A stretch of DNA of 64,000 nucleotides, from assembly GCA_000155695.1 (NCBI GenBank), contig DS990592.1, positions 878,784 to 942,783 on the forward strand. The letters run 5' to 3'. Numbering within the stretch: the first letter of the stretch is position 1; each line of letters starts with the position of its first letter. Position numbers and translations under genes: made by a program. Positions 1-64,000 of the stretch are shown here, in pieces. Under the pieces are notes generated by a model. It saw nothing but the letters and a program-made list of their open reading frames with translations, did not search any database and was not told the origin of the DNA. Source of the stretch: Verrucomicrobiia bacterium DG1235. Lineage in GTDB: Bacteria > Verrucomicrobiota > Verrucomicrobiia > Opitutales > Opitutaceae.

Positions 1-1146
1 TTCGCCAAGCAGAATAAGCGATGTCCCATTTAGTGGATCTTTCGATACGATTTCCTGCAGAATTTCGGAAGCGCTTGAGTTGTCGCCCTGAGCGATCGCT
101 CCGCTGGCCTTGAGGTTCAACAATGCTAACTCATCCTTCTGCGACAACCGCGAAGCGTAGCCCTCTTCGATTCTGGCTACGAGCTCAAGCGATTGCTCGA
201 TCGACCCGCGCTGGGCCAAGCCCTCGGCAGCATTAAGCAACTTCGAAGTCGGCAGCTCTCCACTTGCGACAGCCTTGCCATACCGCTCCACCGCTATATC
301 CGCGAGGCCCTCGTTGAGTAAAATATCGCCAAGAAGGGCGAGGCTCGCCGGAGACGCCTCTCCCATCCGCGAGACGAGCTCTAGGTTTGCCAAGGCTTTT
401 TCAAAATCCCGAGAGCCCATGTAGGCGTTCGCTTGGATGAGCCAGAAGTTCGCTTGGGTCGGATCCTTCGATATCAAATTGGACAACATGCCGATCGCCT
501 CTTGATTCATTCCCAAATCGAGCAAGGAGTTCAGCTTGCCAAGTAGCCAGTCGTTACTCTCGGGCTGGAACAAGAGAGCTTGCCGATACGCATCCAGACT
601 AAGCGAGCTGTCTCCTGTATTCAGAAAACAATAACCTAGCAGACCGAAAAGGGTTCCGTTTCCTCCTCCTATTTCAATAGCCTTTACCAGCATTGGCTTG
701 GCTTCCTCGAACTTTGCTTGTTGTACCAAGGCGAATCCAATATTCTGATACGCGCGAAAGAAATTGGGAAACTTTTTGATAGCGCCGCGATACATCTCGA
801 CTGCCTTATCGGTTTTGCCCTCCTGGAGATACAAGCTTCCTATTGTGTAGTCGAGAGCCGCGGACGATTCCGCTGTCAATCCTGCCTCCAGCAGACGAAT
901 CGCTTGCTCCGGATCTGAATTCATAAAATCGGCAACCTGTTTCAGCAGCTCTGACTCCTCTGAGGTGATTTTCGGATTGATTTCCATATCAAATCCGTAG
1001 CTGCCGAGAAACCGCTTCTTAAATTCCGGATTGCTCCAGCTGTTTTCAGTTAGCGGATACGTACCGTCCGGAGCGGCGCTTAACTGCTGGGGCAGTTGAA
1101 CAACCATGAGGCTAAGAGCTAATATTGAAAGGAATGTCGTCTTCAT
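1..1146 (-). CDS. TPR-repeat exported protein of the TonB operon (3' end outside window)
   Basis: The reading frame is open from an ATG at 1146 to the window edge, so the C-terminus is missing. Translation starts MKTTFLSILALSLMVVQLPQ, a signal peptide ending near an Ala-rich site. From about residue 65 it consists of repeated tetratricopeptide-like helical pairs, for example ALDYTIGSLYLQEGKTDKAV and NFWLIQANAYMGSRDFEKAL. TPR proteins are protein-protein interaction scaffolds. It is the last visible gene of the operon, 19 bases after the TonB stop. TPR proteins occur at this position in DUF3450-type TonB systems of Vibrio and Shewanella, where they assist energy transfer to receptors. The periplasmic scaffold role is inferred from family and position. 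Confidence 0.85.
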   Translation of the reverse strand, partial: MKTTFLSILALSLMVVQLPQQLSAAPDGTYPLTENSWSNPEFKKRFLGSYGFDMEINPKITSEESELLKQVADFMNSDPEQAIRLLEAGLTAESSAALDYTIGSLYLQEGKTDKAVEMYRGAIKKFPNFFRAYQNIGFALVQQAKFEEAKPMLVKAIEIGGGNGTLFGLLGYCFLNTGDSSLSLDAYRQALLFQPESNDWLLGKLNSLLDLGMNQEAIGMLSNLISKDPTQANFWLIQANAYMGSRDFEKALANLELVSRMGEASPASLALLGDILLNEGLADIAVERYGKAVASGELPTSKLLNAAEGLAQRGSIEQSLELVARIEEGYASRLSQKDELALLNLKASGAIAQGDNSSASEILQEIVSKDPLNGTSLILLGE

Positions 1147-1165
1147 AGGTATCGCTTTAAATTCT

Positions 1166-1852
1166 TTAGAATCTCCAGCCCATTGGCTGAATGTATCGGG
1201 CTTTCACAGGTTTTCCGTTTTTCTTCGGTGGGCTCCATACCCATTGCTCCAAGGCTTCGATAGCTGGCGCGTTGGCTGATTCGCCGGGCGAGTCGAGAAT
1301 TCTGAGAACAGTGGTACGACCATTTTCATCTATCATGATTTCGATACGAAGCGTTCCCGAGCGGCGCTCTTTTCGAAAGTCTATCGGCGCCACCATCGCT
1401 ACGCGTTTCAATGGCTTTGGACGCTCGTCCAAATCTTTCACGTCAAAGAGCTCCAGGTCCGCCAAAGCATCGGGCTGCGCTTCGAGTCCGCCAAAACCGA
1501 GACCAGCCGCTTGGGCGTCTCCAATGCCGGGATTCATCGCCATTTCGAGCTGAGCTAGATCAAGTGGCGGCGGCGGCTCCTGCAACTCAGGCGGGGGATT
1601 TTCTTCTGGTTCGGGCTCAGGCGGTTCCTCCAAGTCTGGTGGAGCTGGAGGCGGTGGTTGAGCGATATCGAATTCGCGAAACTCGATCACATCCTTTTTC
1701 TTTCCGGAGATGAACTGAGTCAACGGAAGCAATGTATAAATCGCGAACAAGCTAGCGCCAGCGTAGATAAGCGCCCGAAAAATGGCGGTGTGGAAACGCG
1801 TGGGCTTGTACCCGTTTTCGAAGCGCGATGGTTTTTGAGACTTTTCAGCCAT
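1166..1852 (-). CDS. tonB: TonB-family energy transducer
   Basis: This 228-residue protein has the TonB layout. A cytoplasmic N-terminus is followed by one membrane helix at about residues 24-49 and a Pro/Glu-rich periplasmic linker at about 64-100 (PPPPAPPDLEEPPEPEPEE). A C-terminal TonB domain spans about 150-228 (GTLRIEIMIDENGRTTVLRI, then ALEQWVWSPPKKNGKPVKAR). TonB carries proton-motive energy from ExbB/ExbD to outer-membrane receptors, and this window encodes two intact candidates. It starts 2 bases after the ExbD stop, consistent with translational coupling. Confidence 0.93.
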   Translation of the reverse strand: MAEKSQKPSRFENGYKPTRFHTAIFRALIYAGASLFAIYTLLPLTQFISGKKKDVIEFREFDIAQPPPPAPPDLEEPPEPEPEENPPPELQEPPPPLDLAQLEMAMNPGIGDAQAAGLGFGGLEAQPDALADLELFDVKDLDERPKPLKRVAMVAPIDFRKERRSGTLRIEIMIDENGRTTVLRILDSPGESANAPAIEALEQWVWSPPKKNGKPVKARYIQPMGWRF

Positions 1853-1854
1853 TT

Positions 1855-2259
1855 CTAAGTGTCCGTGGAAACATTCACCGACTCCGCCCCGGCTAGTTTC
1901 GCTTCATCGATTACCCGAATCAGCAATTCTGTAGTGACCGTCTTATCCGCTTGGATGATCACTGGCATTTTCTCTTTCTGTGAAAGTCTTTTAACGGTAG
2001 AGCGAACGCCGGTCGGGCCAATCTCGCGACCTCCATATACGACCTTACCGTTCTCTGTAATGGCGATCAGGATACTGTTTTTCTCAAGGTCCTGAGCAGA
2101 AGAAGCCTGAGGCTTGTTCACTTCGACTCCTGTCTCCTCGACGAACACGGTTGTGACGATAAAGAATATCAACAAAATGAATACCATGTCGATAAGCGGC
2201 GACATGTTAATTTCGTCGCCTCCCTCTTGTACGTCGGAAAATCTTCTTTTGATGCTCAT
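1855..2259 (-). CDS. exbD: Biopolymer transporter ExbD
   Basis: This 134-residue protein has the standard ExbD/TolR length. The membrane helix at about residues 20-40 begins [20 protein letters not shown] and contains the conserved proton-path aspartate (about D24). The periplasmic domain includes the typical segment [20 protein letters not shown]. It forms the proton channel with ExbB and drives TonB. It sits 4 bases after the preceding exbB and 2 bases before tonB. Confidence 0.95.
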
Positions 2260-2263
2260 GGTC

Positions 2264-2872
2264 CTAAGATGCTATCTTTCCTTTTTCGAATCGCTTGAGG
2301 GTCAGTATCTCGACCTGCGTGCAAAACGCGTCCATCTGATCGCGACGACGTTTCACTATGTTCAACATTATATAGCCAGGTATCGCCAATACCAAACCTG
2401 TTTGAGTGGTAATCAGGGCCTCGGAAATCCCTCCAGCGACTAAGTCCACCGTATTGCCCGCCGCGCTATTTGAGAGCCCGGCGAAAGTGCTCAACATTCC
2501 GGTCACCGTACCCAGCAGGCCTGTCAGGGGAGCGGTGCCGACCAAGATGGCCGCAAAGCGAATGCGACTGTTTATGCGAGAAAGATGCGAGCTTCGTATT
2601 TCGTCCATTCGATCCCGCACGTCATCCATACTATGCACTTCGTGCTGAGCGTATTGAATGATATCGCCCAAAGCTCCTTTCGCATCATCAGGCTCGTCCA
2701 CCCAGTGCTTCCATTCGTCGGGGTCGCTGTTGTAGTAGTCATTAAGCCCGAAGTAGACGATGATCTCGAATAAAGCGAAGTAGATAACTAAGCCGAGCAT
2801 CGCCAACGGAATCATCAAGGCGCCGCCGGCTACCCAGATTCTTACGACTTCATCTGCCAATTCCTGAAACAT
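2264..2872 (-). CDS. exbB: ExbB/TolQ/MotA-type proton channel subunit (short)
   Basis: This 202-residue membrane protein has one N-terminal helix (about residues 14-36), a cytoplasmic segment and two C-terminal helices. The MotA/TolQ/ExbB signature is [20 protein letters not shown] followed by [20 protein letters not shown]. It is the second ExbB paralog of the operon. In DUF3450-type TonB systems the short ExbB forms the proton channel with ExbD, while the longer paralog (TtpC-like) is an accessory energiser. Confidence 0.93.
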
Positions 2873-2893
2873 ATTACCGTCGCTCGGATCAAC

Positions 2894-4276
2894 CTATTTG
2901 GAAACTGCCTTTACCCCATTCACAAAGGACATCGCAGAACGCTCCATGGCAGCCATGATCGACTTTGCGCGTCTGGAAAGAAAAGCGTGAAAAAGAAGCG
3001 ATGGTATCGCCACAACCAAACCAAATTCCGTGGTGATCAATGCTTCGGATATGCCGCCGGAGAGCGACTTGGCGTCACCTGTTCCAAATATAGTAATCAG
3101 CTTAAAGGTATTAATCATGCCCGTGACTGTACCGAGCAAGCCGAGCAACGGAGCCGTGGCTGCCGTCACAGCGATCACCGAAAGAAGACGCTCGATCTTC
3201 GGCTGCGTCGCAATCATCCGTTCGAGCAGAATCTCTTCGAGAAGCTCCTTCGGCTCCTCCGAATTCTCAACGCCAACCGCAATCAGCTCACCGCTGGGTC
3301 CTGGCAACGAACGAGCCTCGTGCATTGCGGCGTCGTGCTCACCGTTTCTTAGCAGCTTGACAACCTTGGTGATCGATCCAGCAGGCAGACTCTTAACCGA
3401 AATCAGTTCAAACAGCTTGTAGATCGAGATGATTAGTGAAACAAAGGCAAATCCAAGAATTGGATACACCCATACCCCACCTTTGAAAATATGCTCGGCG
3501 AGACTCTCTTCCGTCGACGCGATCGCGATCGCCTTGCCCAAAGTGGGATCGAGAGGCAGATCGCCGGACTGATTCGTTGCTACCTCTAAGATGCTGCCGT
3601 TCGCCCCGTTAACCGGAATTACCGCAGGCTCTCCAGACTTTCCAGCCATCGAAAGTCCGCTCGCTCCGCTCTTTGAAGCGAAATAGGCCACCGGACCAAA
3701 GAGAACAAAAGTACCCTCCTCCAGTTCGCCCTTATCGGTGACAGCCGAACCAGCAAATACGTCTCCACCAATAATCGTATCGATTCGGTTCATACCCATC
3801 TCGATCGCCTCGAGCTGGGCGGTGATCACCTCTAGTCGCGCCAATTCTGGATTGTCGACCGCCAACAAAGTCGCATCGATCATTGGCTGGTAAGTATCCA
3901 GCTCGCTGGCATCGGCGCGTGATTCAATATTGGATACATACTCCGTCATCAGACTGACGACATAGTCGACTTCGTCTTGGCGCTGTTTGACGTTTAGCTC
4001 TAACGAAGAGAGGTCCAAGGTAGTCGCATCCGAAGCCCGAGCGGATTTCTCGTATTCTTTTCTCAAGTCGCTCACTTCCGCATTCAAAGCGTTCAGCTCT
4101 TTCGAAAGCGGAGCCTTACTCGAGGAAATCTCTTCCCTAAGCGATGCGAGTTCCTTGAGCGAATCGTCAAGGGATTCCTGAACCGAGCCTACCGCCGAAT
4201 CGAGACTCCTTTGAGCCGATAGAGTCGCCCCGGTGGCGACGAGAAAAATAGCTGCTGCAATAAATGAAAACTTCAT
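2894..4276 (-). CDS. TtpC-like long ExbB: MotA/TolQ channel protein with periplasmic coiled-coil extension
   Basis: This 460-residue protein has a signal peptide (about 1-21), a predicted coiled-coil at about 25-105 (SVQESLDDSLKELASLREEI) and a further periplasmic segment to about 260. It ends in a MotA/TolQ/ExbB domain containing [20 protein letters not shown] and [20 protein letters not shown]. This architecture matches TtpC of Vibrio TonB2/TonB3-type systems, where the extension contacts TonB or accessory proteins. It lies between the DUF3450 gene (12-base gap) and the short exbB (21-base gap). Confidence 0.9.
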   Translation of the reverse strand: MKFSFIAAAIFLVATGATLSAQRSLDSAVGSVQESLDDSLKELASLREEISSSKAPLSKELNALNAEVSDLRKEYEKSARASDATTLDLSSLELNVKQRQDEVDYVVSLMTEYVSNIESRADASELDTYQPMIDATLLAVDNPELARLEVITAQLEAIEMGMNRIDTIIGGDVFAGSAVTDKGELEEGTFVLFGPVAYFASKSGASGLSMAGKSGEPAVIPVNGANGSILEVATNQSGDLPLDPTLGKAIAIASTEESLAEHIFKGGVWVYPILGFAFVSLIISIYKLFELISVKSLPAGSITKVVKLLRNGEHDAAMHEARSLPGPSGELIAVGVENSEEPKELLEEILLERMIATQPKIERLLSVIAVTAATAPLLGLLGTVTGMINTFKLITIFGTGDAKSLSGGISEALITTEFGLVVAIPSLLFHAFLSRRAKSIMAAMERSAMSFVNGVKAVSK

Positions 4277-4288
4277 GGTCGTCTGGCC

Positions 4289-5089
4289 CTATTTAATGAC
4301 TACAGGCAGGCGGATAAATTCTGCTTCGGCAGTGCCTTGATAAATGTCGAAAAGATCGCCAATCGCAGCGGAGCTCTCTGGGGTCTCCTTCCACTCCCAC
4401 TCCTCCGTTCCCGGATAACCGACGCCGGCATATTGCCCCGTCTTGTCTCTGAAAAATGCTCCTCCCAGGCCGAAGTATAAGATATCGACCTCAGCGGGGC
4501 CGCTCGCTAGGTCCTGAATTTTAGAAACAACTTGCACCCCACCGTTGAACTTGTCGGCTTGGCTGAGCAGCACTACTATGGTTTGAAGCCGTTGTGAAAC
4601 TGAAAGACGAGAGTCGACCCCTGGCTTCGGTATCCGGTTGTAGGATACGCTAACTTCTTCCTGTAGTGGAGGCGGAAACTTCTTATGCAACTCGCTAATT
4701 CTGATTTCGAGCTTCGCCACTTGGGCGCCCAGAAATGTCATAGCTTCGATGTATTCCTCTCTCTCCGCTACCAAAGCGCTTCGTTTTACGTCGGCTTCGG
4801 AAAAGGCGGCCTTTGCTAGATCGATGCGCTCGGTCAGCGTTTGCTTTTCCTGCTTTAGGAGAGCGATCATGTCCGCGATGATTTCGCGCTCTGCTCCCCA
4901 GTCGCTGCGCTCCTGCGAAATGAGTTTCTCAACCGCCACCCATTCTCCGACTAAGCTTCGGGCCTCATCGAGATCAGGCGCAGCGTGGGAACAAATGGAC
5001 GTTAACGAGAGAAGGCCGACAATTGTGGCGGCCTTGATCCGTAGGGTTTTACTTTTTTGCACGACATGAGATAGCCAGATTTGCGCCAA
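4289..5089 (-). CDS. DUF3450 exported coiled-coil protein of the TonB operon
   Basis: The protein has an N-terminal secretion signal ending near SICSHA|APDL. A charged helical segment of about 100 residues follows, then a compact C-terminal domain (EVDILYFGLGGAFFRDKTGQ) typical of DUF3450. The start is set at a TTG at 5089 because a perfect AGGAGG lies 7 bases upstream of it. A frame-equivalent TTG at 5095 sits only 1 base after that motif, and a GTG near 5062 would give a shorter signal peptide. DUF3450 genes are regularly the first gene of TtpC-type TonB operons. The precise function is unknown, and a periplasmic partner of the long ExbB is inferred. Confidence 0.85.
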   Translation of the reverse strand: MAQIWLSHVVQKSKTLRIKAATIVGLLSLTSICSHAAPDLDEARSLVGEWVAVEKLISQERSDWGAEREIIADMIALLKQEKQTLTERIDLAKAAFSEADVKRSALVAEREEYIEAMTFLGAQVAKLEIRISELHKKFPPPLQEEVSVSYNRIPKPGVDSRLSVSQRLQTIVVLLSQADKFNGGVQVVSKIQDLASGPAEVDILYFGLGGAFFRDKTGQYAGVGYPGTEEWEWKETPESSAAIGDLFDIYQGTAEAEFIRLPVVIK

Positions 5090-5095
5090 CAGCAA

Positions 5096-5185
5096 TCCTC
5101 CTAGTATGAATCATGTTCATCCAATGCGAGAAACGGCCGCATTGCGTGAATGAAAGCATCTTTGATTTATTTAACGCGCTCTAAA
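5096..5185 (-). promoter_or_regulatory. Leader/promoter region of the TonB operon with strong Shine-Dalgarno
   Basis: These 90 bases are the only non-coding space upstream of the six-gene operon, so its promoter should lie here or inside the end of the kinase gene. The minus strand carries AGGAGG immediately before the DUF3450 start. This is unusual here because most genes in the window lack a recognisable ribosome-binding site. No confident -35/-10 pair was identified. Confidence 0.45.
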
Positions 5186-7453
5186 TTACTGAGCAGCCTT
5201 TGAGCTCTCCGACGTATCCTCGCTTAATCCGCTTTTCTTTTGTCCGCACCAGTCCAAAAGGGCCTGGGCGATCTCCTGCGGTTTCACAGGCTTGGTCAAA
5301 TAGTCGTCCATGCCGATGTCCAGACACTTTTGGCGATCTTCTTCAAGAGCGCTGGCGGTCATCGCAACAATTGTAGTACGCGTGCCGTTTTTCTCTCGCT
5401 TGCGAATTTCTCTAGTCGCTTCGAATCCGTCCATTTCAGGCATCTGGCAATCCATGAACACCAGATCGTAGTTACGATTGGCCGTCATATCGAGTGCTTC
5501 CACTCCATTGACCGCAATATCAGCTTGGAATCCAAGCCTTCGCAAAATCATCCTAGCGATCCCTTGATTCAAGGGATGGTCGTCAACGATCAAAAGGCGA
5601 AGTGATGGGTCGAGCTCCGGCAAGCTGACCCTTTCGTTTCTCGCTCGGATTTGAGCTGTCAGCGCTGCCTGAGGGTCGACAGCCTGCAGAATCGCTCTTT
5701 CCAGCTCGGATCGTCGGATCGGCTTTCGCAGCTGGATGCGCTCGCTATGCTTCCCATTCGGAAAGCTTGACCGCTGACTCATAGGAATCGCGTGTATGAG
5801 CGGAAGACCCTTCGGCTCGAAGGAGCCTAATCGGTTGCTTGCCTTTGACTTGTATCCACCAATTCGATACCCATCGTCGTACAGGCAAAAATGATAAGGC
5901 GCATCACGTCTTTCCGCCTCCGCGATCGCCTCGTCAGCACGCTCTTGAGCATCCACCACCGTGGCCTTGACGTCAAGGGACGCGAACAGTTCGTCGTATT
6001 GAACAAGTTCGGCCGTATGGTTTACCAGCACGAGAGCGCGAATTTCCTCTTTCGGTGCTTCAGAAACCTCCTCGTCTTTCTCGGGTAGTTTAAATCTTAG
6101 AGCAAATGAGAACTCGCTTCCCTTGTCGCGTTCACTCTCCAGCAGGATCTGCCCACCCATGGCCCTGGCAATCTGCTGCGAAATGCTAAGACCTAAGCCG
6201 GTGCCGCCATACTTGCGGGCAACGGCTCCTTCCGCCTGCGAGAATGGCTTGAACAGTCGCTTCTGCTGCTCCTCGTCAATCCCGACCCCGGTATCGCGAA
6301 CCGAAAAGCGCAAAACGGCCTCTGAAGAACTAGTGTTCATCAGCGTCACTCGCAGCCGAACCGTCCCATTCGCGGTGAATTTAAGAGCGTTGCCGACCAG
6401 GTTTAACAGCACCTGACGCAATCGCGATGGATCTCCGATCAGCTTCGAGGGCACCTGGCTCTCGGCAAAGCCAGTGAGCTCGATCAACTTCTCGTCAGCC
6501 TTCGCTCCGAGCAAATCGACTGTATCCTCCAACACACTTCTTGGATCGAATTCTATCGCATCCAGAATCATCTTCCCCGCCTCGAGCTTCGAAAGGTCGA
6601 GAATATTGTTTATCAATCCCAGTAAGGCTTCGCCGCTATTTCTTATCGTATCGACGTACTCTCTCTGCTCTTCCCCGAGCTCGGTATGGCCAAGCAATTC
6701 CGCCATGCCCACCACGCCGTTCATCGGAGTGCGAATCTCGTGGCTCATATTCGCCAGAAACTCAGATCGAATCGCGGCGGCCTTTTCAGCAGCTTCTCGG
6801 GCCTTAGAAAGTTCCCTGGCCTGAGCTCTCAGCAAATCCGCCTGGTCCTCCGCCTGCCTTTTGGCCGCTTCCAGATCCGTAGCGTATTTCCTCAACTCGA
6901 CCTGCGCCTTCTCCAGATGATTCGCCCGCTCTTCCAACAGCTCGTAAAGTCGCGCGTTTTCAATCACCAGCGGATCGAATCCCGCCTCGTCAAAAGGCTC
7001 TTCGTCCGCGAGCTCCCATTGCGAAATCGTTACGCGACGCTCCATGTCAAAGGTCTTCTTGAGCAAGTTAAATTGCTTATGATGCCTCGAGGACACGTAC
7101 GACAGACAAAGATTCAGCGGGCAGGAAATGAATGGATTGCCGGTTATGTCCTGCAAATCCTTGTACGCGTCGAGCAGGAACAGATCATGCCACGTGTAGG
7201 AATCTCCTCGATCCGCCTGCTCCACTTCAAGCTTTTCGGCAAATCCGTTTCGCACGAACAAATCAACCACCCGCCCCAGGTCATCCAAATCCCCCTTTTC
7301 CTCAAACCAGTAGTCGTGCCGATCAAGATACTGAACGATATCCTTACCGATATCGCGCATTATCGCTCCTTGAGCGAACGCGTTGTACTTAGCCAGGATT
7401 TTCCCAACGGCGACAAGCGTAGCCTCAAACAAGGCTTTATCAAAGCTGTTCAT
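5186..7453 (-). CDS. Cytoplasmic hybrid histidine kinase with degenerate and intact receiver domains
   Basis: The ATG start is chosen because it gives [20 protein letters not shown]; a GTG 27 bases upstream is possible. Residues about 1-165 form an unrecognised soluble N-terminal domain ([20 protein letters not shown]). A coiled-coil (about 180-235) leads into HisKA with the phospho-acceptor motif [20 protein letters not shown]. The HATPase domain follows ([40 protein letters not shown]). A receiver-like segment (about 475-590) has [12 protein letters not shown] in place of the usual phospho-site. The final receiver has [20 protein letters not shown] with the phospho-Asp, and ends [13 protein letters not shown]. 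No membrane helix is seen, so it likely senses a cytoplasmic signal. Its ligand and output are unknown. Confidence 0.92.
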
Positions 7454-7575
7454 AGAAGAAGAGTGAGTGACAGGCACCACTATCGCTTCTTTTCCTATGA
7501 TTTCAATTCAGCTCTCAGTTTTGCCGAACTTCCAGCTTGCTGATGCCTTTGCAGAGAGGATCGCAGTCGCATCTT

Positions 7576-8118
7576 CTAGTTGCCTTTCTCGATCGGAGTG
7601 ATCTTGGAGCCCTCTAGCGAAAGGTTGTACATGAGACCTTTGTTTCCGAAAACGAAAGCGACGACGGGCTCGTTGATCGTTTTCGAGTCGATTTCTCCGC
7701 CTGCGCCAATGTTCGCGATCGCGACACTTCCATCGACGCCCACTTCCCATCCGTCGCTGCCGCGAAACCTCTCCAAAGCGTCTTCGTCGAGAAAGAGGAT
7801 AACTTGCCGACGACTTTGCACGCCGATCTGAAACCCAATCGATGCGCTTGCGGTGCTGTAGTAGTCAACCACCTCGCCATTCACGAACAAGGCGCCTTCG
7901 CCGTATTCGCCGCCCACTCCTAGTCCCGCCTTCCCAACCGTCGGAAATACGAGCATCCCCGCCGCCTCGCTAGCCAATCTCTTTCCGGCGCTCGTATATT
8001 CGTGAAACTCCTCGATCGCCTCCTCGATACGGGCGTCGAGAACGCGCTTGGGAGCCGCGTGCGAATAGCTGACTCCGATAGAGAGGAATGCAAGACAGGC
8101 AAAATACGTTTTCTTCAT
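7576..8118 (-). CDS. SYLF/Ysc84-domain exported lipid-binding protein
   Basis: This 180-residue protein has a signal peptide (MKKTYFACLAFLSIGVSYSH, cleavage near AHAAP). The SYLF core includes AAGMLVFPTVGKAGLGVGGE, YSTASASIGFQIGVQSRRQV and the C-terminal VVAFVFGNKGLMYNLSLEGS. SYLF domains bind phosphoinositide-like lipids in eukaryotes. Bacterial members are small exported proteins, often in the periplasm or at the outer membrane, of unclear role. It stands alone between the kinase and the DUF885 gene. Confidence 0.9.
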   Translation of the reverse strand: MKKTYFACLAFLSIGVSYSHAAPKRVLDARIEEAIEEFHEYTSAGKRLASEAAGMLVFPTVGKAGLGVGGEYGEGALFVNGEVVDYYSTASASIGFQIGVQSRRQVILFLDEDALERFRGSDGWEVGVDGSVAIANIGAGGEIDSKTINEPVVAFVFGNKGLMYNLSLEGSKITPIEKGN

Positions 8119-8188
8119 AGTCTAGATGGTTTTCTGCGGTGGAAATCTCGAGGACAGCGAAGTCAGCAGTTTGCTCCATAAGCTCTGA

Positions 8189-10018
8189 CTAAGCCCTAGC
8201 AGCCTCCACCCAATTTCGAATTTTCTCCTCGAGCACGAATAGCGTCACCGGCCCGTCTTTTAAGACCTCATCATGAAAAGCGGCCAAATCAAAGGCGTCG
8301 CCGAGCTCGCCTTTCGCCCATTCACGCAGTTCGAGGATTTTCAACATGCCGATCATGTAGGCAGTCGCTTGTCCAGGATAGACGATGTAGCGTTCGATAG
8401 CCTTCACCGCATCAAGCTCGGGATTCGGCGTGTTCTCGACAAGATACTCGATCGCCTGCTCCCTCGTCCATTTTTTCGCATGTAGTCCTGTATCCACTAC
8501 GAGCCGACAGGCCCGCCAGAGTTCCATCGATAGTCTGCCGAAATCGCTGTACGGATCTTCATAAAACCCCATTTCCTTCGGCAGGTATTCAGAGTACAAG
8601 CCCCACCCTTCCGTGTAGGCGACCGAGCCAATGTAGCGTTGAAAGTCAGGCACACCTTTTAGCTCGGTTTGAATCGCCCGCTGCATATGGTGCCCGGGAA
8701 TCCCTTCGTGATAAGCAAGCGCCTCCATCTGGTAGGTCGGCATCGCGTTCATATCGAAGAGATTCGCGTAATACCTTCCCGGCCGCGAACCATCCCCCGC
8801 AGGTCGCTGGTAGAAGGCCTTTCCCGCGGAACGCTCCCGAAACGCCTCCACACGCTTCACCTCGATATCCGCCTTTGGCAGCATTCCAAATACCTCCGGC
8901 AAGCGCTCACGCATCGTATCGATCAATGCAGTCGCTCGGTCCAAATACGCCTTTCTCCCCTCGTCCGTATCCTCGTAGTAAAACTGAGGGTCCGTTCGCA
9001 TAAACTCGAAAAACGCCTGCAAGTCGCCCTCGAACCCAACCACCTCCATAATGGATGTCATTTCCGAGTGGATACGCTTCACATGTTTCAGCCCGAGGGA
9101 GTGAATCTCCTCCGCCGACATGCTAGTCGAAGTGTAGTACTTCAGGCGATTCCGATAGTAGGCCGCTCCATCCGGAAGCTTCCAAACCCCGTCCAACTCA
9201 GGAGCAATTGCCTGCTGATGCTCGAGCTCTTGAATCAACTCCTCGAATCCCATGGCAACTGACTGCAGCAAAGCCGTCTCCGCATTCGCGAGCAGCCGAG
9301 TCTCTTCGGCTTCGCCAAGCTCAAGCTTCGCTACTTTCATACCAAAATCTGCAAGCAAGGTCGAAGCTTTCTCCGACTCTTCGAAAGGGGTCCCCTTAAG
9401 AACGTTTCGGGAGGTCTCGATCATCTGCGAGTAGGACCACCGCGGTGGAAAGATTCCCTTCTTCTCTCGGATTTTAAGTTGAGCGACAACTTGCCTCATC
9501 AAGGGCTTCACGCCCTCCAAACGATCGATATACGCTTCAGCGTCCTGAACAGTATCAATCCGATGCGCATTTATGAGAAAAGCCGGCACCCGCGTATGCC
9601 AGCCCCGAAACTGATGCATGACATAAGCGTGATGGCGAAACGGATACGCATCCAAGGACAAGTCCAGTTTCAATTCGAACAAGCGCAAGCGCAGCTTCTC
9701 GGCTTCGCTTAATTTCGCTCGGTCAAACCCTGCCAACTCTTCTTTACGGACCAGATCAATTTCATAGTCCTCAAGGCTGGCGGCCTCGCTGATGTCATTC
9801 CACTTGTCGTAGTCGGTCTTGATCCCCCGATAGGTTTGCGACATCGGGGAACGACTCAGGTCCTCCTGGTAAGTCCTGCTAAAAAACGAATCCAGACGCT
9901 CGGACTCGCTTTCGACTCCGCCGAGCCCTACCGCCAGACTCGAAAAAATGACGGCGAAGACTTTTCGAAAAGGAAGAAAGGAACTGACCGCTAACATGAG
10001 ACGCATAGTCGACGCCAC
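8189..10018 (-). CDS. DUF885 family protein, predicted metal-dependent peptidase-like enzyme
   Basis: This 609-residue protein begins with an N-terminal secretion signal (hydrophobic SSFLPFRKVFAVIFSSLAVG). The DUF885 hallmark is ALAYHEGIPGHHMQRAIQTE at about residue 435, a zinc-metallopeptidase-like HExxxHH arrangement, followed by AYTEGWGLYSEYLPKEMGFY. The length is normal for the family. DUF885 proteins are mostly uncharacterised. A periplasmic peptidase is the usual prediction and is an inference here. A 29-base gap separates it from the upstream fibronectin-type gene. Confidence 0.88.
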   Translation of the reverse strand: MASTMRLMLAVSSFLPFRKVFAVIFSSLAVGLGGVESESERLDSFFSRTYQEDLSRSPMSQTYRGIKTDYDKWNDISEAASLEDYEIDLVRKEELAGFDRAKLSEAEKLRLRLFELKLDLSLDAYPFRHHAYVMHQFRGWHTRVPAFLINAHRIDTVQDAEAYIDRLEGVKPLMRQVVAQLKIREKKGIFPPRWSYSQMIETSRNVLKGTPFEESEKASTLLADFGMKVAKLELGEAEETRLLANAETALLQSVAMGFEELIQELEHQQAIAPELDGVWKLPDGAAYYRNRLKYYTSTSMSAEEIHSLGLKHVKRIHSEMTSIMEVVGFEGDLQAFFEFMRTDPQFYYEDTDEGRKAYLDRATALIDTMRERLPEVFGMLPKADIEVKRVEAFRERSAGKAFYQRPAGDGSRPGRYYANLFDMNAMPTYQMEALAYHEGIPGHHMQRAIQTELKGVPDFQRYIGSVAYTEGWGLYSEYLPKEMGFYEDPYSDFGRLSMELWRACRLVVDTGLHAKKWTREQAIEYLVENTPNPELDAVKAIERYIVYPGQATAYMIGMLKILELREWAKGELGDAFDLAAFHDEVLKDGPVTLFVLEEKIRNWVEAARA

Positions 10019-10047
10019 ACCTCGATATCTGTCAAATCTCCGTCGCT

Positions 10048-11595
10048 CTAAATGCTTGTTATGATCAATCCTGTGGGAATCTCAGGCTCGGTCGCATCAT
10101 TGCCCATCGGCATGATTTCGCCCTGCAGGCTGACATTCGTAAAGATCGCTTCCGCTGGACCATTTGCTGACCCTCCCGCCACTGTGAAGCCAAGAAATAC
10201 GGCTGAGCCCAGATCAAGCTCGTCCTCGTGAAGAAGGATCCAACTCGAATCGCTATCTACTCGAGAGAAGTAGGTTATCCGTGTACCTGTTTTGTCGATA
10301 CGTAACCATGAATCTTCGGTCGATTCCATCAGGGGAGCGGATACATTCGTCGTTCCTCCCTTGGACTCACGTGTTCTCACCTCAAGCTTGCCAGCTCCAT
10401 TTTGCAGCAAAGAGACATGGGCGGACTTGCCGTACAGAGCCGAGCGGAGCATCAAGCCTGCGACTGACTCATTGGAGCTCGCCTGCAAATCACTAACTTT
10501 TGCCGCAATCGAAAGGTCGCCTTCCGCCCTCAAATAGTAATAGCGGTGCGTATCCGAACTTCCGGATATTTGGCCACTCTCGTTTTCGAGATAGAAAGCA
10601 TCACTCACTAAATCGTATCCAGCTGCATCGTCATTCGACGAGCCACTTGAAGATAAAGTCCGCAATTCGGAAACGAAAACGGCATCCGCTGGAGCCGATC
10701 CCACGGAGATCGATTCCTCAACGGTTACGACCTCTTCTCTTCCGACAATATCCGCGATAGCCGACAAGGTATAGACGCCCGACTCCGGCACGTCGAAGCT
10801 CGAGGCAAAGGGAGCGCTCGAAACTTCTTCGACAAGCTCTCCGTTTACGAAATAGCTTACGGCCGAGACGAGCTCAAGGTCCGATACGATCGATCGAAGC
10901 GTGAAAGGCTCACCCGCCCTCGCTCCAGCGCTAATCGTCTCGATCGCCATCTCCAGCGTCGGGAATACGAAGGAATTTACTACAATCGCAAATTCCGAAA
11001 TCGATACATCCTCCCCGTCCGATACCGAGATGGTGATCTTCGCTTCGCCGGAAGTGTTCAGCTTAGGATTAAGCGAGAGAAAACGGTCCGAACCACTGCC
11101 GGAAACGAGAATTCCCGATGCGTCGAGCAAATCAGAATTGTTGCTCGTCACCTCAACCGTGAGCTCTTCCGCAGCTAGTTCGAAGTCGGAAATTGAAAAG
11201 GCCAAGGCCTCGCTTGTTTCGTTCTCTTTAATTTGCAGCGATTCCAATGTGCTCACAGTAGGAGCAACGTTGATATACTCGCTAGCCGCGTTCGTGTAAC
11301 CCGAAAACCCAAACGAATTGAAGGCTCTCACGCGGTAGGTGTAATTGACTCCTTCCGTGACGCTTGTGTCTATATAGTCCTCCGCGTCGGCCGCCACTTG
11401 AGCGAGCGACTCGAAATCGCCGCCCTCGATAGAGCGCTCAATTTCAAACCCATCCTCATTGTCCGAATTATCGCTCCAATTGAGCGCTACTTCATCGGCT
11501 TCTACACAGGAGATAGCGGTCGCGAAGGCTAGAGAGCAGAGGAAGCTGCTAAGCGTCCTGCCGAAAATTGTGGTACCTCGAGTCTTGCATTTCAT
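10048..11595 (-). CDS. Exported multi-domain beta-sandwich protein with fibronectin type III repeat
   Basis: This 515-residue protein begins with a signal peptide (TLSSFLCSLAFATAISCVEA). Residues about 33-110 form a fibronectin type III domain (ALNWSDNSDNEDGFEIERSI, YTYRVRAFNSFGFSGYTNAA). Next are a cadherin/Ig-like domain (about 115-210), a second Ig-like segment (about 215-300) and a C-terminal beta-sandwich (about 305-490, HRYYYLRAEGDLSIAAKVSD, DSWLRIDKTGTRITYFSRVD). The last segment resembles the DUF1349/concanavalin-like domains found on secreted carbohydrate proteins. No catalytic domain is seen. It may be a surface adhesin or a binding module. The exact substrate cannot be stated. Confidence 0.75.
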   Translation of the reverse strand: MKCKTRGTTIFGRTLSSFLCSLAFATAISCVEADEVALNWSDNSDNEDGFEIERSIEGGDFESLAQVAADAEDYIDTSVTEGVNYTYRVRAFNSFGFSGYTNAASEYINVAPTVSTLESLQIKENETSEALAFSISDFELAAEELTVEVTSNNSDLLDASGILVSGSGSDRFLSLNPKLNTSGEAKITISVSDGEDVSISEFAIVVNSFVFPTLEMAIETISAGARAGEPFTLRSIVSDLELVSAVSYFVNGELVEEVSSAPFASSFDVPESGVYTLSAIADIVGREEVVTVEESISVGSAPADAVFVSELRTLSSSGSSNDDAAGYDLVSDAFYLENESGQISGSSDTHRYYYLRAEGDLSIAAKVSDLQASSNESVAGLMLRSALYGKSAHVSLLQNGAGKLEVRTRESKGGTTNVSAPLMESTEDSWLRIDKTGTRITYFSRVDSDSSWILLHEDELDLGSAVFLGFTVAGGSANGPAEAIFTNVSLQGEIMPMGNDATEPEIPTGLIITSI

Positions 11596-11763
11596 ACCCT
11601 CGCTTTTCGGGCTGCAAAAGCCCCGCTGGACTCCTTGGTTGAAAAATGAAGCATCTACCCAAACTTTGCTGGGGAGCTTTTGGAAAAAGCAGCCGAAACA
11701 CTACGGATACGGCCCTTGGACGCAGATACTCGTTCCCCTGCGAGTAGAACTCACTACCCCTTT

Positions 11764-12837
11764 TCAGAGCGCATCCGCCAGTTTCCTTATAGTGTTTTCC
11801 GTATCCTCCCAGCCAATACAGGCATCCGTTATAGACTGCCCGAATCTACGAGCGCCTCCAACTTCCGCATCTTGCCGTCCCTCAACGAGATGACTCTCCA
11901 GCATGATCCCAGCGATGCCTCTCTGCCCCGCTTTCCACTGTCGCAAAACCTCATTCACTACGCTCGGTTGCCTTCGAAATTCCTTGTTCGAGTTTCCATG
12001 CGAGCAGTCGACCACTACCGGTCGCTCGATTCCAAGATCCCTACCCTGAGTCACGACCTCATTGACACTGGCTTCAGTATAGTTCGGACCCTGAGATCCC
12101 CCGCGAAGAATTATATGCCCTCCTAAATTTCCCCTCGTTTCCAGCAGACAGGGGGCACCGTCAAGATTCTGCCCGTAGAAGGAATGTGGGGAACGAACGG
12201 ATTTTACCGCATTGATGGCAGAGGCGGAATTACCGTCCATTCCGTTTTTAAGGCCTATCGGGAGCGACAGACGACTCGCCAATTCCCGATGAATTTGGCT
12301 CTCCACAGTGCGAGACCCTATCGAGCCGTAAGCCATACAGTCTTCCAAATACGGAGCCAACATCGGATTCAAGAATTCAGTCGCGCAAGCTACCCCCGAT
12401 TCATTGAGCCTGACCGCGAGCCTCCGCGCGATGCTCAAACCACCGCTTGGTCCACTCTCGCCACCGGTCAAGGGATCGTACAGCATCCCCTTCCATCCTA
12501 CCACGCTGCGAGGCTTCTCGAAATAGGTGCGCATCACCAGCACGACGCGATTTTCAAGCTCTTCGGACAATCGCCGCAGACGTTCCGCGTAGACGAGTGC
12601 AGAATTCACGTCGTCGATCGAACAAGGGCCGCACACCACCAACATCCGCTCGGAGTCTACACCACCCAATATATCGCTTATTTGCTCCCTCGCCATAGCC
12701 ACTCTCCGCTGGCCCTTGGGAGACAAAGGAATATCCCGCCTCAGCTTGCTTGGGGCCTGGATAACTGTTGTCGACGTGGACACATCGGCAGATTCGTTCA
12801 AAATGGACTGTGGCACGGAAAGCGTACTGCTATTCAT
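11764..12837 (-). CDS. aroF: 3-deoxy-7-phosphoheptulonate synthase (DAHP synthase), class I
   Basis: This 357-residue protein has the normal length of the AroF/G/H family. It joins phosphoenolpyruvate and erythrose-4-phosphate in the first step of aromatic amino-acid synthesis. Visible signatures are RMLVVCGPCSIDD, MRTYFEKPRSVVGWKGMLYD, the KNGMDG segment, HIILRGGSQGPNY and VVDCSHGNSNKEFRRQP. A leader peptide rich in Phe, Trp and Tyr and an intrinsic terminator lie directly upstream, so expression is probably controlled by charging of aromatic tRNAs. The symbol denotes the family. Which aromatic acid feeds back on the enzyme cannot be read from the sequence. Confidence 0.95.
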   Translation of the reverse strand: MNSSTLSVPQSILNESADVSTSTTVIQAPSKLRRDIPLSPKGQRRVAMAREQISDILGGVDSERMLVVCGPCSIDDVNSALVYAERLRRLSEELENRVVLVMRTYFEKPRSVVGWKGMLYDPLTGGESGPSGGLSIARRLAVRLNESGVACATEFLNPMLAPYLEDCMAYGSIGSRTVESQIHRELASRLSLPIGLKNGMDGNSASAINAVKSVRSPHSFYGQNLDGAPCLLETRGNLGGHIILRGGSQGPNYTEASVNEVVTQGRDLGIERPVVVDCSHGNSNKEFRRQPSVVNEVLRQWKAGQRGIAGIMLESHLVEGRQDAEVGGARRFGQSITDACIGWEDTENTIRKLADAL

Positions 12838-12881
12838 GGGTTGTTCGGGCTAGAGGAATGTCAGGGAGTGATTCTAAAAAT

Positions 12882-12924
12882 GCAAAAAGCCCTGGAATTC
12901 TCGTCGAATGCCAGGGCTTTTTGC
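12882..12924 (-). terminator. Attenuator: intrinsic terminator between aromatic leader peptide and DAHP synthase
   Basis: A perfect 14-bp stem (12911-12924 with 12882-12895, GCAAAAAGCCCTGG and its complement) encloses a 15-base loop containing a further 4-bp ATTC/GAAT pair. On the transcribed minus strand it is followed by ATTTTTAG. It sits 45 bases before the DAHP synthase start and 31 bases after the leader-peptide stop codon, the classical attenuator position. Confidence 0.88.
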
Positions 12925-12955
12925 GGATTGATCGGTTCTATCTAAGCAACGTCAA

Positions 12956-13018
12956 TCACTCCCCTGGGCTGGTCCAGAAGTAATAAAACCAAAAAGCGTA
13001 AGTAGAGAGGTTTCTCAT
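12956..13018 (-). CDS. Aromatic amino-acid leader peptide controlling DAHP synthase
   Basis: This short frame encodes MRNLSTYAFWFYYFWTSPGE followed by TGA. Eight of 20 residues are aromatic, including the run FWFYYFW that covers Phe, Trp and Tyr, the three end products of the pathway. It is followed by a strong terminator hairpin and then the DAHP synthase gene. The codons for Ser-Pro-Gly (CCAGGG) can pair with CCCTGG in the 5' arm of the terminator. The Ala-Phe-Trp codons (GCTTTTTG) can also pair with CAAAAAGC in the same arm. Ribosome stalling on aromatic codons could therefore favour an antiterminator. No Shine-Dalgarno is visible. Confidence 0.85.
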   Translation of the reverse strand: MRNLSTYAFWFYYFWTSPGE

Positions 13019-13028
13019 TTAGGGCGAA

Positions 13029-13057
13029 AACTTAGAAAGCGTAACGCCCTAGGTCAA
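13029..13057 (-). promoter_or_regulatory. Probable sigma-70 promoter of the aromatic leader/DAHP synthase unit
   Basis: The minus strand has TTGACC (13057-13052), a 17-base spacer and TAAGTT (13034-13029). The leader ATG at 13018 lies only 10 bases after the -10 box. The transcript would therefore have almost no 5' untranslated region, and the leader peptide may be translated from a near-leaderless mRNA. A 7-bp inverted repeat TAGGGCG/CGCCCTA (13020-13026 and 13045-13051) overlaps the -10 and spacer and could be an operator. Confidence 0.5.
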
Positions 13058-13597
13058 GAGCTAAGGCATGAGTAAATCGCTCGAATAAAGCCTGATACGT
13101 ATTAGAATTACAGATACAAATAACCCCCATTAGCATTCTTCGAATGCTTCCGACTTCATCCTTATCTTCGCCTTCACCTCGGTCACATCCTTTTTCGCCA
13201 AGGGTGCCAGCCTTGCCTTCTCCGGAAAACGCCCGCCCGCGTATTGCTTTTCACCATACGACTAGAAAGCGAGACCTAAGGCCTGTCTCCATCCGCCTGG
13301 GCAGGATCGGATTAGGCTCCATATAGATCGAATTCGAGTCCGTATAGGACCCGACATCGTGTTGGTTTCGATATATGAGACTCTAGGTTTTGAGATATAA
13401 AGTATGGCTTTAGAAATTGTGCGTAAGCCTTGGGCGTAATAATTCTTCATATACTCGAACTACAGCCCGCCAACACCCGATTTCCCTCTGATAGCGGCGT
13501 TTTTTCATTGAAAGATTAAGCACCCAATCCTTCGTTCCTTGTTCCGAAGCGGGCGTCCTCGCTTCGGGCATTCAATAAACCCTTCCTCTATTAAAAT
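13058..13597. other. Intergenic region between aroF leader promoter and GH130 gene
   Basis: About 540 bases lie between two divergent transcription units. They should hold the promoter of the GH130 gene, but no convincing -35/-10 pair or operator was found. Small open frames here show no recognisable protein features. Confidence 0.4.
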
Positions 13598-14602
13598 ATG
13601 AGCGATAACTCTACCACTAGCACTATTATTGGCGACGCTTTGCCAAATCTCCCATGGGAAGACCGTCCGGCCGGCTGCGGCGACCCCGTTTGGCGCTACA
13701 GCCAAAACCCGATCATCGGATGGAACCCTATCCCCAGCGGAGCGAGGGCTTACAACAGCGCAGTGGTACCCTATGGCGACGCTTTCGTGGGCGTCTTTCG
13801 TATCGACAGCAAAAGCGGCCGCGCCGGGCTACACTTCGGCACCAGTCCAGACGCTCTAAACTGGACCCTCGAGGACAAGCTCATCGATTGGGTCGACGAA
13901 GACGGAAATCCAAATCCGAATTCCTACGCCTACGACCCACGCGTCGTCAAAATCGAGGACACCTACTACATCACCTGGTGTGACGATCTCAAGGGAGCCT
14001 CCATCGGCATGGGCTACACGAAAGACTTCAAGACATTCGTGAAAGCGGAAAACCCGCTCATGCCATTCAATCGCAACGGTGTTCTCTTTCCGCGCAAGAT
14101 TGGCGGCGAATACGTGCTTCTCAGCCGTCCAAGCGACAGCGCTCATACCCCATTCGGCGACATCTTCCTTAGCCATTCCCCAGACATGACCTACTGGGGC
14201 AAGCATCGTCACGTCATGAGCTCGGGAGGTTCAGGCTGGTGGCAAGGCACGAAGATCGGCGCAGGGCCCATACCAATAGAAACGAAGGAAGGCTGGCTTC
14301 TCTTCTACCACGGCGTGTCCGGCACATGCAACGGCTTCGTCTACAGCATCGGCGCCGCCTTGCTCGACCTCGAAGACCCATCCAAAGTTCTCTACCGCAC
14401 ACGCGGATACCTGCTCACTCCAGAGAAGAGCTACGAAACCGCTGGATTCGTGCCTAACGTAGCTTTCCCTTGCGCGACGATGTTCGACGCTCCAAGCGGC
14501 AAAATCGCCATATACTACGGTGCGGCAGACACCTACTCCGCCGTCGCCTACACGCAAGTCGACGAACTGATCGCGTTCATCAAGAACGATTCCGAAGTCT
14601 AA
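13598..14602 (+). CDS. Glycoside hydrolase family 130 protein (mannoside phosphorylase or mannosidase type)
   Basis: This 334-residue protein lacks a signal peptide, so it acts in the cytoplasm. It has the five-bladed propeller sequence pattern of GH130. Examples are GARAYNSAVVPYGDAFVGVF, the conserved AYDPRVVKIEDTYYITWCDD with the likely catalytic Asp near residue 113, RNGVLFPRKIGGEYVLLSRP and GAGPIPIETKEGWLLFYHGV. GH130 enzymes phosphorolyse or hydrolyse beta-mannosides, such as mannosyl-glucose or mannan oligosaccharides. The subfamily and linkage cannot be assigned by eye. The nearby GH43 and CE2-type genes support a role in plant or algal polysaccharide use. Confidence 0.9.
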   Translation: MSDNSTTSTIIGDALPNLPWEDRPAGCGDPVWRYSQNPIIGWNPIPSGARAYNSAVVPYGDAFVGVFRIDSKSGRAGLHFGTSPDALNWTLEDKLIDWVDEDGNPNPNSYAYDPRVVKIEDTYYITWCDDLKGASIGMGYTKDFKTFVKAENPLMPFNRNGVLFPRKIGGEYVLLSRPSDSAHTPFGDIFLSHSPDMTYWGKHRHVMSSGGSGWWQGTKIGAGPIPIETKEGWLLFYHGVSGTCNGFVYSIGAALLDLEDPSKVLYRTRGYLLTPEKSYETAGFVPNVAFPCATMFDAPSGKIAIYYGAADTYSAVAYTQVDELIAFIKNDSEV

Positions 14603-14628
14603 AACGGAGCCCAAACAGCTTTCTTCGA

Positions 14629-14662
14629 AGCGCCGGCGCTTTCCAAAGCCCGGCGCTTTTTC
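14629..14662 (+). terminator. Intrinsic terminator after GH130 gene
   Basis: The stem AGCGCCGG/CCGGCGCT (14629-14636 and 14650-14657) is followed by TTTTTC, 26 bases after the GH130 stop. It separates that gene from the chemoreceptor downstream. Confidence 0.8.
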
Positions 14663-14728
14663 GTGCCGAATTTCCTAGCGGCTCACCGAAATTCGTAAAA
14701 GAAAGGCTAAATAACGAAGGGACGCCCC

Positions 14729-14800
14729 AGTGCGTTTAGTTGCCTTAGCACCCGTGTCGATGGGTAACTTACCCTACGTCATGCCGTAGAGAGAACTCTT
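14729..14800 (+). other. Possible structured 5' leader RNA of the chemoreceptor gene
   Basis: A series of short inverted repeats lies 50-120 bases upstream of the chemoreceptor start. They are GTGC/GCAC (14730-14733, 14748-14751), GGGTA/TACCC (14762-14766, 14770-14774), CTACG/CGTAG (14774-14778, 14785-14789) and AGAG/CTCT. An upstream ACCC (14750-14753) competes with the downstream TACCC for the same GGGT, so two folds are mutually exclusive. It does not match the c-di-GMP riboswitch consensus as I know it. Confidence 0.35.
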
Positions 14801-14848
14801 TACCCCAAAACCCGGCCGACGACCCAACAGCTTCAACCAAACCCGACC

Positions 14849-16759
14849 ATGACACTCAAAACTCGAATTCTGTTATTGAATTTGGTCATCGCCTTTTTCG
14901 CTCTCGTTTTAGCGAGCGTTCTTTTCATCGACCATTCTCGAGGAGCAAGGGAGCTCAGAAACTTCAGCAAAGTCGGTGAACTCCTGCTGGTCCTCATTCG
15001 CACGTCCGAGTCGTTCGCCGAAGAAAGCGCTGCTACTTGGGCAGCTAGCCCAAGCTTCGAAGAATTTAGCGAGGAAGGCGCGGAACGCTTCGCAAACACG
15101 GTCGAGACGACGGATGCACTTTTTGCCCAGTTCGAGGCGATCGTCGTCGATATGGACCTGTCGCTCCACACCCCTCGCTTCCAAGACCTCGTTAAGAACC
15201 GCATCAATTTTCACGATCGGGTAGATTCAATTCGAGAAGGCCTAACATCCGGCCGCGTCGAGGCGTGGCCCTCCGTGCAGGCTTACGTCGAGCAAATCAA
15301 GTGGCTTGTAGGACTGATCCCTCAACTGGCCATCGAGGCGAAGGACGCGGAACTGGTGCGAAAGATTTTGGTCGCTGATTCCACCATGCAACTTCGTCTC
15401 CTCGTCGAGAGAAACACTGGTACGGTCGTCCATAATTTTAAGTTCGGCGAAGTTTCACACGACGTCTACTACGCATCCCGCCAATACCTTCCCCAAGCTC
15501 AGTCCCTGATTACCAGTCTGTTAGCCAATGCCTCAGACGAAGGTGTGCATTTGATTCGCAACAAACTGCTCAACTCAGACTGGGAACAGCTCAATATCGC
15601 CAACACAGTCATAATTGACGCCGGTCCAATCAATGTAGGTACCGATTCCCCACACACATTCGACCAAAGCCTCGCGACCACAACGAACGACTCTCGTGAA
15701 GTCGTTCTCGCCGGAATCGCAGCCTTGAAGGATTTCATTCTCCAAGACATCGAAACCCATATCGAGGAGCGGCTCGCTCGCGCCAATTGGCACCAGTGGC
15801 AGGCGATCGTTCTTGGCCTCCTCTGCATAGCGGCCTGCCTCGGTAGCGGCTTCTACCTCGCAAAAAACCTAACCCTATCCATCAGCGGCATCTCAAATTC
15901 ACTGCGCGACAAGGCGCACGAAGGGCTGCGACGCTCAAGCCAGGTCTCGAACGCCAGCCAAAGCCTAGCCGACGGCGGATCCCGCCAAGCGTCTTCCATC
16001 CAGGAAATCAGCGCCACAATGGAGGAGATGAAGTCCATTTCCGAAGCGAATGCAGAACTTGTATTCAACGCCCAGCAAGTCGCCGCGGAGACGGATAAAA
16101 CCGCAAAGCTCGGCGCCGCCTCCATGCAGGAAATGGGCAAAGCCATGAAATCCATCGAGGAATCCAGCGTCCAAATCTCCAACATCGCCAAGGAAATAGA
16201 AGAGATCGCATTCCAGACGAATATACTCGCCCTTAACGCCGCCGTCGAAGCCGCCCGCGCCGGAGAGGCCGGATCCGGCTTCGCTATCGTAGCCGACGAG
16301 GTTCGCTCCCTCGCCCAAAAAAGCGCCGCATCCGCGAGTTCCACCCGCGAAAAAATCGAATTCTCTAACAGCAGCGTAACCAAAGGCACCCGCATTTCCA
16401 AAGAAGTACATAGCCAACTCGACTTGATCCTAAGCCAATCCAGCAAGTTCAACGCCTCCCTAGATCAAGTTGCCGAGTCCTCTCGCCAGCAAAGCGATAG
16501 CATCGGTCAGGTCACTAAATCCATTGCCGAAATCGACTGCGTCACCCAAGAGACTGCAGCTAACTCAGAGGAAACCGCCAGCGCCGCTCGGGAAATGGAA
16601 CGCCAGTCAGAAGCAATTCTCACCCAACTCAGCGCTCTCGAACGCATCGTCAAAGGCAAAAAGGCAAAGCTTTCCTCACCAGCCCCGACTCCCACCACGA
16701 ATTCCGCTCAAAAACCCCTTCCACGCCCCGACGTCAGCAAACAGCTCGCAAAAGCTTGA
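14849..16759 (+). CDS. Methyl-accepting chemotaxis protein
   Basis: This 636-residue transmembrane chemoreceptor has helix 1 at about 8-27, a helical periplasmic domain of about 290 residues and helix 2 at about 318-340. The cytoplasmic signalling domain contains the highly conserved tip, beginning [20 protein letters not shown] and continuing to [17 protein letters not shown]. No clear HAMP domain lies between helix 2 and the signalling bundle. The tail is Pro-rich and lacks an NWETF-type pentapeptide. The ligand is unknown. No che genes are in the window. Confidence 0.93.
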
Positions 16760-16779
16760 AGGCCTTTGCCTAGATGAGG

Positions 16780-17628
16780 CTACTCCTTGCCGCTAGTCAC
16801 CAAAACTTCAATACGGCTTAGCGAAATAGATATTTCCTTGTACAGCTCCGGCACCGAGTCGTCCCACGTATCATCGAGGTAATTACGGGCCACGATTCCC
16901 CCTGTCGTCTCCGGATTGATACGAAAACCAACGATACTACCTTCCATTGCCTCGGAGCGCTCGATAGCTCGCGTGCGATAGTTTTTTTCGTATCCAATAT
17001 CAAATTCATTGAGCGAAATCGTCAGCTCGATCCACGAATCAAAATCGGTTTCCGCGTCAAATTCTAGATAGCGCGTCGCGGTAAGGCTCTCAGATTTCTG
17101 ATCATTGTACCCTTCCCCTAAAAATGTGAGACTCAAGCACGCCACTCCTTTGTCCAAGCCGGAGATCTCCTCCTCGGCCAGATAAGGACCATAATGACTC
17201 GCGAGCTGTTCCTCGTCCGGAATGGTAGAGTCCTCAGTATGAATCTTTATCCAAAGCGTCACCCATTGCATATCCCCAATCCGCAAAGGATTGTCCAAGA
17301 ATACCGGTTCTATTCCGTTCGCATGCTGCTGGCCCCAGTTACTCATTTTCCTGACGAGTATCGTTCGAAAAACCTGTCGCTCCTCGCACTCTTCGTCCAA
17401 AACCAGCGAGCTCTCATCCACCGCGTAGAGCTCTGTTTCGCGGGCCGTAAGCGGAAACTGCTCCGGGTGGGCGACGATGTGACTCCAGCCATTCGCCGGT
17501 CCTGAATCAGCGTCATAGATCGTCACGATCCCTGCCTTGCCCTCGTTTCTGTCGTGGTCGCAATCGTCGGCGAAAGCGAAGGTGGAAAGCCCGAGTCCCA
17601 ACAAGGCGATAAAACGAAGACAATTCAT
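16780..17628 (-). CDS. Exported protein of unknown function, possible carbohydrate-associated beta-sandwich
   Basis: The start is placed at an ATG at 17628 because it yields the signal peptide MNCLRFIALLGLGLSTFAFA. An upstream in-frame start would add 18 residues before it. The mature part (about 260 residues) is beta-rich (QWVTLWIKIHTEDS, TRYLEFDAETDFDSWIELTI) and ends in an amphipathic strand. I do not recognise the family. It is transcribed divergently from the CE2-type esterase 108 bases away and sits in the carbohydrate locus, which suggests polysaccharide binding, but this is only context. Confidence 0.65.
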   Translation of the reverse strand: MNCLRFIALLGLGLSTFAFADDCDHDRNEGKAGIVTIYDADSGPANGWSHIVAHPEQFPLTARETELYAVDESSLVLDEECEERQVFRTILVRKMSNWGQQHANGIEPVFLDNPLRIGDMQWVTLWIKIHTEDSTIPDEEQLASHYGPYLAEEEISGLDKGVACLSLTFLGEGYNDQKSESLTATRYLEFDAETDFDSWIELTISLNEFDIGYEKNYRTRAIERSEAMEGSIVGFRINPETTGGIVARNYLDDTWDDSVPELYKEISISLSRIEVLVTSGKE

Positions 17629-17736
17629 GGCCTCAAGCCAGCCTATTCCACCCAGGAATGGCAAGATATAGTAGTCGCGCATTTTGCCGCTCCCAAGGTT
17701 GATTATCAGAGTCTCATCGCCAATCTTACGAAGATC

Positions 17737-18822
17737 ATGAATCTCTCACTCAGAAACACAGCCCTCTTCTCAGGCTTTTTAATCTCCTTACTCATGTCCA
17801 GCGCTCAAGCGGAAACCACACTTCCATCTACGTCGCCAAACATTCAATACACCGGCCGAACCGCAATCGATGGCGACTCAACACGACTCGCCTTTCCGGG
17901 CTCAATGGTAGAAATTGCATTCAGCGGGCCATCGCTCACCCTGAACGGTTCGGTGGACGGATCGGCCAGTCACCTAAACGCCTCAATCGACGGCGTCGAT
18001 CTGCCTCGCGTCGATCTCGAGTCGGGACAATTCAACTACACCTTCAAACACTACCTAGACCCCGCCCAGCCGCATGCCTTGCGGCTTGTTCGAAGAAACG
18101 AGAGCTGGAATGGCGTATTGAAAATTGACTCGATCACTCTGGCTGACGAAGGGGAGCTTCTCGCCCCACCAACTCGGCCGAGCCGCTCAATTCTCTGTAT
18201 CGGCGATTCAATTACTTGTGGAGAAAAGTCGGACCTGATCCCGCCAGAAACTATTGGCCTGCACACTTGGAACGCGGAACGCTCCTACGGCTGGATGCTC
18301 GCCAAAGACTTCGACGCCCAAATCCACCTCGTCAGCTGCGGAGGGCGCGGGCTCATTCGTGATTGGCAAGGACTGTCGGAAGCCCCCACCGCGCCCGTCT
18401 TTTTCGAACGTGCCCTACCCGACGACAGCACCAGCGTCTGGGATCATCAGAGCTACCAGCCGGACTTGATTACCATTTGCCTCGGAACAAACGACTTCAG
18501 CCAAGGCATTCCCGAAAAGGAAGCCTTCGTTTCCGCCTACATCAAATTCGTGGCTCGCATCCACGAGTTACACCCAGAAGCGAGAGTCCTCCTCATATCC
18601 GGGCCATGGTTCGGCGAAGGTGACCCTAAAAAAGAAGCCCTAAACGCGTACATCAACGAGACTGTCGATCACTTCAACGAGCTCGGCCAGAGCTTCGCCC
18701 GCGCCCACTTCTTCACCGCCACCTATCCCGGCAGCGAGCTCGACGCTCACCCTAATGCCCTCCAGCACCGAGCGATGGCAACTGACATTGGCCAGACCAT
18801 AGTCGACTGGCTCAAGTGGTAA
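17737..18822 (+). CDS. Exported SGNH esterase of carbohydrate esterase family 2 type
   Basis: Starting at the ATG at 17737 gives 361 residues with signal peptide MNLSLRNTALFSGFLISLLM and cleavage near SAQA. Residues about 35-140 form the N-terminal jelly-roll of CE2 enzymes. The SGNH domain follows, with the nucleophile block SILCIGDSITCG (Ser near 158), LVSCGGRGL, the GTNDF block and a terminal DAHPNALQH carrying the catalytic His. CE2 enzymes remove acetyl groups from xylan or glucomannan. Its neighbours GH130 and GH43 fit deacetylation of hemicellulose before import. Confidence 0.88.
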   Translation: MNLSLRNTALFSGFLISLLMSSAQAETTLPSTSPNIQYTGRTAIDGDSTRLAFPGSMVEIAFSGPSLTLNGSVDGSASHLNASIDGVDLPRVDLESGQFNYTFKHYLDPAQPHALRLVRRNESWNGVLKIDSITLADEGELLAPPTRPSRSILCIGDSITCGEKSDLIPPETIGLHTWNAERSYGWMLAKDFDAQIHLVSCGGRGLIRDWQGLSEAPTAPVFFERALPDDSTSVWDHQSYQPDLITICLGTNDFSQGIPEKEAFVSAYIKFVARIHELHPEARVLLISGPWFGEGDPKKEALNAYINETVDHFNELGQSFARAHFFTATYPGSELDAHPNALQHRAMATDIGQTIVDWLKW

Positions 18823-18837
18823 TTCGTTTCGACATAA

Positions 18838-18869
18838 AAAATGACCGTCCCTTTAAAGACGGCCATTTT
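18838..18869. terminator. Bidirectional intrinsic terminator between esterase and GH43 genes
   Basis: The hairpin AAAATGaCCGTC/GACGGcCATTTT surrounds an 8-base loop and has a T-run on one side and an A-run on the other. It lies between two convergent genes and can stop transcription from both. Confidence 0.75.
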
Positions 18870-18893
18870 CGTTAAATAAGTGAAGGCGCTCTC

Positions 18894-19850
18894 CTATTTG
18901 ACTGGCAAAATCTTACCGTCCTCGTCGTAGAAGATCTCCTTGACCTTCACGTTGCGCAGATGATTCACCCCATTGGAAATCTCGCAATCGTGGTGGAAGA
19001 GGTACCACTTGCCCTTGAACTCCAAGATAGAGTGGTGAGTCGTCCAGCCGAGAACCGGCTCGAGAATGCGGCCGCCGTAGGTGAATGGGCCGTACGGATT
19101 ATCGCCGATCGCGTAGCAAAGGTAGTGCGTGTCGCCCGTTGAGTAGGAAAAGTAGTACTTGCCTTCGTGCTTGTGCATCCAGGCTGCCTCGAAAAAGCGA
19201 CGGTCATGGTCGCTGGCCTTCAGAAGCTCTCCGTCTTCGTCGACTATCTGGATCTCGCGCGGCTTTTCCGCGAACTCCTTCATGTCCTCGGTCAACTTGC
19301 TGACGACCGGCAGGAGAGCAGGCGCGTCTCCTTCCGGCTCCTTGCCATTCGGATCGTAAGTCTCTCCCTGCCAATTCTGCAACTGGCCGCCCCAAATACC
19401 GCCAAAGTACATGTACGCCTCGTCGTCATCGTCAACGAAGGTCGCCGGATCGATGCTGAAGCTCCCCTTCATCGGCTGAGGCTCAGCCGTGAATGGTCCT
19501 TCCGGACGATCGCCCACCGCTACGCCAATGCGGAATATGCCATCCGCGGCGCGAGCTGGGAAGTAAAGGTAGTACTTGCCGTTTTTCGTAGCCGCATCAG
19601 GCGCCCAAAGCTGTTTGCTCACCCACGGAATGTCCTTCATATCCAGGGCTACGCCGTGGTCGGTGACATCGCCGCCGATCTCATCAAGCGAGAAAACATG
19701 GTAATCCACCATATCGTATTGATCGCCATTGTCATTAGTCGGCTGATCGGTCTCGCGGTCGTGAGACGGATAAATGTAAACCTTGCCATCGAAGACGTGA
19801 GCGGACGGGTCGGCTGTGTACGTATGAGTTATGAGGGGTTTGTCTGACAT
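18894..19850 (-). CDS. Glycoside hydrolase family 43 enzyme (xylosidase/arabinofuranosidase type)
   Basis: The ATG at 19850 (MSDKPLITHTYTADPSAHVF) is preferred because the family motif begins right after it. The protein is 318 residues without a signal peptide. GH43 five-bladed propeller motifs include the catalytic-base Asp in TADPSAHVFDGKVYIYPSHD, WAPDAATKNGKYYLYFPA, SIDPATFVDDDDEAYMYFGG and the acid-bearing FFEAAWMHKHEGKYYFSYST. These cytoplasmic enzymes trim xylo- or arabino-oligosaccharides. Exact specificity is not readable. It converges on the esterase gene. Confidence 0.9.
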   Translation of the reverse strand: MSDKPLITHTYTADPSAHVFDGKVYIYPSHDRETDQPTNDNGDQYDMVDYHVFSLDEIGGDVTDHGVALDMKDIPWVSKQLWAPDAATKNGKYYLYFPARAADGIFRIGVAVGDRPEGPFTAEPQPMKGSFSIDPATFVDDDDEAYMYFGGIWGGQLQNWQGETYDPNGKEPEGDAPALLPVVSKLTEDMKEFAEKPREIQIVDEDGELLKASDHDRRFFEAAWMHKHEGKYYFSYSTGDTHYLCYAIGDNPYGPFTYGGRILEPVLGWTTHHSILEFKGKWYLFHHDCEISNGVNHLRNVKVKEIFYDEDGKILPVK

Positions 19851-20038
19851 GTGATTTCTAGCGTTCGGCGTCTGTATACTCCTTAAAGAAACGGGCTTTG
19901 TAGCCCCACCTAAAACAGTGGCAAGCGTCAATCGAGCTGCACGTTGATACAATCAGATTGCCATCTGCGACCTTTGTTTTTGCTCTCGCTATAGGTCCCC
20001 AAACGCCCCCTCCGGTCAGGTTTCCCCGAAAAACACAC

Positions 20039-22396
20039 GTGAAAAGCAAGTCACTATACCGCGCGATTATCGTTCTTCTTATCGTTTCGACCCTCACCTG
20101 CAATCTCGTCATGATCACCTTCTTGACGCGTTTCTTCTACGGCGATCTCAAAGTGGAGAATCCCGCCACCCTATTCCGCGTCGTCAGCTCGCTCGGCACC
20201 TCGGGGCAATTGAGCTACCCGGACTACCAGGCGATCGACCAACGAGTCGACGCCATCGACCTGCTCGGTGCGGTCATGCCCAAACGGGGCGAATCAGCCT
20301 TTATCGGAGACGAGGTCTATTGGCTGGACGTCGCCTGGGCGACTGGCTCCTTTCCGTCCCTCATCGGCAGCGACGGTCTCCAGGGCGGACGCTTTTTCAA
20401 TGCTCAGGATGACCGAACAGACGCGGGGAAGGTCGCCCTCGTAAACCAAACAACTTGGAACAAGTTCCGACCCAACCAGCCATTCGACTTCGGGCAGCAA
20501 GTCTACATCAAGGGAACAGCATTCGAAATTGTCGGCGTGGTCGAAAACAGTTTCCCCTATCTTGATTCCCTTGCGGAGATCGAAGTTTGGCTGCCCGCGC
20601 GCCAAAACCCGGACGCCTGGGAGTACGAGATCGACGACTACCAGGAGTACCAACTTCTCGCCCGAGCAGATCCGGCCCAGCAAGTCGTAGCCAACCACCA
20701 AATTAACGTAGCCCTCGAAGACCTAGACGAACGGCTCGGATATACCTACACCGCTGAGCTGCTCAATGAATCCGAATTTCGAATACGCCTAAACTCCGGA
20801 ATGCACCGCCTCTTCGTCGCTTTGCTGGCCGTTACCGCCCTGCTCTTTGTTCTAGGAATCGTCAATCAACTCCTAATGCTGGTCACCCGCAGCGTCGCAA
20901 TCGGAGCAGACCTCAAGATCATGGTCGCGCTCGGAGCCAAGTCCAAACACGTGCTCTCTCGATTTGCCCGAGGCTTCGCCGTCGTTCTCTTCGTCGCCAT
21001 TCTGGCCGTGGCAGCCTGTTCGATCGCTATTCTCCAGCTCTACAATTCAACCTGGGGAGGCAACTACGGAGCAATTCCCCTCGCCCGACTCCTCGAGCCC
21101 GTTCCTCTCGCGTTGATGTGCGGCATGACGCTCTTGCTGATCGTCCTGCACGTCGGCTTCCCATTATTCATGTACCTGTTTCGTGGCGAAAGCCTCGTGG
21201 TTCGAGATCGAGCTGCGGGCTCACGATTCTCAATGAAGCATAAGCTCTCGCTTGCGGGAGTGACACTGCAGATCGGCATCGTCGCAGTCACCGTTCTTGG
21301 CAGCGGAGCCTTTCTCCAGTCCCTACGCAAGGAAGGCTCCGTCAAGGCAGGCCCATTTAACTCACAACTAGTCTTGGTCGAGATCGCTCTCGCGTCCAAA
21401 AACGTCGAATACGGTCCCCAATTCCGAGCCCGAATCGAAGCCATCAAAGCCGGACTCTTCGATCTGGGAGGCGTCGACGCCGCCGGCATGAGCGACGCCC
21501 TTCCCCTCCATCGCGGTGGCTGGGCTCGAGCGCTACGAGAAGGCGAGCCCATTTCAAAAGAACCAGACTGGATCGCCTTCAATTTCGTCACGCCAGACTA
21601 TTTCGAAACAGTCGGACTGAACTTCGTCAAAGGCCGAAACGCCACTCTCGACGAAGCCGTCGGCTGGCCGCACAAAAACTTCGTCGTAAACCAGGCCTTC
21701 GTCGACAAATATTACCCAAGCGAGGAACCGATCGGCCGCAAAATCGCGCCCTGGGAAGGGGATGGCGGCTACAGCCCCATCGTTGGCGTAGTCGAAAACG
21801 AGCTCATGTCGCTCGACGGCGACGCGCCGCCCTGCATCTACGTGCCATTCTACCGCGAGCGGGGAATCCTAACTCTGCGCCTGAGCGATCCGTCTCTGCG
21901 CTACACGCACCTTGAAGCCATCGAAGAGCGGATCCGCTCCGTGGACGCGGAAGCAATCATCGTAAACATCGATACCGTTGACAGTATCTGGCGAGACGCC
22001 CTCGCCTCCTCTCGCCTTGGATTTTACATACTCCTCTTTCTCAGCGGCATAGGACTCGCTCTCTCGATGAGCGGTGCCTTCGGGTACCAAACCTACATGA
22101 TGATGCTCAGAGAAAGAGAATTCGCCATCAGACACTCGCTTGGCCAGTCGACGCGAGAGATGTACTGGACAGAGGTCAGGCGAGGAATGTGGATGGCCCT
22201 CGGAGGACTCGCCCTGGGATTCATCGCCTTTTTTGCCGGCCTCCGCGCATTCGGAGCCTACTTTTTCAACTTGAACATTCCAGTCGCGAGCAGCGGATTC
22301 ATTGCCCTACTGTTGATCGGCGCCTTTTTATCAGTCCTCTTGCTCGCCAGCTCGGCAGCCACTCGACCAAAACTCGCTTTATTAATGAGAGAGTAA
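20039..22396 (+). CDS. MacB/FtsX-type ABC permease, orphan (no ATPase nearby)
   Basis: The GTG at 20039 (VKSKSLYRAIIVLLIVSTLT) is chosen as start because the residues upstream of it do not resemble a membrane protein. The protein (about 785 residues) has an N-terminal helix, a MacB-type periplasmic domain (LSYPDYQAIDQRVDAIDLLG) and an FtsX domain with three helices. A second periplasmic domain (VTPDYFETVGLNFVKGRNAT, VVNQAFVDKYYPSEEPIGRK) and a second FtsX domain at the C-terminus follow. The duplicated architecture resembles ADOP-type permeases. No ATP-binding subunit is adjacent. The substrate is unknown, and lipoprotein or peptide extrusion is the family precedent. Confidence 0.85.
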   Translation: MKSKSLYRAIIVLLIVSTLTCNLVMITFLTRFFYGDLKVENPATLFRVVSSLGTSGQLSYPDYQAIDQRVDAIDLLGAVMPKRGESAFIGDEVYWLDVAWATGSFPSLIGSDGLQGGRFFNAQDDRTDAGKVALVNQTTWNKFRPNQPFDFGQQVYIKGTAFEIVGVVENSFPYLDSLAEIEVWLPARQNPDAWEYEIDDYQEYQLLARADPAQQVVANHQINVALEDLDERLGYTYTAELLNESEFRIRLNSGMHRLFVALLAVTALLFVLGIVNQLLMLVTRSVAIGADLKIMVALGAKSKHVLSRFARGFAVVLFVAILAVAACSIAILQLYNSTWGGNYGAIPLARLLEPVPLALMCGMTLLLIVLHVGFPLFMYLFRGESLVVRDRAAGSRFSMKHKLSLAGVTLQIGIVAVTVLGSGAFLQSLRKEGSVKAGPFNSQLVLVEIALASKNVEYGPQFRARIEAIKAGLFDLGGVDAAGMSDALPLHRGGWARALREGEPISKEPDWIAFNFVTPDYFETVGLNFVKGRNATLDEAVGWPHKNFVVNQAFVDKYYPSEEPIGRKIAPWEGDGGYSPIVGVVENELMSLDGDAPPCIYVPFYRERGILTLRLSDPSLRYTHLEAIEERIRSVDAEAIIVNIDTVDSIWRDALASSRLGFYILLFLSGIGLALSMSGAFGYQTYMMMLREREFAIRHSLGQSTREMYWTEVRRGMWMALGGLALGFIAFFAGLRAFGAYFFNLNIPVASSGFIALLLIGAFLSVLLLASSAATRPKLALLMRE

Positions 22397-22526
22397 GAGC
22401 AGGCTAGCCTTTGTCCGCGCCCAGTGGCATTGTCTCTTTCTCCCAGCCCGCTGATAGCCAAATCCTCATTCAAAAAGGCATTGCTTCGAGGTGCAATTGT
22501 GTAAGCATTCCCACCGATCCCTCCTA

Positions 22527-24632
22527 ATGCTCTCCCCATCCTCTAATTCTTCAATTGTCGCGCGCGTTGAAATGCTACTCCTCTGGGGAGTCGTTTCAGT
22601 CTTTTGCGGCGGTCTTTGGGGGCAAGCAAGCGATCAAGACGACCTGCAATCCGAGCTCATATCGCTCGAGGAGCTGAAGGACGCCCCAGCTATTATCTCC
22701 TCCCGGCTTGAGTCTCAGGTTTTCAACGCTCCGACCGGATCTTTTGTCTTTGACGAGAAAGACATCGCCGATCTCCCAGTCGACTCCATCCCGGAAATGC
22801 TACGCTACGCCCCGGGGGTACACATCATTCGTCCAAGCAACGGCATCTGGGGCCTCGGTGTCAGGGGCTTGAATTCGCGCTTCTTTAATAGAGCTCTCTT
22901 CACCGTCGACGAACAGAACGTCTACGCTACCATTTTCGCCGGACTCTTCGGCAGTCAGCACGACCTCCTCATGGAAGACGTCGCGTCCGTAGAAGTAGCC
23001 TACGGACCCGGCGGAGGGACCTGGGACAACAACGCCGTCAACGGCATGGTAAACGTCCGCATGAAAACGGCGTTCGAGACCGAAGGAAGCCTCCTTCGAG
23101 TCAATCTTGGCACTGAGAATCGAGGACTTGCAGCCCGCCTAGGCTGGGCCATCGACGACTCCACCTCCGCCCGCGTCTACATGAAAGCTGGCCAGCGCGA
23201 TTCGAGCATTACCCGCTTCCCCTACGAAAACGATTGGGACACTGCCCGCGCAGGATTCAGAATAGACCACCGCCCGACTTCGCACGATCTCATTAGCATT
23301 TCCGGAGAAGCCTTCTATTCAGATCTTGGATACGCATACAACCTAGCCGATTTCGATACGGGCGACCTCACGTTCATGACGAAAAACGAGCGCTTGAGCG
23401 GGGCCAACGCCCAGCTCAAGTGGACGCGCAACGTATCCAACGATAGCTCATACTCCGTCAGGAGCTGGTTCGGCTATTCCGACCTCGATGCAGCCTACGC
23501 CGCCTTTGGCATTTGGACTGGCGGCATCGAAGCCAGAGGGAAAATGCAAATCAGCGACCGACACGCCTTCAGCGCCAATATCGGAGCCGCCTACGACGAG
23601 GAGCACACATCATCCACAGACGCGTCAGACTTTACAGGCGACGTGCTCAACAGCTTCGTCGCGTATTCAGGTTTTCAGGACGAATGGCAAATCATTCCCG
23701 ATAAAATGAAATTTTCTTGGGGCATCGACTTTCGCTACGATGACAGGAGCAAAGAAACCACTGTGTCTCCAAATGCCCGGGTCATATACGAGTTGAGCGA
23801 CCACAGCCGAATCTGGTTCTCCTATTCGCAAGCCAATCGAAATCCACCGGTATCCCTCAGCGTTATCGACAGCCTACGAAGCGGCAAAGCTCTTGATGCT
23901 CCGATAAACATTCCCACTCAATCCGGATTGCTCACGGTAGAACACAGCTTAAGCGACGCAAAATCCAACACCTTGCTCGACACCGAAAGACTCGACGCCT
24001 TCGAAGCGGGTTATCGAGTCGCCTTCGGCAATGAGAAAGGAAGCTTCACGCTGAACGCCTTCTCATACCAGTACGACGAACTCATCGCTCGCATCGGAGT
24101 CAGCCAATCTCTCGAGCTCAGCACTCCCACCCCCTACGTCAAGATCATGGGAGCTTACGAGAACCTCCTGGAAGGCGACGCATACGGCTTCGAAGCCAGC
24201 CTAGACTGGAAACTGTCAGAACGGCACAGAGCGCGACTCAATTACTCTCGCTTGTTCGACAGCTTCTCCTCCCTCATCGAAACTGACGACCCATTTATCG
24301 CAGCGTCGATCGACTTTTCCATCGAGGAGTTCGACAAAAGCGCTCCGCAACACCTAGCTTCCCTGTACCTATCCTCTGAAATCGCGGATGATTGGAATTT
24401 GGATACAGGTTTTCGCTACTCCAGCGGATATGACTTCGCGAAAGGCTACCAGCCAAACATTTTCCAACTCGACACCCGCCTCTCTTGGCAAAAATCGGAG
24501 TCGCTTCGACTCTCTCTTGTAGGACGTAATCTTCTAGACCCGAGAACGCAGGAGGCCCGCCTCAAGGACTTCTTTGGTCATTGGACGGAGGTAAAGCGTG
24601 AGGTGTACCTGGAAGTAACTGCGCAATTCTAG
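22527..24632 (+). CDS. TonB-dependent outer-membrane receptor
   Basis: The ATG at 22527 gives MLSPSSNSSIVARVEMLLLW and a plausible signal peptide ending at GLWGQA. A GTG at 22491 and an ATG at 22572 are alternatives. The plug domain is clear (DLPVDSIPEMLRYAPGVHII, WGLGVRGLNSRFFNRALFTV, EVAYGPGGGTWDNNAVNGMV). The barrel ends with the aromatic-terminated strand KREVYLEVTAQF. It lacks the LSPFEV motif of the large receptor downstream. It is followed after 14 bases by a YfiR gene and then a hybrid kinase, so it may import or sense a ligand for that signalling pair. Confidence 0.9.
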   Translation: MLSPSSNSSIVARVEMLLLWGVVSVFCGGLWGQASDQDDLQSELISLEELKDAPAIISSRLESQVFNAPTGSFVFDEKDIADLPVDSIPEMLRYAPGVHIIRPSNGIWGLGVRGLNSRFFNRALFTVDEQNVYATIFAGLFGSQHDLLMEDVASVEVAYGPGGGTWDNNAVNGMVNVRMKTAFETEGSLLRVNLGTENRGLAARLGWAIDDSTSARVYMKAGQRDSSITRFPYENDWDTARAGFRIDHRPTSHDLISISGEAFYSDLGYAYNLADFDTGDLTFMTKNERLSGANAQLKWTRNVSNDSSYSVRSWFGYSDLDAAYAAFGIWTGGIEARGKMQISDRHAFSANIGAAYDEEHTSSTDASDFTGDVLNSFVAYSGFQDEWQIIPDKMKFSWGIDFRYDDRSKETTVSPNARVIYELSDHSRIWFSYSQANRNPPVSLSVIDSLRSGKALDAPINIPTQSGLLTVEHSLSDAKSNTLLDTERLDAFEAGYRVAFGNEKGSFTLNAFSYQYDELIARIGVSQSLELSTPTPYVKIMGAYENLLEGDAYGFEASLDWKLSERHRARLNYSRLFDSFSSLIETDDPFIAASIDFSIEEFDKSAPQHLASLYLSSEIADDWNLDTGFRYSSGYDFAKGYQPNIFQLDTRLSWQKSESLRLSLVGRNLLDPRTQEARLKDFFGHWTEVKREVYLEVTAQF

Positions 24633-24646
24633 CTGACAAAAAAAGA

Positions 24647-25186
24647 ATGCGCTTTCCCCACAATAAACTTCTGGCAATCTTCGCGGCCGCGATCCTCGCG
24701 TTGCTTGCAATGCCTGGCAAAGTCCAGGCTCAGACGCTCCAAATTGATTCTTCCACCGCTAACTGGATCGAAGGGTTCACCGATTTCGTACGTTGGGCCG
24801 AAAGTGGCAAACCCGAGCAGATCACTATTGGAATTGTTTCGTCGCCCGAAGTCGCCCGTTACCTGACCCGCAGGGTAGATTCACGCGAGGGCAACCCAGA
24901 GCTGAGAGTCGTGAACATCAATCCAAGCGACTCGTTTGAAGAAATAGATATCCTCTTCGTCGGGAGCGGGCTCAAATCCCAATGGGATGAAATCAATAGA
25001 AAATGCGCCCAAAATGAAATCCTCAGCATTTCTGCCCAGGATGGCTTTGTCCAAGCTGGCGGCTGCGTAGAGTTTGTTGTAAGAAAAAACCGACTACGAT
25101 TCTACATCAATAGAGAGAACCTACGACACTGCGGTATCGAAATAAGCTCAAAGCTGCTAGAGCTCGCTCTTGAGCCCAAGAAATGA
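24647..25186 (+). CDS. YfiR/HmsC-family periplasmic protein (DUF4154)
   Basis: This 179-residue protein has a signal peptide (FAAAILALLAMPGKVQAQ). The DUF4154 pattern includes FTDFVRWAESGKPEQITIGI near the N-terminus, IDILFVGSGLKSQW, ILSISAQDGFVQAGGCVEFV and the C-terminal RLRFYINRENLRHCGIEISS. In Pseudomonas, YfiR is a periplasmic repressor of the CHASE8-HAMP-GGDEF enzyme YfiN. Here its stop overlaps the start of a kinase with the same kind of sensor region, so it probably controls that kinase. Confidence 0.88.
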   Translation: MRFPHNKLLAIFAAAILALLAMPGKVQAQTLQIDSSTANWIEGFTDFVRWAESGKPEQITIGIVSSPEVARYLTRRVDSREGNPELRVVNINPSDSFEEIDILFVGSGLKSQWDEINRKCAQNEILSISAQDGFVQAGGCVEFVVRKNRLRFYINRENLRHCGIEISSKLLELALEPKK

Positions 25187-27177
25187 TCAGCCTAGGAAAG
25201 TTAAAGACCGCATTATGCGAGCTGTCGATCTCCTCCAAGGTCGTTGCCATATGCGCCCTCACGAGTTTTGTAACGCTTACCTCCCTGTGCACCATCGCCG
25301 TCGTTCGCGACTGGCGCGAATTCAAAGACCGCAAGCTCAGTTCTTTAAGCACCATCTCCGACATAATCGCGAGCAATAGTCAGGCGGCACTTCGTTTTAA
25401 GGACCCCAGCACTGCCAACGAACACCTAGCATCACTTCGTCACGAGTCTGACATTCTTCAAGTCGTTCTTTTCGACGAAAACGGCGAGCTCTTCGCGAAA
25501 TACTCTAAGTCGCAAAAAAGGCCGGCGCTTGCCGCTCCCATGTCAGAAGAAGTCGCATGGAATCAGGATTCCATTCTCTACTCTCGCTTCGTCCGGCTCG
25601 GAGAACAACAGGTGGGAGCGCTCGTAATAGAAACGGATACTCGCCCCTTCACCGATCTCGTGTACCGTAGCATACTAGCCAGCGTCACGCTGCTTATAGG
25701 AGGGATGGCTATCTCTATCTTTCTGGCCTGGAGAATGCAGCGCTTGATCGCCCAGCCCATCAAGGACCTAGATCTCATCGCAAAAGACGTCAAAAACACA
25801 GATGACTACTCGAAAAGGGCCGAAAAGAGATTCAGAGACGAGGTAGGCTCGCTCGTGGATAGCTTCAACTCCATGCTCGATAAGATTAGCGAGCGAGACA
25901 CCTCTCTTCGCGAGGTGAACATAAACCTAGAAAAACTGGTCGAGCAACGAACTAAGGATCTCAGAATCCAGAACCTCGCCCTGCAGGAAGCCATGGAAAC
26001 AGCTAACGCTGCTTCGAAAGCCAAAACTGAATTCCTAGCGACCACCAGCCACGAACTACGCACTCCCCTGAATCCAATAATTGGATACGTTGAGAAAATA
26101 CAACGCGCTCAGCCGAATGGACCCCACTCGAACGACCTGCGATTGATAAAGCAATCCGCCGAACAGCTGCTTCGCCTCATAGAGGATATTCTCGATTTCA
26201 GTCGAATTGAAAGCGGAACACTAAAGCTAGAGAACGACCAAATAGATGTGGAGGAACTCTGCGAAAGCGTAGTGAAACTTCTCAGCGAACAGGCTGAACA
26301 GAAAGGACTCGATCTAAACTACAGCTTCAACGAGAATCGCGAGCTAGGTATGCCTGAAAAGGATATATCGATCGATGCTGGCCGCTTACGGCAGGTGCTG
26401 CTCAACCTTACAAACAACGCCATCAAATTTACCAACGAGGGATCGGTTACCATAAAGTGCTCCCTTAATCATGATCCAAGCGAAAAGGCAGACCTCATCA
26501 TAGAGGTGATCGACACTGGAATAGGCATCGACTCGCAGGACCAGGACAAGCTCTTCAAACCCTTCTCTCAACTTGATTCGTCATGGACTCGCGAATACGG
26601 CGGCATGGGGCTTGGTTTGGCTATTTGCCAACGCATCGTAAAGGCCATGGGCGGGCGCCTCACCTGCTTCTCGGAAATAGGGCGCGGCAGCCGATTTTCA
26701 GCGCAAATACCGGTAGAACTGTCCGAACGAATAATCGAATCCACGAAGCAGAGACCTCAAAAATCATTTTCGCTCGTTACCGAGGCAAGAATACTTCTAG
26801 TCGAAGACGAGCCGGTTAATCGCGAACTTATGGACTCTCTTTTGTCTAGCTTGGGCCACAAGGTATCCGTCGCAACGAACGGACTAGAGGCAGTCGAATG
26901 CGCGAGCGAGACGATATTCGACTTCATCCTTCTGGATATCAGTATGCCAAAGCTCGATGGATTTGGCGCCGCCAAACGAGTCCGAGCCCTGCAGAATCAA
27001 AACGCTAACACGCCTATTGTTGCAATGACAGCGCACGTCACATCCGAGGATAAAGACAGCTGCTTCCAGGCCGGAATGAACGACTACCTATCCAAGCCCA
27101 TTTCATTCACAAAACTAAAGGGCGTGCTGGCAAAATGGCTTGAGCGCAAAGCGGTCAACCAACAAGCAGGAGATTAG
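25183..27177 (+). CDS. Membrane hybrid histidine kinase with CHASE8-like sensor, HAMP and receiver
   Basis: The ATG overlaps the YfiR stop by 4 bases (ATGA), indicating translational coupling. The 664-residue protein has helix 1 (about 17-37), a CHASE8-like periplasmic domain (ISDIIASNSQAALRFKDPST, ILQVVLFDENGELFAKYSKS), helix 2 (about 155-178) and HAMP (about 180-232). HisKA has FLATTSHELRTPLNPIIGYV, HATPase has EYGGMGLGLAICQRIVKAMG, and the C-terminal receiver has DFILLDISMPKLDGFGAAKR and NDYLSKPISF. All catalytic motifs are intact. Phosphorelay output is likely to a separate protein not in this window. Confidence 0.93.
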   Translation: MISLGKLKTALCELSISSKVVAICALTSFVTLTSLCTIAVVRDWREFKDRKLSSLSTISDIIASNSQAALRFKDPSTANEHLASLRHESDILQVVLFDENGELFAKYSKSQKRPALAAPMSEEVAWNQDSILYSRFVRLGEQQVGALVIETDTRPFTDLVYRSILASVTLLIGGMAISIFLAWRMQRLIAQPIKDLDLIAKDVKNTDDYSKRAEKRFRDEVGSLVDSFNSMLDKISERDTSLREVNINLEKLVEQRTKDLRIQNLALQEAMETANAASKAKTEFLATTSHELRTPLNPIIGYVEKIQRAQPNGPHSNDLRLIKQSAEQLLRLIEDILDFSRIESGTLKLENDQIDVEELCESVVKLLSEQAEQKGLDLNYSFNENRELGMPEKDISIDAGRLRQVLLNLTNNAIKFTNEGSVTIKCSLNHDPSEKADLIIEVIDTGIGIDSQDQDKLFKPFSQLDSSWTREYGGMGLGLAICQRIVKAMGGRLTCFSEIGRGSRFSAQIPVELSERIIESTKQRPQKSFSLVTEARILLVEDEPVNRELMDSLLSSLGHKVSVATNGLEAVECASETIFDFILLDISMPKLDGFGAAKRVRALQNQNANTPIVAMTAHVTSEDKDSCFQAGMNDYLSKPISFTKLKGVLAKWLERKAVNQQAGD

Positions 27178-28286
27178 CCTTTCAAGCCAACGCCAAGGCC
27201 ACCTGTCTAATCCAATACGATTGTAGGTTAAAAAAACTACATTGTGATGAGATTTCCATTTTGGTCAAAAATGGTGGACCTACCACAAGCCGCGAAGCGA
27301 TGAATTTCTACGATTCTCTTTTCTGATCGTATCAAGAGACTCGGCGCCAATTTCTCAAATTAATTGAGAGTTACTATCATATGTGGCTCTTGCATTAATA
27401 GCGAAATGTTGCATCGACTTGCAGCTCGGCGATGCCGACACCTTTTGAGCACAAGCGAATCCGCCGTTCTCGACTGTCCCCTTTTTTAGACAGGGCTCAT
27501 CTGCTGAAACAAGCTGGCGACTCGTATTCTAACGGTCGTTTGTGATCCACAAAAAACTCTCGGTGTACACTAAATCATAGATTTAACGATGTATCACCAT
27601 GGTGAATACCCGATGTTTTTAGAAAAAGATGACTACTAAGACCTGACTCCAAAGAATCTTTCCTAATCTTATACGAAGACTGAATCAGTTGATTAAATAC
27701 ATGACCTAAGTAATTGACTCCCATAATTTTATGAATCCTGTAAACGCATCCTATTCTTCGTTCTATAGGTAGAGCCCTTTCTAGAGGCTTCACTGCACTC
27801 TCTAGGTTGACCGTCTTATATCATTTTACCTATTATTCAAAATATCAGTTTCTTTGCCACGGCCGGTTGACTTACCCGGCTTCACATACCCAATATCAAA
27901 CGACGCCTAGCCCAGCGCCTAACGACTACAAACTACCCAGCTGCCCCTCTTGCGACCAATCGTGCATTCGTGCGTACACTGATTGGTACGAGTCGATGCA
28001 TTCTAGTATTTTGTATTCAAACTTTGGTGTCTCAACCGACTCCTTATAAAACTACAAACTACCCTGCCGCCCTCCTCTAAAACTTGGAGTATCGCCCTGA
28101 TACATCCCTCCATCGTGCTGTCTCCACGCACACGCGCTCATGTGTCGTCTGCGTTTCCCGAAGCTCAAGCGCGAACGCGTTTACCAACCCGACCAGCGAG
28201 GCTCTTCCCGACCTCTCCTGGGACTGGCAGTTAGCGTCTGTTACGCCTGTGGCGCCTTTTTTCGTACATAAATCAACTAGAACCTA
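27178..28286 (+). other. Long intergenic region upstream of the large TonB receptor
   Basis: About 1.1 kb lies without a supported gene and is AT-richer than its neighbours. It holds a 12-bp palindrome TCACCATGGTGA (27594-27605). It also holds two copies of a 21-base direct repeat of the form CTACAAACTACCC-GC-GCCC (27926-27946 and 28052-28072), 126 bases apart. The promoter of the receptor gene should lie here. No riboswitch was recognised. Confidence 0.5.
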
Positions 28287-31200
28287 ATGAAAAAAAACAA
28301 CCTAAGACAATGCACCCTAGCGTTGGCTGCGAGCTCCGTGCTCACATTGCCAATTGTTGGTCAAGACGCAGATGGCGAGGAGGAGATATTCGAGCTCTCG
28401 CCCTTTGAAGTCACGGCTAACGAAAGAGAGGGCTATCAAGCAGTGGATACGCTGGCTGGTAATCGCCTGAACACTAAACTACGCGATGTCGGTAACGCCA
28501 TCTCCGTCGTCACGACGCAGTTCCTCGAAGATACTGGGGCGACTGACAACAAAACCCTATTGCAGTACACCACCGGCACTGAAGTCGGTGGAACGCAAGG
28601 TACCTTCGCTGGTACAGGTGATGGAGCGTTGCTCGACGAATCGTCCAACTTCATCAACCCGAACCAAAACACGCGTGTTCGTGGCCTCACCGCCGCCGAC
28701 AACACGCGAGACTTCTTCACGTCTGACATTCCTTGGGATGGATACAACGTCGAACGTGTCGAACTACAGCGCGGACCTAACTCCATCCTATTCGGTCAGG
28801 GTAGCCCTGCCGGACTCGTGAACGTCGGCTTGAAAGGCGCCGCCTATGAGAACGAAGGACAGGTTGAAGTGAGATTCGACCAAAACAACAGCATCCGCCT
28901 GGCCTTAGACCTCAACAAGGTCCTCATAGAGGACGAGCTAGCGGTGCGTTTTTCCGTCTTAAACAACGACGAAAAATACCAACAGAAGCCCGCATACAGC
29001 CTAGACAAACGTATCTACACTGCCCTGCGGTGGGATCCTGCTTTCCTCAACGGCGAAGGCGTCAGAACCACCTTCAAAGCGAACTTTGAAGACGGTAAGA
29101 TAGAAAGTAACAATCCTAGAACCTTGCCTCCTATCGACCGTATCACCCCTTGGTTCGATACCGGCACCTATAATGGTAGCTACATTTCCGACGGAAATAT
29201 TATCGGTCCCGACGGAGAGTTGATAGCAGTCAGCAAGGGCGACACTCGGGTTTACCAAGGCCTCAATAAGCAGACCTTCAATGCTCACCAGTTGCAGCAG
29301 GACAACGTCCAGTTCCCGAATCACGGTCAAGGGCGTCCAGGAGTCAACGGCGGTCCGTACTCTGGAGCGTTCAATCCAGACTACAACCCTCGCCTCGGCA
29401 ACTTCGCTGACGCTTTTGGCGGTCCCATTAACTACTACGCAACGGTCGGCGGCGCCCCAGTAATCTGGCAACAGGAGATCCAAGGATCTCGGGGCATCGG
29501 TCCAGATGGTGCCATCGATGGTGGAATCGGCGGTTTCGACTTCAACCGTTCGATGGGAGTCGCAACCGAGTCGGACTTCGCCAAAAACGCTGGACTTCCG
29601 TTCGGAGAATTCGGCGTTTACAAGAACAACAGCATCACCGATCCGTCGATCTTCAACTTCTACGACACGCTGATCGATGGGCAGAACAAAGAGGAGTGGC
29701 AAAACTTCAACTCTTTGACCGCGAGCTTCTCCCAGACCTACGTGAACGACATGGTTGGTTTCGACGTGTCCTACAACAAGCAGAACTACGATAACGGTCA
29801 GTTGTCTCTCCTCACGGGAAGCCAGCAGGCGATCTACATCGACATGATGGAAGTATTCCCAGACGGGAACACAGACGGTTGGGAACCAGGTCAGATACCG
29901 TTCAGCAACGGTACACCAAATCCAAACTTAGGACGTCCATTCATTTCTGATAAAGGTCAGTTCGGAAACAACTCCTACGCGAGCAAGCGTGAGAGTCTCC
30001 GCGTCACTCCCTTCGTCAAGTATGACTTGAGCGAAGGGGATGGCAATTGGTTCAGAAACATCATCGGTAGCGGCACGTTCACCGGCCTCTATAGCGAAGA
30101 CACGCTCGACCGTGAAAACCGGAACTGGCAACAATACGCCATCGAGGATCAAGGTTACATCGACTTCATGAACTTCGCCAATATTAACAGCTTCAACAAC
30201 GGCGACCTCGCTCCAAGCACGGTGGTCTACTTGGGTGATTCCCTGATAAACGCTTCCAGCGCTGTTGGTGCGAACATTCCAGGTATCTCTCAGAAGATCG
30301 ACCTACCCCGGAACTCAATAGCGAGAGTCTTCGACTCGACTTGGGCTAACCATCCAGGCGTCGATCCTGCAGCGGATTGGATCAACAATGCCTATTTGCC
30401 TCCCGAACTGGAGTATCCAGACTACGCCCCGGTAGATCCTAACAATCTAACCGAAGCGGAAATGGAACTGTGGCCAGATCGTCGTCTCAGCACCCAAGCG
30501 GAGAACCCGCTGAACTACGTGGGCTGGCGTGACTATCCCTACGCCTTGACAGCTTCCGAAGATTCAGCAGCGAATCGCGAAAGGCTGACCACCCGAGCCT
30601 CCCTCGACAGTCGTGAAGTTGAATCCCAAGCGCTCATCTGGCAGGGACATCTCCTCAGCGACTCCATCGTCGGAACCTACGGCTGGCGCAAAGACACGGT
30701 GACCTCTCGCTCCTTCAGCCAGGACACCAATAATCACCTAGACGGTGGTGGATTCGGCTACTTGAACTTTGACCCGTCTTACCACACGCTCGCAGGCGCT
30801 AGAGAGAACCAGCTTGAGGTCCAATCTCACAGCTACAGTATCGTCGCCCACTTAGACCAGCTGCCAATGGTCAGCGATCTTATGGACAACCTGCCTTTCA
30901 GCGTGAGTTTCTTCTACAACAACTCGTCGAACTTCCAGCCTGAAGCAGCTCGCGTCGATGCCTACGGAGATTCTATCTCAGCCCCCGCTGGTGAGACTTG
31001 GGACAAGGGTATCCTCGTACAAAGCAAGGATGGCCGCTACTCGTTCAAGCTCAACAAGTTCACGACTAATGTTACCAACGGTTCGAGCACAGCTCTCAGC
31101 AATATCGGCTTCCTCGGACAATCCCAAGACTGGGGCGGTAACTGGACCAACCAGTTTGAATACGACATGTCTGTCGACAATCAGTCTCACGTCATCAGCC

Positions 31201-32213
31201 ATATCGCTAGAAATCGCCCAGCCGGTTCCCCTGTTCCACCAAACTTCTCGGAGGACCTTCTCCTTGATACCGTAGACGTTTGGAATGATGGACAAGGAAA
31301 TGACATCAACGGTAACGAAGTTGACGGCGGAAGAGGTTCGCTTTACAACTACGGGCTTGCTCCTGGAGAGACAGCCGCAGATGCCGCAGCCCGCGAAGCT
31401 AGTGCGATTGCCGCATGGCGCGCTTGGCAGAATTCGATTGACCCACGTTTCTACGAAGCGTGGCAAATCGATCTGAACAGTCCGTTCAGAACTACAGATG
31501 CGACGCGCATCTCAGCCACAACTCCGCAAAATCTTGCGGTAACCGAGGACAGCACCTCGCAAGGATACGAAATGGAGTTCACGATGCGTCCTACTGAAAA
31601 CTGGAACATCATGATCAACGCCGCCAAGACCACAGCTGTTCGCAATAACATCGGCGGTACTGCACTGAATGAGTTCATCGAAGGTTACGAGAACGCTCTT
31701 AACAATACTGCAGCAGGCGACATCCGCGTCTGGTGGGGTGGTGCCGGTAACGAAACCACTCTCTTCCAGTGGAATCGCGAAATCGGTTCCGAGTGGACTT
31801 CGCGTAAGCTTCAGGAAGGCACTAATGTCCCAGAGCTTCGCGAATGGCGCGTCAACATGATCACCAACTACGACTTCACCGAGGGTAAATTCAGCGGTCT
31901 GAGCGTCGGAGGTGGCCTTCGCTACCAGGATTCGGTAATTGTTGGATACACTCCCGTTATCGATTCGGAAGGTGGCCTCAGCTACGATCTGGCGAACCCC
32001 TATATGGGGCCCTCCGAGATGAATCTAGACCTCTGGGCCGGATACACCATGGAGCTCAATGACAATCTCGATTGGCGAATACAGCTGAACGTCAGAAATG
32101 CCTTTGAGGGGGATGGTCTGATACCGATTACCGTGCAACCGGATGGTTCGCCGGCGGGCTATCGGATAGCGCCGTCGGAAACGTGGTCGATTAGAAATAC
32201 CTTCTCGTTCTAA
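28287..32213 (+). CDS. Large TonB-dependent receptor of Opitutae type
   Basis: This 1308-residue outer-membrane protein begins with signal peptide MKKNNLRQCTLALAASSVLT and cleavage near IVGQ. The motif EIFELSPFEVTANEREGYQA follows, typical of Opitutae receptors and likely including the TonB box. The plug contains RDVGNAISVVTTQFLEDTGA, NTRVRGLTAADNTRDFFTSD and VELQRGPNSILFGQGSPAGL. The long barrel ends APSETWSIRNTFSF. It probably imports a large substrate such as an oligosaccharide, but no SusD partner is adjacent. The decayed copy at about 36640-37690 is related to its C-terminal third. Confidence 0.94.
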   Translation: MKKNNLRQCTLALAASSVLTLPIVGQDADGEEEIFELSPFEVTANEREGYQAVDTLAGNRLNTKLRDVGNAISVVTTQFLEDTGATDNKTLLQYTTGTEVGGTQGTFAGTGDGALLDESSNFINPNQNTRVRGLTAADNTRDFFTSDIPWDGYNVERVELQRGPNSILFGQGSPAGLVNVGLKGAAYENEGQVEVRFDQNNSIRLALDLNKVLIEDELAVRFSVLNNDEKYQQKPAYSLDKRIYTALRWDPAFLNGEGVRTTFKANFEDGKIESNNPRTLPPIDRITPWFDTGTYNGSYISDGNIIGPDGELIAVSKGDTRVYQGLNKQTFNAHQLQQDNVQFPNHGQGRPGVNGGPYSGAFNPDYNPRLGNFADAFGGPINYYATVGGAPVIWQQEIQGSRGIGPDGAIDGGIGGFDFNRSMGVATESDFAKNAGLPFGEFGVYKNNSITDPSIFNFYDTLIDGQNKEEWQNFNSLTASFSQTYVNDMVGFDVSYNKQNYDNGQLSLLTGSQQAIYIDMMEVFPDGNTDGWEPGQIPFSNGTPNPNLGRPFISDKGQFGNNSYASKRESLRVTPFVKYDLSEGDGNWFRNIIGSGTFTGLYSEDTLDRENRNWQQYAIEDQGYIDFMNFANINSFNNGDLAPSTVVYLGDSLINASSAVGANIPGISQKIDLPRNSIARVFDSTWANHPGVDPAADWINNAYLPPELEYPDYAPVDPNNLTEAEMELWPDRRLSTQAENPLNYVGWRDYPYALTASEDSAANRERLTTRASLDSREVESQALIWQGHLLSDSIVGTYGWRKDTVTSRSFSQDTNNHLDGGGFGYLNFDPSYHTLAGARENQLEVQSHSYSIVAHLDQLPMVSDLMDNLPFSVSFFYNNSSNFQPEAARVDAYGDSISAPAGETWDKGILVQSKDGRYSFKLNKFTTNVTNGSSTALSNIGFLGQSQDWGGNWTNQFEYDMSVDNQSHVISHIARNRPAGSPVPPNFSEDLLLDTVDVWNDGQGNDINGNEVDGGRGSLYNYGLAPGETAADAAAREASAIAAWRAWQNSIDPRFYEAWQIDLNSPFRTTDATRISATTPQNLAVTEDSTSQGYEMEFTMRPTENWNIMINAAKTTAVRNNIGGTALNEFIEGYENALNNTAAGDIRVWWGGAGNETTLFQWNREIGSEWTSRKLQEGTNVPELREWRVNMITNYDFTEGKFSGLSVGGGLRYQDSVIVGYTPVIDSEGGLSYDLANPYMGPSEMNLDLWAGYTMELNDNLDWRIQLNVRNAFEGDGLIPITVQPDGSPAGYRIAPSETWSIRNTFSF

Positions 32214-32671
32214 TCAATTTGTTAACTGTTTGTCTTTGCAACGCCCCTGGTTTTACCGGGGGCGTTTTTTTATCCAATTGAAGCTCTAGAAGTAATAGTC
32301 TCCTATGAGCTTCACTTCCGATTTACAGCCTTCGGAGCCCTTGATGCACAAGGGCTTTATTAAAAAGCACGGAAGCAATATGAACAAGTCCCATGGCCTC
32401 AACCCTACCATGTACTGACGACACAAGCCCAACAAAGCGTCCTATAAATTCTTCTAACATTGATGCCCGGCGGCGGCCGAGTTCTCCGAACAGCTGTTTT
32501 GAGAGGGGCTGGCTACAGCCGATCCATTAGATTTTTTTTAAGTTTATGAGTTATTAAAACCCCTCCAAGCTCTAAACGCAGCCGAATTATAACATTTCTA
32601 CATTTGACAATGAATAACCCCCAGGTCCTTAATTCCTACTTCGTCTTCTATTTAATCCAACTCTCACGATA
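32214..32671. other. Intergenic region after the large receptor
   Basis: Apart from the terminator at its left end this 458-base stretch holds no supported gene. The part from 32520 is AT-rich and probably contains the promoter of the SurA-like gene. Confidence 0.4.
32241..32271 (+). terminator. Intrinsic terminator after the TonB receptor
   Basis: The stem ACGCCCCtGG/CCgGGGGCGT with a TTTTA loop is followed by seven T residues, 27 bases past the receptor stop. It is a textbook rho-independent terminator. Confidence 0.92.
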
Positions 32672-34498
32672 ATGCTACAGAGAAGAACGAACGTATTGTG
32701 CAGTTATATGCAGCACAATTCAGATCGAGATGCCTTGCGGACTTTTCTTGAGTGCCTCAGGGGAACGACGCGATTAAAGAATCCAACCTCCCATGCTTAT
32801 TGGACAGTACGCTATATTGTGTGTAGCTTTGTCCGATTTCACCTGTTACTAGCTACAGTTCTTTCCGCTGGTGTTCGGGTGCAGGCTATCGATGATAGCG
32901 TGGTTCTTTCTATCGGGGAAATGCAGATATCCCAATATATAATCGACAAGAACTACGATAATTTCGTGAAAACTGGACATGGCGATACGATTAACGCATC
33001 GGACAAACAGGCGTGGTTCGAAGCCTTCCTTGCAAGGCTAATTGTGACCGCTCATGCAAGAGAACTTGGCTACGAGGGAAGAGAAGAGGTCTTGGATACG
33101 GTCTCGAAAATGGAGCGACATATGCTGACCACCCTTGAAGGACCTTTTTATAAATCGCTTCTCCAAATTGATATTCCTCCGTCGAGCATTGAGAAGGAGA
33201 AAAAGGATTTTCATGTTAGCTACTACTTGATTGCGGCTCGCTTCGAGAGCAAGGCAGCCTTGCACGCCTTGCTGGGGGTCGACTTTCTCGACCAAAATAT
33301 GTCGGTTCAAGAAGCACGACTCTCTCGCCTCGAGGGCGACGCAGAGCACTTTTTTTTCGAAGGCCAATTGTGCTGGCCCTTCGAGCCCTATCGAAACCTA
33401 GCATCTCGTTTGCGGACCTGGGATCCAGAAGGAGGCACTTCTTTAATTCAGTCTGAAACAATAAACGACATTTCAGTGGCCCTGGTGAGGCAACGCCATG
33501 TTCGCCAAGGCTCGGATCCCAGTTCAAAGCAGATTGAAAACTACATCGCGCATTCCAAAATACGAGATACGCAACTTAAGCGACATCGAAACTTGCTGAG
33601 TGAATCGAGCTTTAGAATGCATGAAGCTGCGCTAAGCCAGCTCTTCATAGCTATTCGTGACCATCCAGGGGAGATGTCTACGGTGCCGTTCAAGGCAATT
33701 AAACCATTTGAGGATGAACCGCTTTTTGAATTCGATATGCCGACGGGTCATCGCTCTGTGTGCGTTGGTGAATACATTCGCTACTTTAATGAGCAGTTTA
33801 TTCGCTCCTTACCGAGGAACGAGCACGCTTTGCGTCGCGGGGTCGAGGGTTACGTAGTAAGCGAGTTGGATTTTATTGAGGCGAAATCGCAGAAAGTGGA
33901 TTATGAGCCACAGTTTATTCAAAACCGCATCAACTTCACGAATGCTCAAATTCTCGATGTTTATGAACGTGAACACCTTTTTCCCAAGGTGATTGTCGAG
34001 CCCGCTCAAGTTACTGCCTTCTACAAAAAGAATCGCAGTCGCTTTACGCTCGTATCCAAATGTCAAGGAAGGTTGCTTGTCTTCGACAAAGCTCTATCCG
34101 CAGAATGGGCCGCGGACATGCAAACGTCTACCAAGGAAGCGAGGGCCATCGCCGTGGAGGAAATAACGAACTATGTAGTCGAGATCGGCAAGACCATTGA
34201 CGCCTTCAATCCGCTTGAGCCGATTCTACTCAATGCAAAAGAAGGAGATCGAATTGGCCCCATCCCTGATCACGGGCGTTTTCTCGTTTTCGCAAAAGAG
34301 GAGAATGTCGAATCGCAGGTGATTCCGCTTAAGCAGGTTTCTGATGAAATAAGCGATGAGCTACGTCGAAACGAAGTGGAGCGACGCAGTATCCAATTGG
34401 GAAAAAGCTTGGTAGGAAAATATAATATTATAGACAATATCAACTACAAGGAGTACGGCGTGAATCGACCCATTTTTTTGCGACAGAAGAGTGAATAA
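32672..34498 (+). CDS. SurA/PpiC-like exported chaperone with degenerate isomerase domain
   Basis: The 608-residue frame begins at an ATG at 32672. A GTG at 32819 gives a cleaner signal peptide (CSFVRFHLLLATVLSAGVRV) and may be the true start. The mature N-terminus resembles SurA-type domains (VVLSIGEMQISQYIIDKNYD, WFEAFLARLIVTAHARELGY). A central helical region is followed by a parvulin-like segment introduced by VEPAQVTAFYKKNRSRFTLV and closed by EGDRIGPIPDHGRFLVFAKE and a helical tail. The usual catalytic parvulin motifs are not apparent, so it may be only a chaperone. Its position after the large receptor suggests assistance with outer-membrane assembly, which is an inference. Confidence 0.6.
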   Translation: MLQRRTNVLCSYMQHNSDRDALRTFLECLRGTTRLKNPTSHAYWTVRYIVCSFVRFHLLLATVLSAGVRVQAIDDSVVLSIGEMQISQYIIDKNYDNFVKTGHGDTINASDKQAWFEAFLARLIVTAHARELGYEGREEVLDTVSKMERHMLTTLEGPFYKSLLQIDIPPSSIEKEKKDFHVSYYLIAARFESKAALHALLGVDFLDQNMSVQEARLSRLEGDAEHFFFEGQLCWPFEPYRNLASRLRTWDPEGGTSLIQSETINDISVALVRQRHVRQGSDPSSKQIENYIAHSKIRDTQLKRHRNLLSESSFRMHEAALSQLFIAIRDHPGEMSTVPFKAIKPFEDEPLFEFDMPTGHRSVCVGEYIRYFNEQFIRSLPRNEHALRRGVEGYVVSELDFIEAKSQKVDYEPQFIQNRINFTNAQILDVYEREHLFPKVIVEPAQVTAFYKKNRSRFTLVSKCQGRLLVFDKALSAEWAADMQTSTKEARAIAVEEITNYVVEIGKTIDAFNPLEPILLNAKEGDRIGPIPDHGRFLVFAKEENVESQVIPLKQVSDEISDELRRNEVERRSIQLGKSLVGKYNIIDNINYKEYGVNRPIFLRQKSE

Positions 34499-35103
34499 AT
34501 TTGCTAAATCGTTGAATCCGCATCCGTCCTATCCTTGGAGAAAATGAGCCCCAAGCGAGAACAGGATATGTAGATGATTTATAATAGATTCTTAAATGAG
34601 TCTAAAGGATTTATCCAATAGGTCAAATATCGATATACTTTGCAATTCTTCACCTTCCAATAACCTTTAGTTTAACTTAATTTACTAGATTCATAGTGTT
34701 CCATTTGGTCCTCGAAATACTCGTCGCGAACACAGAATCTTCTTCGAGTAGTCTTTTGCATTTTTAGTGGTCAACTCAATCACTCGCTTCCGAAGCTTAC
34801 TTTTTATTTGGTTTTTCGCATTAACCCTAGGCGCCAGTAAATCATTGACCGTCAGAAACTCTCGAATTCAAGTCCTAACTACTTATTAGGGCTGACCATT
34901 TTTCTCCCGCCGCTACTTATCGATGTATATAAAAACAAGTATTGCTTCTTGACTCGAATTTATATATGCTTTTATTTGAAAACGTTACCTCACTAGCAAT
35001 GGCGAATCGATTGCTCGCCTCTCTAATATCCAAAATCAATCTCATGCTGTATCTCCTTGGATACTATTATGCCTAAAGACAAGCGCTTGTCTTCATCTCA
35101 ATC
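34499..35103. other. AT-rich intergenic region
   Basis: About 600 AT-rich bases hold no supported gene, terminator or repeat. A GAAAACGTTACC sequence near 34978 resembles half of a LacI-type operator but is not symmetrical. Confidence 0.4.
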
Positions 35104-35994
35104 ATGAAACACAAAGTGTTATACGTAGCTTTGACAATTGTGATTTTGGTTGTCGTGCTGTGGGCTGTTGTTAGTTATTCACACCTCAAAGGAGAGAACG
35201 CTCGACTAGCCGATACGCTGCTGAAGCTAGAAAAGCGTTTGGAATCAAAGCAGAAAACCGCGCCCACTTCGGTCACTGGTCCATTGGCCTATGAGAACTC
35301 GAGTAGAAGAGAGTCTGGGCAACGCGAAGAGTACAAGACTGACTCAAGCTCTTCTCATCTCTTCGCCATGGCACAACGTCAATGGGAAAATCCGGAATGG
35401 CGCTACGCACTATTTGAAAAGATGATCAAAGAAACGGAAAGCGAGTATGGTCCTTTCTTTCAAGAATTCGAAGGGTTGAGCGAGGAAACTTACGACAAGC
35501 TTAGAGACCTCCTCGCAAAGCGAAAACTTGATATACATCGAGAGAGTCTGATTGATCCAGAAAACGATACAGATGAGTTACTCCAAGAGCGTATGGCGCG
35601 TATTCAAGCGGTTGAAGAAGAATCGGAGCGTAGGCTCGCCAATTTACTCGGGGAAGAGGGACTTCGAAACTTCAGAAAGTACAACCAAGCTCAGCCCTAC
35701 AAAAATACGGTTAATGCAATTGTAGGTGGAATGAGAGCACGGGGTGTTAAAGTCGACGCAGCCCTAGAAAAAGACATCCTCTACGCTTATTCTGAACAAG
35801 TCACGCAGGAATTCAACAGTCCCAGCGCGCTGGGTATTACCCTAGACCCAGCGACGACTCTAGAGGAGTTCGAAAAGATTCGAAAGAAGCAGTTGGACGA
35901 TCTGGATGTAGCCCTAATTCGGACACTGTCGGTCCTACTCGATGAGAGTCAATTGCAAGCTTTTATGGAAACACGTCTTTCCAATCGTGATTGA
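35104..35994 (+). CDS. Membrane-anchored helical protein of unknown function
   Basis: This 296-residue protein has a single N-terminal membrane helix (VLYVALTIVILVVVLWAVVS). A short coiled-coil (LADTLLKLEKRLESKQ) and a Ser-rich linker follow. A highly charged alpha-helical domain (about 90-290) contains FFQEFEGLSEETYDKLRDLL and SERRLANLLGEEGLRNFRKY. I do not recognise a family. The repeated pattern of a residue count over a Leu/Glu heptad resembles Spy/CpxP-like periplasmic helical proteins only loosely. It is isolated by AT-rich spacers on both sides, consistent with an accessory gene. Confidence 0.7.
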   Translation: MKHKVLYVALTIVILVVVLWAVVSYSHLKGENARLADTLLKLEKRLESKQKTAPTSVTGPLAYENSSRRESGQREEYKTDSSSSHLFAMAQRQWENPEWRYALFEKMIKETESEYGPFFQEFEGLSEETYDKLRDLLAKRKLDIHRESLIDPENDTDELLQERMARIQAVEEESERRLANLLGEEGLRNFRKYNQAQPYKNTVNAIVGGMRARGVKVDAALEKDILYAYSEQVTQEFNSPSALGITLDPATTLEEFEKIRKKQLDDLDVALIRTLSVLLDESQLQAFMETRLSNRD

Positions 35995-36121
35995 CAAAGC
36001 CGACCGAAAAACCGGTGCGACGATAAGACAATTTCGATATGAACTACTCTTGCCTTACTAGCGTTCTACCAAGAGTGCGGGCATTCAAATAAGAACAATG
36101 ACAATATAAATCCAACTATAT

Positions 36122-36493
36122 ATGAAAAAATTAATTAAATTCACCGGCTTTCTAATTGCCGTTTCCGGTCTCTGTGGACTCGCATATTCTGATTATATCG
36201 AGAATAGGTCGTATGTCAATTGGGGTTCTACCGGTTGGGATTCCGATACTGTAACTGTCTCGCTTCCTGTTGGGGCAACCTCTTCCCAAGTGTTGCAGTT
36301 TTCTGGCACATCTGGATATGCTTCGTTAAACGTCAAGAAAGGATCAACGACTATCACAAGTGGATCCCGCAGCACTTCGGGCTATGACCATTGGAACATC
36401 ACCATTACGACGGCTGGGAGCTACACTTCCTACACCTATGCGCAAGCGAGTTCTGGAACATACACTTCAGCGCAGGTGGGCTTCGGTTGGTGA
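36122..36493 (+). CDS. Small exported Ser/Thr/Gly-rich protein, unknown function
   Basis: The 123-residue product has a clear signal peptide (MKKLIKFTGFLIAVSGLCGL, cleavage near AYS). The mature part of about 100 residues is rich in Ser, Thr, Gly and Tyr and has alternating beta-strand character (YASLNVKKGSTTITSGSRST, YTSYTYAQASSGTYTSAQVG). It has no Cys after cleavage. An AT-rich segment precedes it and a terminator follows, so it is a monocistronic unit. I recognise no family. It could be a surface or matrix-type beta protein. Confidence 0.7.
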   Translation: MKKLIKFTGFLIAVSGLCGLAYSDYIENRSYVNWGSTGWDSDTVTVSLPVGATSSQVLQFSGTSGYASLNVKKGSTTITSGSRSTSGYDHWNITITTAGSYTSYTYAQASSGTYTSAQVGFGW

Positions 36494-36587
36494 GAATCAC
36501 TAAACTAAAGTCTATGCTTAACCAGCGAGTGAAGCCATTTCAAGTATAACGTTTGTTGCGAAGCAACCAATTACTTCTATAGCTACA

Positions 36588-36621
36588 GAGAGATTCCGGG
36601 GTTCGGAATCTCTCATTTTTT
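36588..36621 (+). terminator. Intrinsic terminator after the small exported protein
   Basis: A perfect 10-bp stem GAGAGATTCC/GGAATCTCTC (36588-36597 and 36605-36614) is followed by ATTTTTTG, 94 bases after the stop codon. It supports the small gene as a real transcription unit. Confidence 0.88.
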
Positions 36622-36639
36622 GTATAGATTTTTGTGAAA

Positions 36640-37690
36640 GCCATGACTCCCCGAGCAACAAGCAGCAGGAAACTTATTATCGTCCGCGGGACTCTTATCC
36701 AATCCAAAACGGTCGCTACTCCTTAAAAGTGAACAAGTACAGAAACGAGGTTCTCACAGCGACGAGCTACTCGTTGAACAACGCGATTTCATCAGCACTT
36801 CGCAACAGCATGGCGGCAACTGGTCAAATCCGTTCGAGTATGACTTATTGGTCGACAATCAGTCCTAGACTCGGACTCACATGGCTAGAGATTGTCCAGC
36901 AGGTTCGGCCGTGCCGCAAACTAAGCTCGCCTTAGGCATCACTCGTTAAACTGACATTGAAAACAATTACACCCACCGCACCACCGATTCGGACGTGCAG
37001 AATCAAAGAGCCTATTTGCACAACTTTGGAACATCTTCTGACACTCCAGCAGCGGAAGCAGCGCTTACCAAAGAGGATGCAGAGATAACTGCGTAGAAAG
37101 CATGGCAAGCTCAGGTGGATCCTCGTGGGTATAGACTATCCTCCCCGTTCCACGCGGTCTCCCTGCGTCCCAGCCAATCGAATCTATCAATCCAGAAAAC
37201 AGCTTTCCGAAAGGCTATAAGTTCGAGTTAAGCATGCGTCCGACCGCAATTGGAATATCATGATCAACCCGTCCAAAATACGAGGCGTCTCGTAATATAT
37301 TGGCAGCAAAACGCTTCCTGAATTTATTAACGGCTACGATCATGCACTCAATAATACTCCAGCCGGAGACATTAGTATTTGGTGGGGTAGTTCTAGCGAC
37401 GACACTATTTCTACTAACGGAATCAGGGAGTTTACGCCGAATGGACGGACTACAAGCTGAAGGAAGGCACCAACGTTCCTGAGCTCCGCGAATGGGGCAC
37501 TAACATAATCACCAACTGCGACTTCGCTGATGGCGCTTTAAATGGTTTCAGTGTGGGCAGTGCTCTTCGGCTACAAAGACTCGCTTACCAATGGCTGTCG
37601 TCCCGCTGTAACCACTGAAGGGGCACTTGTCGTACGATCTCGATATGATCCGCTCACTGAACCTTCGGAAATGTCATTCCCCATGAACAC
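36640..37690 (+). pseudogene. Decayed C-terminal remnant of a TonB-dependent receptor
   Basis: Reading across frames recovers segments parallel to residues roughly 900-1270 of the intact receptor at 28287. NGRYSLKVNKYRNEVLTATS matches DGRYSFKLNKFTTNVTNGSS. NNTPAGDISIWWGSSSDDT matches NNTAAGDIRVWWGGAGNET. LKEGTNVPELREWGTNIIT matches LQEGTNVPELREWRVNMIT. The segments are in order but in different frames with several in-frame stops, and the N-terminal plug is absent. This is a dead duplicate or a relic of a second receptor. Confidence 0.85.
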
Positions 37691-37867
37691 TTAAGCTTCC
37701 CCGTCTTTCAACTTCCCAGTCGTTTGGTGCTTGTTTAAGAACAAGTTAGTTACTTGAATCACCCATAAACTTGTCGCCTAAATCCCAAACCGAAAGCACG
37801 GTTTCCGCCTCCAGCGCGAATAGCCGTCCTTGTGCGAACGTACCATTCAGTCACGCCTGAATCGACA

Positions 37868-40558
37868 ATGACGCCAAAACACGTTTCCCAGCTTCCAATT
37901 TCCATCTGCAGGTTCCTCCAGATCTTAGGCTTGTTTGCTGCACTCCTAAGAGCAACCGTCGCCGCAGCTCCCTCCTCTACGCCCTTCGCCCCGCCATCCC
38001 AGCCTTCTGGAGAAACCCTCTTCACAAAGTCTTCCCCCGCAACAACCGGCATCGAAATGGTCAACGAATACCTCGACCCCCGCATGTGGGACGACCGCTA
38101 CCAAGAATTCGCGCTCGGGTCCATCGGTACCGGCATCACCGTTGGCGACTACGACAACGACAGTAAACCCGACCTCTACATCGTAAACAAGACCGGCACC
38201 TCCAAGCTGTACCGCAACCTCGGCAACTGGAAATTCGAGGACACCACCGAAAAAGCCGGTCTCGCACCCGAAGCCGAAAGCGGACTCCTCAGTTGGTTCG
38301 GCTCAGATGAAGATGAAAACGCCGTCGAAATCTGGAAACAAGGAGCCGCATTCGTCGATATCGACAACGACGGAGATTTAGACCTCTACCTCTGCCGCTT
38401 CAGTGCTCCCAACCAACTCTTCATCAACCAAGGCGACGGCACGTTTACAGAAGCCGACAACGCCAACGGACTCGCTCTCAACAGCGCCAGTGGCATGGCT
38501 TGCTTTGCCGACTTCGACCGCGATGGCTGGCTCGACGCCTACGTACAGACCAATCTCCTAGACTCAGCCACCAGTCCAGATGGCAACCGAGACCGATTGT
38601 ATCGCAATAACGGCGACGGCACGTTTACTGATATCACCGACGCAGCCGGAATATCCGGTCTGACCTTAGGGCACTCCGCCACATGGTGGGATTTCAACGA
38701 AGACAATTGGCTCGACCTATACGTCGCCAACGACTTCGCCACCCCTGACAAACTGTATCGAAACAATGGCGACGGCACTTTCACAAATGTACTCGATCAA
38801 GTCGTCCCTCACCAGCCCTTCTCCTCCATGGGTGCCGACCTTGGCGATATCGACAACAACGGGCACATCGATTTCTTCGTCGCCGACATGGCGCCCACCA
38901 CACACGAGATGGATCACCGTGGCATGGCGGTCACCCGCTACTCCATGCGCGAAGAAAGCATTAAAGCCGGCACCGTTCCCCAGTACATGTACAACGCCCT
39001 GTATTTGAATAATGGAACAGGACGCATGCAAGAGGGAGCTTGGCTCTACGGCATAGCCCGCACCGACTGGACCTGGTCACCCCGCTTCGTCGACTTGGAC
39101 AACGACGGATGGCTCGATCTCTATGTCACAAACGGCATGTCGCGAGAGTACCAAAACGACGACCTCCGCCAACGCATCTACCGCACCGTCCATCCCAAAG
39201 CACGCCTCGCTGTCATGAAATCCAGCCCTGTGATGAACGAGTCCAACCTCGCCTATCGCAACCAAGAAGGCCAAGGTTTCAAACGCATCGAGCAAGACTG
39301 GGGCCTCGGTGAAGTCGGCGTCAGCTTCGGCACTGCCTTCGCAGATTTCGACAACGATGGTGACCTCGATCTCGTCTACAGCAACCTCGACGCCCCTCCC
39401 ACTATCCTCCGAAACGACAGCCAAACAGGCAATCGCGTCATCTTCGATCTCCGAGGCTCAGCCTCTAATCGTTACGGCGTCGGCTCCACCATCGAAATTC
39501 AAACAAAATCCGGAAAACAACTACGCCAGCTCGTCCTCGCCCGCGGCTACCTTTCCAGCAGCGAACCTGCCCTTCATTTCGGCCTTGGCGAAGATACAAC
39601 GATACAAACCGCCACCATAAACTGGCCCAGCGGCGAAACCCAAGTCCTGAAAAATATCGCCGCCAACCAACGCCTTCTCATTCAGGAACCCTCGAGCCCC
39701 GCATCGCCCCGCCCCCAGTTGGTCAAAAACAAAAGAACAGCGCCGATCTTCAAAAAGGAAGCAGCTCCTTCCCTGACCCCGACGCCAAAAAATCAGCCCG
39801 AACCGGATTTACCCTTTCTCGAATCCACTCTCTGGAATTGCGCCTCACAAGCTGACTTCAATGGTGACGGCATCCCCGACTACGCAATTGGTAACCAAGG
39901 ATTGAATACACACTATCAAGCAACCCCCGAAAATCCCATCGTCTTCTTCAAGGGCAATTTCGGAGGACGCAGCCCTAACCAACAGGTCGAAGCCTACTAC
40001 CAAGACGGTCGCCTACTGCCCTTCGCCTCTCGGAAGGAACTCATAGCAGCGATCCCTCCTCTCCAGCGACGCCTCGCTTCGACCAATAAGTACGCCGCCT
40101 CCACCATCGAAGAAATTCTTCCCCCCGCAGCCCTTGCCAAAGCCAACCGCTCCGAAATCACAGAACTCCGCAGCGGCCTCCTTATCGGCCAACCAGACGG
40201 TTCCCAGCGTTTCATGCCCTTCCCTTTCATCGCTCAAATCGCTCCCATTCAAGACTTCGGCGTAGCCGATTTCGATGGCGATGGCCATCTCGACCTCGTA
40301 GCCGCTCAGAACAACTATGAAGTCCCCGCTCATATCTCCCGCTACGACGGAGGACTTGGCCAACTTCTCCTCGGAAATGGCGATGGCACCTTCCGCGCTA
40401 TCGATCCCCAGACAAGTGGCATCATCATAGACGGACACGCCCTGTCCCTCCACATCGAAGACCTGAACCAAGACGGAAAACCCGACTTCATCGTCCAACG
40501 GGCAGGCCAAGAGCCCCTAGCCTTTCGCAACCAATTCGAAGACACCTCCTCAAACTAG
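37868..40558 (+). CDS. CRTAC1-family exported beta-propeller protein (FG-GAP/VCBS repeats, ASPIC-UnbV domain), copy 1
   Basis: The ATG at 37868 gives 896 residues and a signal peptide (LQILGLFAALLRATVAAA). A GTG 36 bases upstream is also possible. Many Ca-binding DxDxDGxxD repeats form propeller blades (DYDNDSKPDLYIVN, DIDNDGDLDLYLCR, DLDNDGWLDLYVTN). An ASPIC/UnbV domain lies at about 525-600 (NRYGVGSTIEIQTKSGKQLR, ATINWPSGETQVLK). A further half-propeller follows (DFNGDGIPDYAIGN, DFDGDGHLDLVAAQ). CRTAC1-type proteins are extracellular and are thought to bind ligands or partners, but their biochemical role in bacteria is not established. The stop is followed after 2 bases by a paralog. Confidence 0.9.
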   Translation: MTPKHVSQLPISICRFLQILGLFAALLRATVAAAPSSTPFAPPSQPSGETLFTKSSPATTGIEMVNEYLDPRMWDDRYQEFALGSIGTGITVGDYDNDSKPDLYIVNKTGTSKLYRNLGNWKFEDTTEKAGLAPEAESGLLSWFGSDEDENAVEIWKQGAAFVDIDNDGDLDLYLCRFSAPNQLFINQGDGTFTEADNANGLALNSASGMACFADFDRDGWLDAYVQTNLLDSATSPDGNRDRLYRNNGDGTFTDITDAAGISGLTLGHSATWWDFNEDNWLDLYVANDFATPDKLYRNNGDGTFTNVLDQVVPHQPFSSMGADLGDIDNNGHIDFFVADMAPTTHEMDHRGMAVTRYSMREESIKAGTVPQYMYNALYLNNGTGRMQEGAWLYGIARTDWTWSPRFVDLDNDGWLDLYVTNGMSREYQNDDLRQRIYRTVHPKARLAVMKSSPVMNESNLAYRNQEGQGFKRIEQDWGLGEVGVSFGTAFADFDNDGDLDLVYSNLDAPPTILRNDSQTGNRVIFDLRGSASNRYGVGSTIEIQTKSGKQLRQLVLARGYLSSSEPALHFGLGEDTTIQTATINWPSGETQVLKNIAANQRLLIQEPSSPASPRPQLVKNKRTAPIFKKEAAPSLTPTPKNQPEPDLPFLESTLWNCASQADFNGDGIPDYAIGNQGLNTHYQATPENPIVFFKGNFGGRSPNQQVEAYYQDGRLLPFASRKELIAAIPPLQRRLASTNKYAASTIEEILPPAALAKANRSEITELRSGLLIGQPDGSQRFMPFPFIAQIAPIQDFGVADFDGDGHLDLVAAQNNYEVPAHISRYDGGLGQLLLGNGDGTFRAIDPQTSGIIIDGHALSLHIEDLNQDGKPDFIVQRAGQEPLAFRNQFEDTSSN

Positions 40559-40560
40559 CT

Positions 40561-43251
40561 ATGCGCTTTTATCATAAAGGAAGCTTCACCTTGCTTGCTC
40601 TAAGCCTGGCCATGACGCCGCCAAATTTCGCCGACGGATCACAAGTCGATTCCGCGCCGCTAGCCCCCTACTCCCTTCCCGATCCCGCCCCCTCACAGAC
40701 TCTCTTCACCCAAATCCCATCAACCCATTCAGGAATTGATCTCGTCAACAGCTACGACGACCCTCGCATGTGGGGAGAACGCTATCAGGAGATGGTGTTT
40801 GGAACCATCGGCACCGGAGTCGCCGTAGCCGACTACGACAAAGACGGACTTTCCGACCTATTTCTGGCTGCGAAAACGGGAGGGTCTCGACTTTATCGAA
40901 ACCTTGGTGACTTTAAATTCGAAGACCTTACCGAGTCTGCTGGACTCAGTCTTCAAGACGACAGCTGGTCAGGTAAACTAATAGGCCTCTTTGACAGCGA
41001 CTCGGAGGACTTGCCCTGGGATCAAGGTGCAGCTTTTGTCGATGTAGACAATGACGGCTGGATCGACCTGTACGTCACCTCCTTCAATGCTCCAAACCGC
41101 CTTTATATCAATCAAGGCGATGGCACCTTCCAGGAAGAAGCAGAGCCAAGAGGGCTGGCCATCCAAGATTCAAGCGGCAGCGCCGCCTTCTGCGATTTCG
41201 ATCGAGACAGATGGCTCGACGTCTACCTGCAAACCAACATGTTGGACGTCATCTCCCAGCCCGACGGGAGACCCGACCGACTCTTCCGCAACAAGGGCGA
41301 TGGCACCTACGAAGAAGTCACCCAATCCGCCGGCATCTCAGGCTCCACCTCCGGCCACTCCGTCACTTGGTGGGATCACAACGAAGACGGCTGGCCAGAC
41401 ATCTACGTCTCCAACGACTTCTCCGTCCCCGATCGACTGTATCAAAACAATGGTGACGGAACCTTCACGGATGTTCTCGAAACGGTCCTCCCGCTCACTC
41501 CGTACTATTCTATGGGATCCGATCTCGGCGACATCAACAATGACGGCCTCATTGACCTCTTCGTCGGCGACATGGCCCCTACATCGCATGAACGCGACCA
41601 TCGAGGTATGGCCATCTCCCGAGCCCGTGAACTCGCAAACCGACCACCCGAGGCCGCGCCCCAACGCATGCGCAACGCACTCTACCTAAACACTCATACC
41701 AGCCACATGCTCGAAGCCGCCTGGCTGCTCGGCATCGCCCGTAGTGATTGGACTTGGTCAATTCGTTTCGAAGACTTCGACAATGATGGCTGGCTCGATC
41801 TTCACCTCACTAACGGGATGATACGAGAGTACCATAATTCCGATATCCTCAAAGGCGTCATGGGAGCGATCAGCCGCCAAGCCCAGCGTTCCGTCATGAA
41901 ACGCAGCCCCGTCATGGCCGAAAGCAATCTCGCCTTCCGCAACAAGCAGGGCCAAGGCTTCGAACGCGTCGAGCAAGCATGGGGACTCGACCACTCTGGC
42001 GTCAGCTTCGGCACCGCCACTGGAGACTTCGACAGCGACGGCGACCTCGACCTCATCCACGCAAACTACGACGCACCCTTCACCCTCTATCGCAACGACA
42101 GCCAGGGCAACCGCGTCATATTTGCTCTCCAAGGCAAGCAATCCAACCGCTACGCCATCGGAGCCACTATCGAAATCCAAACCGTATCTGGTAAACAAAT
42201 ACGTAAACACCTCAATGCCCGAGGCTACCTTTCCACTAGCGAGCCCATCTTCCACTTCGGCCTCGGATCAGACGAAAGCATCCAAACTGCCACCATCCGC
42301 TGGCCCAGCGGGAATGTGCAAACCCTAACCAACCTGGAAGCGAATCGCAAATACACCGTCCAGGAAACCAACGCGCCACGAAACGACGAGCACACCCGCC
42401 ACTCAGACAAAGGCCCGCAACTCTTCAGGAAAGCGGAAGCAACTACTCTGGCAACTAACTTGGAACGCCAAACCGAAACAGAAGACAACCTGGCCCCCCA
42501 TTCCCCTAGCATTCCCCAAGGGCTACAATTTTTCCCAAACTTCATCTCAACCCAAGCCGACCTCAACAACGACGGGACACCCGACTACGTCATCGGTAAC
42601 CTCGGTTTGAATACACGCTACCAAGCCAGCCCCGAAGCCCCCTTCGTCATTTTCGAAGGCAAATTCTCAAACTCTCGTGAAACGCGACGCATCGAAGCCT
42701 ACTTCGAAGACGGCCGGCTTCTCCCCTTCCGCTCTCGCAAGGATCTCATCGCGCTCATCCCACCGCTCGAACGAAAGTTCCCTGGCGCAAACGCTTACGC
42801 GGCCGCCACGATCGAAGAAATCCTCGGCCCCGTCGCTTTAGCAAAAGCTTCCCGTCAAGAAGTCACCGAACTCCGCAGTGGAGCGCTTATCTCAACCCCA
42901 GAAGGTGAGCTCACCTTCATCCCCTTTACTGGACTCGCCCAGATCGCTCCCATCACCAACATCGCCATCGCCGACTTCAATGCCGACGGACATCTCGACA
43001 TCGCCGCCGCCCAAAACGAACACGACGTAGACCCCGTCGTTGGCTACCACGATGGCGGCCTCGGCGTCATCCTGCTCGGCGACGGCACGGGCCACTTCAA
43101 CACCCTCTACCCCTCTGAAAGCGGCCTCGTTCTTCCTGGCTCCAACTGGCACCTTACCAATCAGGACGTCGACAATGACGGCGACATCGACCTGATCGCC
43201 ATTAAGCCTGAAGAAACAAGCCAAGTATTCCTCAACCGAACAAACGACTGA
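40561..43251 (+). CDS. CRTAC1-family exported beta-propeller protein, copy 2
   Basis: This is an 896-residue paralog of the preceding gene with matching domain order throughout and the same length. Its signal peptide starts MRFYHKGSFTLLALSLAMTP. Shared landmarks are SQTLFTQIPSTHSGIDLVNS near the mature N-terminus, blades such as DYDKDGLSDLFLAA and DVDNDGWIDLYVTS, UnbV (NRYAIGATIEIQTVSGKQIR, ATIRWPSGNVQTLT) and a terminal half-propeller (DFNADGHLDIAAAQ). The 2-base gap to copy 1 indicates co-translation. The pair arose by tandem duplication with substantial divergence. They probably reach the outer membrane or outside. Confidence 0.9.
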   Translation: MRFYHKGSFTLLALSLAMTPPNFADGSQVDSAPLAPYSLPDPAPSQTLFTQIPSTHSGIDLVNSYDDPRMWGERYQEMVFGTIGTGVAVADYDKDGLSDLFLAAKTGGSRLYRNLGDFKFEDLTESAGLSLQDDSWSGKLIGLFDSDSEDLPWDQGAAFVDVDNDGWIDLYVTSFNAPNRLYINQGDGTFQEEAEPRGLAIQDSSGSAAFCDFDRDRWLDVYLQTNMLDVISQPDGRPDRLFRNKGDGTYEEVTQSAGISGSTSGHSVTWWDHNEDGWPDIYVSNDFSVPDRLYQNNGDGTFTDVLETVLPLTPYYSMGSDLGDINNDGLIDLFVGDMAPTSHERDHRGMAISRARELANRPPEAAPQRMRNALYLNTHTSHMLEAAWLLGIARSDWTWSIRFEDFDNDGWLDLHLTNGMIREYHNSDILKGVMGAISRQAQRSVMKRSPVMAESNLAFRNKQGQGFERVEQAWGLDHSGVSFGTATGDFDSDGDLDLIHANYDAPFTLYRNDSQGNRVIFALQGKQSNRYAIGATIEIQTVSGKQIRKHLNARGYLSTSEPIFHFGLGSDESIQTATIRWPSGNVQTLTNLEANRKYTVQETNAPRNDEHTRHSDKGPQLFRKAEATTLATNLERQTETEDNLAPHSPSIPQGLQFFPNFISTQADLNNDGTPDYVIGNLGLNTRYQASPEAPFVIFEGKFSNSRETRRIEAYFEDGRLLPFRSRKDLIALIPPLERKFPGANAYAAATIEEILGPVALAKASRQEVTELRSGALISTPEGELTFIPFTGLAQIAPITNIAIADFNADGHLDIAAAQNEHDVDPVVGYHDGGLGVILLGDGTGHFNTLYPSESGLVLPGSNWHLTNQDVDNDGDIDLIAIKPEETSQVFLNRTND

Positions 43252-43339
43252 TCCCTCTCGACTACCATCGCTTTCACCGCAATCTTGTGCCTTTCCCGCT
43301 ACCTGTAGTTCAATCCCTACACCGCCCCGTCCCAGACCT

Positions 43340-45787
43340 GTGACCCAAGACCAAAAAACCCAAACCACATTCCTGAGCTCCAAAGGCTGGCTGCTCGCCC
43401 TTGCAGCGGCCTCGCTACTACTGCTTTTCGGTCACTCCTCCCGTATCGCGCAGATCGACCACGTATCCAATCTTGCAGGAGGAGAAGAAATTTCCATCGA
43501 CGCGTCCTCACCCACTGGATACGAAAACGGCTTCCGAAAACTCGTCGTCCCCGAAAAAAATACGAACAGCATTCAATGGATTATGCAGGTCCAGCAGCTC
43601 TTCGAGGAAGACACACTATTGCTTCGTCACGTCGACTACGACAATGCTCCAGACGGACGAAGCGTTCGAACCTCCTCGCTCTACCGTTGGTACCTCGGGA
43701 GCATTGCGCTCACAAACAGCCTACTGACCGGAAACCCCATAGGCGTATCAGTCGAAAAAGCCGCCCTTTGGGCCGATCCCATCCTGCAACTCGCAACCCT
43801 TCTTTTGCTTGCATGGTTTATCAGACGCCACTTCGGCTCATTGGCAGCGAGCCTTTTTGCAATCGGGTTTGCGACACTCTTCCCCTTAAGTACAGCCTTT
43901 GTCCCCGGGCAACCCGGCGAATCCTCCGCTCTTATCGCCTGCCATCTCGGAGCCTTAGTCGCCCTCCTAGCCGCCCTCCAACAACCGATATCCCAAGACG
44001 AACGCCCTTTGCTATCAAAGCGCCGCCGCCTCTTCGTCGCAAGCGGTCTCCTAGCCGGCCTCGGTATGTGGTTAGGCACTGCAGGGACATTGCCCATCTT
44101 ACTCGGACTAGTCCTGTCCGGAGCCTTTCTCGCCTACTTAAACTCCCGCCAAGCGGAATCGGATCCTCTGCCGTGGAGAGCATGGGCAATTGCAGGAGCC
44201 TCCGCCACTCTAACCGCATGGCTCATTGATCGAGCGCCGGGTATCGGGGACGGATCGTCTTGGCAATCCGACTTTATCCACCCGCTCTACTCAGCAGCAT
44301 GGCTAGGCTGCGGAGAACTACTACGTTTCCTATCCACGCCAAACAAAGGATCCACCCGCCGCAAGGTCATCGTTAGCCTCCTTTGCTTGCTCCCAATAGC
44401 TGGGCTCGCCTACAGCACCAGCATTAACTATCCCATCGAAGGATGGAGCTTGAATCCAGTATCCATAAAACTAACACGGCTATCCATTGACCCAGACGCA
44501 GCAGGTTTCATAGAATGGATCAAGCAAGACGACACCGGTCTTATGCTGGTCGCCACCCTACTTCCGCTCGGCGTGCTCATCTCCCTCGCCTTCCACCTGT
44601 TCAAGACGAAGCTCTCAACACCCGAGAACCGAGCGCTGCTAATAATCCTCGGACCTATTCTGCTCACCAGTGTATTCGCATTCTCGCGACTGGGCTGGTG
44701 GAATCAAGTGGGGGCCCTCACTCTCCTCCTTGCAACAACCGCCCTGACCAGCAAACACTTCAGCCAAACGCTCAAATGGAGCCTAGGCGCCCCCCTTGGA
44801 TTCGCCGCCTTGCTTGGCGTCTTCCTTTCCTACTCCGGAACCGGAAAAGCATCGGACAACCTAGTGGAAACCAAGGATTTCGAAAGCCTCATCGAGCGCC
44901 ACCTCGCACAATGGCTTGCCAGACGAGGGGCCATGCCCGGAGAGGTCGCTCTCGCTCCGCCCAATGTAAGTGCCACGCTCACGTACTACGGAGGTCTCCG
45001 CGGTCTTGGTACACCTTATCCAGAAAACGTTGAAGGCTTTTCCACCGCTGTCCGACTTTCCGCCGCCTCGACCGCAGATGAAGCACACGCTCTTTCGGAA
45101 GGACGCGAGGTCAGCTTCATCGTCCACCCCTCTTGGGACCCCTTCCTTGAAGAGTACGCTCGTCTCGGCACCGAACATCCCGAAAACTCCTTCATAGCGC
45201 TGCTGAACCGCTGGCTCGCCCCACGCTGGCTCTATCCCGTAGCCTTCAAGCTTCCTGTAGTACCAGGCTTCGAAAACGAGTGGGTTACCATCTACCGTGT
45301 GGGAGAAATCCAGGACAACTCCAGTGCTGTCGCTAGTCTCTTCGAATACTTCCTCGATACAGGCCGAAGCCAACTCGCCGTCATGGCCCAAGAAGCGCTC
45401 AAGAACAACTTCCCCGAAGAACTCGTCACTCACATCACCACGGCCCAACTCGCCATGGCCCGCGGCGATCCTCGAGGACTCAAGCTCGCCGCCGACAAGA
45501 TCATAGAATCCATCGAAGCCGGAGCCGACTTCTACCTACCCTGGAATTTTCGCGTCAGTATCTCATTAGTCCTCGCGAACGCTAAGCGCATTCCCGAAAC
45601 AAGGACCCAGTTAGAGACCTGTCTCAAAGAAGTCACTACAGATCATATCCGAACCCTTCCGACTGGCTCCATTGCAAATCTACTCCTCCTATCGCAAGCC
45701 CTTAAGGCCGACTTCCCCGATCCGGAAGTCAAAGCTTACGCCATTAGCCTCCTCCCCAAGCAACAGCAAGCTGAGTTCAAGAAGTAG
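43340..45787 (+). CDS. Polytopic membrane protein, GT-C (STT3/PMT-like) glycosyltransferase-like
   Basis: The start is GTG at 43340 (MTQDQKTQTTFLSSKGWLLA). The 815-residue protein has an N-terminal helix and then a periplasmic loop with IQWIMQVQQLFEEDTLLLRH and VDYDNAPDGRSVRTSSLYRW. About ten more membrane helices extend to about residue 500, followed by a soluble C-terminal region of about 300 residues with TPR-like helices at the end. The first-loop acidic motif and helix pattern resemble GT-C oligosaccharyl or mannosyl transferases such as STT3/PglB. The sugar donor and acceptor are unknown. It lies 88 bases after the second CRTAC1 gene and probably shares its transcript. Confidence 0.65.
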   Translation: MTQDQKTQTTFLSSKGWLLALAAASLLLLFGHSSRIAQIDHVSNLAGGEEISIDASSPTGYENGFRKLVVPEKNTNSIQWIMQVQQLFEEDTLLLRHVDYDNAPDGRSVRTSSLYRWYLGSIALTNSLLTGNPIGVSVEKAALWADPILQLATLLLLAWFIRRHFGSLAASLFAIGFATLFPLSTAFVPGQPGESSALIACHLGALVALLAALQQPISQDERPLLSKRRRLFVASGLLAGLGMWLGTAGTLPILLGLVLSGAFLAYLNSRQAESDPLPWRAWAIAGASATLTAWLIDRAPGIGDGSSWQSDFIHPLYSAAWLGCGELLRFLSTPNKGSTRRKVIVSLLCLLPIAGLAYSTSINYPIEGWSLNPVSIKLTRLSIDPDAAGFIEWIKQDDTGLMLVATLLPLGVLISLAFHLFKTKLSTPENRALLIILGPILLTSVFAFSRLGWWNQVGALTLLLATTALTSKHFSQTLKWSLGAPLGFAALLGVFLSYSGTGKASDNLVETKDFESLIERHLAQWLARRGAMPGEVALAPPNVSATLTYYGGLRGLGTPYPENVEGFSTAVRLSAASTADEAHALSEGREVSFIVHPSWDPFLEEYARLGTEHPENSFIALLNRWLAPRWLYPVAFKLPVVPGFENEWVTIYRVGEIQDNSSAVASLFEYFLDTGRSQLAVMAQEALKNNFPEELVTHITTAQLAMARGDPRGLKLAADKIIESIEAGADFYLPWNFRVSISLVLANAKRIPETRTQLETCLKEVTTDHIRTLPTGSIANLLLLSQALKADFPDPEVKAYAISLLPKQQQAEFKK

Positions 45788-45832
45788 GGCTCATACCACT
45801 ACATCGAAGCCGCCGTAGCTCAGCTACTCAGC

Positions 45833-48800
45833 CTACTTTACGATTTCCCAAACTCCATTCTCAGGGATTTCGCTCAGCTCGCTTACTTGCCCATCAGGCC
45901 ACCTCACGGTGACGCTCGCAAGGCTTCGCTCCTCTGAATGTGCAACCCAAAGCAGTGTCGAGCCTTGGGACATCCAGCCCCCGCCCAATCCTATTTCTTG
46001 GATACGCTCGTATCCATCTTCGTAGACAATTCTTAGCTGTGAACCGACTGCGTGTGGATTGAGCTCGGAACCCATCAGACGAATCGCCAGCCAATCCGCC
46101 GCGCTGTTCGTATTTTCAAGATAGACACTTTCGCCACGATGGCGGGTCGAAAACACTCCGGGCTTCCCATCGCCCGCTGCATCCAAAACCACAGCTGCTC
46201 GCCCGTTCCCCTGGATCAAAACTCCTGAGCGGCTCGGCCCAAGGACATCAAAGCGCCCATCCCCTTTGCCTGCTAGGAGCAAGCCAACACCTCCGTGGAA
46301 ACTGGGCGTCGCAACATCCGTATTTTGGCTAGCAAACACATCCAAGAAGCCATCCCCGTCAAAGTCCTCGACCAACAACCCAAAAATTGGGCCGATCTGC
46401 GCCGGCTCCGGGAAAGGAGAAAACTCATAGCTCCCATCCTCCTGACTCAGAAACACGCCTGAAAGAAAACTGTCAGCTTCAAAAACTTCAGCTGCATCTA
46501 AGGCGCGTTCTCCAAAAACTTCATGCAAAGTCGCTTTCGCATAATCATCACTCCGCGGAAAACGCCGCAAGGCATGTCCGAGCCGGCTGCCAATATCCCC
46601 ACGAGCTCTCAATGGATACAGCGTACCCTCCTCATACACCGCTTCCACGATCACTTTCTGGTTACTGGCACCGAAGGATCCGTAGTAAAGGCTAGCCGGA
46701 GCTTCCAGCGATGCGTCATAAGTTGTATTCAATCCTAGGTTACCAGCTACGAAATCAAGCCGACCGTCGCCATTAAAATCGCCGCTAGCCAAGCCGTTCC
46801 ACCAGCCGCGAAGGCCTGAATCAAAACCAACGGCCTCCGTACTGTCTTCAAAAATACCCCCGCCCGCGTTGCGGTAGTAGCGGACCGAATCCCACTCCAA
46901 TGCTGCGATCAGATCCGGAAGTCCGTCACCGTCGACATCGCGAAACAAAGCACTCTTTACCAAACCGATGTCATCTAAGCCAGCGACCTCGCTTACAACA
47001 AAACGTCCTTCCTCCGCTAACAGCAAGTAACTGCGCGGCCCCGCCGGATACTCGCCGGGGATCGAACGGGCTCCCAGAAAAAGATCCAAATCGCCATCGC
47101 CATCTACGTCGCCCAGCGACGCCGCACCCACGTTTATAGAAAGATGGGGCAACCAGTTCGTCTTCGAGAAGTTCCCTTGCCCATCGTTAGAGTAGATCAA
47201 TGGCTCAAAGCCCTGCGGCCAGAGGGCCGACTTGGCGCTCGCCTTCGTTACCAACAAATCCTCAGTTCCATCTCCATTGGCATCGAAAAACACGACCGGC
47301 CCATCCTCGAGGGGAGAAGATTCCAACCCCGAGACAGCGACTTGCTCGTATCCACCGTCCTTAGACAATATCAATCGAGCAGCCGAACCGGTTGTAGCGG
47401 CCACATAGATATCCTCCTGTCCATTGCCGTCGACATCTCCCACTGCCAAAGCAGGACCATGCCGATCCGTGCGAAACGGAAGTAGAAACTGCTCGTGGTC
47501 AGAAATCGCGAGCTCCGACTCGTCCGTGAACTTCAAGCCATAAGCCCCAGCCCGAGAAACAAAAAGCGTTTCCCTTTGACCCTTCTCAGACCTACCGTTT
47601 TCAGCCCCCTTTTCCTCGATAAGATACGCAAAGTTCGCATCCAACTTCTCGAAAACCTGCTTGCCACCCGACGGCCATTCCACCGTGAGCCGATCGATCT
47701 CAGTCTCCGAACCAAGCCCGAAGTGAGTCACCAACTCGCTGCCTGAGGAGTAGCCACGCGCCGAAGTCAAAGCTCTCACCTGTACACCGGCCCCCGTTTC
47801 GACCTTCACAAGCGCCCCTAAGGCATCCCGGTTGGACTCGCCCCCGCGCAGACGCACCTGCACGCGGTTCCCGCCCACCGCATCGTTGCGGTAAACGCTC
47901 AGTCCTCCTCCGTGGTTTAGGTACGCGATATCCATATCGCCATCCCTATCAAAATCGCCCATCGCCGCCCCAAAACTCACCCCAATGTTCTCCAGTCCCC
48001 ATTTTTTGGTGACATCCTCGAACCGCCCTCCCGCTTGATTGCGAAAGGCCAAGTTCGATTCCTCCAATCGCGGCGAGCGATTCATCACTCCAATTCGCTG
48101 CGGCATGGAACGCGCTTTCATCATACGCGCCAGCAAGTCGCTATTATTCGCCTCCCGAACCATGCCATTGGTGACATGAAGATCCATCCAGCCGTCGTTG
48201 TCGAAGTCTTCGAAACGAACCGACCACGTCCAATCCGTCGCGTCCAACCCCGCCCAGCAAGCCGCCTCCAAAAAGGAATCCGTACCCATGTTGAGCAAGA
48301 GCGAGTTGCGAGTGTACTGAGGGGCCACTGGACTCTTGCTACCGATACTGAGCAAGTCCTCCTTCGACGCCGCTGGTTTGCGACGCATCTCTGTCTCACG
48401 CGAAGTCGCCGCCATGTCGCCAAGGAAGAGATCGATATGCCCGTTGTTGTCCACATCGGCCGTGTCCAAGGCCATCGTCGAGTACGAGGTGTGCGGAGCT
48501 ACCTCGTCAACCACATCAGTAAAGGTCCCGTCTCCGTTATTCCGATACAAATAGTCCGGCCCCGCATAATCGTTGGCTATATAGAAATCGGGCCAAAGGT
48601 CTTCGTTGTAGTCGAACCAAATGACAGCGTGCCCAAAGGTATCGCCAGAAATTCCCGCTTCATCAGTGGTCTCCACAAAACGGCCTCCACCTGTATTACG
48701 GAAAAGGCGGTCCAATCGACCGTTAGGCTCAGTCCCATCCATCTGGTTTGTGAGCACAATCACGTCCAACCATCCATCTCGATCATAGTCGGCAAAGGCT

Positions 48801-49411
48801 CCGACAACACTGCCATCCGCCAAGTCCAAGCCCCTATCTTCGGCCTCATCTTCGAAGGTGCCATCCCCTTGGTTCATATACAGGAAATTCGCGGCGCCGT
48901 TTCGGCAAACGTAAAGATCCAGATGTCCGTCATTGTCGACGTCCGCGAAAACCGCACCATGCCGCCAGACCACCTCTTCGTCAGAAGAAACCGCGCTCTT
49001 CAGCCAGCCAAATACCGAACCCTCTTCGCTCAGTCCCGCATCCTCGGTTACGTCCTCGAATTTCCATCCGCCCAAATTCCGAAAAAGCCTGCCGGGTTTC
49101 GTCTTCAAGCTTACGTAAAGATCCACTCGTCCATCCGAATCGAAATCGCCAGCCGCAATTCCCGAGCCCATGCTGCCTCCCATGTATTCGCGGTAGCGAG
49201 TTCCCCACATCTCCGGGTCGTCGTAAGCGTTGTCGACCACGATGTTCGTATCGTGCGGATCCAGCTTCGTGAAAAGCGTTCCGCCTTGCGGCTGAGACTG
49301 AGGCGAGAAGGCGGCCTTCTCAAGCGCTCTACCCTGAGCGCTTGCGCTCGACTGAAGGAAAAAACCAACAAGCACGATCGTGGAATAGAAAAAAGGGGTA
49401 TATCTGTTCAT
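45833..49411 (-). CDS. CRTAC1-family exported double beta-propeller protein, copy 3, with two UnbV domains
   Basis: The ATG at 49411 gives MNRYTPFFYSTIVLVGFFLQ, a signal peptide, and about 1192 residues. It shares the N-terminal block with copies 1 and 2 (GGTLFTKLDPHDTNIVVDNA, DDPEMWGTRYREYMGGSMGS) and has at least 13 DxDxDG-type blades. The first UnbV domain is at about 500-580 (NRDALGALVKVETGAGVQVR). A second propeller follows (DVDGNGQEDIYVAA, DVDGDGLPDLIAAL). A second UnbV domain, missing from copies 1 and 2, closes the protein (HAVGSQLRIVYEDGYERIQE, SVTVRWPDGQVSEL). It converges on the GT-C gene. Confidence 0.9.
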   Translation of the reverse strand: MNRYTPFFYSTIVLVGFFLQSSASAQGRALEKAAFSPQSQPQGGTLFTKLDPHDTNIVVDNAYDDPEMWGTRYREYMGGSMGSGIAAGDFDSDGRVDLYVSLKTKPGRLFRNLGGWKFEDVTEDAGLSEEGSVFGWLKSAVSSDEEVVWRHGAVFADVDNDGHLDLYVCRNGAANFLYMNQGDGTFEDEAEDRGLDLADGSVVGAFADYDRDGWLDVIVLTNQMDGTEPNGRLDRLFRNTGGGRFVETTDEAGISGDTFGHAVIWFDYNEDLWPDFYIANDYAGPDYLYRNNGDGTFTDVVDEVAPHTSYSTMALDTADVDNNGHIDLFLGDMAATSRETEMRRKPAASKEDLLSIGSKSPVAPQYTRNSLLLNMGTDSFLEAACWAGLDATDWTWSVRFEDFDNDGWMDLHVTNGMVREANNSDLLARMMKARSMPQRIGVMNRSPRLEESNLAFRNQAGGRFEDVTKKWGLENIGVSFGAAMGDFDRDGDMDIAYLNHGGGLSVYRNDAVGGNRVQVRLRGGESNRDALGALVKVETGAGVQVRALTSARGYSSGSELVTHFGLGSETEIDRLTVEWPSGGKQVFEKLDANFAYLIEEKGAENGRSEKGQRETLFVSRAGAYGLKFTDESELAISDHEQFLLPFRTDRHGPALAVGDVDGNGQEDIYVAATTGSAARLILSKDGGYEQVAVSGLESSPLEDGPVVFFDANGDGTEDLLVTKASAKSALWPQGFEPLIYSNDGQGNFSKTNWLPHLSINVGAASLGDVDGDGDLDLFLGARSIPGEYPAGPRSYLLLAEEGRFVVSEVAGLDDIGLVKSALFRDVDGDGLPDLIAALEWDSVRYYRNAGGGIFEDSTEAVGFDSGLRGWWNGLASGDFNGDGRLDFVAGNLGLNTTYDASLEAPASLYYGSFGASNQKVIVEAVYEEGTLYPLRARGDIGSRLGHALRRFPRSDDYAKATLHEVFGERALDAAEVFEADSFLSGVFLSQEDGSYEFSPFPEPAQIGPIFGLLVEDFDGDGFLDVFASQNTDVATPSFHGGVGLLLAGKGDGRFDVLGPSRSGVLIQGNGRAAVVLDAAGDGKPGVFSTRHRGESVYLENTNSAADWLAIRLMGSELNPHAVGSQLRIVYEDGYERIQEIGLGGGWMSQGSTLLWVAHSEERSLASVTVRWPDGQVSELSEIPENGVWEIVK

Positions 49412-49527
49412 CGGAATAATCACCCCAATTAGGAGCTCTGCTTCCAGATTCGCAAACGTTTCCTCCGCAGCCAAATGCAAAGCCAGCTCTGAGGCTTCAT
49501 CGCACGCAAAAAAAAAGCAACTGTGTC

Positions 49528-50463
49528 TCAGGCAAGTGCGACATCGAGTTTTTTAACTAAGTAGTGAGTGTGGATAAGTAGCTTCCTCATGGCAGCGACA
49601 ACTGCCCACTTGAACGGCCGGCCGGCATCGAGAAAGTGTTGGGTGTAGGCTCTAATGACATCGTTGTGGCGGTAGGCCGCCACCGCGGCCAGATAAAGGC
49701 AGCGGCGAACCTTTGCTCGCCCGCCGAAAATCTTCCGGATCTTCTTGGAGTCCCCCGAGTCCCGATTGTAGGGAGCCAGACCGGCGAGCGCTACCACTTG
49801 GTTGCGGCTGAGCCGACCCAGTTCGGGCAGGTAGGCCAACAGGGTCCATGCCGTAACCGGCCCGATGCCCACTACCGAAACAAGTGTTTCGTAGACTTTG
49901 GCGAAGGATGCGAAGCCGGCGACCAGCCGGCGAATCTGCCCGTCTACTGTCTCGATCTCGCGTTCGACTATGTCGATCATGCGTCCCACGCTTTGCGCGA
50001 CCAATCCGTCGCACTTCTGCAGACGGGTCTTCTCTCGCTTGAGCTGCTCGCTCAAGTGCTCCCGCCGATCCATCAGCGCCGCCAAGGCCTTGCGTTGCGG
50101 ACTTGGAGCAGGAGTTGCCCGGGGACGCTTTTCCCGCGCGAAACGCAGAAGCATCTTCGCGTCAATCGGATCGGTCTTGGCCTTCACGCCCTCGCTTTGG
50201 GCAAAGTAGCGGACCTTGGCCGGCGACACCACGCTCACCGCTATGCCGCGAGAATGCAGCAGGCCCACCAGGGCGCGTTCGTACCCTCCAGTCGCCTCGC
50301 AGATGAAATGCGACTGAGAGAAACCGGCATGCTTCTTGAGCAGCCCCTCCAACGCGGCCTCGCTGTTGGCGACGCTGCGGCTTTTGCTCCAATCCTCGGA
50401 AAGGACCTCCAAGGTCTTCTTGGAGACATCGATGGCGATATATGAAACGGCTTGTGTATCCAT
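49528..50463 (-). CDS. IS110-family transposase (DEDD/serine recombinase)
   Basis: The 311-residue protein has the RuvC-like DEDD domain at the N-terminus: YIAIDVSKKTLEVLSED with the first Asp, ICEATGGYERALVGLLHSRG with the Glu, and VKAKTDPIDAKMLLRFAREK with the last two Asp. A coiled-coil (about 115-180) leads to the Transposase_20 domain (VSVVGIGPVTAWTLLAYLPE, then LAGLAPYNRDSGDSKKIRKI containing the likely catalytic Ser). Members such as IS621 recombine DNA using a bridge RNA encoded in the element. No frameshift is seen, so it may be active. Confidence 0.95.
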   Translation of the reverse strand: MDTQAVSYIAIDVSKKTLEVLSEDWSKSRSVANSEAALEGLLKKHAGFSQSHFICEATGGYERALVGLLHSRGIAVSVVSPAKVRYFAQSEGVKAKTDPIDAKMLLRFAREKRPRATPAPSPQRKALAALMDRREHLSEQLKREKTRLQKCDGLVAQSVGRMIDIVEREIETVDGQIRRLVAGFASFAKVYETLVSVVGIGPVTAWTLLAYLPELGRLSRNQVVALAGLAPYNRDSGDSKKIRKIFGGRAKVRRCLYLAAVAAYRHNDVIRAYTQHFLDAGRPFKWAVVAAMRKLLIHTHYLVKKLDVALA

Positions 50464-50811
50464 GGCTTAACTCCTACTTGTAGAGGTGAACTCACGCGGC
50501 GCGCCGCGAGGTTCTTGCAACTGTTTGAGATTAAGCCAGGAGGCTGCGCGGGACCGGCGCTTTTTTCTGAGCTCAGGCTTCCCTCGCTCTTGGTTCATCT
50601 TGATCTCACGCGCAACCCCGGCGCGTCCTCTGCCAAGGGCGCGTCGGTTCCCGGCTCCTTCACAGAGTAGCGCTGTGAAGGGCTTTATCGAGTCCTTCCT
50701 CCGACGAGTGGTTTCCACCCATGGCTTCGCTGTCGCCTGCGGCTCGGTAGCTCGGAAGGACTCGAAAAGCGAAGACTTCATAGGCCAGTAACCTACAAGG
50801 TTCATCACCAA
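50464..50811 (-). ncRNA. Candidate bridge RNA region of the IS110 element
   Basis: The non-coding end upstream of an IS110-group transposase is where bridge RNAs are encoded. On the minus strand it holds strong folds. One is a perfect 12-bp stem TCGAGTCCTTCC/GGAAGGACTCGA (50688-50699 with 50754-50765) enclosing a 54-base internal region. Another is a 9-bp hairpin CCTTCACAG/CTGTGAAGG (50657-50665 with 50673-50681). These are of the size expected for target- and donor-binding loops. Guide sequences were not matched to the flanks by eye, so this is a prediction from position and structure. Confidence 0.55.
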
Positions 50812-51023
50812 ACACAGTGGAAACAAGATCCACCCCGAATGGCGTCACTCTTGCCATCTCGAATCCTGCCGAAAGAGGCAGAACAGCTATCCAGACCACT
50901 CAATCCACCCGCAAACACACAAACCCATTCGAATCCTGCTGGCCGCAGGCCACCCTGTTCCGGCCAAAGGCCGGATCTCTGTTAAAACAGTTCATCCCCG
51001 TTCGCTCGATTTGACGATGAACC

Positions 51024-51052
51024 AAAAAACCGTCGCTATCGAAGCCGATGCG
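51024..51052 (-). terminator. Probable terminator of the tRNA-Arg gene
   Basis: The minus strand has CGCATCG/CGATAGCG with one bulge and a short loop, followed 4 bases later by TTTTTT. It begins 3 bases after the tRNA 3' end. Confidence 0.6.
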
Positions 51053-51055
51053 GAA

Positions 51056-51132
51056 TGGTAGGGCAAGAGGGACTTGAACCCCCGACCCTCGGATTAGAAA
51101 TCCGATGCTCTATCCAGCTGAGCTATTGCCCC
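51056..51132 (-). tRNA. tRNA-Arg (anticodon TCT)
   Basis: This 77-base gene folds into a normal cloverleaf. The acceptor GGGGCAA pairs with TTGCCCT (first pair G-U). The anticodon stem TCGGA/TCCGA encloses TTTCTAA, giving anticodon TCT, which reads AGA/AGG. The T-arm contains GGTTCAAGTCC. Discriminator A and CCA are encoded. Confidence 0.95.
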
Positions 51133-51173
51133 ATTCCCAGAACAGCTCGGTACTGCAGTCCTGATAGCGGAGG

Positions 51174-51202
51174 TTTAAAAGTCCTGCCGTGACGCTTGTC
51201 AA
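51174..51202 (-). promoter_or_regulatory. Sigma-70 promoter of tRNA-Arg
   Basis: On the minus strand there is a perfect TTGACA (51202-51197), a 17-base spacer and TTTAAA (51179-51174). The tRNA begins about 40 bases downstream. Confidence 0.75.
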
Positions 51203-51304
51203 AACGGAAACTCACAATGATCGAAGCTCTTTTCGAACAACAATTTCGTAGACAGACAAGCCAATCGAGCTAGCTTCTGCCCAACTCTCAAGCCCTCCAG
51301 AGCC

Positions 51305-52810
51305 ATGGCACATCAATTACACCCGAACATAAACCTCGAGACATTCGAGTCGCTTGCCCAAAAGGGAAACGTCATCCCCGTCTACGCGGACTTGATGGCC
51401 GATCTGGAAACGCCTCTCACCGCCTACTCGAAACTGAAGACCGACGGACCCGCATTTCTTCTCGAGTCAATCGAAGGCGGCGAGCGCCTCTCGCGTTACA
51501 CCTTCATAGCCTGTCGCCCTCGCAAAGTCTTCAAATGCTACTGGGACAAGACCATTATCGAGGAAACCGGCCAGCCGGACCGCGAAATCGAAACCCCGCA
51601 GGATCCGCTTTCCCTCGTCGAGGAAGAAATCGCCAAACACCACCCTGTCGAAATGGCGGAACTTGCCCCCTTCACCGGAGGAGCCGTCGGGTATGTGTCC
51701 TACGAATACATTTCGCGCATTGAGACTGTAGTGCCAACCGCCAAGAAAAATTGCCATGGCTCACCGCTCGCCTACTACATGCTGGCCGACTCCGTCGTGA
51801 TTTTCGACCGAGCCAAACAAACCATGCGCCTGCTGGTAAACGCTCGCCTCGAGGGACAAGAATCCGCCGCTACCGCCTATCAGGCTGCCCTCGACGAACT
51901 CGCCCAACTGAAGGCTAAACTTGAAGAACGCTGCGACCTCTCCCCCGCTACGCTCAACCCGCCCGAAGCGCTGCAAGTCCCCCAAGGCAACTTTGAGAAG
52001 GAAGACTTCGAGGACATGGTCGAGCGCACGAAGGAGTACATTCGTTCAGGAGACATCATCCAAGTCGTGCTCAGCCAGCGCTTCGAAAAAGACTTCGATA
52101 AATCCGCCCTCGACCTCTACCGCGCTCTTCGCAACGTAAACCCCTCGCCTTACATGTTCCTGCTGGAGACCAGCGATTTCGCCATCGTCGGAGCGTCCCC
52201 AGAAGTCCATGTCCGCCTCACCGACAACAAGGTCGAAATTCGTCCAATCGCCGGCACTCGCCATCGCGGAAAGACGGAAGAACAAGATACCTTGCTAGAA
52301 GAAGAGCTACTAGCCGACGAAAAAGAAAAGGCCGAGCACCTCATGCTCGTCGACCTCGCGAGAAACGACATTGGGCGAGTCTGCGAGTTTGGCTCTGTTG
52401 AAGTCCCCGACTACATGATCGTCGAACGCTATTCTCACGTGATGCACATCGTCTCTCAGGTCGAGGGGACGATCGCCGCCGACAAGAACGCCTTCGATCT
52501 CATGCGGGCAACATTCCCCGCCGGCACCGTTAGCGGCGCGCCAAAAATTCGCGCCATGCAGATCATATCGGAAAACGAGCCCGACCAACGCGAGTTCTAT
52601 TCCGGAGCCCTTGGCTACTTCAGCTACAACGGAAATCTAGATACCTGCATCACGCTCAGGACGGCTATGGTCAAAGACGGCAAGGTCGTCATCCAATCAG
52701 GTGCTGGCATCGTCGCGGACTCGGTACCCGAGAGCGAATATCAAGAGACAATCTTCAAGGCTTCAGCTCTTTTCAGGGCAGTTGCCTTGGCTGAGAATTT
52801 CGAGGGGTAG
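51305..52810 (+). CDS. trpE: Anthranilate synthase component I
   Basis: This 501-residue protein of standard length converts chorismate and glutamine-derived ammonia to anthranilate, the first step of tryptophan synthesis. The N-terminal domain includes the LLES (Trp feedback) motif as PAFLLESIEGGERLSRYTFI. The catalytic domain includes YIRSGDIIQVVLSQRFEKDF, NPSPYMFLLETSDFAIVGAS, RPIAGTRHRGKTEEQD, LMLVDLARNDIGRVCEFGSV and FPAGTVSGAPKIRAMQIISE. No trpG or trpD is adjacent. Unlike the DAHP synthase gene, its 170-base upstream region shows no aromatic leader peptide. Confidence 0.97.
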   Translation: MAHQLHPNINLETFESLAQKGNVIPVYADLMADLETPLTAYSKLKTDGPAFLLESIEGGERLSRYTFIACRPRKVFKCYWDKTIIEETGQPDREIETPQDPLSLVEEEIAKHHPVEMAELAPFTGGAVGYVSYEYISRIETVVPTAKKNCHGSPLAYYMLADSVVIFDRAKQTMRLLVNARLEGQESAATAYQAALDELAQLKAKLEERCDLSPATLNPPEALQVPQGNFEKEDFEDMVERTKEYIRSGDIIQVVLSQRFEKDFDKSALDLYRALRNVNPSPYMFLLETSDFAIVGASPEVHVRLTDNKVEIRPIAGTRHRGKTEEQDTLLEEELLADEKEKAEHLMLVDLARNDIGRVCEFGSVEVPDYMIVERYSHVMHIVSQVEGTIAADKNAFDLMRATFPAGTVSGAPKIRAMQIISENEPDQREFYSGALGYFSYNGNLDTCITLRTAMVKDGKVVIQSGAGIVADSVPESEYQETIFKASALFRAVALAENFEG

Positions 52811-53422
52811 CACCACCTCGCCTCCGAGGCAAAAGACTACCTGGCCCTTGAGGCGAATTTCCCCGTCCTAAGGCTCAACGGATAGGGTCCTGTCGGTACG
52901 CCCTTCTAGGAGCCCCTTGGCTCCGAACAGCCATAAGCGCCTTCGTAACAGCGAAATAAACCGATCCCAAAATCTGGACAGGTAGCAATCTGGCGCCCGG
53001 GCACTATTCCTAGATCGAAGCCTCATCGCCGGTAGAGACCCTACATTACGGGTAAAGACCTATAACAGAGTCCTGCCAAAACAGTCGTTCCTTCAAGTTC
53101 TTTTCAGGGCTAATGATTAACCCGATTTTATTTTTCAGGGTGATTCCCCACTAAAAGTATCGACTTATTCTACTTTTTCCTACTTTTTGTCCTTGGAAAC
53201 ACGCTAATTTGAAAAAAAGCCTCCCTAGATTTGGATCGAAATGTAAAAGCCAGTGAGAATTAGCGTGTTTTTTGTAAACAAGAGATTAAATACCATGGGT
53301 ATACCACCCTACCCATTCTTTAGGCTATACACCAACCCTGCTAAGTACTTTGTTTGTTTCATAGCCTGAACTGCTTAACGCCCGAAATTCAGACTACCCA
53401 TTGAGATCAAAGACCTCTCCTC
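52811..53422 (+). other. Intergenic region between trpE and sigma factor gene
   Basis: The region is about 610 bases long. The main structure is the 13-bp inverted repeat at 53197-53270, listed separately. No gene is supported. The left part contains a weak GGAGCC/GGCTCC hairpin without a T-run, so no clear trpE terminator was found. Confidence 0.45.
53197..53274 (+). promoter_or_regulatory. 13-bp inverted repeat with T-run upstream of the sigma factor
   Basis: AAACACGCTAATT (53197-53209) and AATTAGCGTGTTT (53258-53270) are perfect complements separated by 48 bases and followed by a run of T residues. It lies about 150 bases before the sigma factor start. It could be a long-loop terminator/attenuator in the sigma factor leader or two sites for one DNA-binding protein. 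Confidence 0.55.
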
Positions 53423-54556
53423 ATGGGAAAAGGCCAATCCACCATCAAGCACTCGTTTAGTAAAATCCAACAGACTCGTCGGAGACCCAAAAATATGTCG
53501 ATAGAAGCCCTTGCAGAAATACCCTCAAACCCCGCCCTCAATTCTCAAACCTCTAATCTTAAGATATTTAACGAAGACGAGGTTTCAAATGTTACCACCA
53601 TCAATTTCCGAGCGCCCGCGCCTCAGAAAAAAGAAAAGGCGGAACTCCCGGATCGGAACAGCATTAGAACCTACCTTCAGGAGATTGGCCGCATCGACCT
53701 CCTCACACCCGCCCAGGAAGTCACCCTAGCGCGACGCATCCAAGCAGGCGAAAAGGAGGCGAGAGACCTCATGATCAAGTCCAACCTTCGCCTCGTCGTG
53801 AAAATTGCCCACGACTACAAGGATTTTGGCCTCCCCGTTCTCGACCTCATCAGCGAAGGAAACATTGGACTCGTAAAGGCCGTCGAGAGATTCGACCCGG
53901 ACAAGGGCGGCAAGCTAAGCACCTACGCGGCCTGGTGGATCAAGCAGTCGATAAAACGAGCCTTGGCCAACCAGAGCAAAACCATCCGCCTTCCCGTCCA
54001 TCTCGTAGACAAGATATCACGCATGCGGAAAATGGCGCTGATGCTCACCGAAGAGCTCGGACGCGAACCGACTGATCAGGAACTGGCAGAAATGCTGGAA
54101 ATGCCAGTCAACAAAGTCTCGCATCTAAAATCAGTTAGCGTTCGCCCCACCTCTTTGAACGCCCCAGTAGGCGAAGACGGAAATAGCACCGAATTCGGCG
54201 AAATCGTCGGGGACGACAACGCTCCTACGCCTTACGAAAACCTTCACGAGAAATCGCTACGAGGTGACCTTCACGAAATGATCGACGGACTCGAAGACCG
54301 TGAAGCCGAAATCATTCGCCTCCGCTTCGGCCTTAACGGCGACTCGCCACTCACCCTTGAAGAAGTGGGACAGGTTTTCGACATTACACGAGAGCGCGTA
54401 CGACAGCTCCAAAACATAGCCCTTTCAAAAATGAGAAAGATAATGGCCAGCAAGGAGCGCCAACACTCCGCCGAAGAAATCGAATTGGAGAATCGTGAAC
54501 GCAAACGGATGGAAGTTTTCCGTGAATTCTACGAAGCTACAGCCGCTAGGTCCTAG
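53423..54556 (+). CDS. RNA polymerase sigma factor, RpoD/SigA (sigma-70 group 1/2)
   Basis: The product is 377 residues; an internal ATG at 53495 would shorten it by 24. Region 1.2 begins DRNSIRTYLQEIGRIDLLTP. Region 2 is intact (NLRLVVKIAHDYKDFGLPVL, STYAAWWIKQSIKRALANQS). Region 3 follows (IRLPVHLVDKISRMRKMALM). Region 4 contains EAEIIRLRFGLNGDSPLTLE and the helix-turn-helix VFDITRERVRQLQNIALSKM. It lacks the long acidic region 1.1 of typical primary sigma factors, so it may be a group 2 (stationary/stress-type) factor or a compact primary one. The leader carries a long inverted repeat. Confidence 0.93.
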   Translation: MGKGQSTIKHSFSKIQQTRRRPKNMSIEALAEIPSNPALNSQTSNLKIFNEDEVSNVTTINFRAPAPQKKEKAELPDRNSIRTYLQEIGRIDLLTPAQEVTLARRIQAGEKEARDLMIKSNLRLVVKIAHDYKDFGLPVLDLISEGNIGLVKAVERFDPDKGGKLSTYAAWWIKQSIKRALANQSKTIRLPVHLVDKISRMRKMALMLTEELGREPTDQELAEMLEMPVNKVSHLKSVSVRPTSLNAPVGEDGNSTEFGEIVGDDNAPTPYENLHEKSLRGDLHEMIDGLEDREAEIIRLRFGLNGDSPLTLEEVGQVFDITRERVRQLQNIALSKMRKIMASKERQHSAEEIELENRERKRMEVFREFYEATAARS

Positions 54557-54606
54557 ACTCCGTTAATTTAACCTCTTGTAGTTTAACCAACCACTCGAGA
54601 TAAAGA

Positions 54607-54644
54607 CGCCCTGTCTCCACTTTTCGGAGACAGGGCGCTTTTTT
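54607..54644. terminator. Intrinsic terminator between sigma factor and PEP carboxykinase genes
   Basis: A 12-bp stem CGCCCTGTCTCC/GGAGACAGGGCG (54607-54618 and 54626-54637) with a 7-base loop is followed by CTTTTTTA. It sits 50 bases after the sigma factor stop, facing the convergent carboxykinase gene. Confidence 0.92.
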
Positions 54645-54665
54645 ATATAAACGTTCGCTTCCTCT

Positions 54666-56480
54666 TTAGAACAAGCGGCAAGCAAGAAGCTCGCGCTCGA
54701 AAATCAACTCCTTAGGCAAGTGATCGTGTAGCTTCAAAAACAACTCCTCGTGCATGACGAGTTCACGTTTCCAAACTTCGCGATCCACTTCCATAATACT
54801 ATCCCATTTCTCTTTCGAGAAATCGAGTCCTGTCCAATCGATATCTACGTAGTGTGGCACGTAGCCGATCGGCGTTTCCTTGGCGTTTGCTTTGCCGTTG
54901 CTACGTTCCACGATCCACTTGAGAACACGCATGTTCTCGCCGAAACCAGGCCATATGAACTTGCCCTCTTCGTCTTTGCGGAACCAGTTCACATGGAATA
55001 TGCTCGGCGTTTCACGTATGCGACGCTGCATTTTTATCCAATGCCTAAAATAGTCGCCCATATGGTATCCAATAAACGGTAGCATAGCCATAGGATCGCG
55101 CCGGACTGCGCCTATATCTCCAAACGCAGCAGCCGTCATTTCCGAACCCATCGTCGCCCCAATATAAACTCCGTCCGACCAGTTAAAGGCCTCGAATACG
55201 AGGGGCATCGTAGTCATGCGCCGACCGCCAAAAACAATTGCGCTAATTTCGACTCCCTTCGGATCCTCCCATGCGGGATCGATAGTCGGGCACTGTACTG
55301 CGGGCGCTGTGAATCTTGCGTTTGGATGGGCCGCTGGCTTGTCTGAGTTCGGCGTCCAGTCATTTCCTCGCCAGTCAATACAACGAGCAGGAGGCTCTCC
55401 ATCCATACCTTCCCACCAAACGTCTCCGTCCTCAGTCAAGGCCACGTTCGTGAATATCGAATTCTCACGAATCGATTTCATCGCGTTTGGATTCGTCTTG
55501 TTCGAGGTGCCTGGAGCTACTCCGAAGAAGCCAGCTTCCGGATTGATCGCGCGAAGACGACCCTCCTCATCCGGTTTTATCCAAGCGATATCATCGCCGA
55601 CCGTCCAAATCTTCCATCCCTCAAAACCTTCAGGCGGAATCAGCATAGCGAAATTCGTCTTGCCGCAAGCGCTCGGGAAAGCGGCCGCCACATAGGTTCT
55701 TTCGCCTTCTGGATTCTCTACTCCTAAAATAAGCATATGCTCAGCCATCCAACCCTGATCTCGCGCCATGCAAGAAGCGATGCGCAGAGCGAAACATTTC
55801 TTTCCCAGCAAAGCATTTCCGCCGTATCCACTTCCATAGGACCATATGGAACGCTCTTCCGGAAAGTGGACAATGTATTTATTATTTGGATCCGATTCGC
55901 AAGGCCAGGGAACATCTACATCTCCTGGCTCGAGAGGCGCTCCTACTGAGTGCATACAAGGAACGACTCTCTTGTCGCCCATGCTGTCGAGAACTTCCTT
56001 ACCCATTCGAGTCATAATCCGCATATTGACTACGACATAGGGGGAATCCGTAATCTCGATACCGATATGCGATATCGGAGAGCCGATCGGCCCCATACTA
56101 AAAGGTATTATATACATGGTGCGCCCATGCATGCAGCCACTGAACTTCTTCTTGAGCACCTTTTTCATCTCGAGCGGATCGCACCAGTTATTCGTCGGTC
56201 CAGCCGCATCGCGACTGTTGCTGCAAATGAACGTTCGATCTTCTACGCGAGCCACGTCGCTCGGGTCGGAGCGACAAAGGAAACTGTTTGGCCGCTTCTC
56301 TTCGTTTAGCTTTACGAACGTACCGGACAATACCATCCGCTCGCACAACATATCATACTCTTCCTGCGATCCATCGCACCAATGTATAGAATCTGGCTCA
56401 CATAAAGCAGCCATCTTATCAACCCACTTAATTAGGGGTTGGTTGTCAGTAATCGGGGTATTAGGGCTCTTTGTTTTCAT
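54666..56480 (-). CDS. pckG: Phosphoenolpyruvate carboxykinase (GTP)
   Basis: Starting at the ATG at 56480 ([20 protein letters not shown]) gives 604 residues, the normal length of GTP-type PEPCK. Upstream in-frame sequence lacks family features. Key motifs are [20 protein letters not shown] (P-loop, GTP binding), [20 protein letters not shown] (metal and substrate), [20 protein letters not shown] and [20 protein letters not shown]. It interconverts oxaloacetate and PEP with GTP/GDP, the first step of gluconeogenesis. Confidence 0.97.
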
Positions 56481-56712
56481 TAATGAAAAAAATATAAAAT
56501 TCTCAGCGAATATCAATAGCAGCCTGCCCGCTGGGAAAATGTAATACAGTAAAGCTACTGAGACATTAGGTTCCCTTATCAGAAGGCTGTTCGCCGAATT
56601 CAAAACCGCGTAAAACGAACGTTAAGCCTACAGAACTACTGAGGAAACACCGATAAATGACTGGATTCATTCCTTCACTATCAACGAACAATCTCTAACA
56701 ATAGGACCAGTT

Positions 56713-58380
56713 TTGAATAAGAAGATTCTCATCGTTCGCGGAGATCGACAGAACGCAAAGGCGTTGTCGTTCCTACTCGCGGGTTCGGGGTATCAGATTT
56801 CCACGCATTCCACCGCGGGCGAGGCTGTCGAAGCCGCGCGGCATCAACGCTTTGATCTGGCCATCACAGATGAGGCCCTGCCGGAAAATCAGCCAAACCT
56901 CTCTCTTGTATCCAATCTGAAGGAGGCCCAACCTGCCCTCCCCATTTTTTATCTCGCCCAGCAGCAGAGCGTTGAAACCGTTATCAGCTGTATCAGAGCC
57001 GGAGTGACCGAGGTGCTAAGCAATCCAAACGATCTTAAGCAGCTCATCGAAACGACAAACAGTCTCCTTCGCGGCGACACCACGACTAGCGATAGCCAAG
57101 AAGTTACCTGGGAAGATATTCTGGAGGTCGAGCGCGTGCTCGAATCCACAGCCACGGACTCTAGCGCTCCCGGAACTCCACAAGTATCCTCCGCCGAGGT
57201 TCAGCAGCTCGAGGAGAAACTGGAAGGCGCTCTGTCCGAAAGAGACCGCATCGCAGGAGACCTTGCCGCCGCGCTGGCCAATTTCGAGAAGTCGCAGCGT
57301 CTGATCAATGAGCTCAAAAACGAGAGCGGCAACGCCACGACCGAATCGGAAATGGCGGAACGCGCGTCAGAACTCGATGAGCGAGAGCGAAAGCTCCAGG
57401 AAATGTCCACCAAGCTGTCCCAACAGAAATTCGAAGTCGAATCGCAGCTAGCGGAGCTCGAAGCCCAGCAAATCGAATTTGAAGAGGCTCAGAAAGATGC
57501 CGGCCCCATTGGAGGCGGTGCCGAAATCTCAAACGAGCAGCTCGACGCGGAGCGCGCCGCCTTCAACTCTCAGCGGCTCGACCTGCAAGCTCGCATTCAG
57601 GATCTCGAGCGGGATCTCGCCGTAGCGAAAACGAACGCATCCAGCTCTGAAGATCTTCAGCAAGATATCGCCAGCTTGAAGGAAAAGCTTCAGGACTCCA
57701 CCGAGCTTGTCGCAGAGAAAGACTTTATCATCGAACAAAGGGACCGGGAACTGGAGTCGCTCAAGTCCGACGCAGCTCAAAACGCCAGCAACCTCCAAGT
57801 GGAAGAACTCGAAGAATCGAAACGGCTCCTCGAGATCGAACGCCACAAGCTCACCGAGAAGATCGATCAGTTTGAACTCGAAAAACGTCTCGCCGAGGAA
57901 TCGCACGCCAAGAACCAGCGTGAAATCCAGGTCGAGAGACGCGATGCAGAGGTCTCCCTCCGCGAACTTCAAAATACGATCAAGGAGGAGCAGCTCAAAC
58001 TAAAGGTCGACCAAGCGAACGTACGCGAGGAAATGCGCCAGTTCGAGCAAGCCCGCCAAAACTTTCAGGAAGACGTGCAGGAACTCCAGTCCAAGCAAGC
58101 TGAACTCCGAAAAATGGAAGCCTACCTCAATCAAAAGGAGGAAGGCATCAAAAACGGAATCTCCGCTGAGAACACCCTGCCAAAGCCCGACCTTTCGGCT
58201 CTCGAACCAATCCAGAGCGACAGCAAGCCTCCACAAGAGCCAGCCATCGAATCAGCGGAGGCAGACGCCCCTGCGCCAAGCGCTGAGGAACCGAAAAAGC
58301 CGGAAAGCTGGGGCAAGCCCAACATGGACAAGAAATCCGGAAGAGGTCCGCTGCGCATTGGTCGACGCTCCTCATTCTAG
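56713..58380 (+). CDS. Pseudo-receiver domain fused to long coiled-coil
   Basis: The start is TTG at 56713 (MNKKILIVRGDRQNAKALSF), and the protein has 555 residues. Residues 1-115 have the fold pattern of a response-regulator receiver. The phospho-site region FDLAITDEALPEN keeps an Asp, but the Thr/Ser switch (IFYLAQQQ) and the conserved Lys before the final helix (TEVLSNPND) are replaced, so it is probably not a normal phosphate-dependent switch. Residues about 160-480 are almost pure coiled-coil (QQLEEKLEGALSERDRIAGD). The C-terminus is Pro-rich and basic (KKSGRGPLRIGRRSSF). Role unknown. A scaffold or polar-organising protein is possible. Confidence 0.8.
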   Translation: MNKKILIVRGDRQNAKALSFLLAGSGYQISTHSTAGEAVEAARHQRFDLAITDEALPENQPNLSLVSNLKEAQPALPIFYLAQQQSVETVISCIRAGVTEVLSNPNDLKQLIETTNSLLRGDTTTSDSQEVTWEDILEVERVLESTATDSSAPGTPQVSSAEVQQLEEKLEGALSERDRIAGDLAAALANFEKSQRLINELKNESGNATTESEMAERASELDERERKLQEMSTKLSQQKFEVESQLAELEAQQIEFEEAQKDAGPIGGGAEISNEQLDAERAAFNSQRLDLQARIQDLERDLAVAKTNASSSEDLQQDIASLKEKLQDSTELVAEKDFIIEQRDRELESLKSDAAQNASNLQVEELEESKRLLEIERHKLTEKIDQFELEKRLAEESHAKNQREIQVERRDAEVSLRELQNTIKEEQLKLKVDQANVREEMRQFEQARQNFQEDVQELQSKQAELRKMEAYLNQKEEGIKNGISAENTLPKPDLSALEPIQSDSKPPQEPAIESAEADAPAPSAEEPKKPESWGKPNMDKKSGRGPLRIGRRSSF

Positions 58381-58415
58381 CAAAGGATACGAATCAGGAA
58401 TCAATATCGTTCACA

Positions 58416-58448
58416 AAATGGGCTCCGCTTCGCGCGGAGTCCATTTTT
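58416..58448 (+). terminator. Intrinsic terminator after the coiled-coil protein
   Basis: The stem ATGGgCTCCGC/GCGGAGtCCAT with a 5-base loop is followed by TTTTTG, 37 bases after the stop. Confidence 0.85.
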
Positions 58449-58540
58449 GCCTTCAGCAGATCGACTGTTAGCGACTATCCGATCAGACGCGGTGACTCGA
58501 CTGCCCGCGAAACTCCCCGCCCTCGCCGGCTAGGCAAATC

Positions 58541-59125
58541 CTAATCGCGGTCAACTGCGAACTCGTCGATATCGCTATCGAGAAACGGATCGCCTTGCTC
58601 GTTTCCGGACAGATGGCGAAAAAGGGCCCTATTCTTGTCCCAAACCCCGATCCCCTTGGACCTGGCCTCATTCTCAGCCTCAACCAGCTTTCCAATGAAA
58701 CCGACGCCTGTGGACTCATAACGAGCCATGCCTTTGCTAAGCATCATGACATTCAGGCAATCTCCGTTGGAGGAGTTCAAGGCTACGTACTTGCATCCGC
58801 TGGTTTCCTTGAAGACTTCCATATATAGACGACTTCCTGTCACAACATCTTGCACAACCGCCGCGCAGTCTTGCTCAGAGCGCTGATCGCCGGGCGGAAA
58901 ACCAATTCCGGCCAGAATCACTCGCTCCTTCACCTTGTTGTTCATCACTTCGACCGTACGGCCGTCTATGGCGCCCACCACGTCGACGATAGACGTTTGC
59001 GTAGACGAAGAACTACGGAGAGTCATGTAGACAAGACCGAACGCGATTATAGCTACAGCGATGATTCCAATAAGCATGGGAAAAAGGAGGACGGAAGCAG
59101 ACCTTTCGATATATCGGCCCCTCAA
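58541..59125 (-). CDS. Membrane-anchored staphylococcal-nuclease-fold protein, probably catalytically inactive
   Basis: This 194-residue protein has one membrane helix (MLIGIIAVAIIAFGLVYMTL). The start may be a TTG at 59125 or an ATG at 59077. The SNase-like domain follows (DVVGAIDGRTVEVMNNKVKE, DCLNVMMLSKGMARYE, ENEARSKGIGVWDKN). The catalytic residues of staphylococcal nuclease are replaced: DGDT is DGRT, and the RLxGIDxPE block is ILAGIGFPPG, losing the Arg, Asp and Glu. It is likely a binding rather than a nuclease domain. Confidence 0.75.
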   Translation of the reverse strand: MRGRYIERSASVLLFPMLIGIIAVAIIAFGLVYMTLRSSSSTQTSIVDVVGAIDGRTVEVMNNKVKERVILAGIGFPPGDQRSEQDCAAVVQDVVTGSRLYMEVFKETSGCKYVALNSSNGDCLNVMMLSKGMARYESTGVGFIGKLVEAENEARSKGIGVWDKNRALFRHLSGNEQGDPFLDSDIDEFAVDRD

Positions 59126-59197
59126 ACCCGAAGGTTAGCCCAATCCCGCTGAATTTAGCTGGAAAAACGCTTCTTTCTTCCAACGAGTCCTACCGTC

Positions 59198-60337
59198 TCA
59201 CGCTTTCCGCAAAAAAGCGTCTAGAATGCTTAGACTCCGAATCAACTCTCCGGACTCGATAAACTCGTCGTTCTTGTGAGCCTGAGCGATATCTCCCGGC
59301 CCCCACACGATCGCGGGAATCCCAGCCGCCTCGTAAGAGACCGCGTTCGTCATGTAAGGCACTTCCCTCTCGATGATCGAGTGCCCAGCCGTTTTTCCCG
59401 CTGCCAACATCTCGGCCACGAAGGAACCGGAATTCAGTCCCCTCAGAGCCGGCCGCTCCAAAAACACGCTCAAATCCACTCCTGCTTCCGTTCTGCAGAT
59501 CGCCTCAAGTTCCCCTCTGGCAACCGACTCGGTCTCTCCAGAACCGAAACGCCGGTCCACATCCAACTGACAGCTATCCGGCACCACATTGAATCCAATG
59601 CCCCCGCGCATCACCCCCACGTTCAAAGTGCCCCGCTCGATTTCGGAATTCCGAGGCCTCGCCTCCAGCTCTTCGGCATGCTTCTCAAGTTTGCGGCATA
59701 TACGAGCTGCCTTGTAGATGGCGTTCTCGCCTAACTCAGGAGCGGAAGCGTGAACCGCCTTTCCCCGGGCAGTGATCAAATAGCGTCCCACCCCCTTGTG
59801 ACGAGCGATCACATCGCTACAAGTGGGCTCCCCAGTCAATGCCAAGACAATACCCAGTTCCTGCTTCAACTTCGCCAATTCGTAGGCGCCAAGCTGCTCG
59901 CTCTCCTCGTCAACCGTAGCGGCGAAAACAATCGGCCGTCCAAGCCTCTCCGGGTGCTTTGCGAAGTACTCCAGCGTCAGCATGAAACAGGCAAGACTCG
60001 ACTTCGTATCGCAAGCTCCTCGCGCGAAATGCCGCGATCCCTCGCAACTGAGCTCGTGCGGATCCCCCTTCGCCCATCCATCCGTACCCACCGTATCCAT
60101 GTGAGCCTCGATCAACAGAGCCCCGGAATCGTCAGGACCGATGCGAGCGTAGACGTTGTCTCGACCTGGCGCTACGGACTGCCTGCGGAAACCAATACCC
60201 CTTTGGGTCAGCCAATCGCATACGAAATCGGCGACACCCGACTCCCCGGGACCTCCGTAGACGGGATTAACGCTGTTAATTCGTACGAGCCTCGAAAGTA
60301 GTTCAAGCGCAACGCCTTCATCAAATGAGTCTGTCAT
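59198..60337 (-). CDS. M20-family metallopeptidase (ArgE/DapE/acetylornithine deacetylase-like)
   Basis: The 379-residue protein has the M20 co-catalytic zinc motifs. These are LLIEAHMDTVGTDGWAKGDP (His and Asp), GACDTKSSLACFMLTLEYFA, the catalytic-base pair in TVDEESEQLGAYELAK, LTGEPTCSDVIARHKGVGRY and the final ligand in VWGPGDIAQAHKNDEF. The dimerisation domain includes RGKAVHASAPELGENAIYKA. Members deacylate N-acyl amino acids. Whether this is ArgE, DapE or another specificity cannot be decided from sequence alone. Confidence 0.9.
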   Translation of the reverse strand: MTDSFDEGVALELLSRLVRINSVNPVYGGPGESGVADFVCDWLTQRGIGFRRQSVAPGRDNVYARIGPDDSGALLIEAHMDTVGTDGWAKGDPHELSCEGSRHFARGACDTKSSLACFMLTLEYFAKHPERLGRPIVFAATVDEESEQLGAYELAKLKQELGIVLALTGEPTCSDVIARHKGVGRYLITARGKAVHASAPELGENAIYKAARICRKLEKHAEELEARPRNSEIERGTLNVGVMRGGIGFNVVPDSCQLDVDRRFGSGETESVARGELEAICRTEAGVDLSVFLERPALRGLNSGSFVAEMLAAGKTAGHSIIEREVPYMTNAVSYEAAGIPAIVWGPGDIAQAHKNDEFIESGELIRSLSILDAFLRKA

Positions 60338-60516
60338 GAGTTACTCAGTCTAATCCATCACTACTACCGGGCCATAGGGGATAGTTGCAATTGCCAAATA
60401 ATAAGGGAAAAAACTGCCTCACTGCCTTGTGAGCAGGAATCTTCTAGACTAGTTTTCATGCGTATTCGGTTAACCAAAACAACAAACCCAGCAGCTTAAG
60501 AAATTTCCCGGTGCCC

Positions 60517-63219
60517 ATGCCTAACAACAAATCTCAAATTCAAGCAGAGAAGGCAGATTCCCCGTCGAGCACCACCCAGCTCGAACTCAACATCAGCAAA
60601 GCCACCGAAAAACTGGAGGCCTCCGTGGGAGCTCCCGCCTTCATCGTAGACGAATTGTTCAACGTGGTCACCTTCGCCAACAGAGCGCGCGAAATACTCG
60701 ATGCTCCTTCCAGCGGAAGAATAAAGCTCTCTGACTGCCAGTCACTTGCCGATAGTCAGGCAGCTCGTCTACAGGAGGAAATTCAAGCCATCCTCTTAAG
60801 CGACGACTCGGATACGCAACGCTTCCTGCGACTGGAGATCCCATGCGAAAACGGAAGCAGAGTCTTCTGCGTGACGCTTGAGAAGGAACGCATCTCCGGC
60901 TCGGAGCCAGGAGTGCGCTGCGTCGCGGAATCAATCATCCCGCAAGCGACCGCCCAATCCACCCAAGTTCTTACCGATGAGGCCGAAGACAGCAGCCACG
61001 GCTGGAGTCTCAATTCAGAAAGCAGACAATTCGAATACTTCGGAAGCGAATCCTCTCGAGCTTCCCACCCGGTCTCGCTCGATGCATGGCTCGCCTGCGT
61101 AGTTGAAAAAGACCGACAGGAAGCGGAACAAGCCTTCAATCGTATCCTTTCGGGCGATACAGAATCAATTAACGTGCGCTACAGAATCACGCTTCCCTCG
61201 GGAACGATTCGACGTGTCTCGACCCTAGCGAGACGCGCCTCCGCCTTCGGAGACGAGACGCTGAAAAGCCTCATCGGCATGCACCAATACGAGCGGGACA
61301 AGCAAAGCGTAGTAGAAGATCTCAAGCTCTTCTCGTACCTCGCCCGAAAAGTTCAGCTTTCAATTCTCGTTTACGATCCGCAAGGATACATCAGCTGGTG
61401 CAACAACGCCTTCACCGAAAACACGGGCTACGAATTCGAGGAAATCATAGGCAGGGACCCCAACTCACTCCTGCGCGGGCCCATGACGGAAGTGGATACC
61501 GTCAACTACATGCGCGCCCGCATACGCAAAGGGAAAGCCTTCCACGCCGAGCTCGTGCAATACAAAAAGAACGGAGCTCCCTACTGGGTCCGCATCGACG
61601 GCAACCCGCTCGTCGACGACGATGGAAAGCTCACTCGATTCATATCCTTCCAAACCGACATCACCGAGTCGAAAAAGATACAAAGCACTATCTTGAGAAA
61701 CGAGATCAAGTTCCGCTCCCTTTTCGACAATTCCACAGACGCGCTCCTGCTCCTCTCCCCCAAAGACGGAGTCATCATCGAGGCGAACCGGGCCTCTATC
61801 CAATTACTGGATACAAACCGCCTCGTGGGACAAAGGCTCGAGGAAATCTTCCCGGAAAACGAAGACTTCCGAATCGACCACCTCAACGAACTGATCGACG
61901 AAAGTGATGGAACTCGCCGCGAAAGCGGGGAATTCATAACAGCCGACGGCAATATACACCCCGTCGAAATGACGGTCAGCCGCACGCCCATCGGCGAAGC
62001 GATCGCCCTCTTCGTCACACTAAGGGACGTATCAGAAAAACGACTGCTTGAAGAACAGCTTCGACACACTCAACGAATGGAGGCAGTCGGCCGACTCGCC
62101 GGAGGCATCGCCCATGACTTCAATAACTTGTTGGCAGGCCAACGAGGATTTAGCGAGCTGCTCTGCAACTCTCGCGCCCTCAGCAAGAAAGATCACGTCT
62201 ACGCCAACGAGATTCTGAAAATAACCGATCGCGCAAGCAAACTCACCAGCCGTCTCCTATCCTTCAGCCGTGGAAAAAGCGACAAGCCAGTTGTCGCCAA
62301 CTTAAACGACACCATAGCGAACATGATGCCGATGTTGACGCGCATCCTCAAAAAAGACGTTCGATTCACTTCCCAGCTAGACCCCAATCTTGGTAATGTA
62401 AAAGTCGATACGAACCAAATTGACCAGGTCATCATGAATCTCGTCGTTAACGGACAAGAGGCAATCAGCGCCAGCGATGGCGTCGTCACTCTTAAGACGA
62501 CCATGGTCGAGCTCAGCGGCTCAGAGCTTTTCATCACCGGAAAACCCAAGGCGGGACGATATGTGAAAGTAGCCGTTCGCGACAACGGGCAAGGAATCCC
62601 ACGCGAAGTTCTCGAAAAAATATTCGAGCCATTCTTCACTACCAAAAAGGGGGCTGGCACAGGTCTCGGACTATCCATCGTCTACGGAATCATTCAGAGT
62701 AACGGAGGTCATATCATGGTAGATAGCTCCATCGGGAACGGCACGGAATTCGCTTTCTACTTCCCAGAAGTTATGGAACGCGTCGAAAAGGTGGAAACTC
62801 CCGACCTTCGAGAACGCATGCCCTCCGCATCTTCATCGGGTTCCGGCGTTACGCCAACTATACTTGTCGCCGAAGACCAAGAGCAAGTACGAGAGATCCT
62901 CGAGCTGGGACTCGGCCAAAGTGGATACAATCTCGTCATAGCGAAAGACGGACTCGAAGCCATCGAAAAAGGCAGAACCTACGAAGGAGATATCGACCTG
63001 CTTCTCACGGATTCCATTATGCCACGAGCATCCGGAGTGAAGGTCATAAAGGAAATGCAGTCGCTGTATCCAAATATCAAGGTCATCTTGGTATCTGGAC
63101 TTCCCCAGCAAGAAAGCGCGGAATGCAAATCCCTCAAAATCGACGCCTACGTCGATAAGCCGTTTTCAATTCGAAAACTCCTCGAGCTAATACACAGCCT
63201 CGTCGGCGTCGACAACTAG
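60517..63219 (+). CDS. Soluble PAS-PAS hybrid histidine kinase with receiver
   Basis: The ATG at 60517 is preferred over a GTG 6 bases upstream. The protein has about 900 residues and no membrane helix. It has an N-terminal sensory region (about 25-250) and a PAS domain ([20 protein letters not shown] to FQTDITESK, about 275-390). A second PAS ([20 protein letters not shown], about 395-510) follows. HisKA has [20 protein letters not shown], HATPase has [20 protein letters not shown] and [20 protein letters not shown], and the C-terminal receiver has [20 protein letters not shown] and [11 protein letters not shown]. All key residues are present. The partner is unknown. Confidence 0.93.
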
Positions 63220-63230
63220 CTACGTCCACC

Positions 63231-63998
63231 TCAGGACCCAATCAACTCGAGGCCAAATCGAATCCAAAGTGGCATCGTGATCAGGCCGAACACTGTAGAA
63301 GCGAAAGCCACCCGTACCGCCACGATCGATTGTCCGCCATAATGCTTCGCCAGTACGATCGGCATAATACCAGCCGGCATCGCCGCCTGGATGACAAGCA
63401 CCCGCTTTAGCTCCATCGAGAGCGGCAGGCAACAGGCAAGCCCCAGCCCCAGCAGAGGCAGCAAGCCAAGCCTCAGCGCCACTCCGAGTGAACAATCGCG
63501 GAAATCCCAAATCCGTTCGCCCGCCTGGAGATTGTCGTAAAAGCTCGCTCCGATCGCCAGCAGACCCAACGGAACCGCGCATCCAGCAAGCAAATACAAA
63601 GTGCTCGTGGCGAGACTTGGCAAAGACGAAGCGACGCCCAGCAGGTTCAAGCTCAGTCCGATTATCAGAGCAATTACCATGGGATTGAACACCTTCTTCA
63701 AGCCATCCAGCATCGAGCTCCCCGCCAAAAAAGAGACCCCCACTGTCCAAATCGCAACCTCGATACCGACATTGTGCACAAACAGAACCGCTAGCTCGTT
63801 TGGACCAAACATGTTCTCCATCAGAGGAATAGGCAAATAGCCATAATTGTAGATCCCGGCGGAAAACGCGAAGGTCCTCAGTCCGCCGCCTGGCTTCATC
63901 CCAAACGCTCCCCCTACGAGTCGAGCGACTACGAATCCAACCGTCACCGTCCCAAAGCCTGCCACAGGAGCCCATAAAGAATCTGGACTCTCCCGAAA
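63231..63998 (-). CDS. AEC (auxin efflux carrier)-family transporter, 5' end outside window
   Basis: The frame is open at the right edge of the window, so the N-terminus is missing. The visible 255 residues form about eight membrane helices. Family-typical segments include FAFSAGIYNYGYLPIPLMEN, LVIQAAMPAGIMPIVLAKHY and VRVAFASTVFGLITMPLWIR. AEC transporters export organic anions or auxin-like molecules. The substrate here is unknown. It converges on the hybrid kinase gene with an 11-base gap. Confidence 0.88.
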   Translation of the reverse strand, partial: FRESPDSLWAPVAGFGTVTVGFVVARLVGGAFGMKPGGGLRTFAFSAGIYNYGYLPIPLMENMFGPNELAVLFVHNVGIEVAIWTVGVSFLAGSSMLDGLKKVFNPMVIALIIGLSLNLLGVASSLPSLATSTLYLLAGCAVPLGLLAIGASFYDNLQAGERIWDFRDCSLGVALRLGLLPLLGLGLACCLPLSMELKRVLVIQAAMPAGIMPIVLAKHYGGQSIVAVRVAFASTVFGLITMPLWIRFGLELIGS

Positions 63999-64000
63999 CG

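Follow-up and report, generated by a model that had tools for sequence, protein, structure and literature searches.

A putative leader-peptide attenuator with phenylalanine, tryptophan and tyrosine codons upstream of a DAHP synthase gene in Verrucomicrobiota

Attenuation by leader peptides is a classical mechanism, and the locus described here has the layout of the E. coli trp, pheA and pheST attenuators, with arms that pair as 1:2, 2:3 and 3:4, control codons near arm 1 and a stop codon near arm 2; those leaders, however, read one amino acid each and precede other genes, whereas seven aromatic codons of three kinds are found here. One leader reading several amino acids of related pathways is known from ilvGMEDA and thr, but these leaders respond to branched-chain amino acids or to Thr and Ile, not to aromatics. 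A leader peptide upstream of a DAHP synthase gene, aroR upstream of aroF in Corynebacterium glutamicum, was reportedly described by Neshat et al. in 2014. According to a review (PMC11802643), aroR carries a Phe-Tyr-Phe motif and responds to Phe, the availability of Tyr being without effect, and another source words it as control of translation by Phe and Tyr (PMC7356990). By these descriptions, aroR resembles the present locus in being a leader-peptide attenuator directly 5' of a DAHP synthase gene with more than one aromatic amino acid per leader, and it differs in belonging to an actinobacterium and in its Phe-Tyr-Phe motif, the leader here having Trp as well; the two are likened by description, not by sequence. 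Similarly, uORFC-13-1 of aroF in Acholeplasma combines an upstream ORF and a terminator before a DAHP synthase gene, with attenuation proposed, but it is described with at least one Phe codon only, a ribosome binding site in its consensus and an extra base-paired substructure, and it comes from another phylum (PMC8632094).

The original prediction had named the enteric trp and phe leaders, with one amino acid each, as the known systems; as a correction, multi-amino-acid leaders, and DAHP synthase leaders in other phyla, were already known. In the literature that we searched, key subscription papers lying outside its scope, we found neither a three-aromatic leader nor an aromatic leader in Opitutae or Verrucomicrobia. 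The novelty is not attenuation as such; it lies in a single leader that has codons for all three aromatics, even Trp, and in the taxon. In a 2010 survey, leader-peptide systems were known only in Proteobacteria and Actinobacteria, to which Firmicutes were added (PMC2965389); if the present reading is true, no leader-peptide attenuator would have been described from Verrucomicrobiota before this one, which would extend classical attenuation to them.

The locus lies in a stretch of DNA of 64,000 nucleotides (the whole of which is called the window) and has the following parts.

13052..13057, minus strand: candidate -35 hexamer TTGACC, putative, 39 nt 5' of the leader ATG
13029..13034, minus strand: candidate -10 hexamer TAAGTT, weak and putative, from which the start site would be 0-5 nt from the ATG
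12956..13018, minus strand: leader ORF MRNLSTYAFWFYYFWTSPGE and its TGA stop, read from the sequence; such a leader is present at 19 of 20 orthologous loci
12974..12994, minus strand: control codon core F-W-F-Y-Y-F-W (TTTTGGTTTTATTACTTCTGG), the sole match in the window, from the codon table of 19 leaders
12974..12980, minus strand: arm 1, CTTCTGG, the last base of codon 5 plus codons F6-W7, pairing with arm 2 according to RNAalifold
12961..12967, minus strand: arm 2, CCAGGGG, the codons just 5' of the stop, pairing with arm 1 or arm 3
12911..12924, minus strand: terminator 5' arm GCAAAAAGCCCTGG, read from the sequence
12917-12911, minus strand: arm 3 core GCCCTGG, inside the terminator 5' arm and identical in 19/19 leaders
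12882..12895, minus strand: terminator 3' arm (arm 4), CCAGGGCTTTTTGC, with ATTTTT coming next
11764..12837, minus strand: class I DAHP synthase (3-deoxy-7-phosphoheptulonate synthase) by NCBIfam, the proposed regulated gene

All the pieces first pointed out, namely a 20-residue ORF with eight aromatics, a perfect 14-bp stem and a DAHP synthase gene downstream, were present on the minus strand. The eight aromatics among the 20 codons of the leader are three Phe, two Trp and three Tyr. Its stop is separated by 31 nt from the terminator stem, whose 14 perfect pairs enclose a loop of 15 nt (12924-12882), and a further 44 nt lead to the DAHP synthase gene of 357 codons (12837-11764). The gene on the other side of the leader (13598-14602) points away from it.

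Such a run of codons would hardly be expected by chance, because a degenerate DNA pattern for F-W-F-[YF]-[YF]-F-W matched once in the window and in 0/100 dinucleotide shuffles, and a run of at least seven aromatic codons including F, W and Y occurred once in the window and never in 300 windows of 64 kb simulated by a first-order Markov model. The RNA from leader to terminator was more stable than 200/200 shuffles (folding z = -4.97). When window positions 12700-13500 were searched with the Rfam 15 covariance models, no T-box or any other family reached its gathering score (best match 21.3 bits, against a cut-off of 50), and the phage records searched gave no match to the leader.

We propose, with a probability of roughly 0.86, that the locus is a ribosome-mediated (leader-peptide) transcription attenuator which controls the DAHP synthase gene and reacts when charged aromatic tRNAs run low. 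What is established is that the sequence parts exist and are conserved, that their pairings exclude each other and that the control codons fit these pairings; the events built upon them, from the transcription start through coupling, stalling and termination to the separate sensing of Phe, Trp and Tyr, would be as follows. Transcription would begin just 5' of the leader ATG, and the first ribosome would translate the leader while RNA polymerase proceeds. With all aromatic tRNAs charged, the ribosome would reach the stop and cover arm 2, whereupon arms 3 and 4 would form the terminator and the transcript would end near 12880. With tRNA-Phe, tRNA-Trp or tRNA-Tyr in short supply, the ribosome would stall in F-W-F-Y-Y-F-W, covering arm 1 and freeing arm 2, and the 2:3 antiterminator would form before arm 4 is made, so that the DAHP synthase gene would be transcribed. 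Any single shortage would be enough, and the first step of the common pathway would therefore be under an OR gate. That the seven-codon run of this near-leaderless ORF reads the charging of tRNA-Phe, tRNA-Trp and tRNA-Tyr alike, and controls the first common step in this way, we regard as somewhat probable. It would be a natural example of a single leader integrating every end product of a branched pathway; in E. coli, separate repressors and isoenzymes serve the aromatic end products. If the three amino acids act independently, multi-input attenuation logic could be tested directly by codon swaps.

Orthologues were sought by protein in 150 family genomes and then in three genera (8 genomes in g1, 2 in g13 and 11 in g48), and a sequence orthologue of the leader-bearing gene was present in 20 genomes (7/8, 2/2 and 11/11, respectively). 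The leader core F-W-F-[YFH]-[YFTC]-F-[WG], the terminator and a CCAG-type antiterminator arm were kept at 19 of these 20 loci and in all three genera, the 20th (G101) being a decayed copy; the aromatic attenuator suspected in the original prediction, together with its expectation of conservation in close relatives, is thus supported by conserved peptide and hairpins. The leader stop lay 91-206 nt 5' of the matched part of the DAHP synthase in the 19 leaders. Since only three genera, all of the same family, contribute to the 19 loci, the independent events are few.

The core pattern, which misses G120 (W7 to G) and G101, was searched in 252 family genomes, of which 19 matched, 18 at the leader locus and one by chance (L203), with 6 in the reversed control; a stricter pattern in 387 phylum genomes matched 5, 4 of them at the leader locus, with 1 in the reversed control. 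A contig scan with the core pattern returned at least 117 stretches, which were judged by eye from the first ORFs downstream of those matches that fell in short frames. Among the matches listed, a DAHP synthase gene was downstream only at L064 (Opitutaceae bacterium EAC85), where the leader peptide is the same as that of G137; the remaining stretches had no DAHP synthase downstream among the matches listed, and look like chance. A covariance model of the 19 leaders, searched with strict filters, scored 76.7-108.6 bits at 20/20 loci, G101 being the sole locus outside the training set. Elsewhere in 252 family and 384 class genomes it gave antisense matches at the same loci of at most 44.6 bits and others of at most 29.1 bits, and weak matches of the latter kind were found outside the three genera in 8 family and 13 class genomes.

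The 600 nt upstream of 41 other DAHP synthase loci contained no short frame in which 9 residues included more than 4 aromatics (the scan took 42 loci, L015 having just 104 nt upstream). In a tree of 57 proteins, the 17 leader-bearing proteins formed one clade (support 100/99) and the leader label changed once, at the join of the two halves, where a long-branch warning applies; G048, G101 and G505, broken or partial, were left out of this tree and L013 (G137) entered it with its stop as X.

From the alignment only, RNAalifold returned a 7-bp hairpin, CUUCUGG : CCAGRGG (1:2), and the terminator (3:4). The 1:2 arms were paired in 97.7% of cells, versus 39-72% when slid, and had no compensatory change, which may be expected because both arms are also coding; the support for this predicted hairpin is one of conservation only, arm 1 being constrained by the peptide as well. 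The 2:3 arms, CC(C)AG(R)GGC : GCCCUGG(G), were paired in 94.1% of cells over the 19 leaders, versus 3-59% when slid (maximum 58.6%), with duplex energies of -11.9 to -17.3 kcal/mol. Uninterrupted terminator stems of 10-20 bp were found in 19/19. Covariation, which had been named beforehand as a mark of a genuine switch, was seen in one pair of 2:3, with a score reached by 14/500 shuffles, and as one compensatory pair in the terminator (A-U 10, G-C 7, G-U 1, gap 1). The outermost 2:3 pair (columns 57-128) was C-G in 11 rows, U-A in 3 and unpaired in 5, all five from g1, and column 128 also pairs with arm-4 column 144 in the same 14 rows (G-C 7, G-U 4, A-U 3). As predicted from the sequences, the 2:3 antiterminator excludes the 3:4 terminator, the two pairings being mutually exclusive.

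Two leader segments had originally been thought to pair with the 5' arm of the terminator. CCAGGG does so and is conserved; GCTTTTTG pairs with CAAAAAGC here, but this pairing is not conserved, all 8 pairs being possible in just 2/19 homologues, and it was rejected as a switch arm. Since GCTTTTTG:CAAAAAGC crosses CCAGGG:CCCTGG, both are impossible in one nested structure.

In order to place the ribosome on the leader, the transcripts of the 19 leaders were folded as far as the terminator loop, its last base included, and the footprint was masked codon by codon. With any of core codons 1-6 in the A site the mean 2:3 probability was 0.90-0.92, and it fell to 0.43 with codon 7 there and to 0.00 with the stop, and with the ribosome at the stop the 3:4 terminator had a probability of 1.00, the folding model giving the same picture in 19/19 leaders. 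The end of the aromatic run therefore lies close to the point beyond which a stall would no longer free arm 2, a boundary that moves by one codon when the footprint edge is moved by 3 nt. Stalls on codons 5' of the core were also predicted to antiterminate, and for this reason the position of the run is fitting but not unique. Without a ribosome, 2:3 had a probability of at least 0.95 in 4/19 leaders (mean 0.34); 1:2 therefore does not always win.

The codons of the core bear on which amino acids may be read. Codons 1, 2, 3 and 6 were F, W, F and F in 19/19 leaders and codon 7 was W in 18/19 (G in G120), whereas codons 4 (Y 14, F 4, H 1) and 5 (Y 10, F 5, T 3, C 1) varied. Codons 1 and 3 were TTT in 18/19 leaders and codon 6, within arm 1, was TTC in 18/19; the window ORFs of at least 300 codons favour TTC over TTT twofold (479 vs 230). 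Each of the 19 leaders had both Phe and Trp codons and one or more Tyr codons, with which the original proposal that one leader reads the charging of all three tRNAs would be consistent. The reading of Tyr is probably the weakest step, the Phe and Trp positions being almost fixed and the Tyr positions varying, and it would be weaker still because the Tyr codon of C. glutamicum aroR seems not to matter. Such variation, together with the lack of effect of Tyr availability given for aroR in the review (PMC11802643), would also suit the same attenuator if nothing but Phe and Trp, or just one of the two, were of consequence, the Tyr codons being passengers of an aromatic-rich core. We consider this possible but rather unlikely, at least one Tyr codon being kept, in or just before the core, in 19/19 leaders (L010 by eye) and within the range of A-site positions where 2:3 forms.

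The aroR leader transcript of C. glutamicum is reportedly leaderless, and a near-leaderless leader mRNA seems to apply here as well. The start codon was ATG in 17/19 leaders and GTG in G057, and in G078 the aligned codon was ATT, preceded by GTG. Most leaders had no Shine-Dalgarno sequence (by eye), and translation would therefore depend on leaderless initiation. TTGACC was found 36-40 nt 5' of the ATG in 7/7 g1 leaders (6 by an uncontrolled position scan and L007 by eye), and TTTACA at -37 to -39 from the ATG in 4/10 g48 leaders by the same uncontrolled scan. The -10-like hexamers downstream of these -35 candidates were weak, and in several other leaders the best site was elsewhere; no promoter of the leader appeared in a generic promoter scan, and TAAGTT was absent from the consensus-scan list. 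These features suggest that the leader mRNA is near-leaderless, as has been reported for attenuators of S. lividans (PMC8079986).

The core is conserved as a sequence, beyond its composition, as would also be seen if the aromatic peptide stalled the ribosome for a free ligand, and not for tRNA charging, by a nascent-peptide arrest like that of TnaC, but we regard this as very improbable. Arrest peptides need residues N-terminal, in the ribosome tunnel, and the residues N-terminal to the core differ between genera here, while core positions 4-5 change. Moreover, although TnaC is a precedent for sensing free Trp (PMC3902921), arrest at high ligand would turn the gene on in plenty, presumably the wrong sign for a biosynthetic gene. 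Least credible of all is that the ORF is a chance frame and that the terminator just damps transcription constitutively or closes some other transcript: a strong terminator would by itself lower expression too, and the generic scan offered no leader promoter, but the core, frame and stop were kept, and ATG in 17/19, though the downstream proteins are 46-74% identical, the core pattern and the aromatic run were missing from all the shuffles and simulated windows, and the next gene, at 13598-14602, runs away from the leader.

The gene under the proposed attenuator encodes a protein that scored 391.9 bits with TIGR00034 aroFGH (NCBIfam cut-off 173.2) and passed the cut-off of NF009395 too, and its top PDB sequence match was a Tyr-sensitive DAHP synthase, followed by Phe-sensitive ones. 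The GPCS, D-C-S-H-x-N and M-[LI]-E-S stretches were present in 17/17 leader-bearing proteins checked, and S-I-T-D-x-C was absent in L012 only; we take these stretches to hold the catalytic residues of DAHP synthase. The mean identity of the leader-bearing DAHP synthase was 0.55, vs 0.79 for the second such enzyme that these genomes encode, and it was the lower of the two in 120/120 pairs (16 genomes, the window's included). In-frame stops were found in 4 of the 20 leader-bearing genes (G137 L013, G505 L173, G101 L185 and G048 L188), all from g48, where the gene is therefore in the course of being lost. In G048 the gene is broken and the leader intact. In G101 both are decayed, the leader being cut short by a premature stop and the gene interrupted by stops, and the terminator 5' arm has one substitution with a G-U pair still possible.

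Five g1 relatives (L004, L005, L006, L007 and L155) have a gene that terminates shortly 5' of the leader; these five genes are mutually 60-72% identical, and the one in L005 (95-1192) is a hybrid histidine kinase/response regulator. The window has a divergent GH130 gene (13598-14602) in this position instead.

Four other genes of this genome whose products use chorismate or prephenate, namely trpE (window 51305-52810) and genes that are pabB-like, isochorismate synthase-like and of the PDT-domain type (pheA-like), had no aromatic leader when about 500 nt were scanned by a script for 8-residue stretches with 3 aromatics, or for 2 Trp. One frame listed before L205 was apparently the end of the preceding gene. 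Upstream of trpE, the window contains a transposase-like ORF (49528-50463), which by its look we take to be of the IS110 type.

One clade of DAHP synthase paralogues had, in place of an aromatic leader, another, strongly conserved RNA upstream, found at 25/41 loci by exact string plus the L021 variant. Two copies are in the genome of the window.

L159 1335-1433 (G000:C6:2934357-2934455), outside the window: conserved RNA before the second DAHP synthase gene
L256 536-639 (G000:C6:1243335-1243438): second copy of the same RNA

In this RNA there are two hairpins, one short and the other long and terminator-like with CTTAGGGGTAGG as its loop, and a stretch, TTTGGGGTAACTAAGAAA, that hardly varies; 7/24 predicted pairs had changes on both sides (covarying stems), and no match was found in Rfam. 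As the RNA before the second gene is a different one, each DAHP synthase gene of this genome seems to have an RNA device of its own. In the 387-genome phylum sample, a model of this RNA matched 37/37 family genomes and 25/26 others of the order, a genome having as many as 7 copies, whereas outside the order there were only 7 matches, all weak, making it a candidate for a new regulatory RNA class of the order, either a cis element or a small RNA. Copies also preceded PhoH-like genes (9 of the 43 copies examined), a Ku gene and others, and the L256 copy lies 179 nt 5' of a gene weakly like the EstD esterase (131 bits, against a cut-off of 600).
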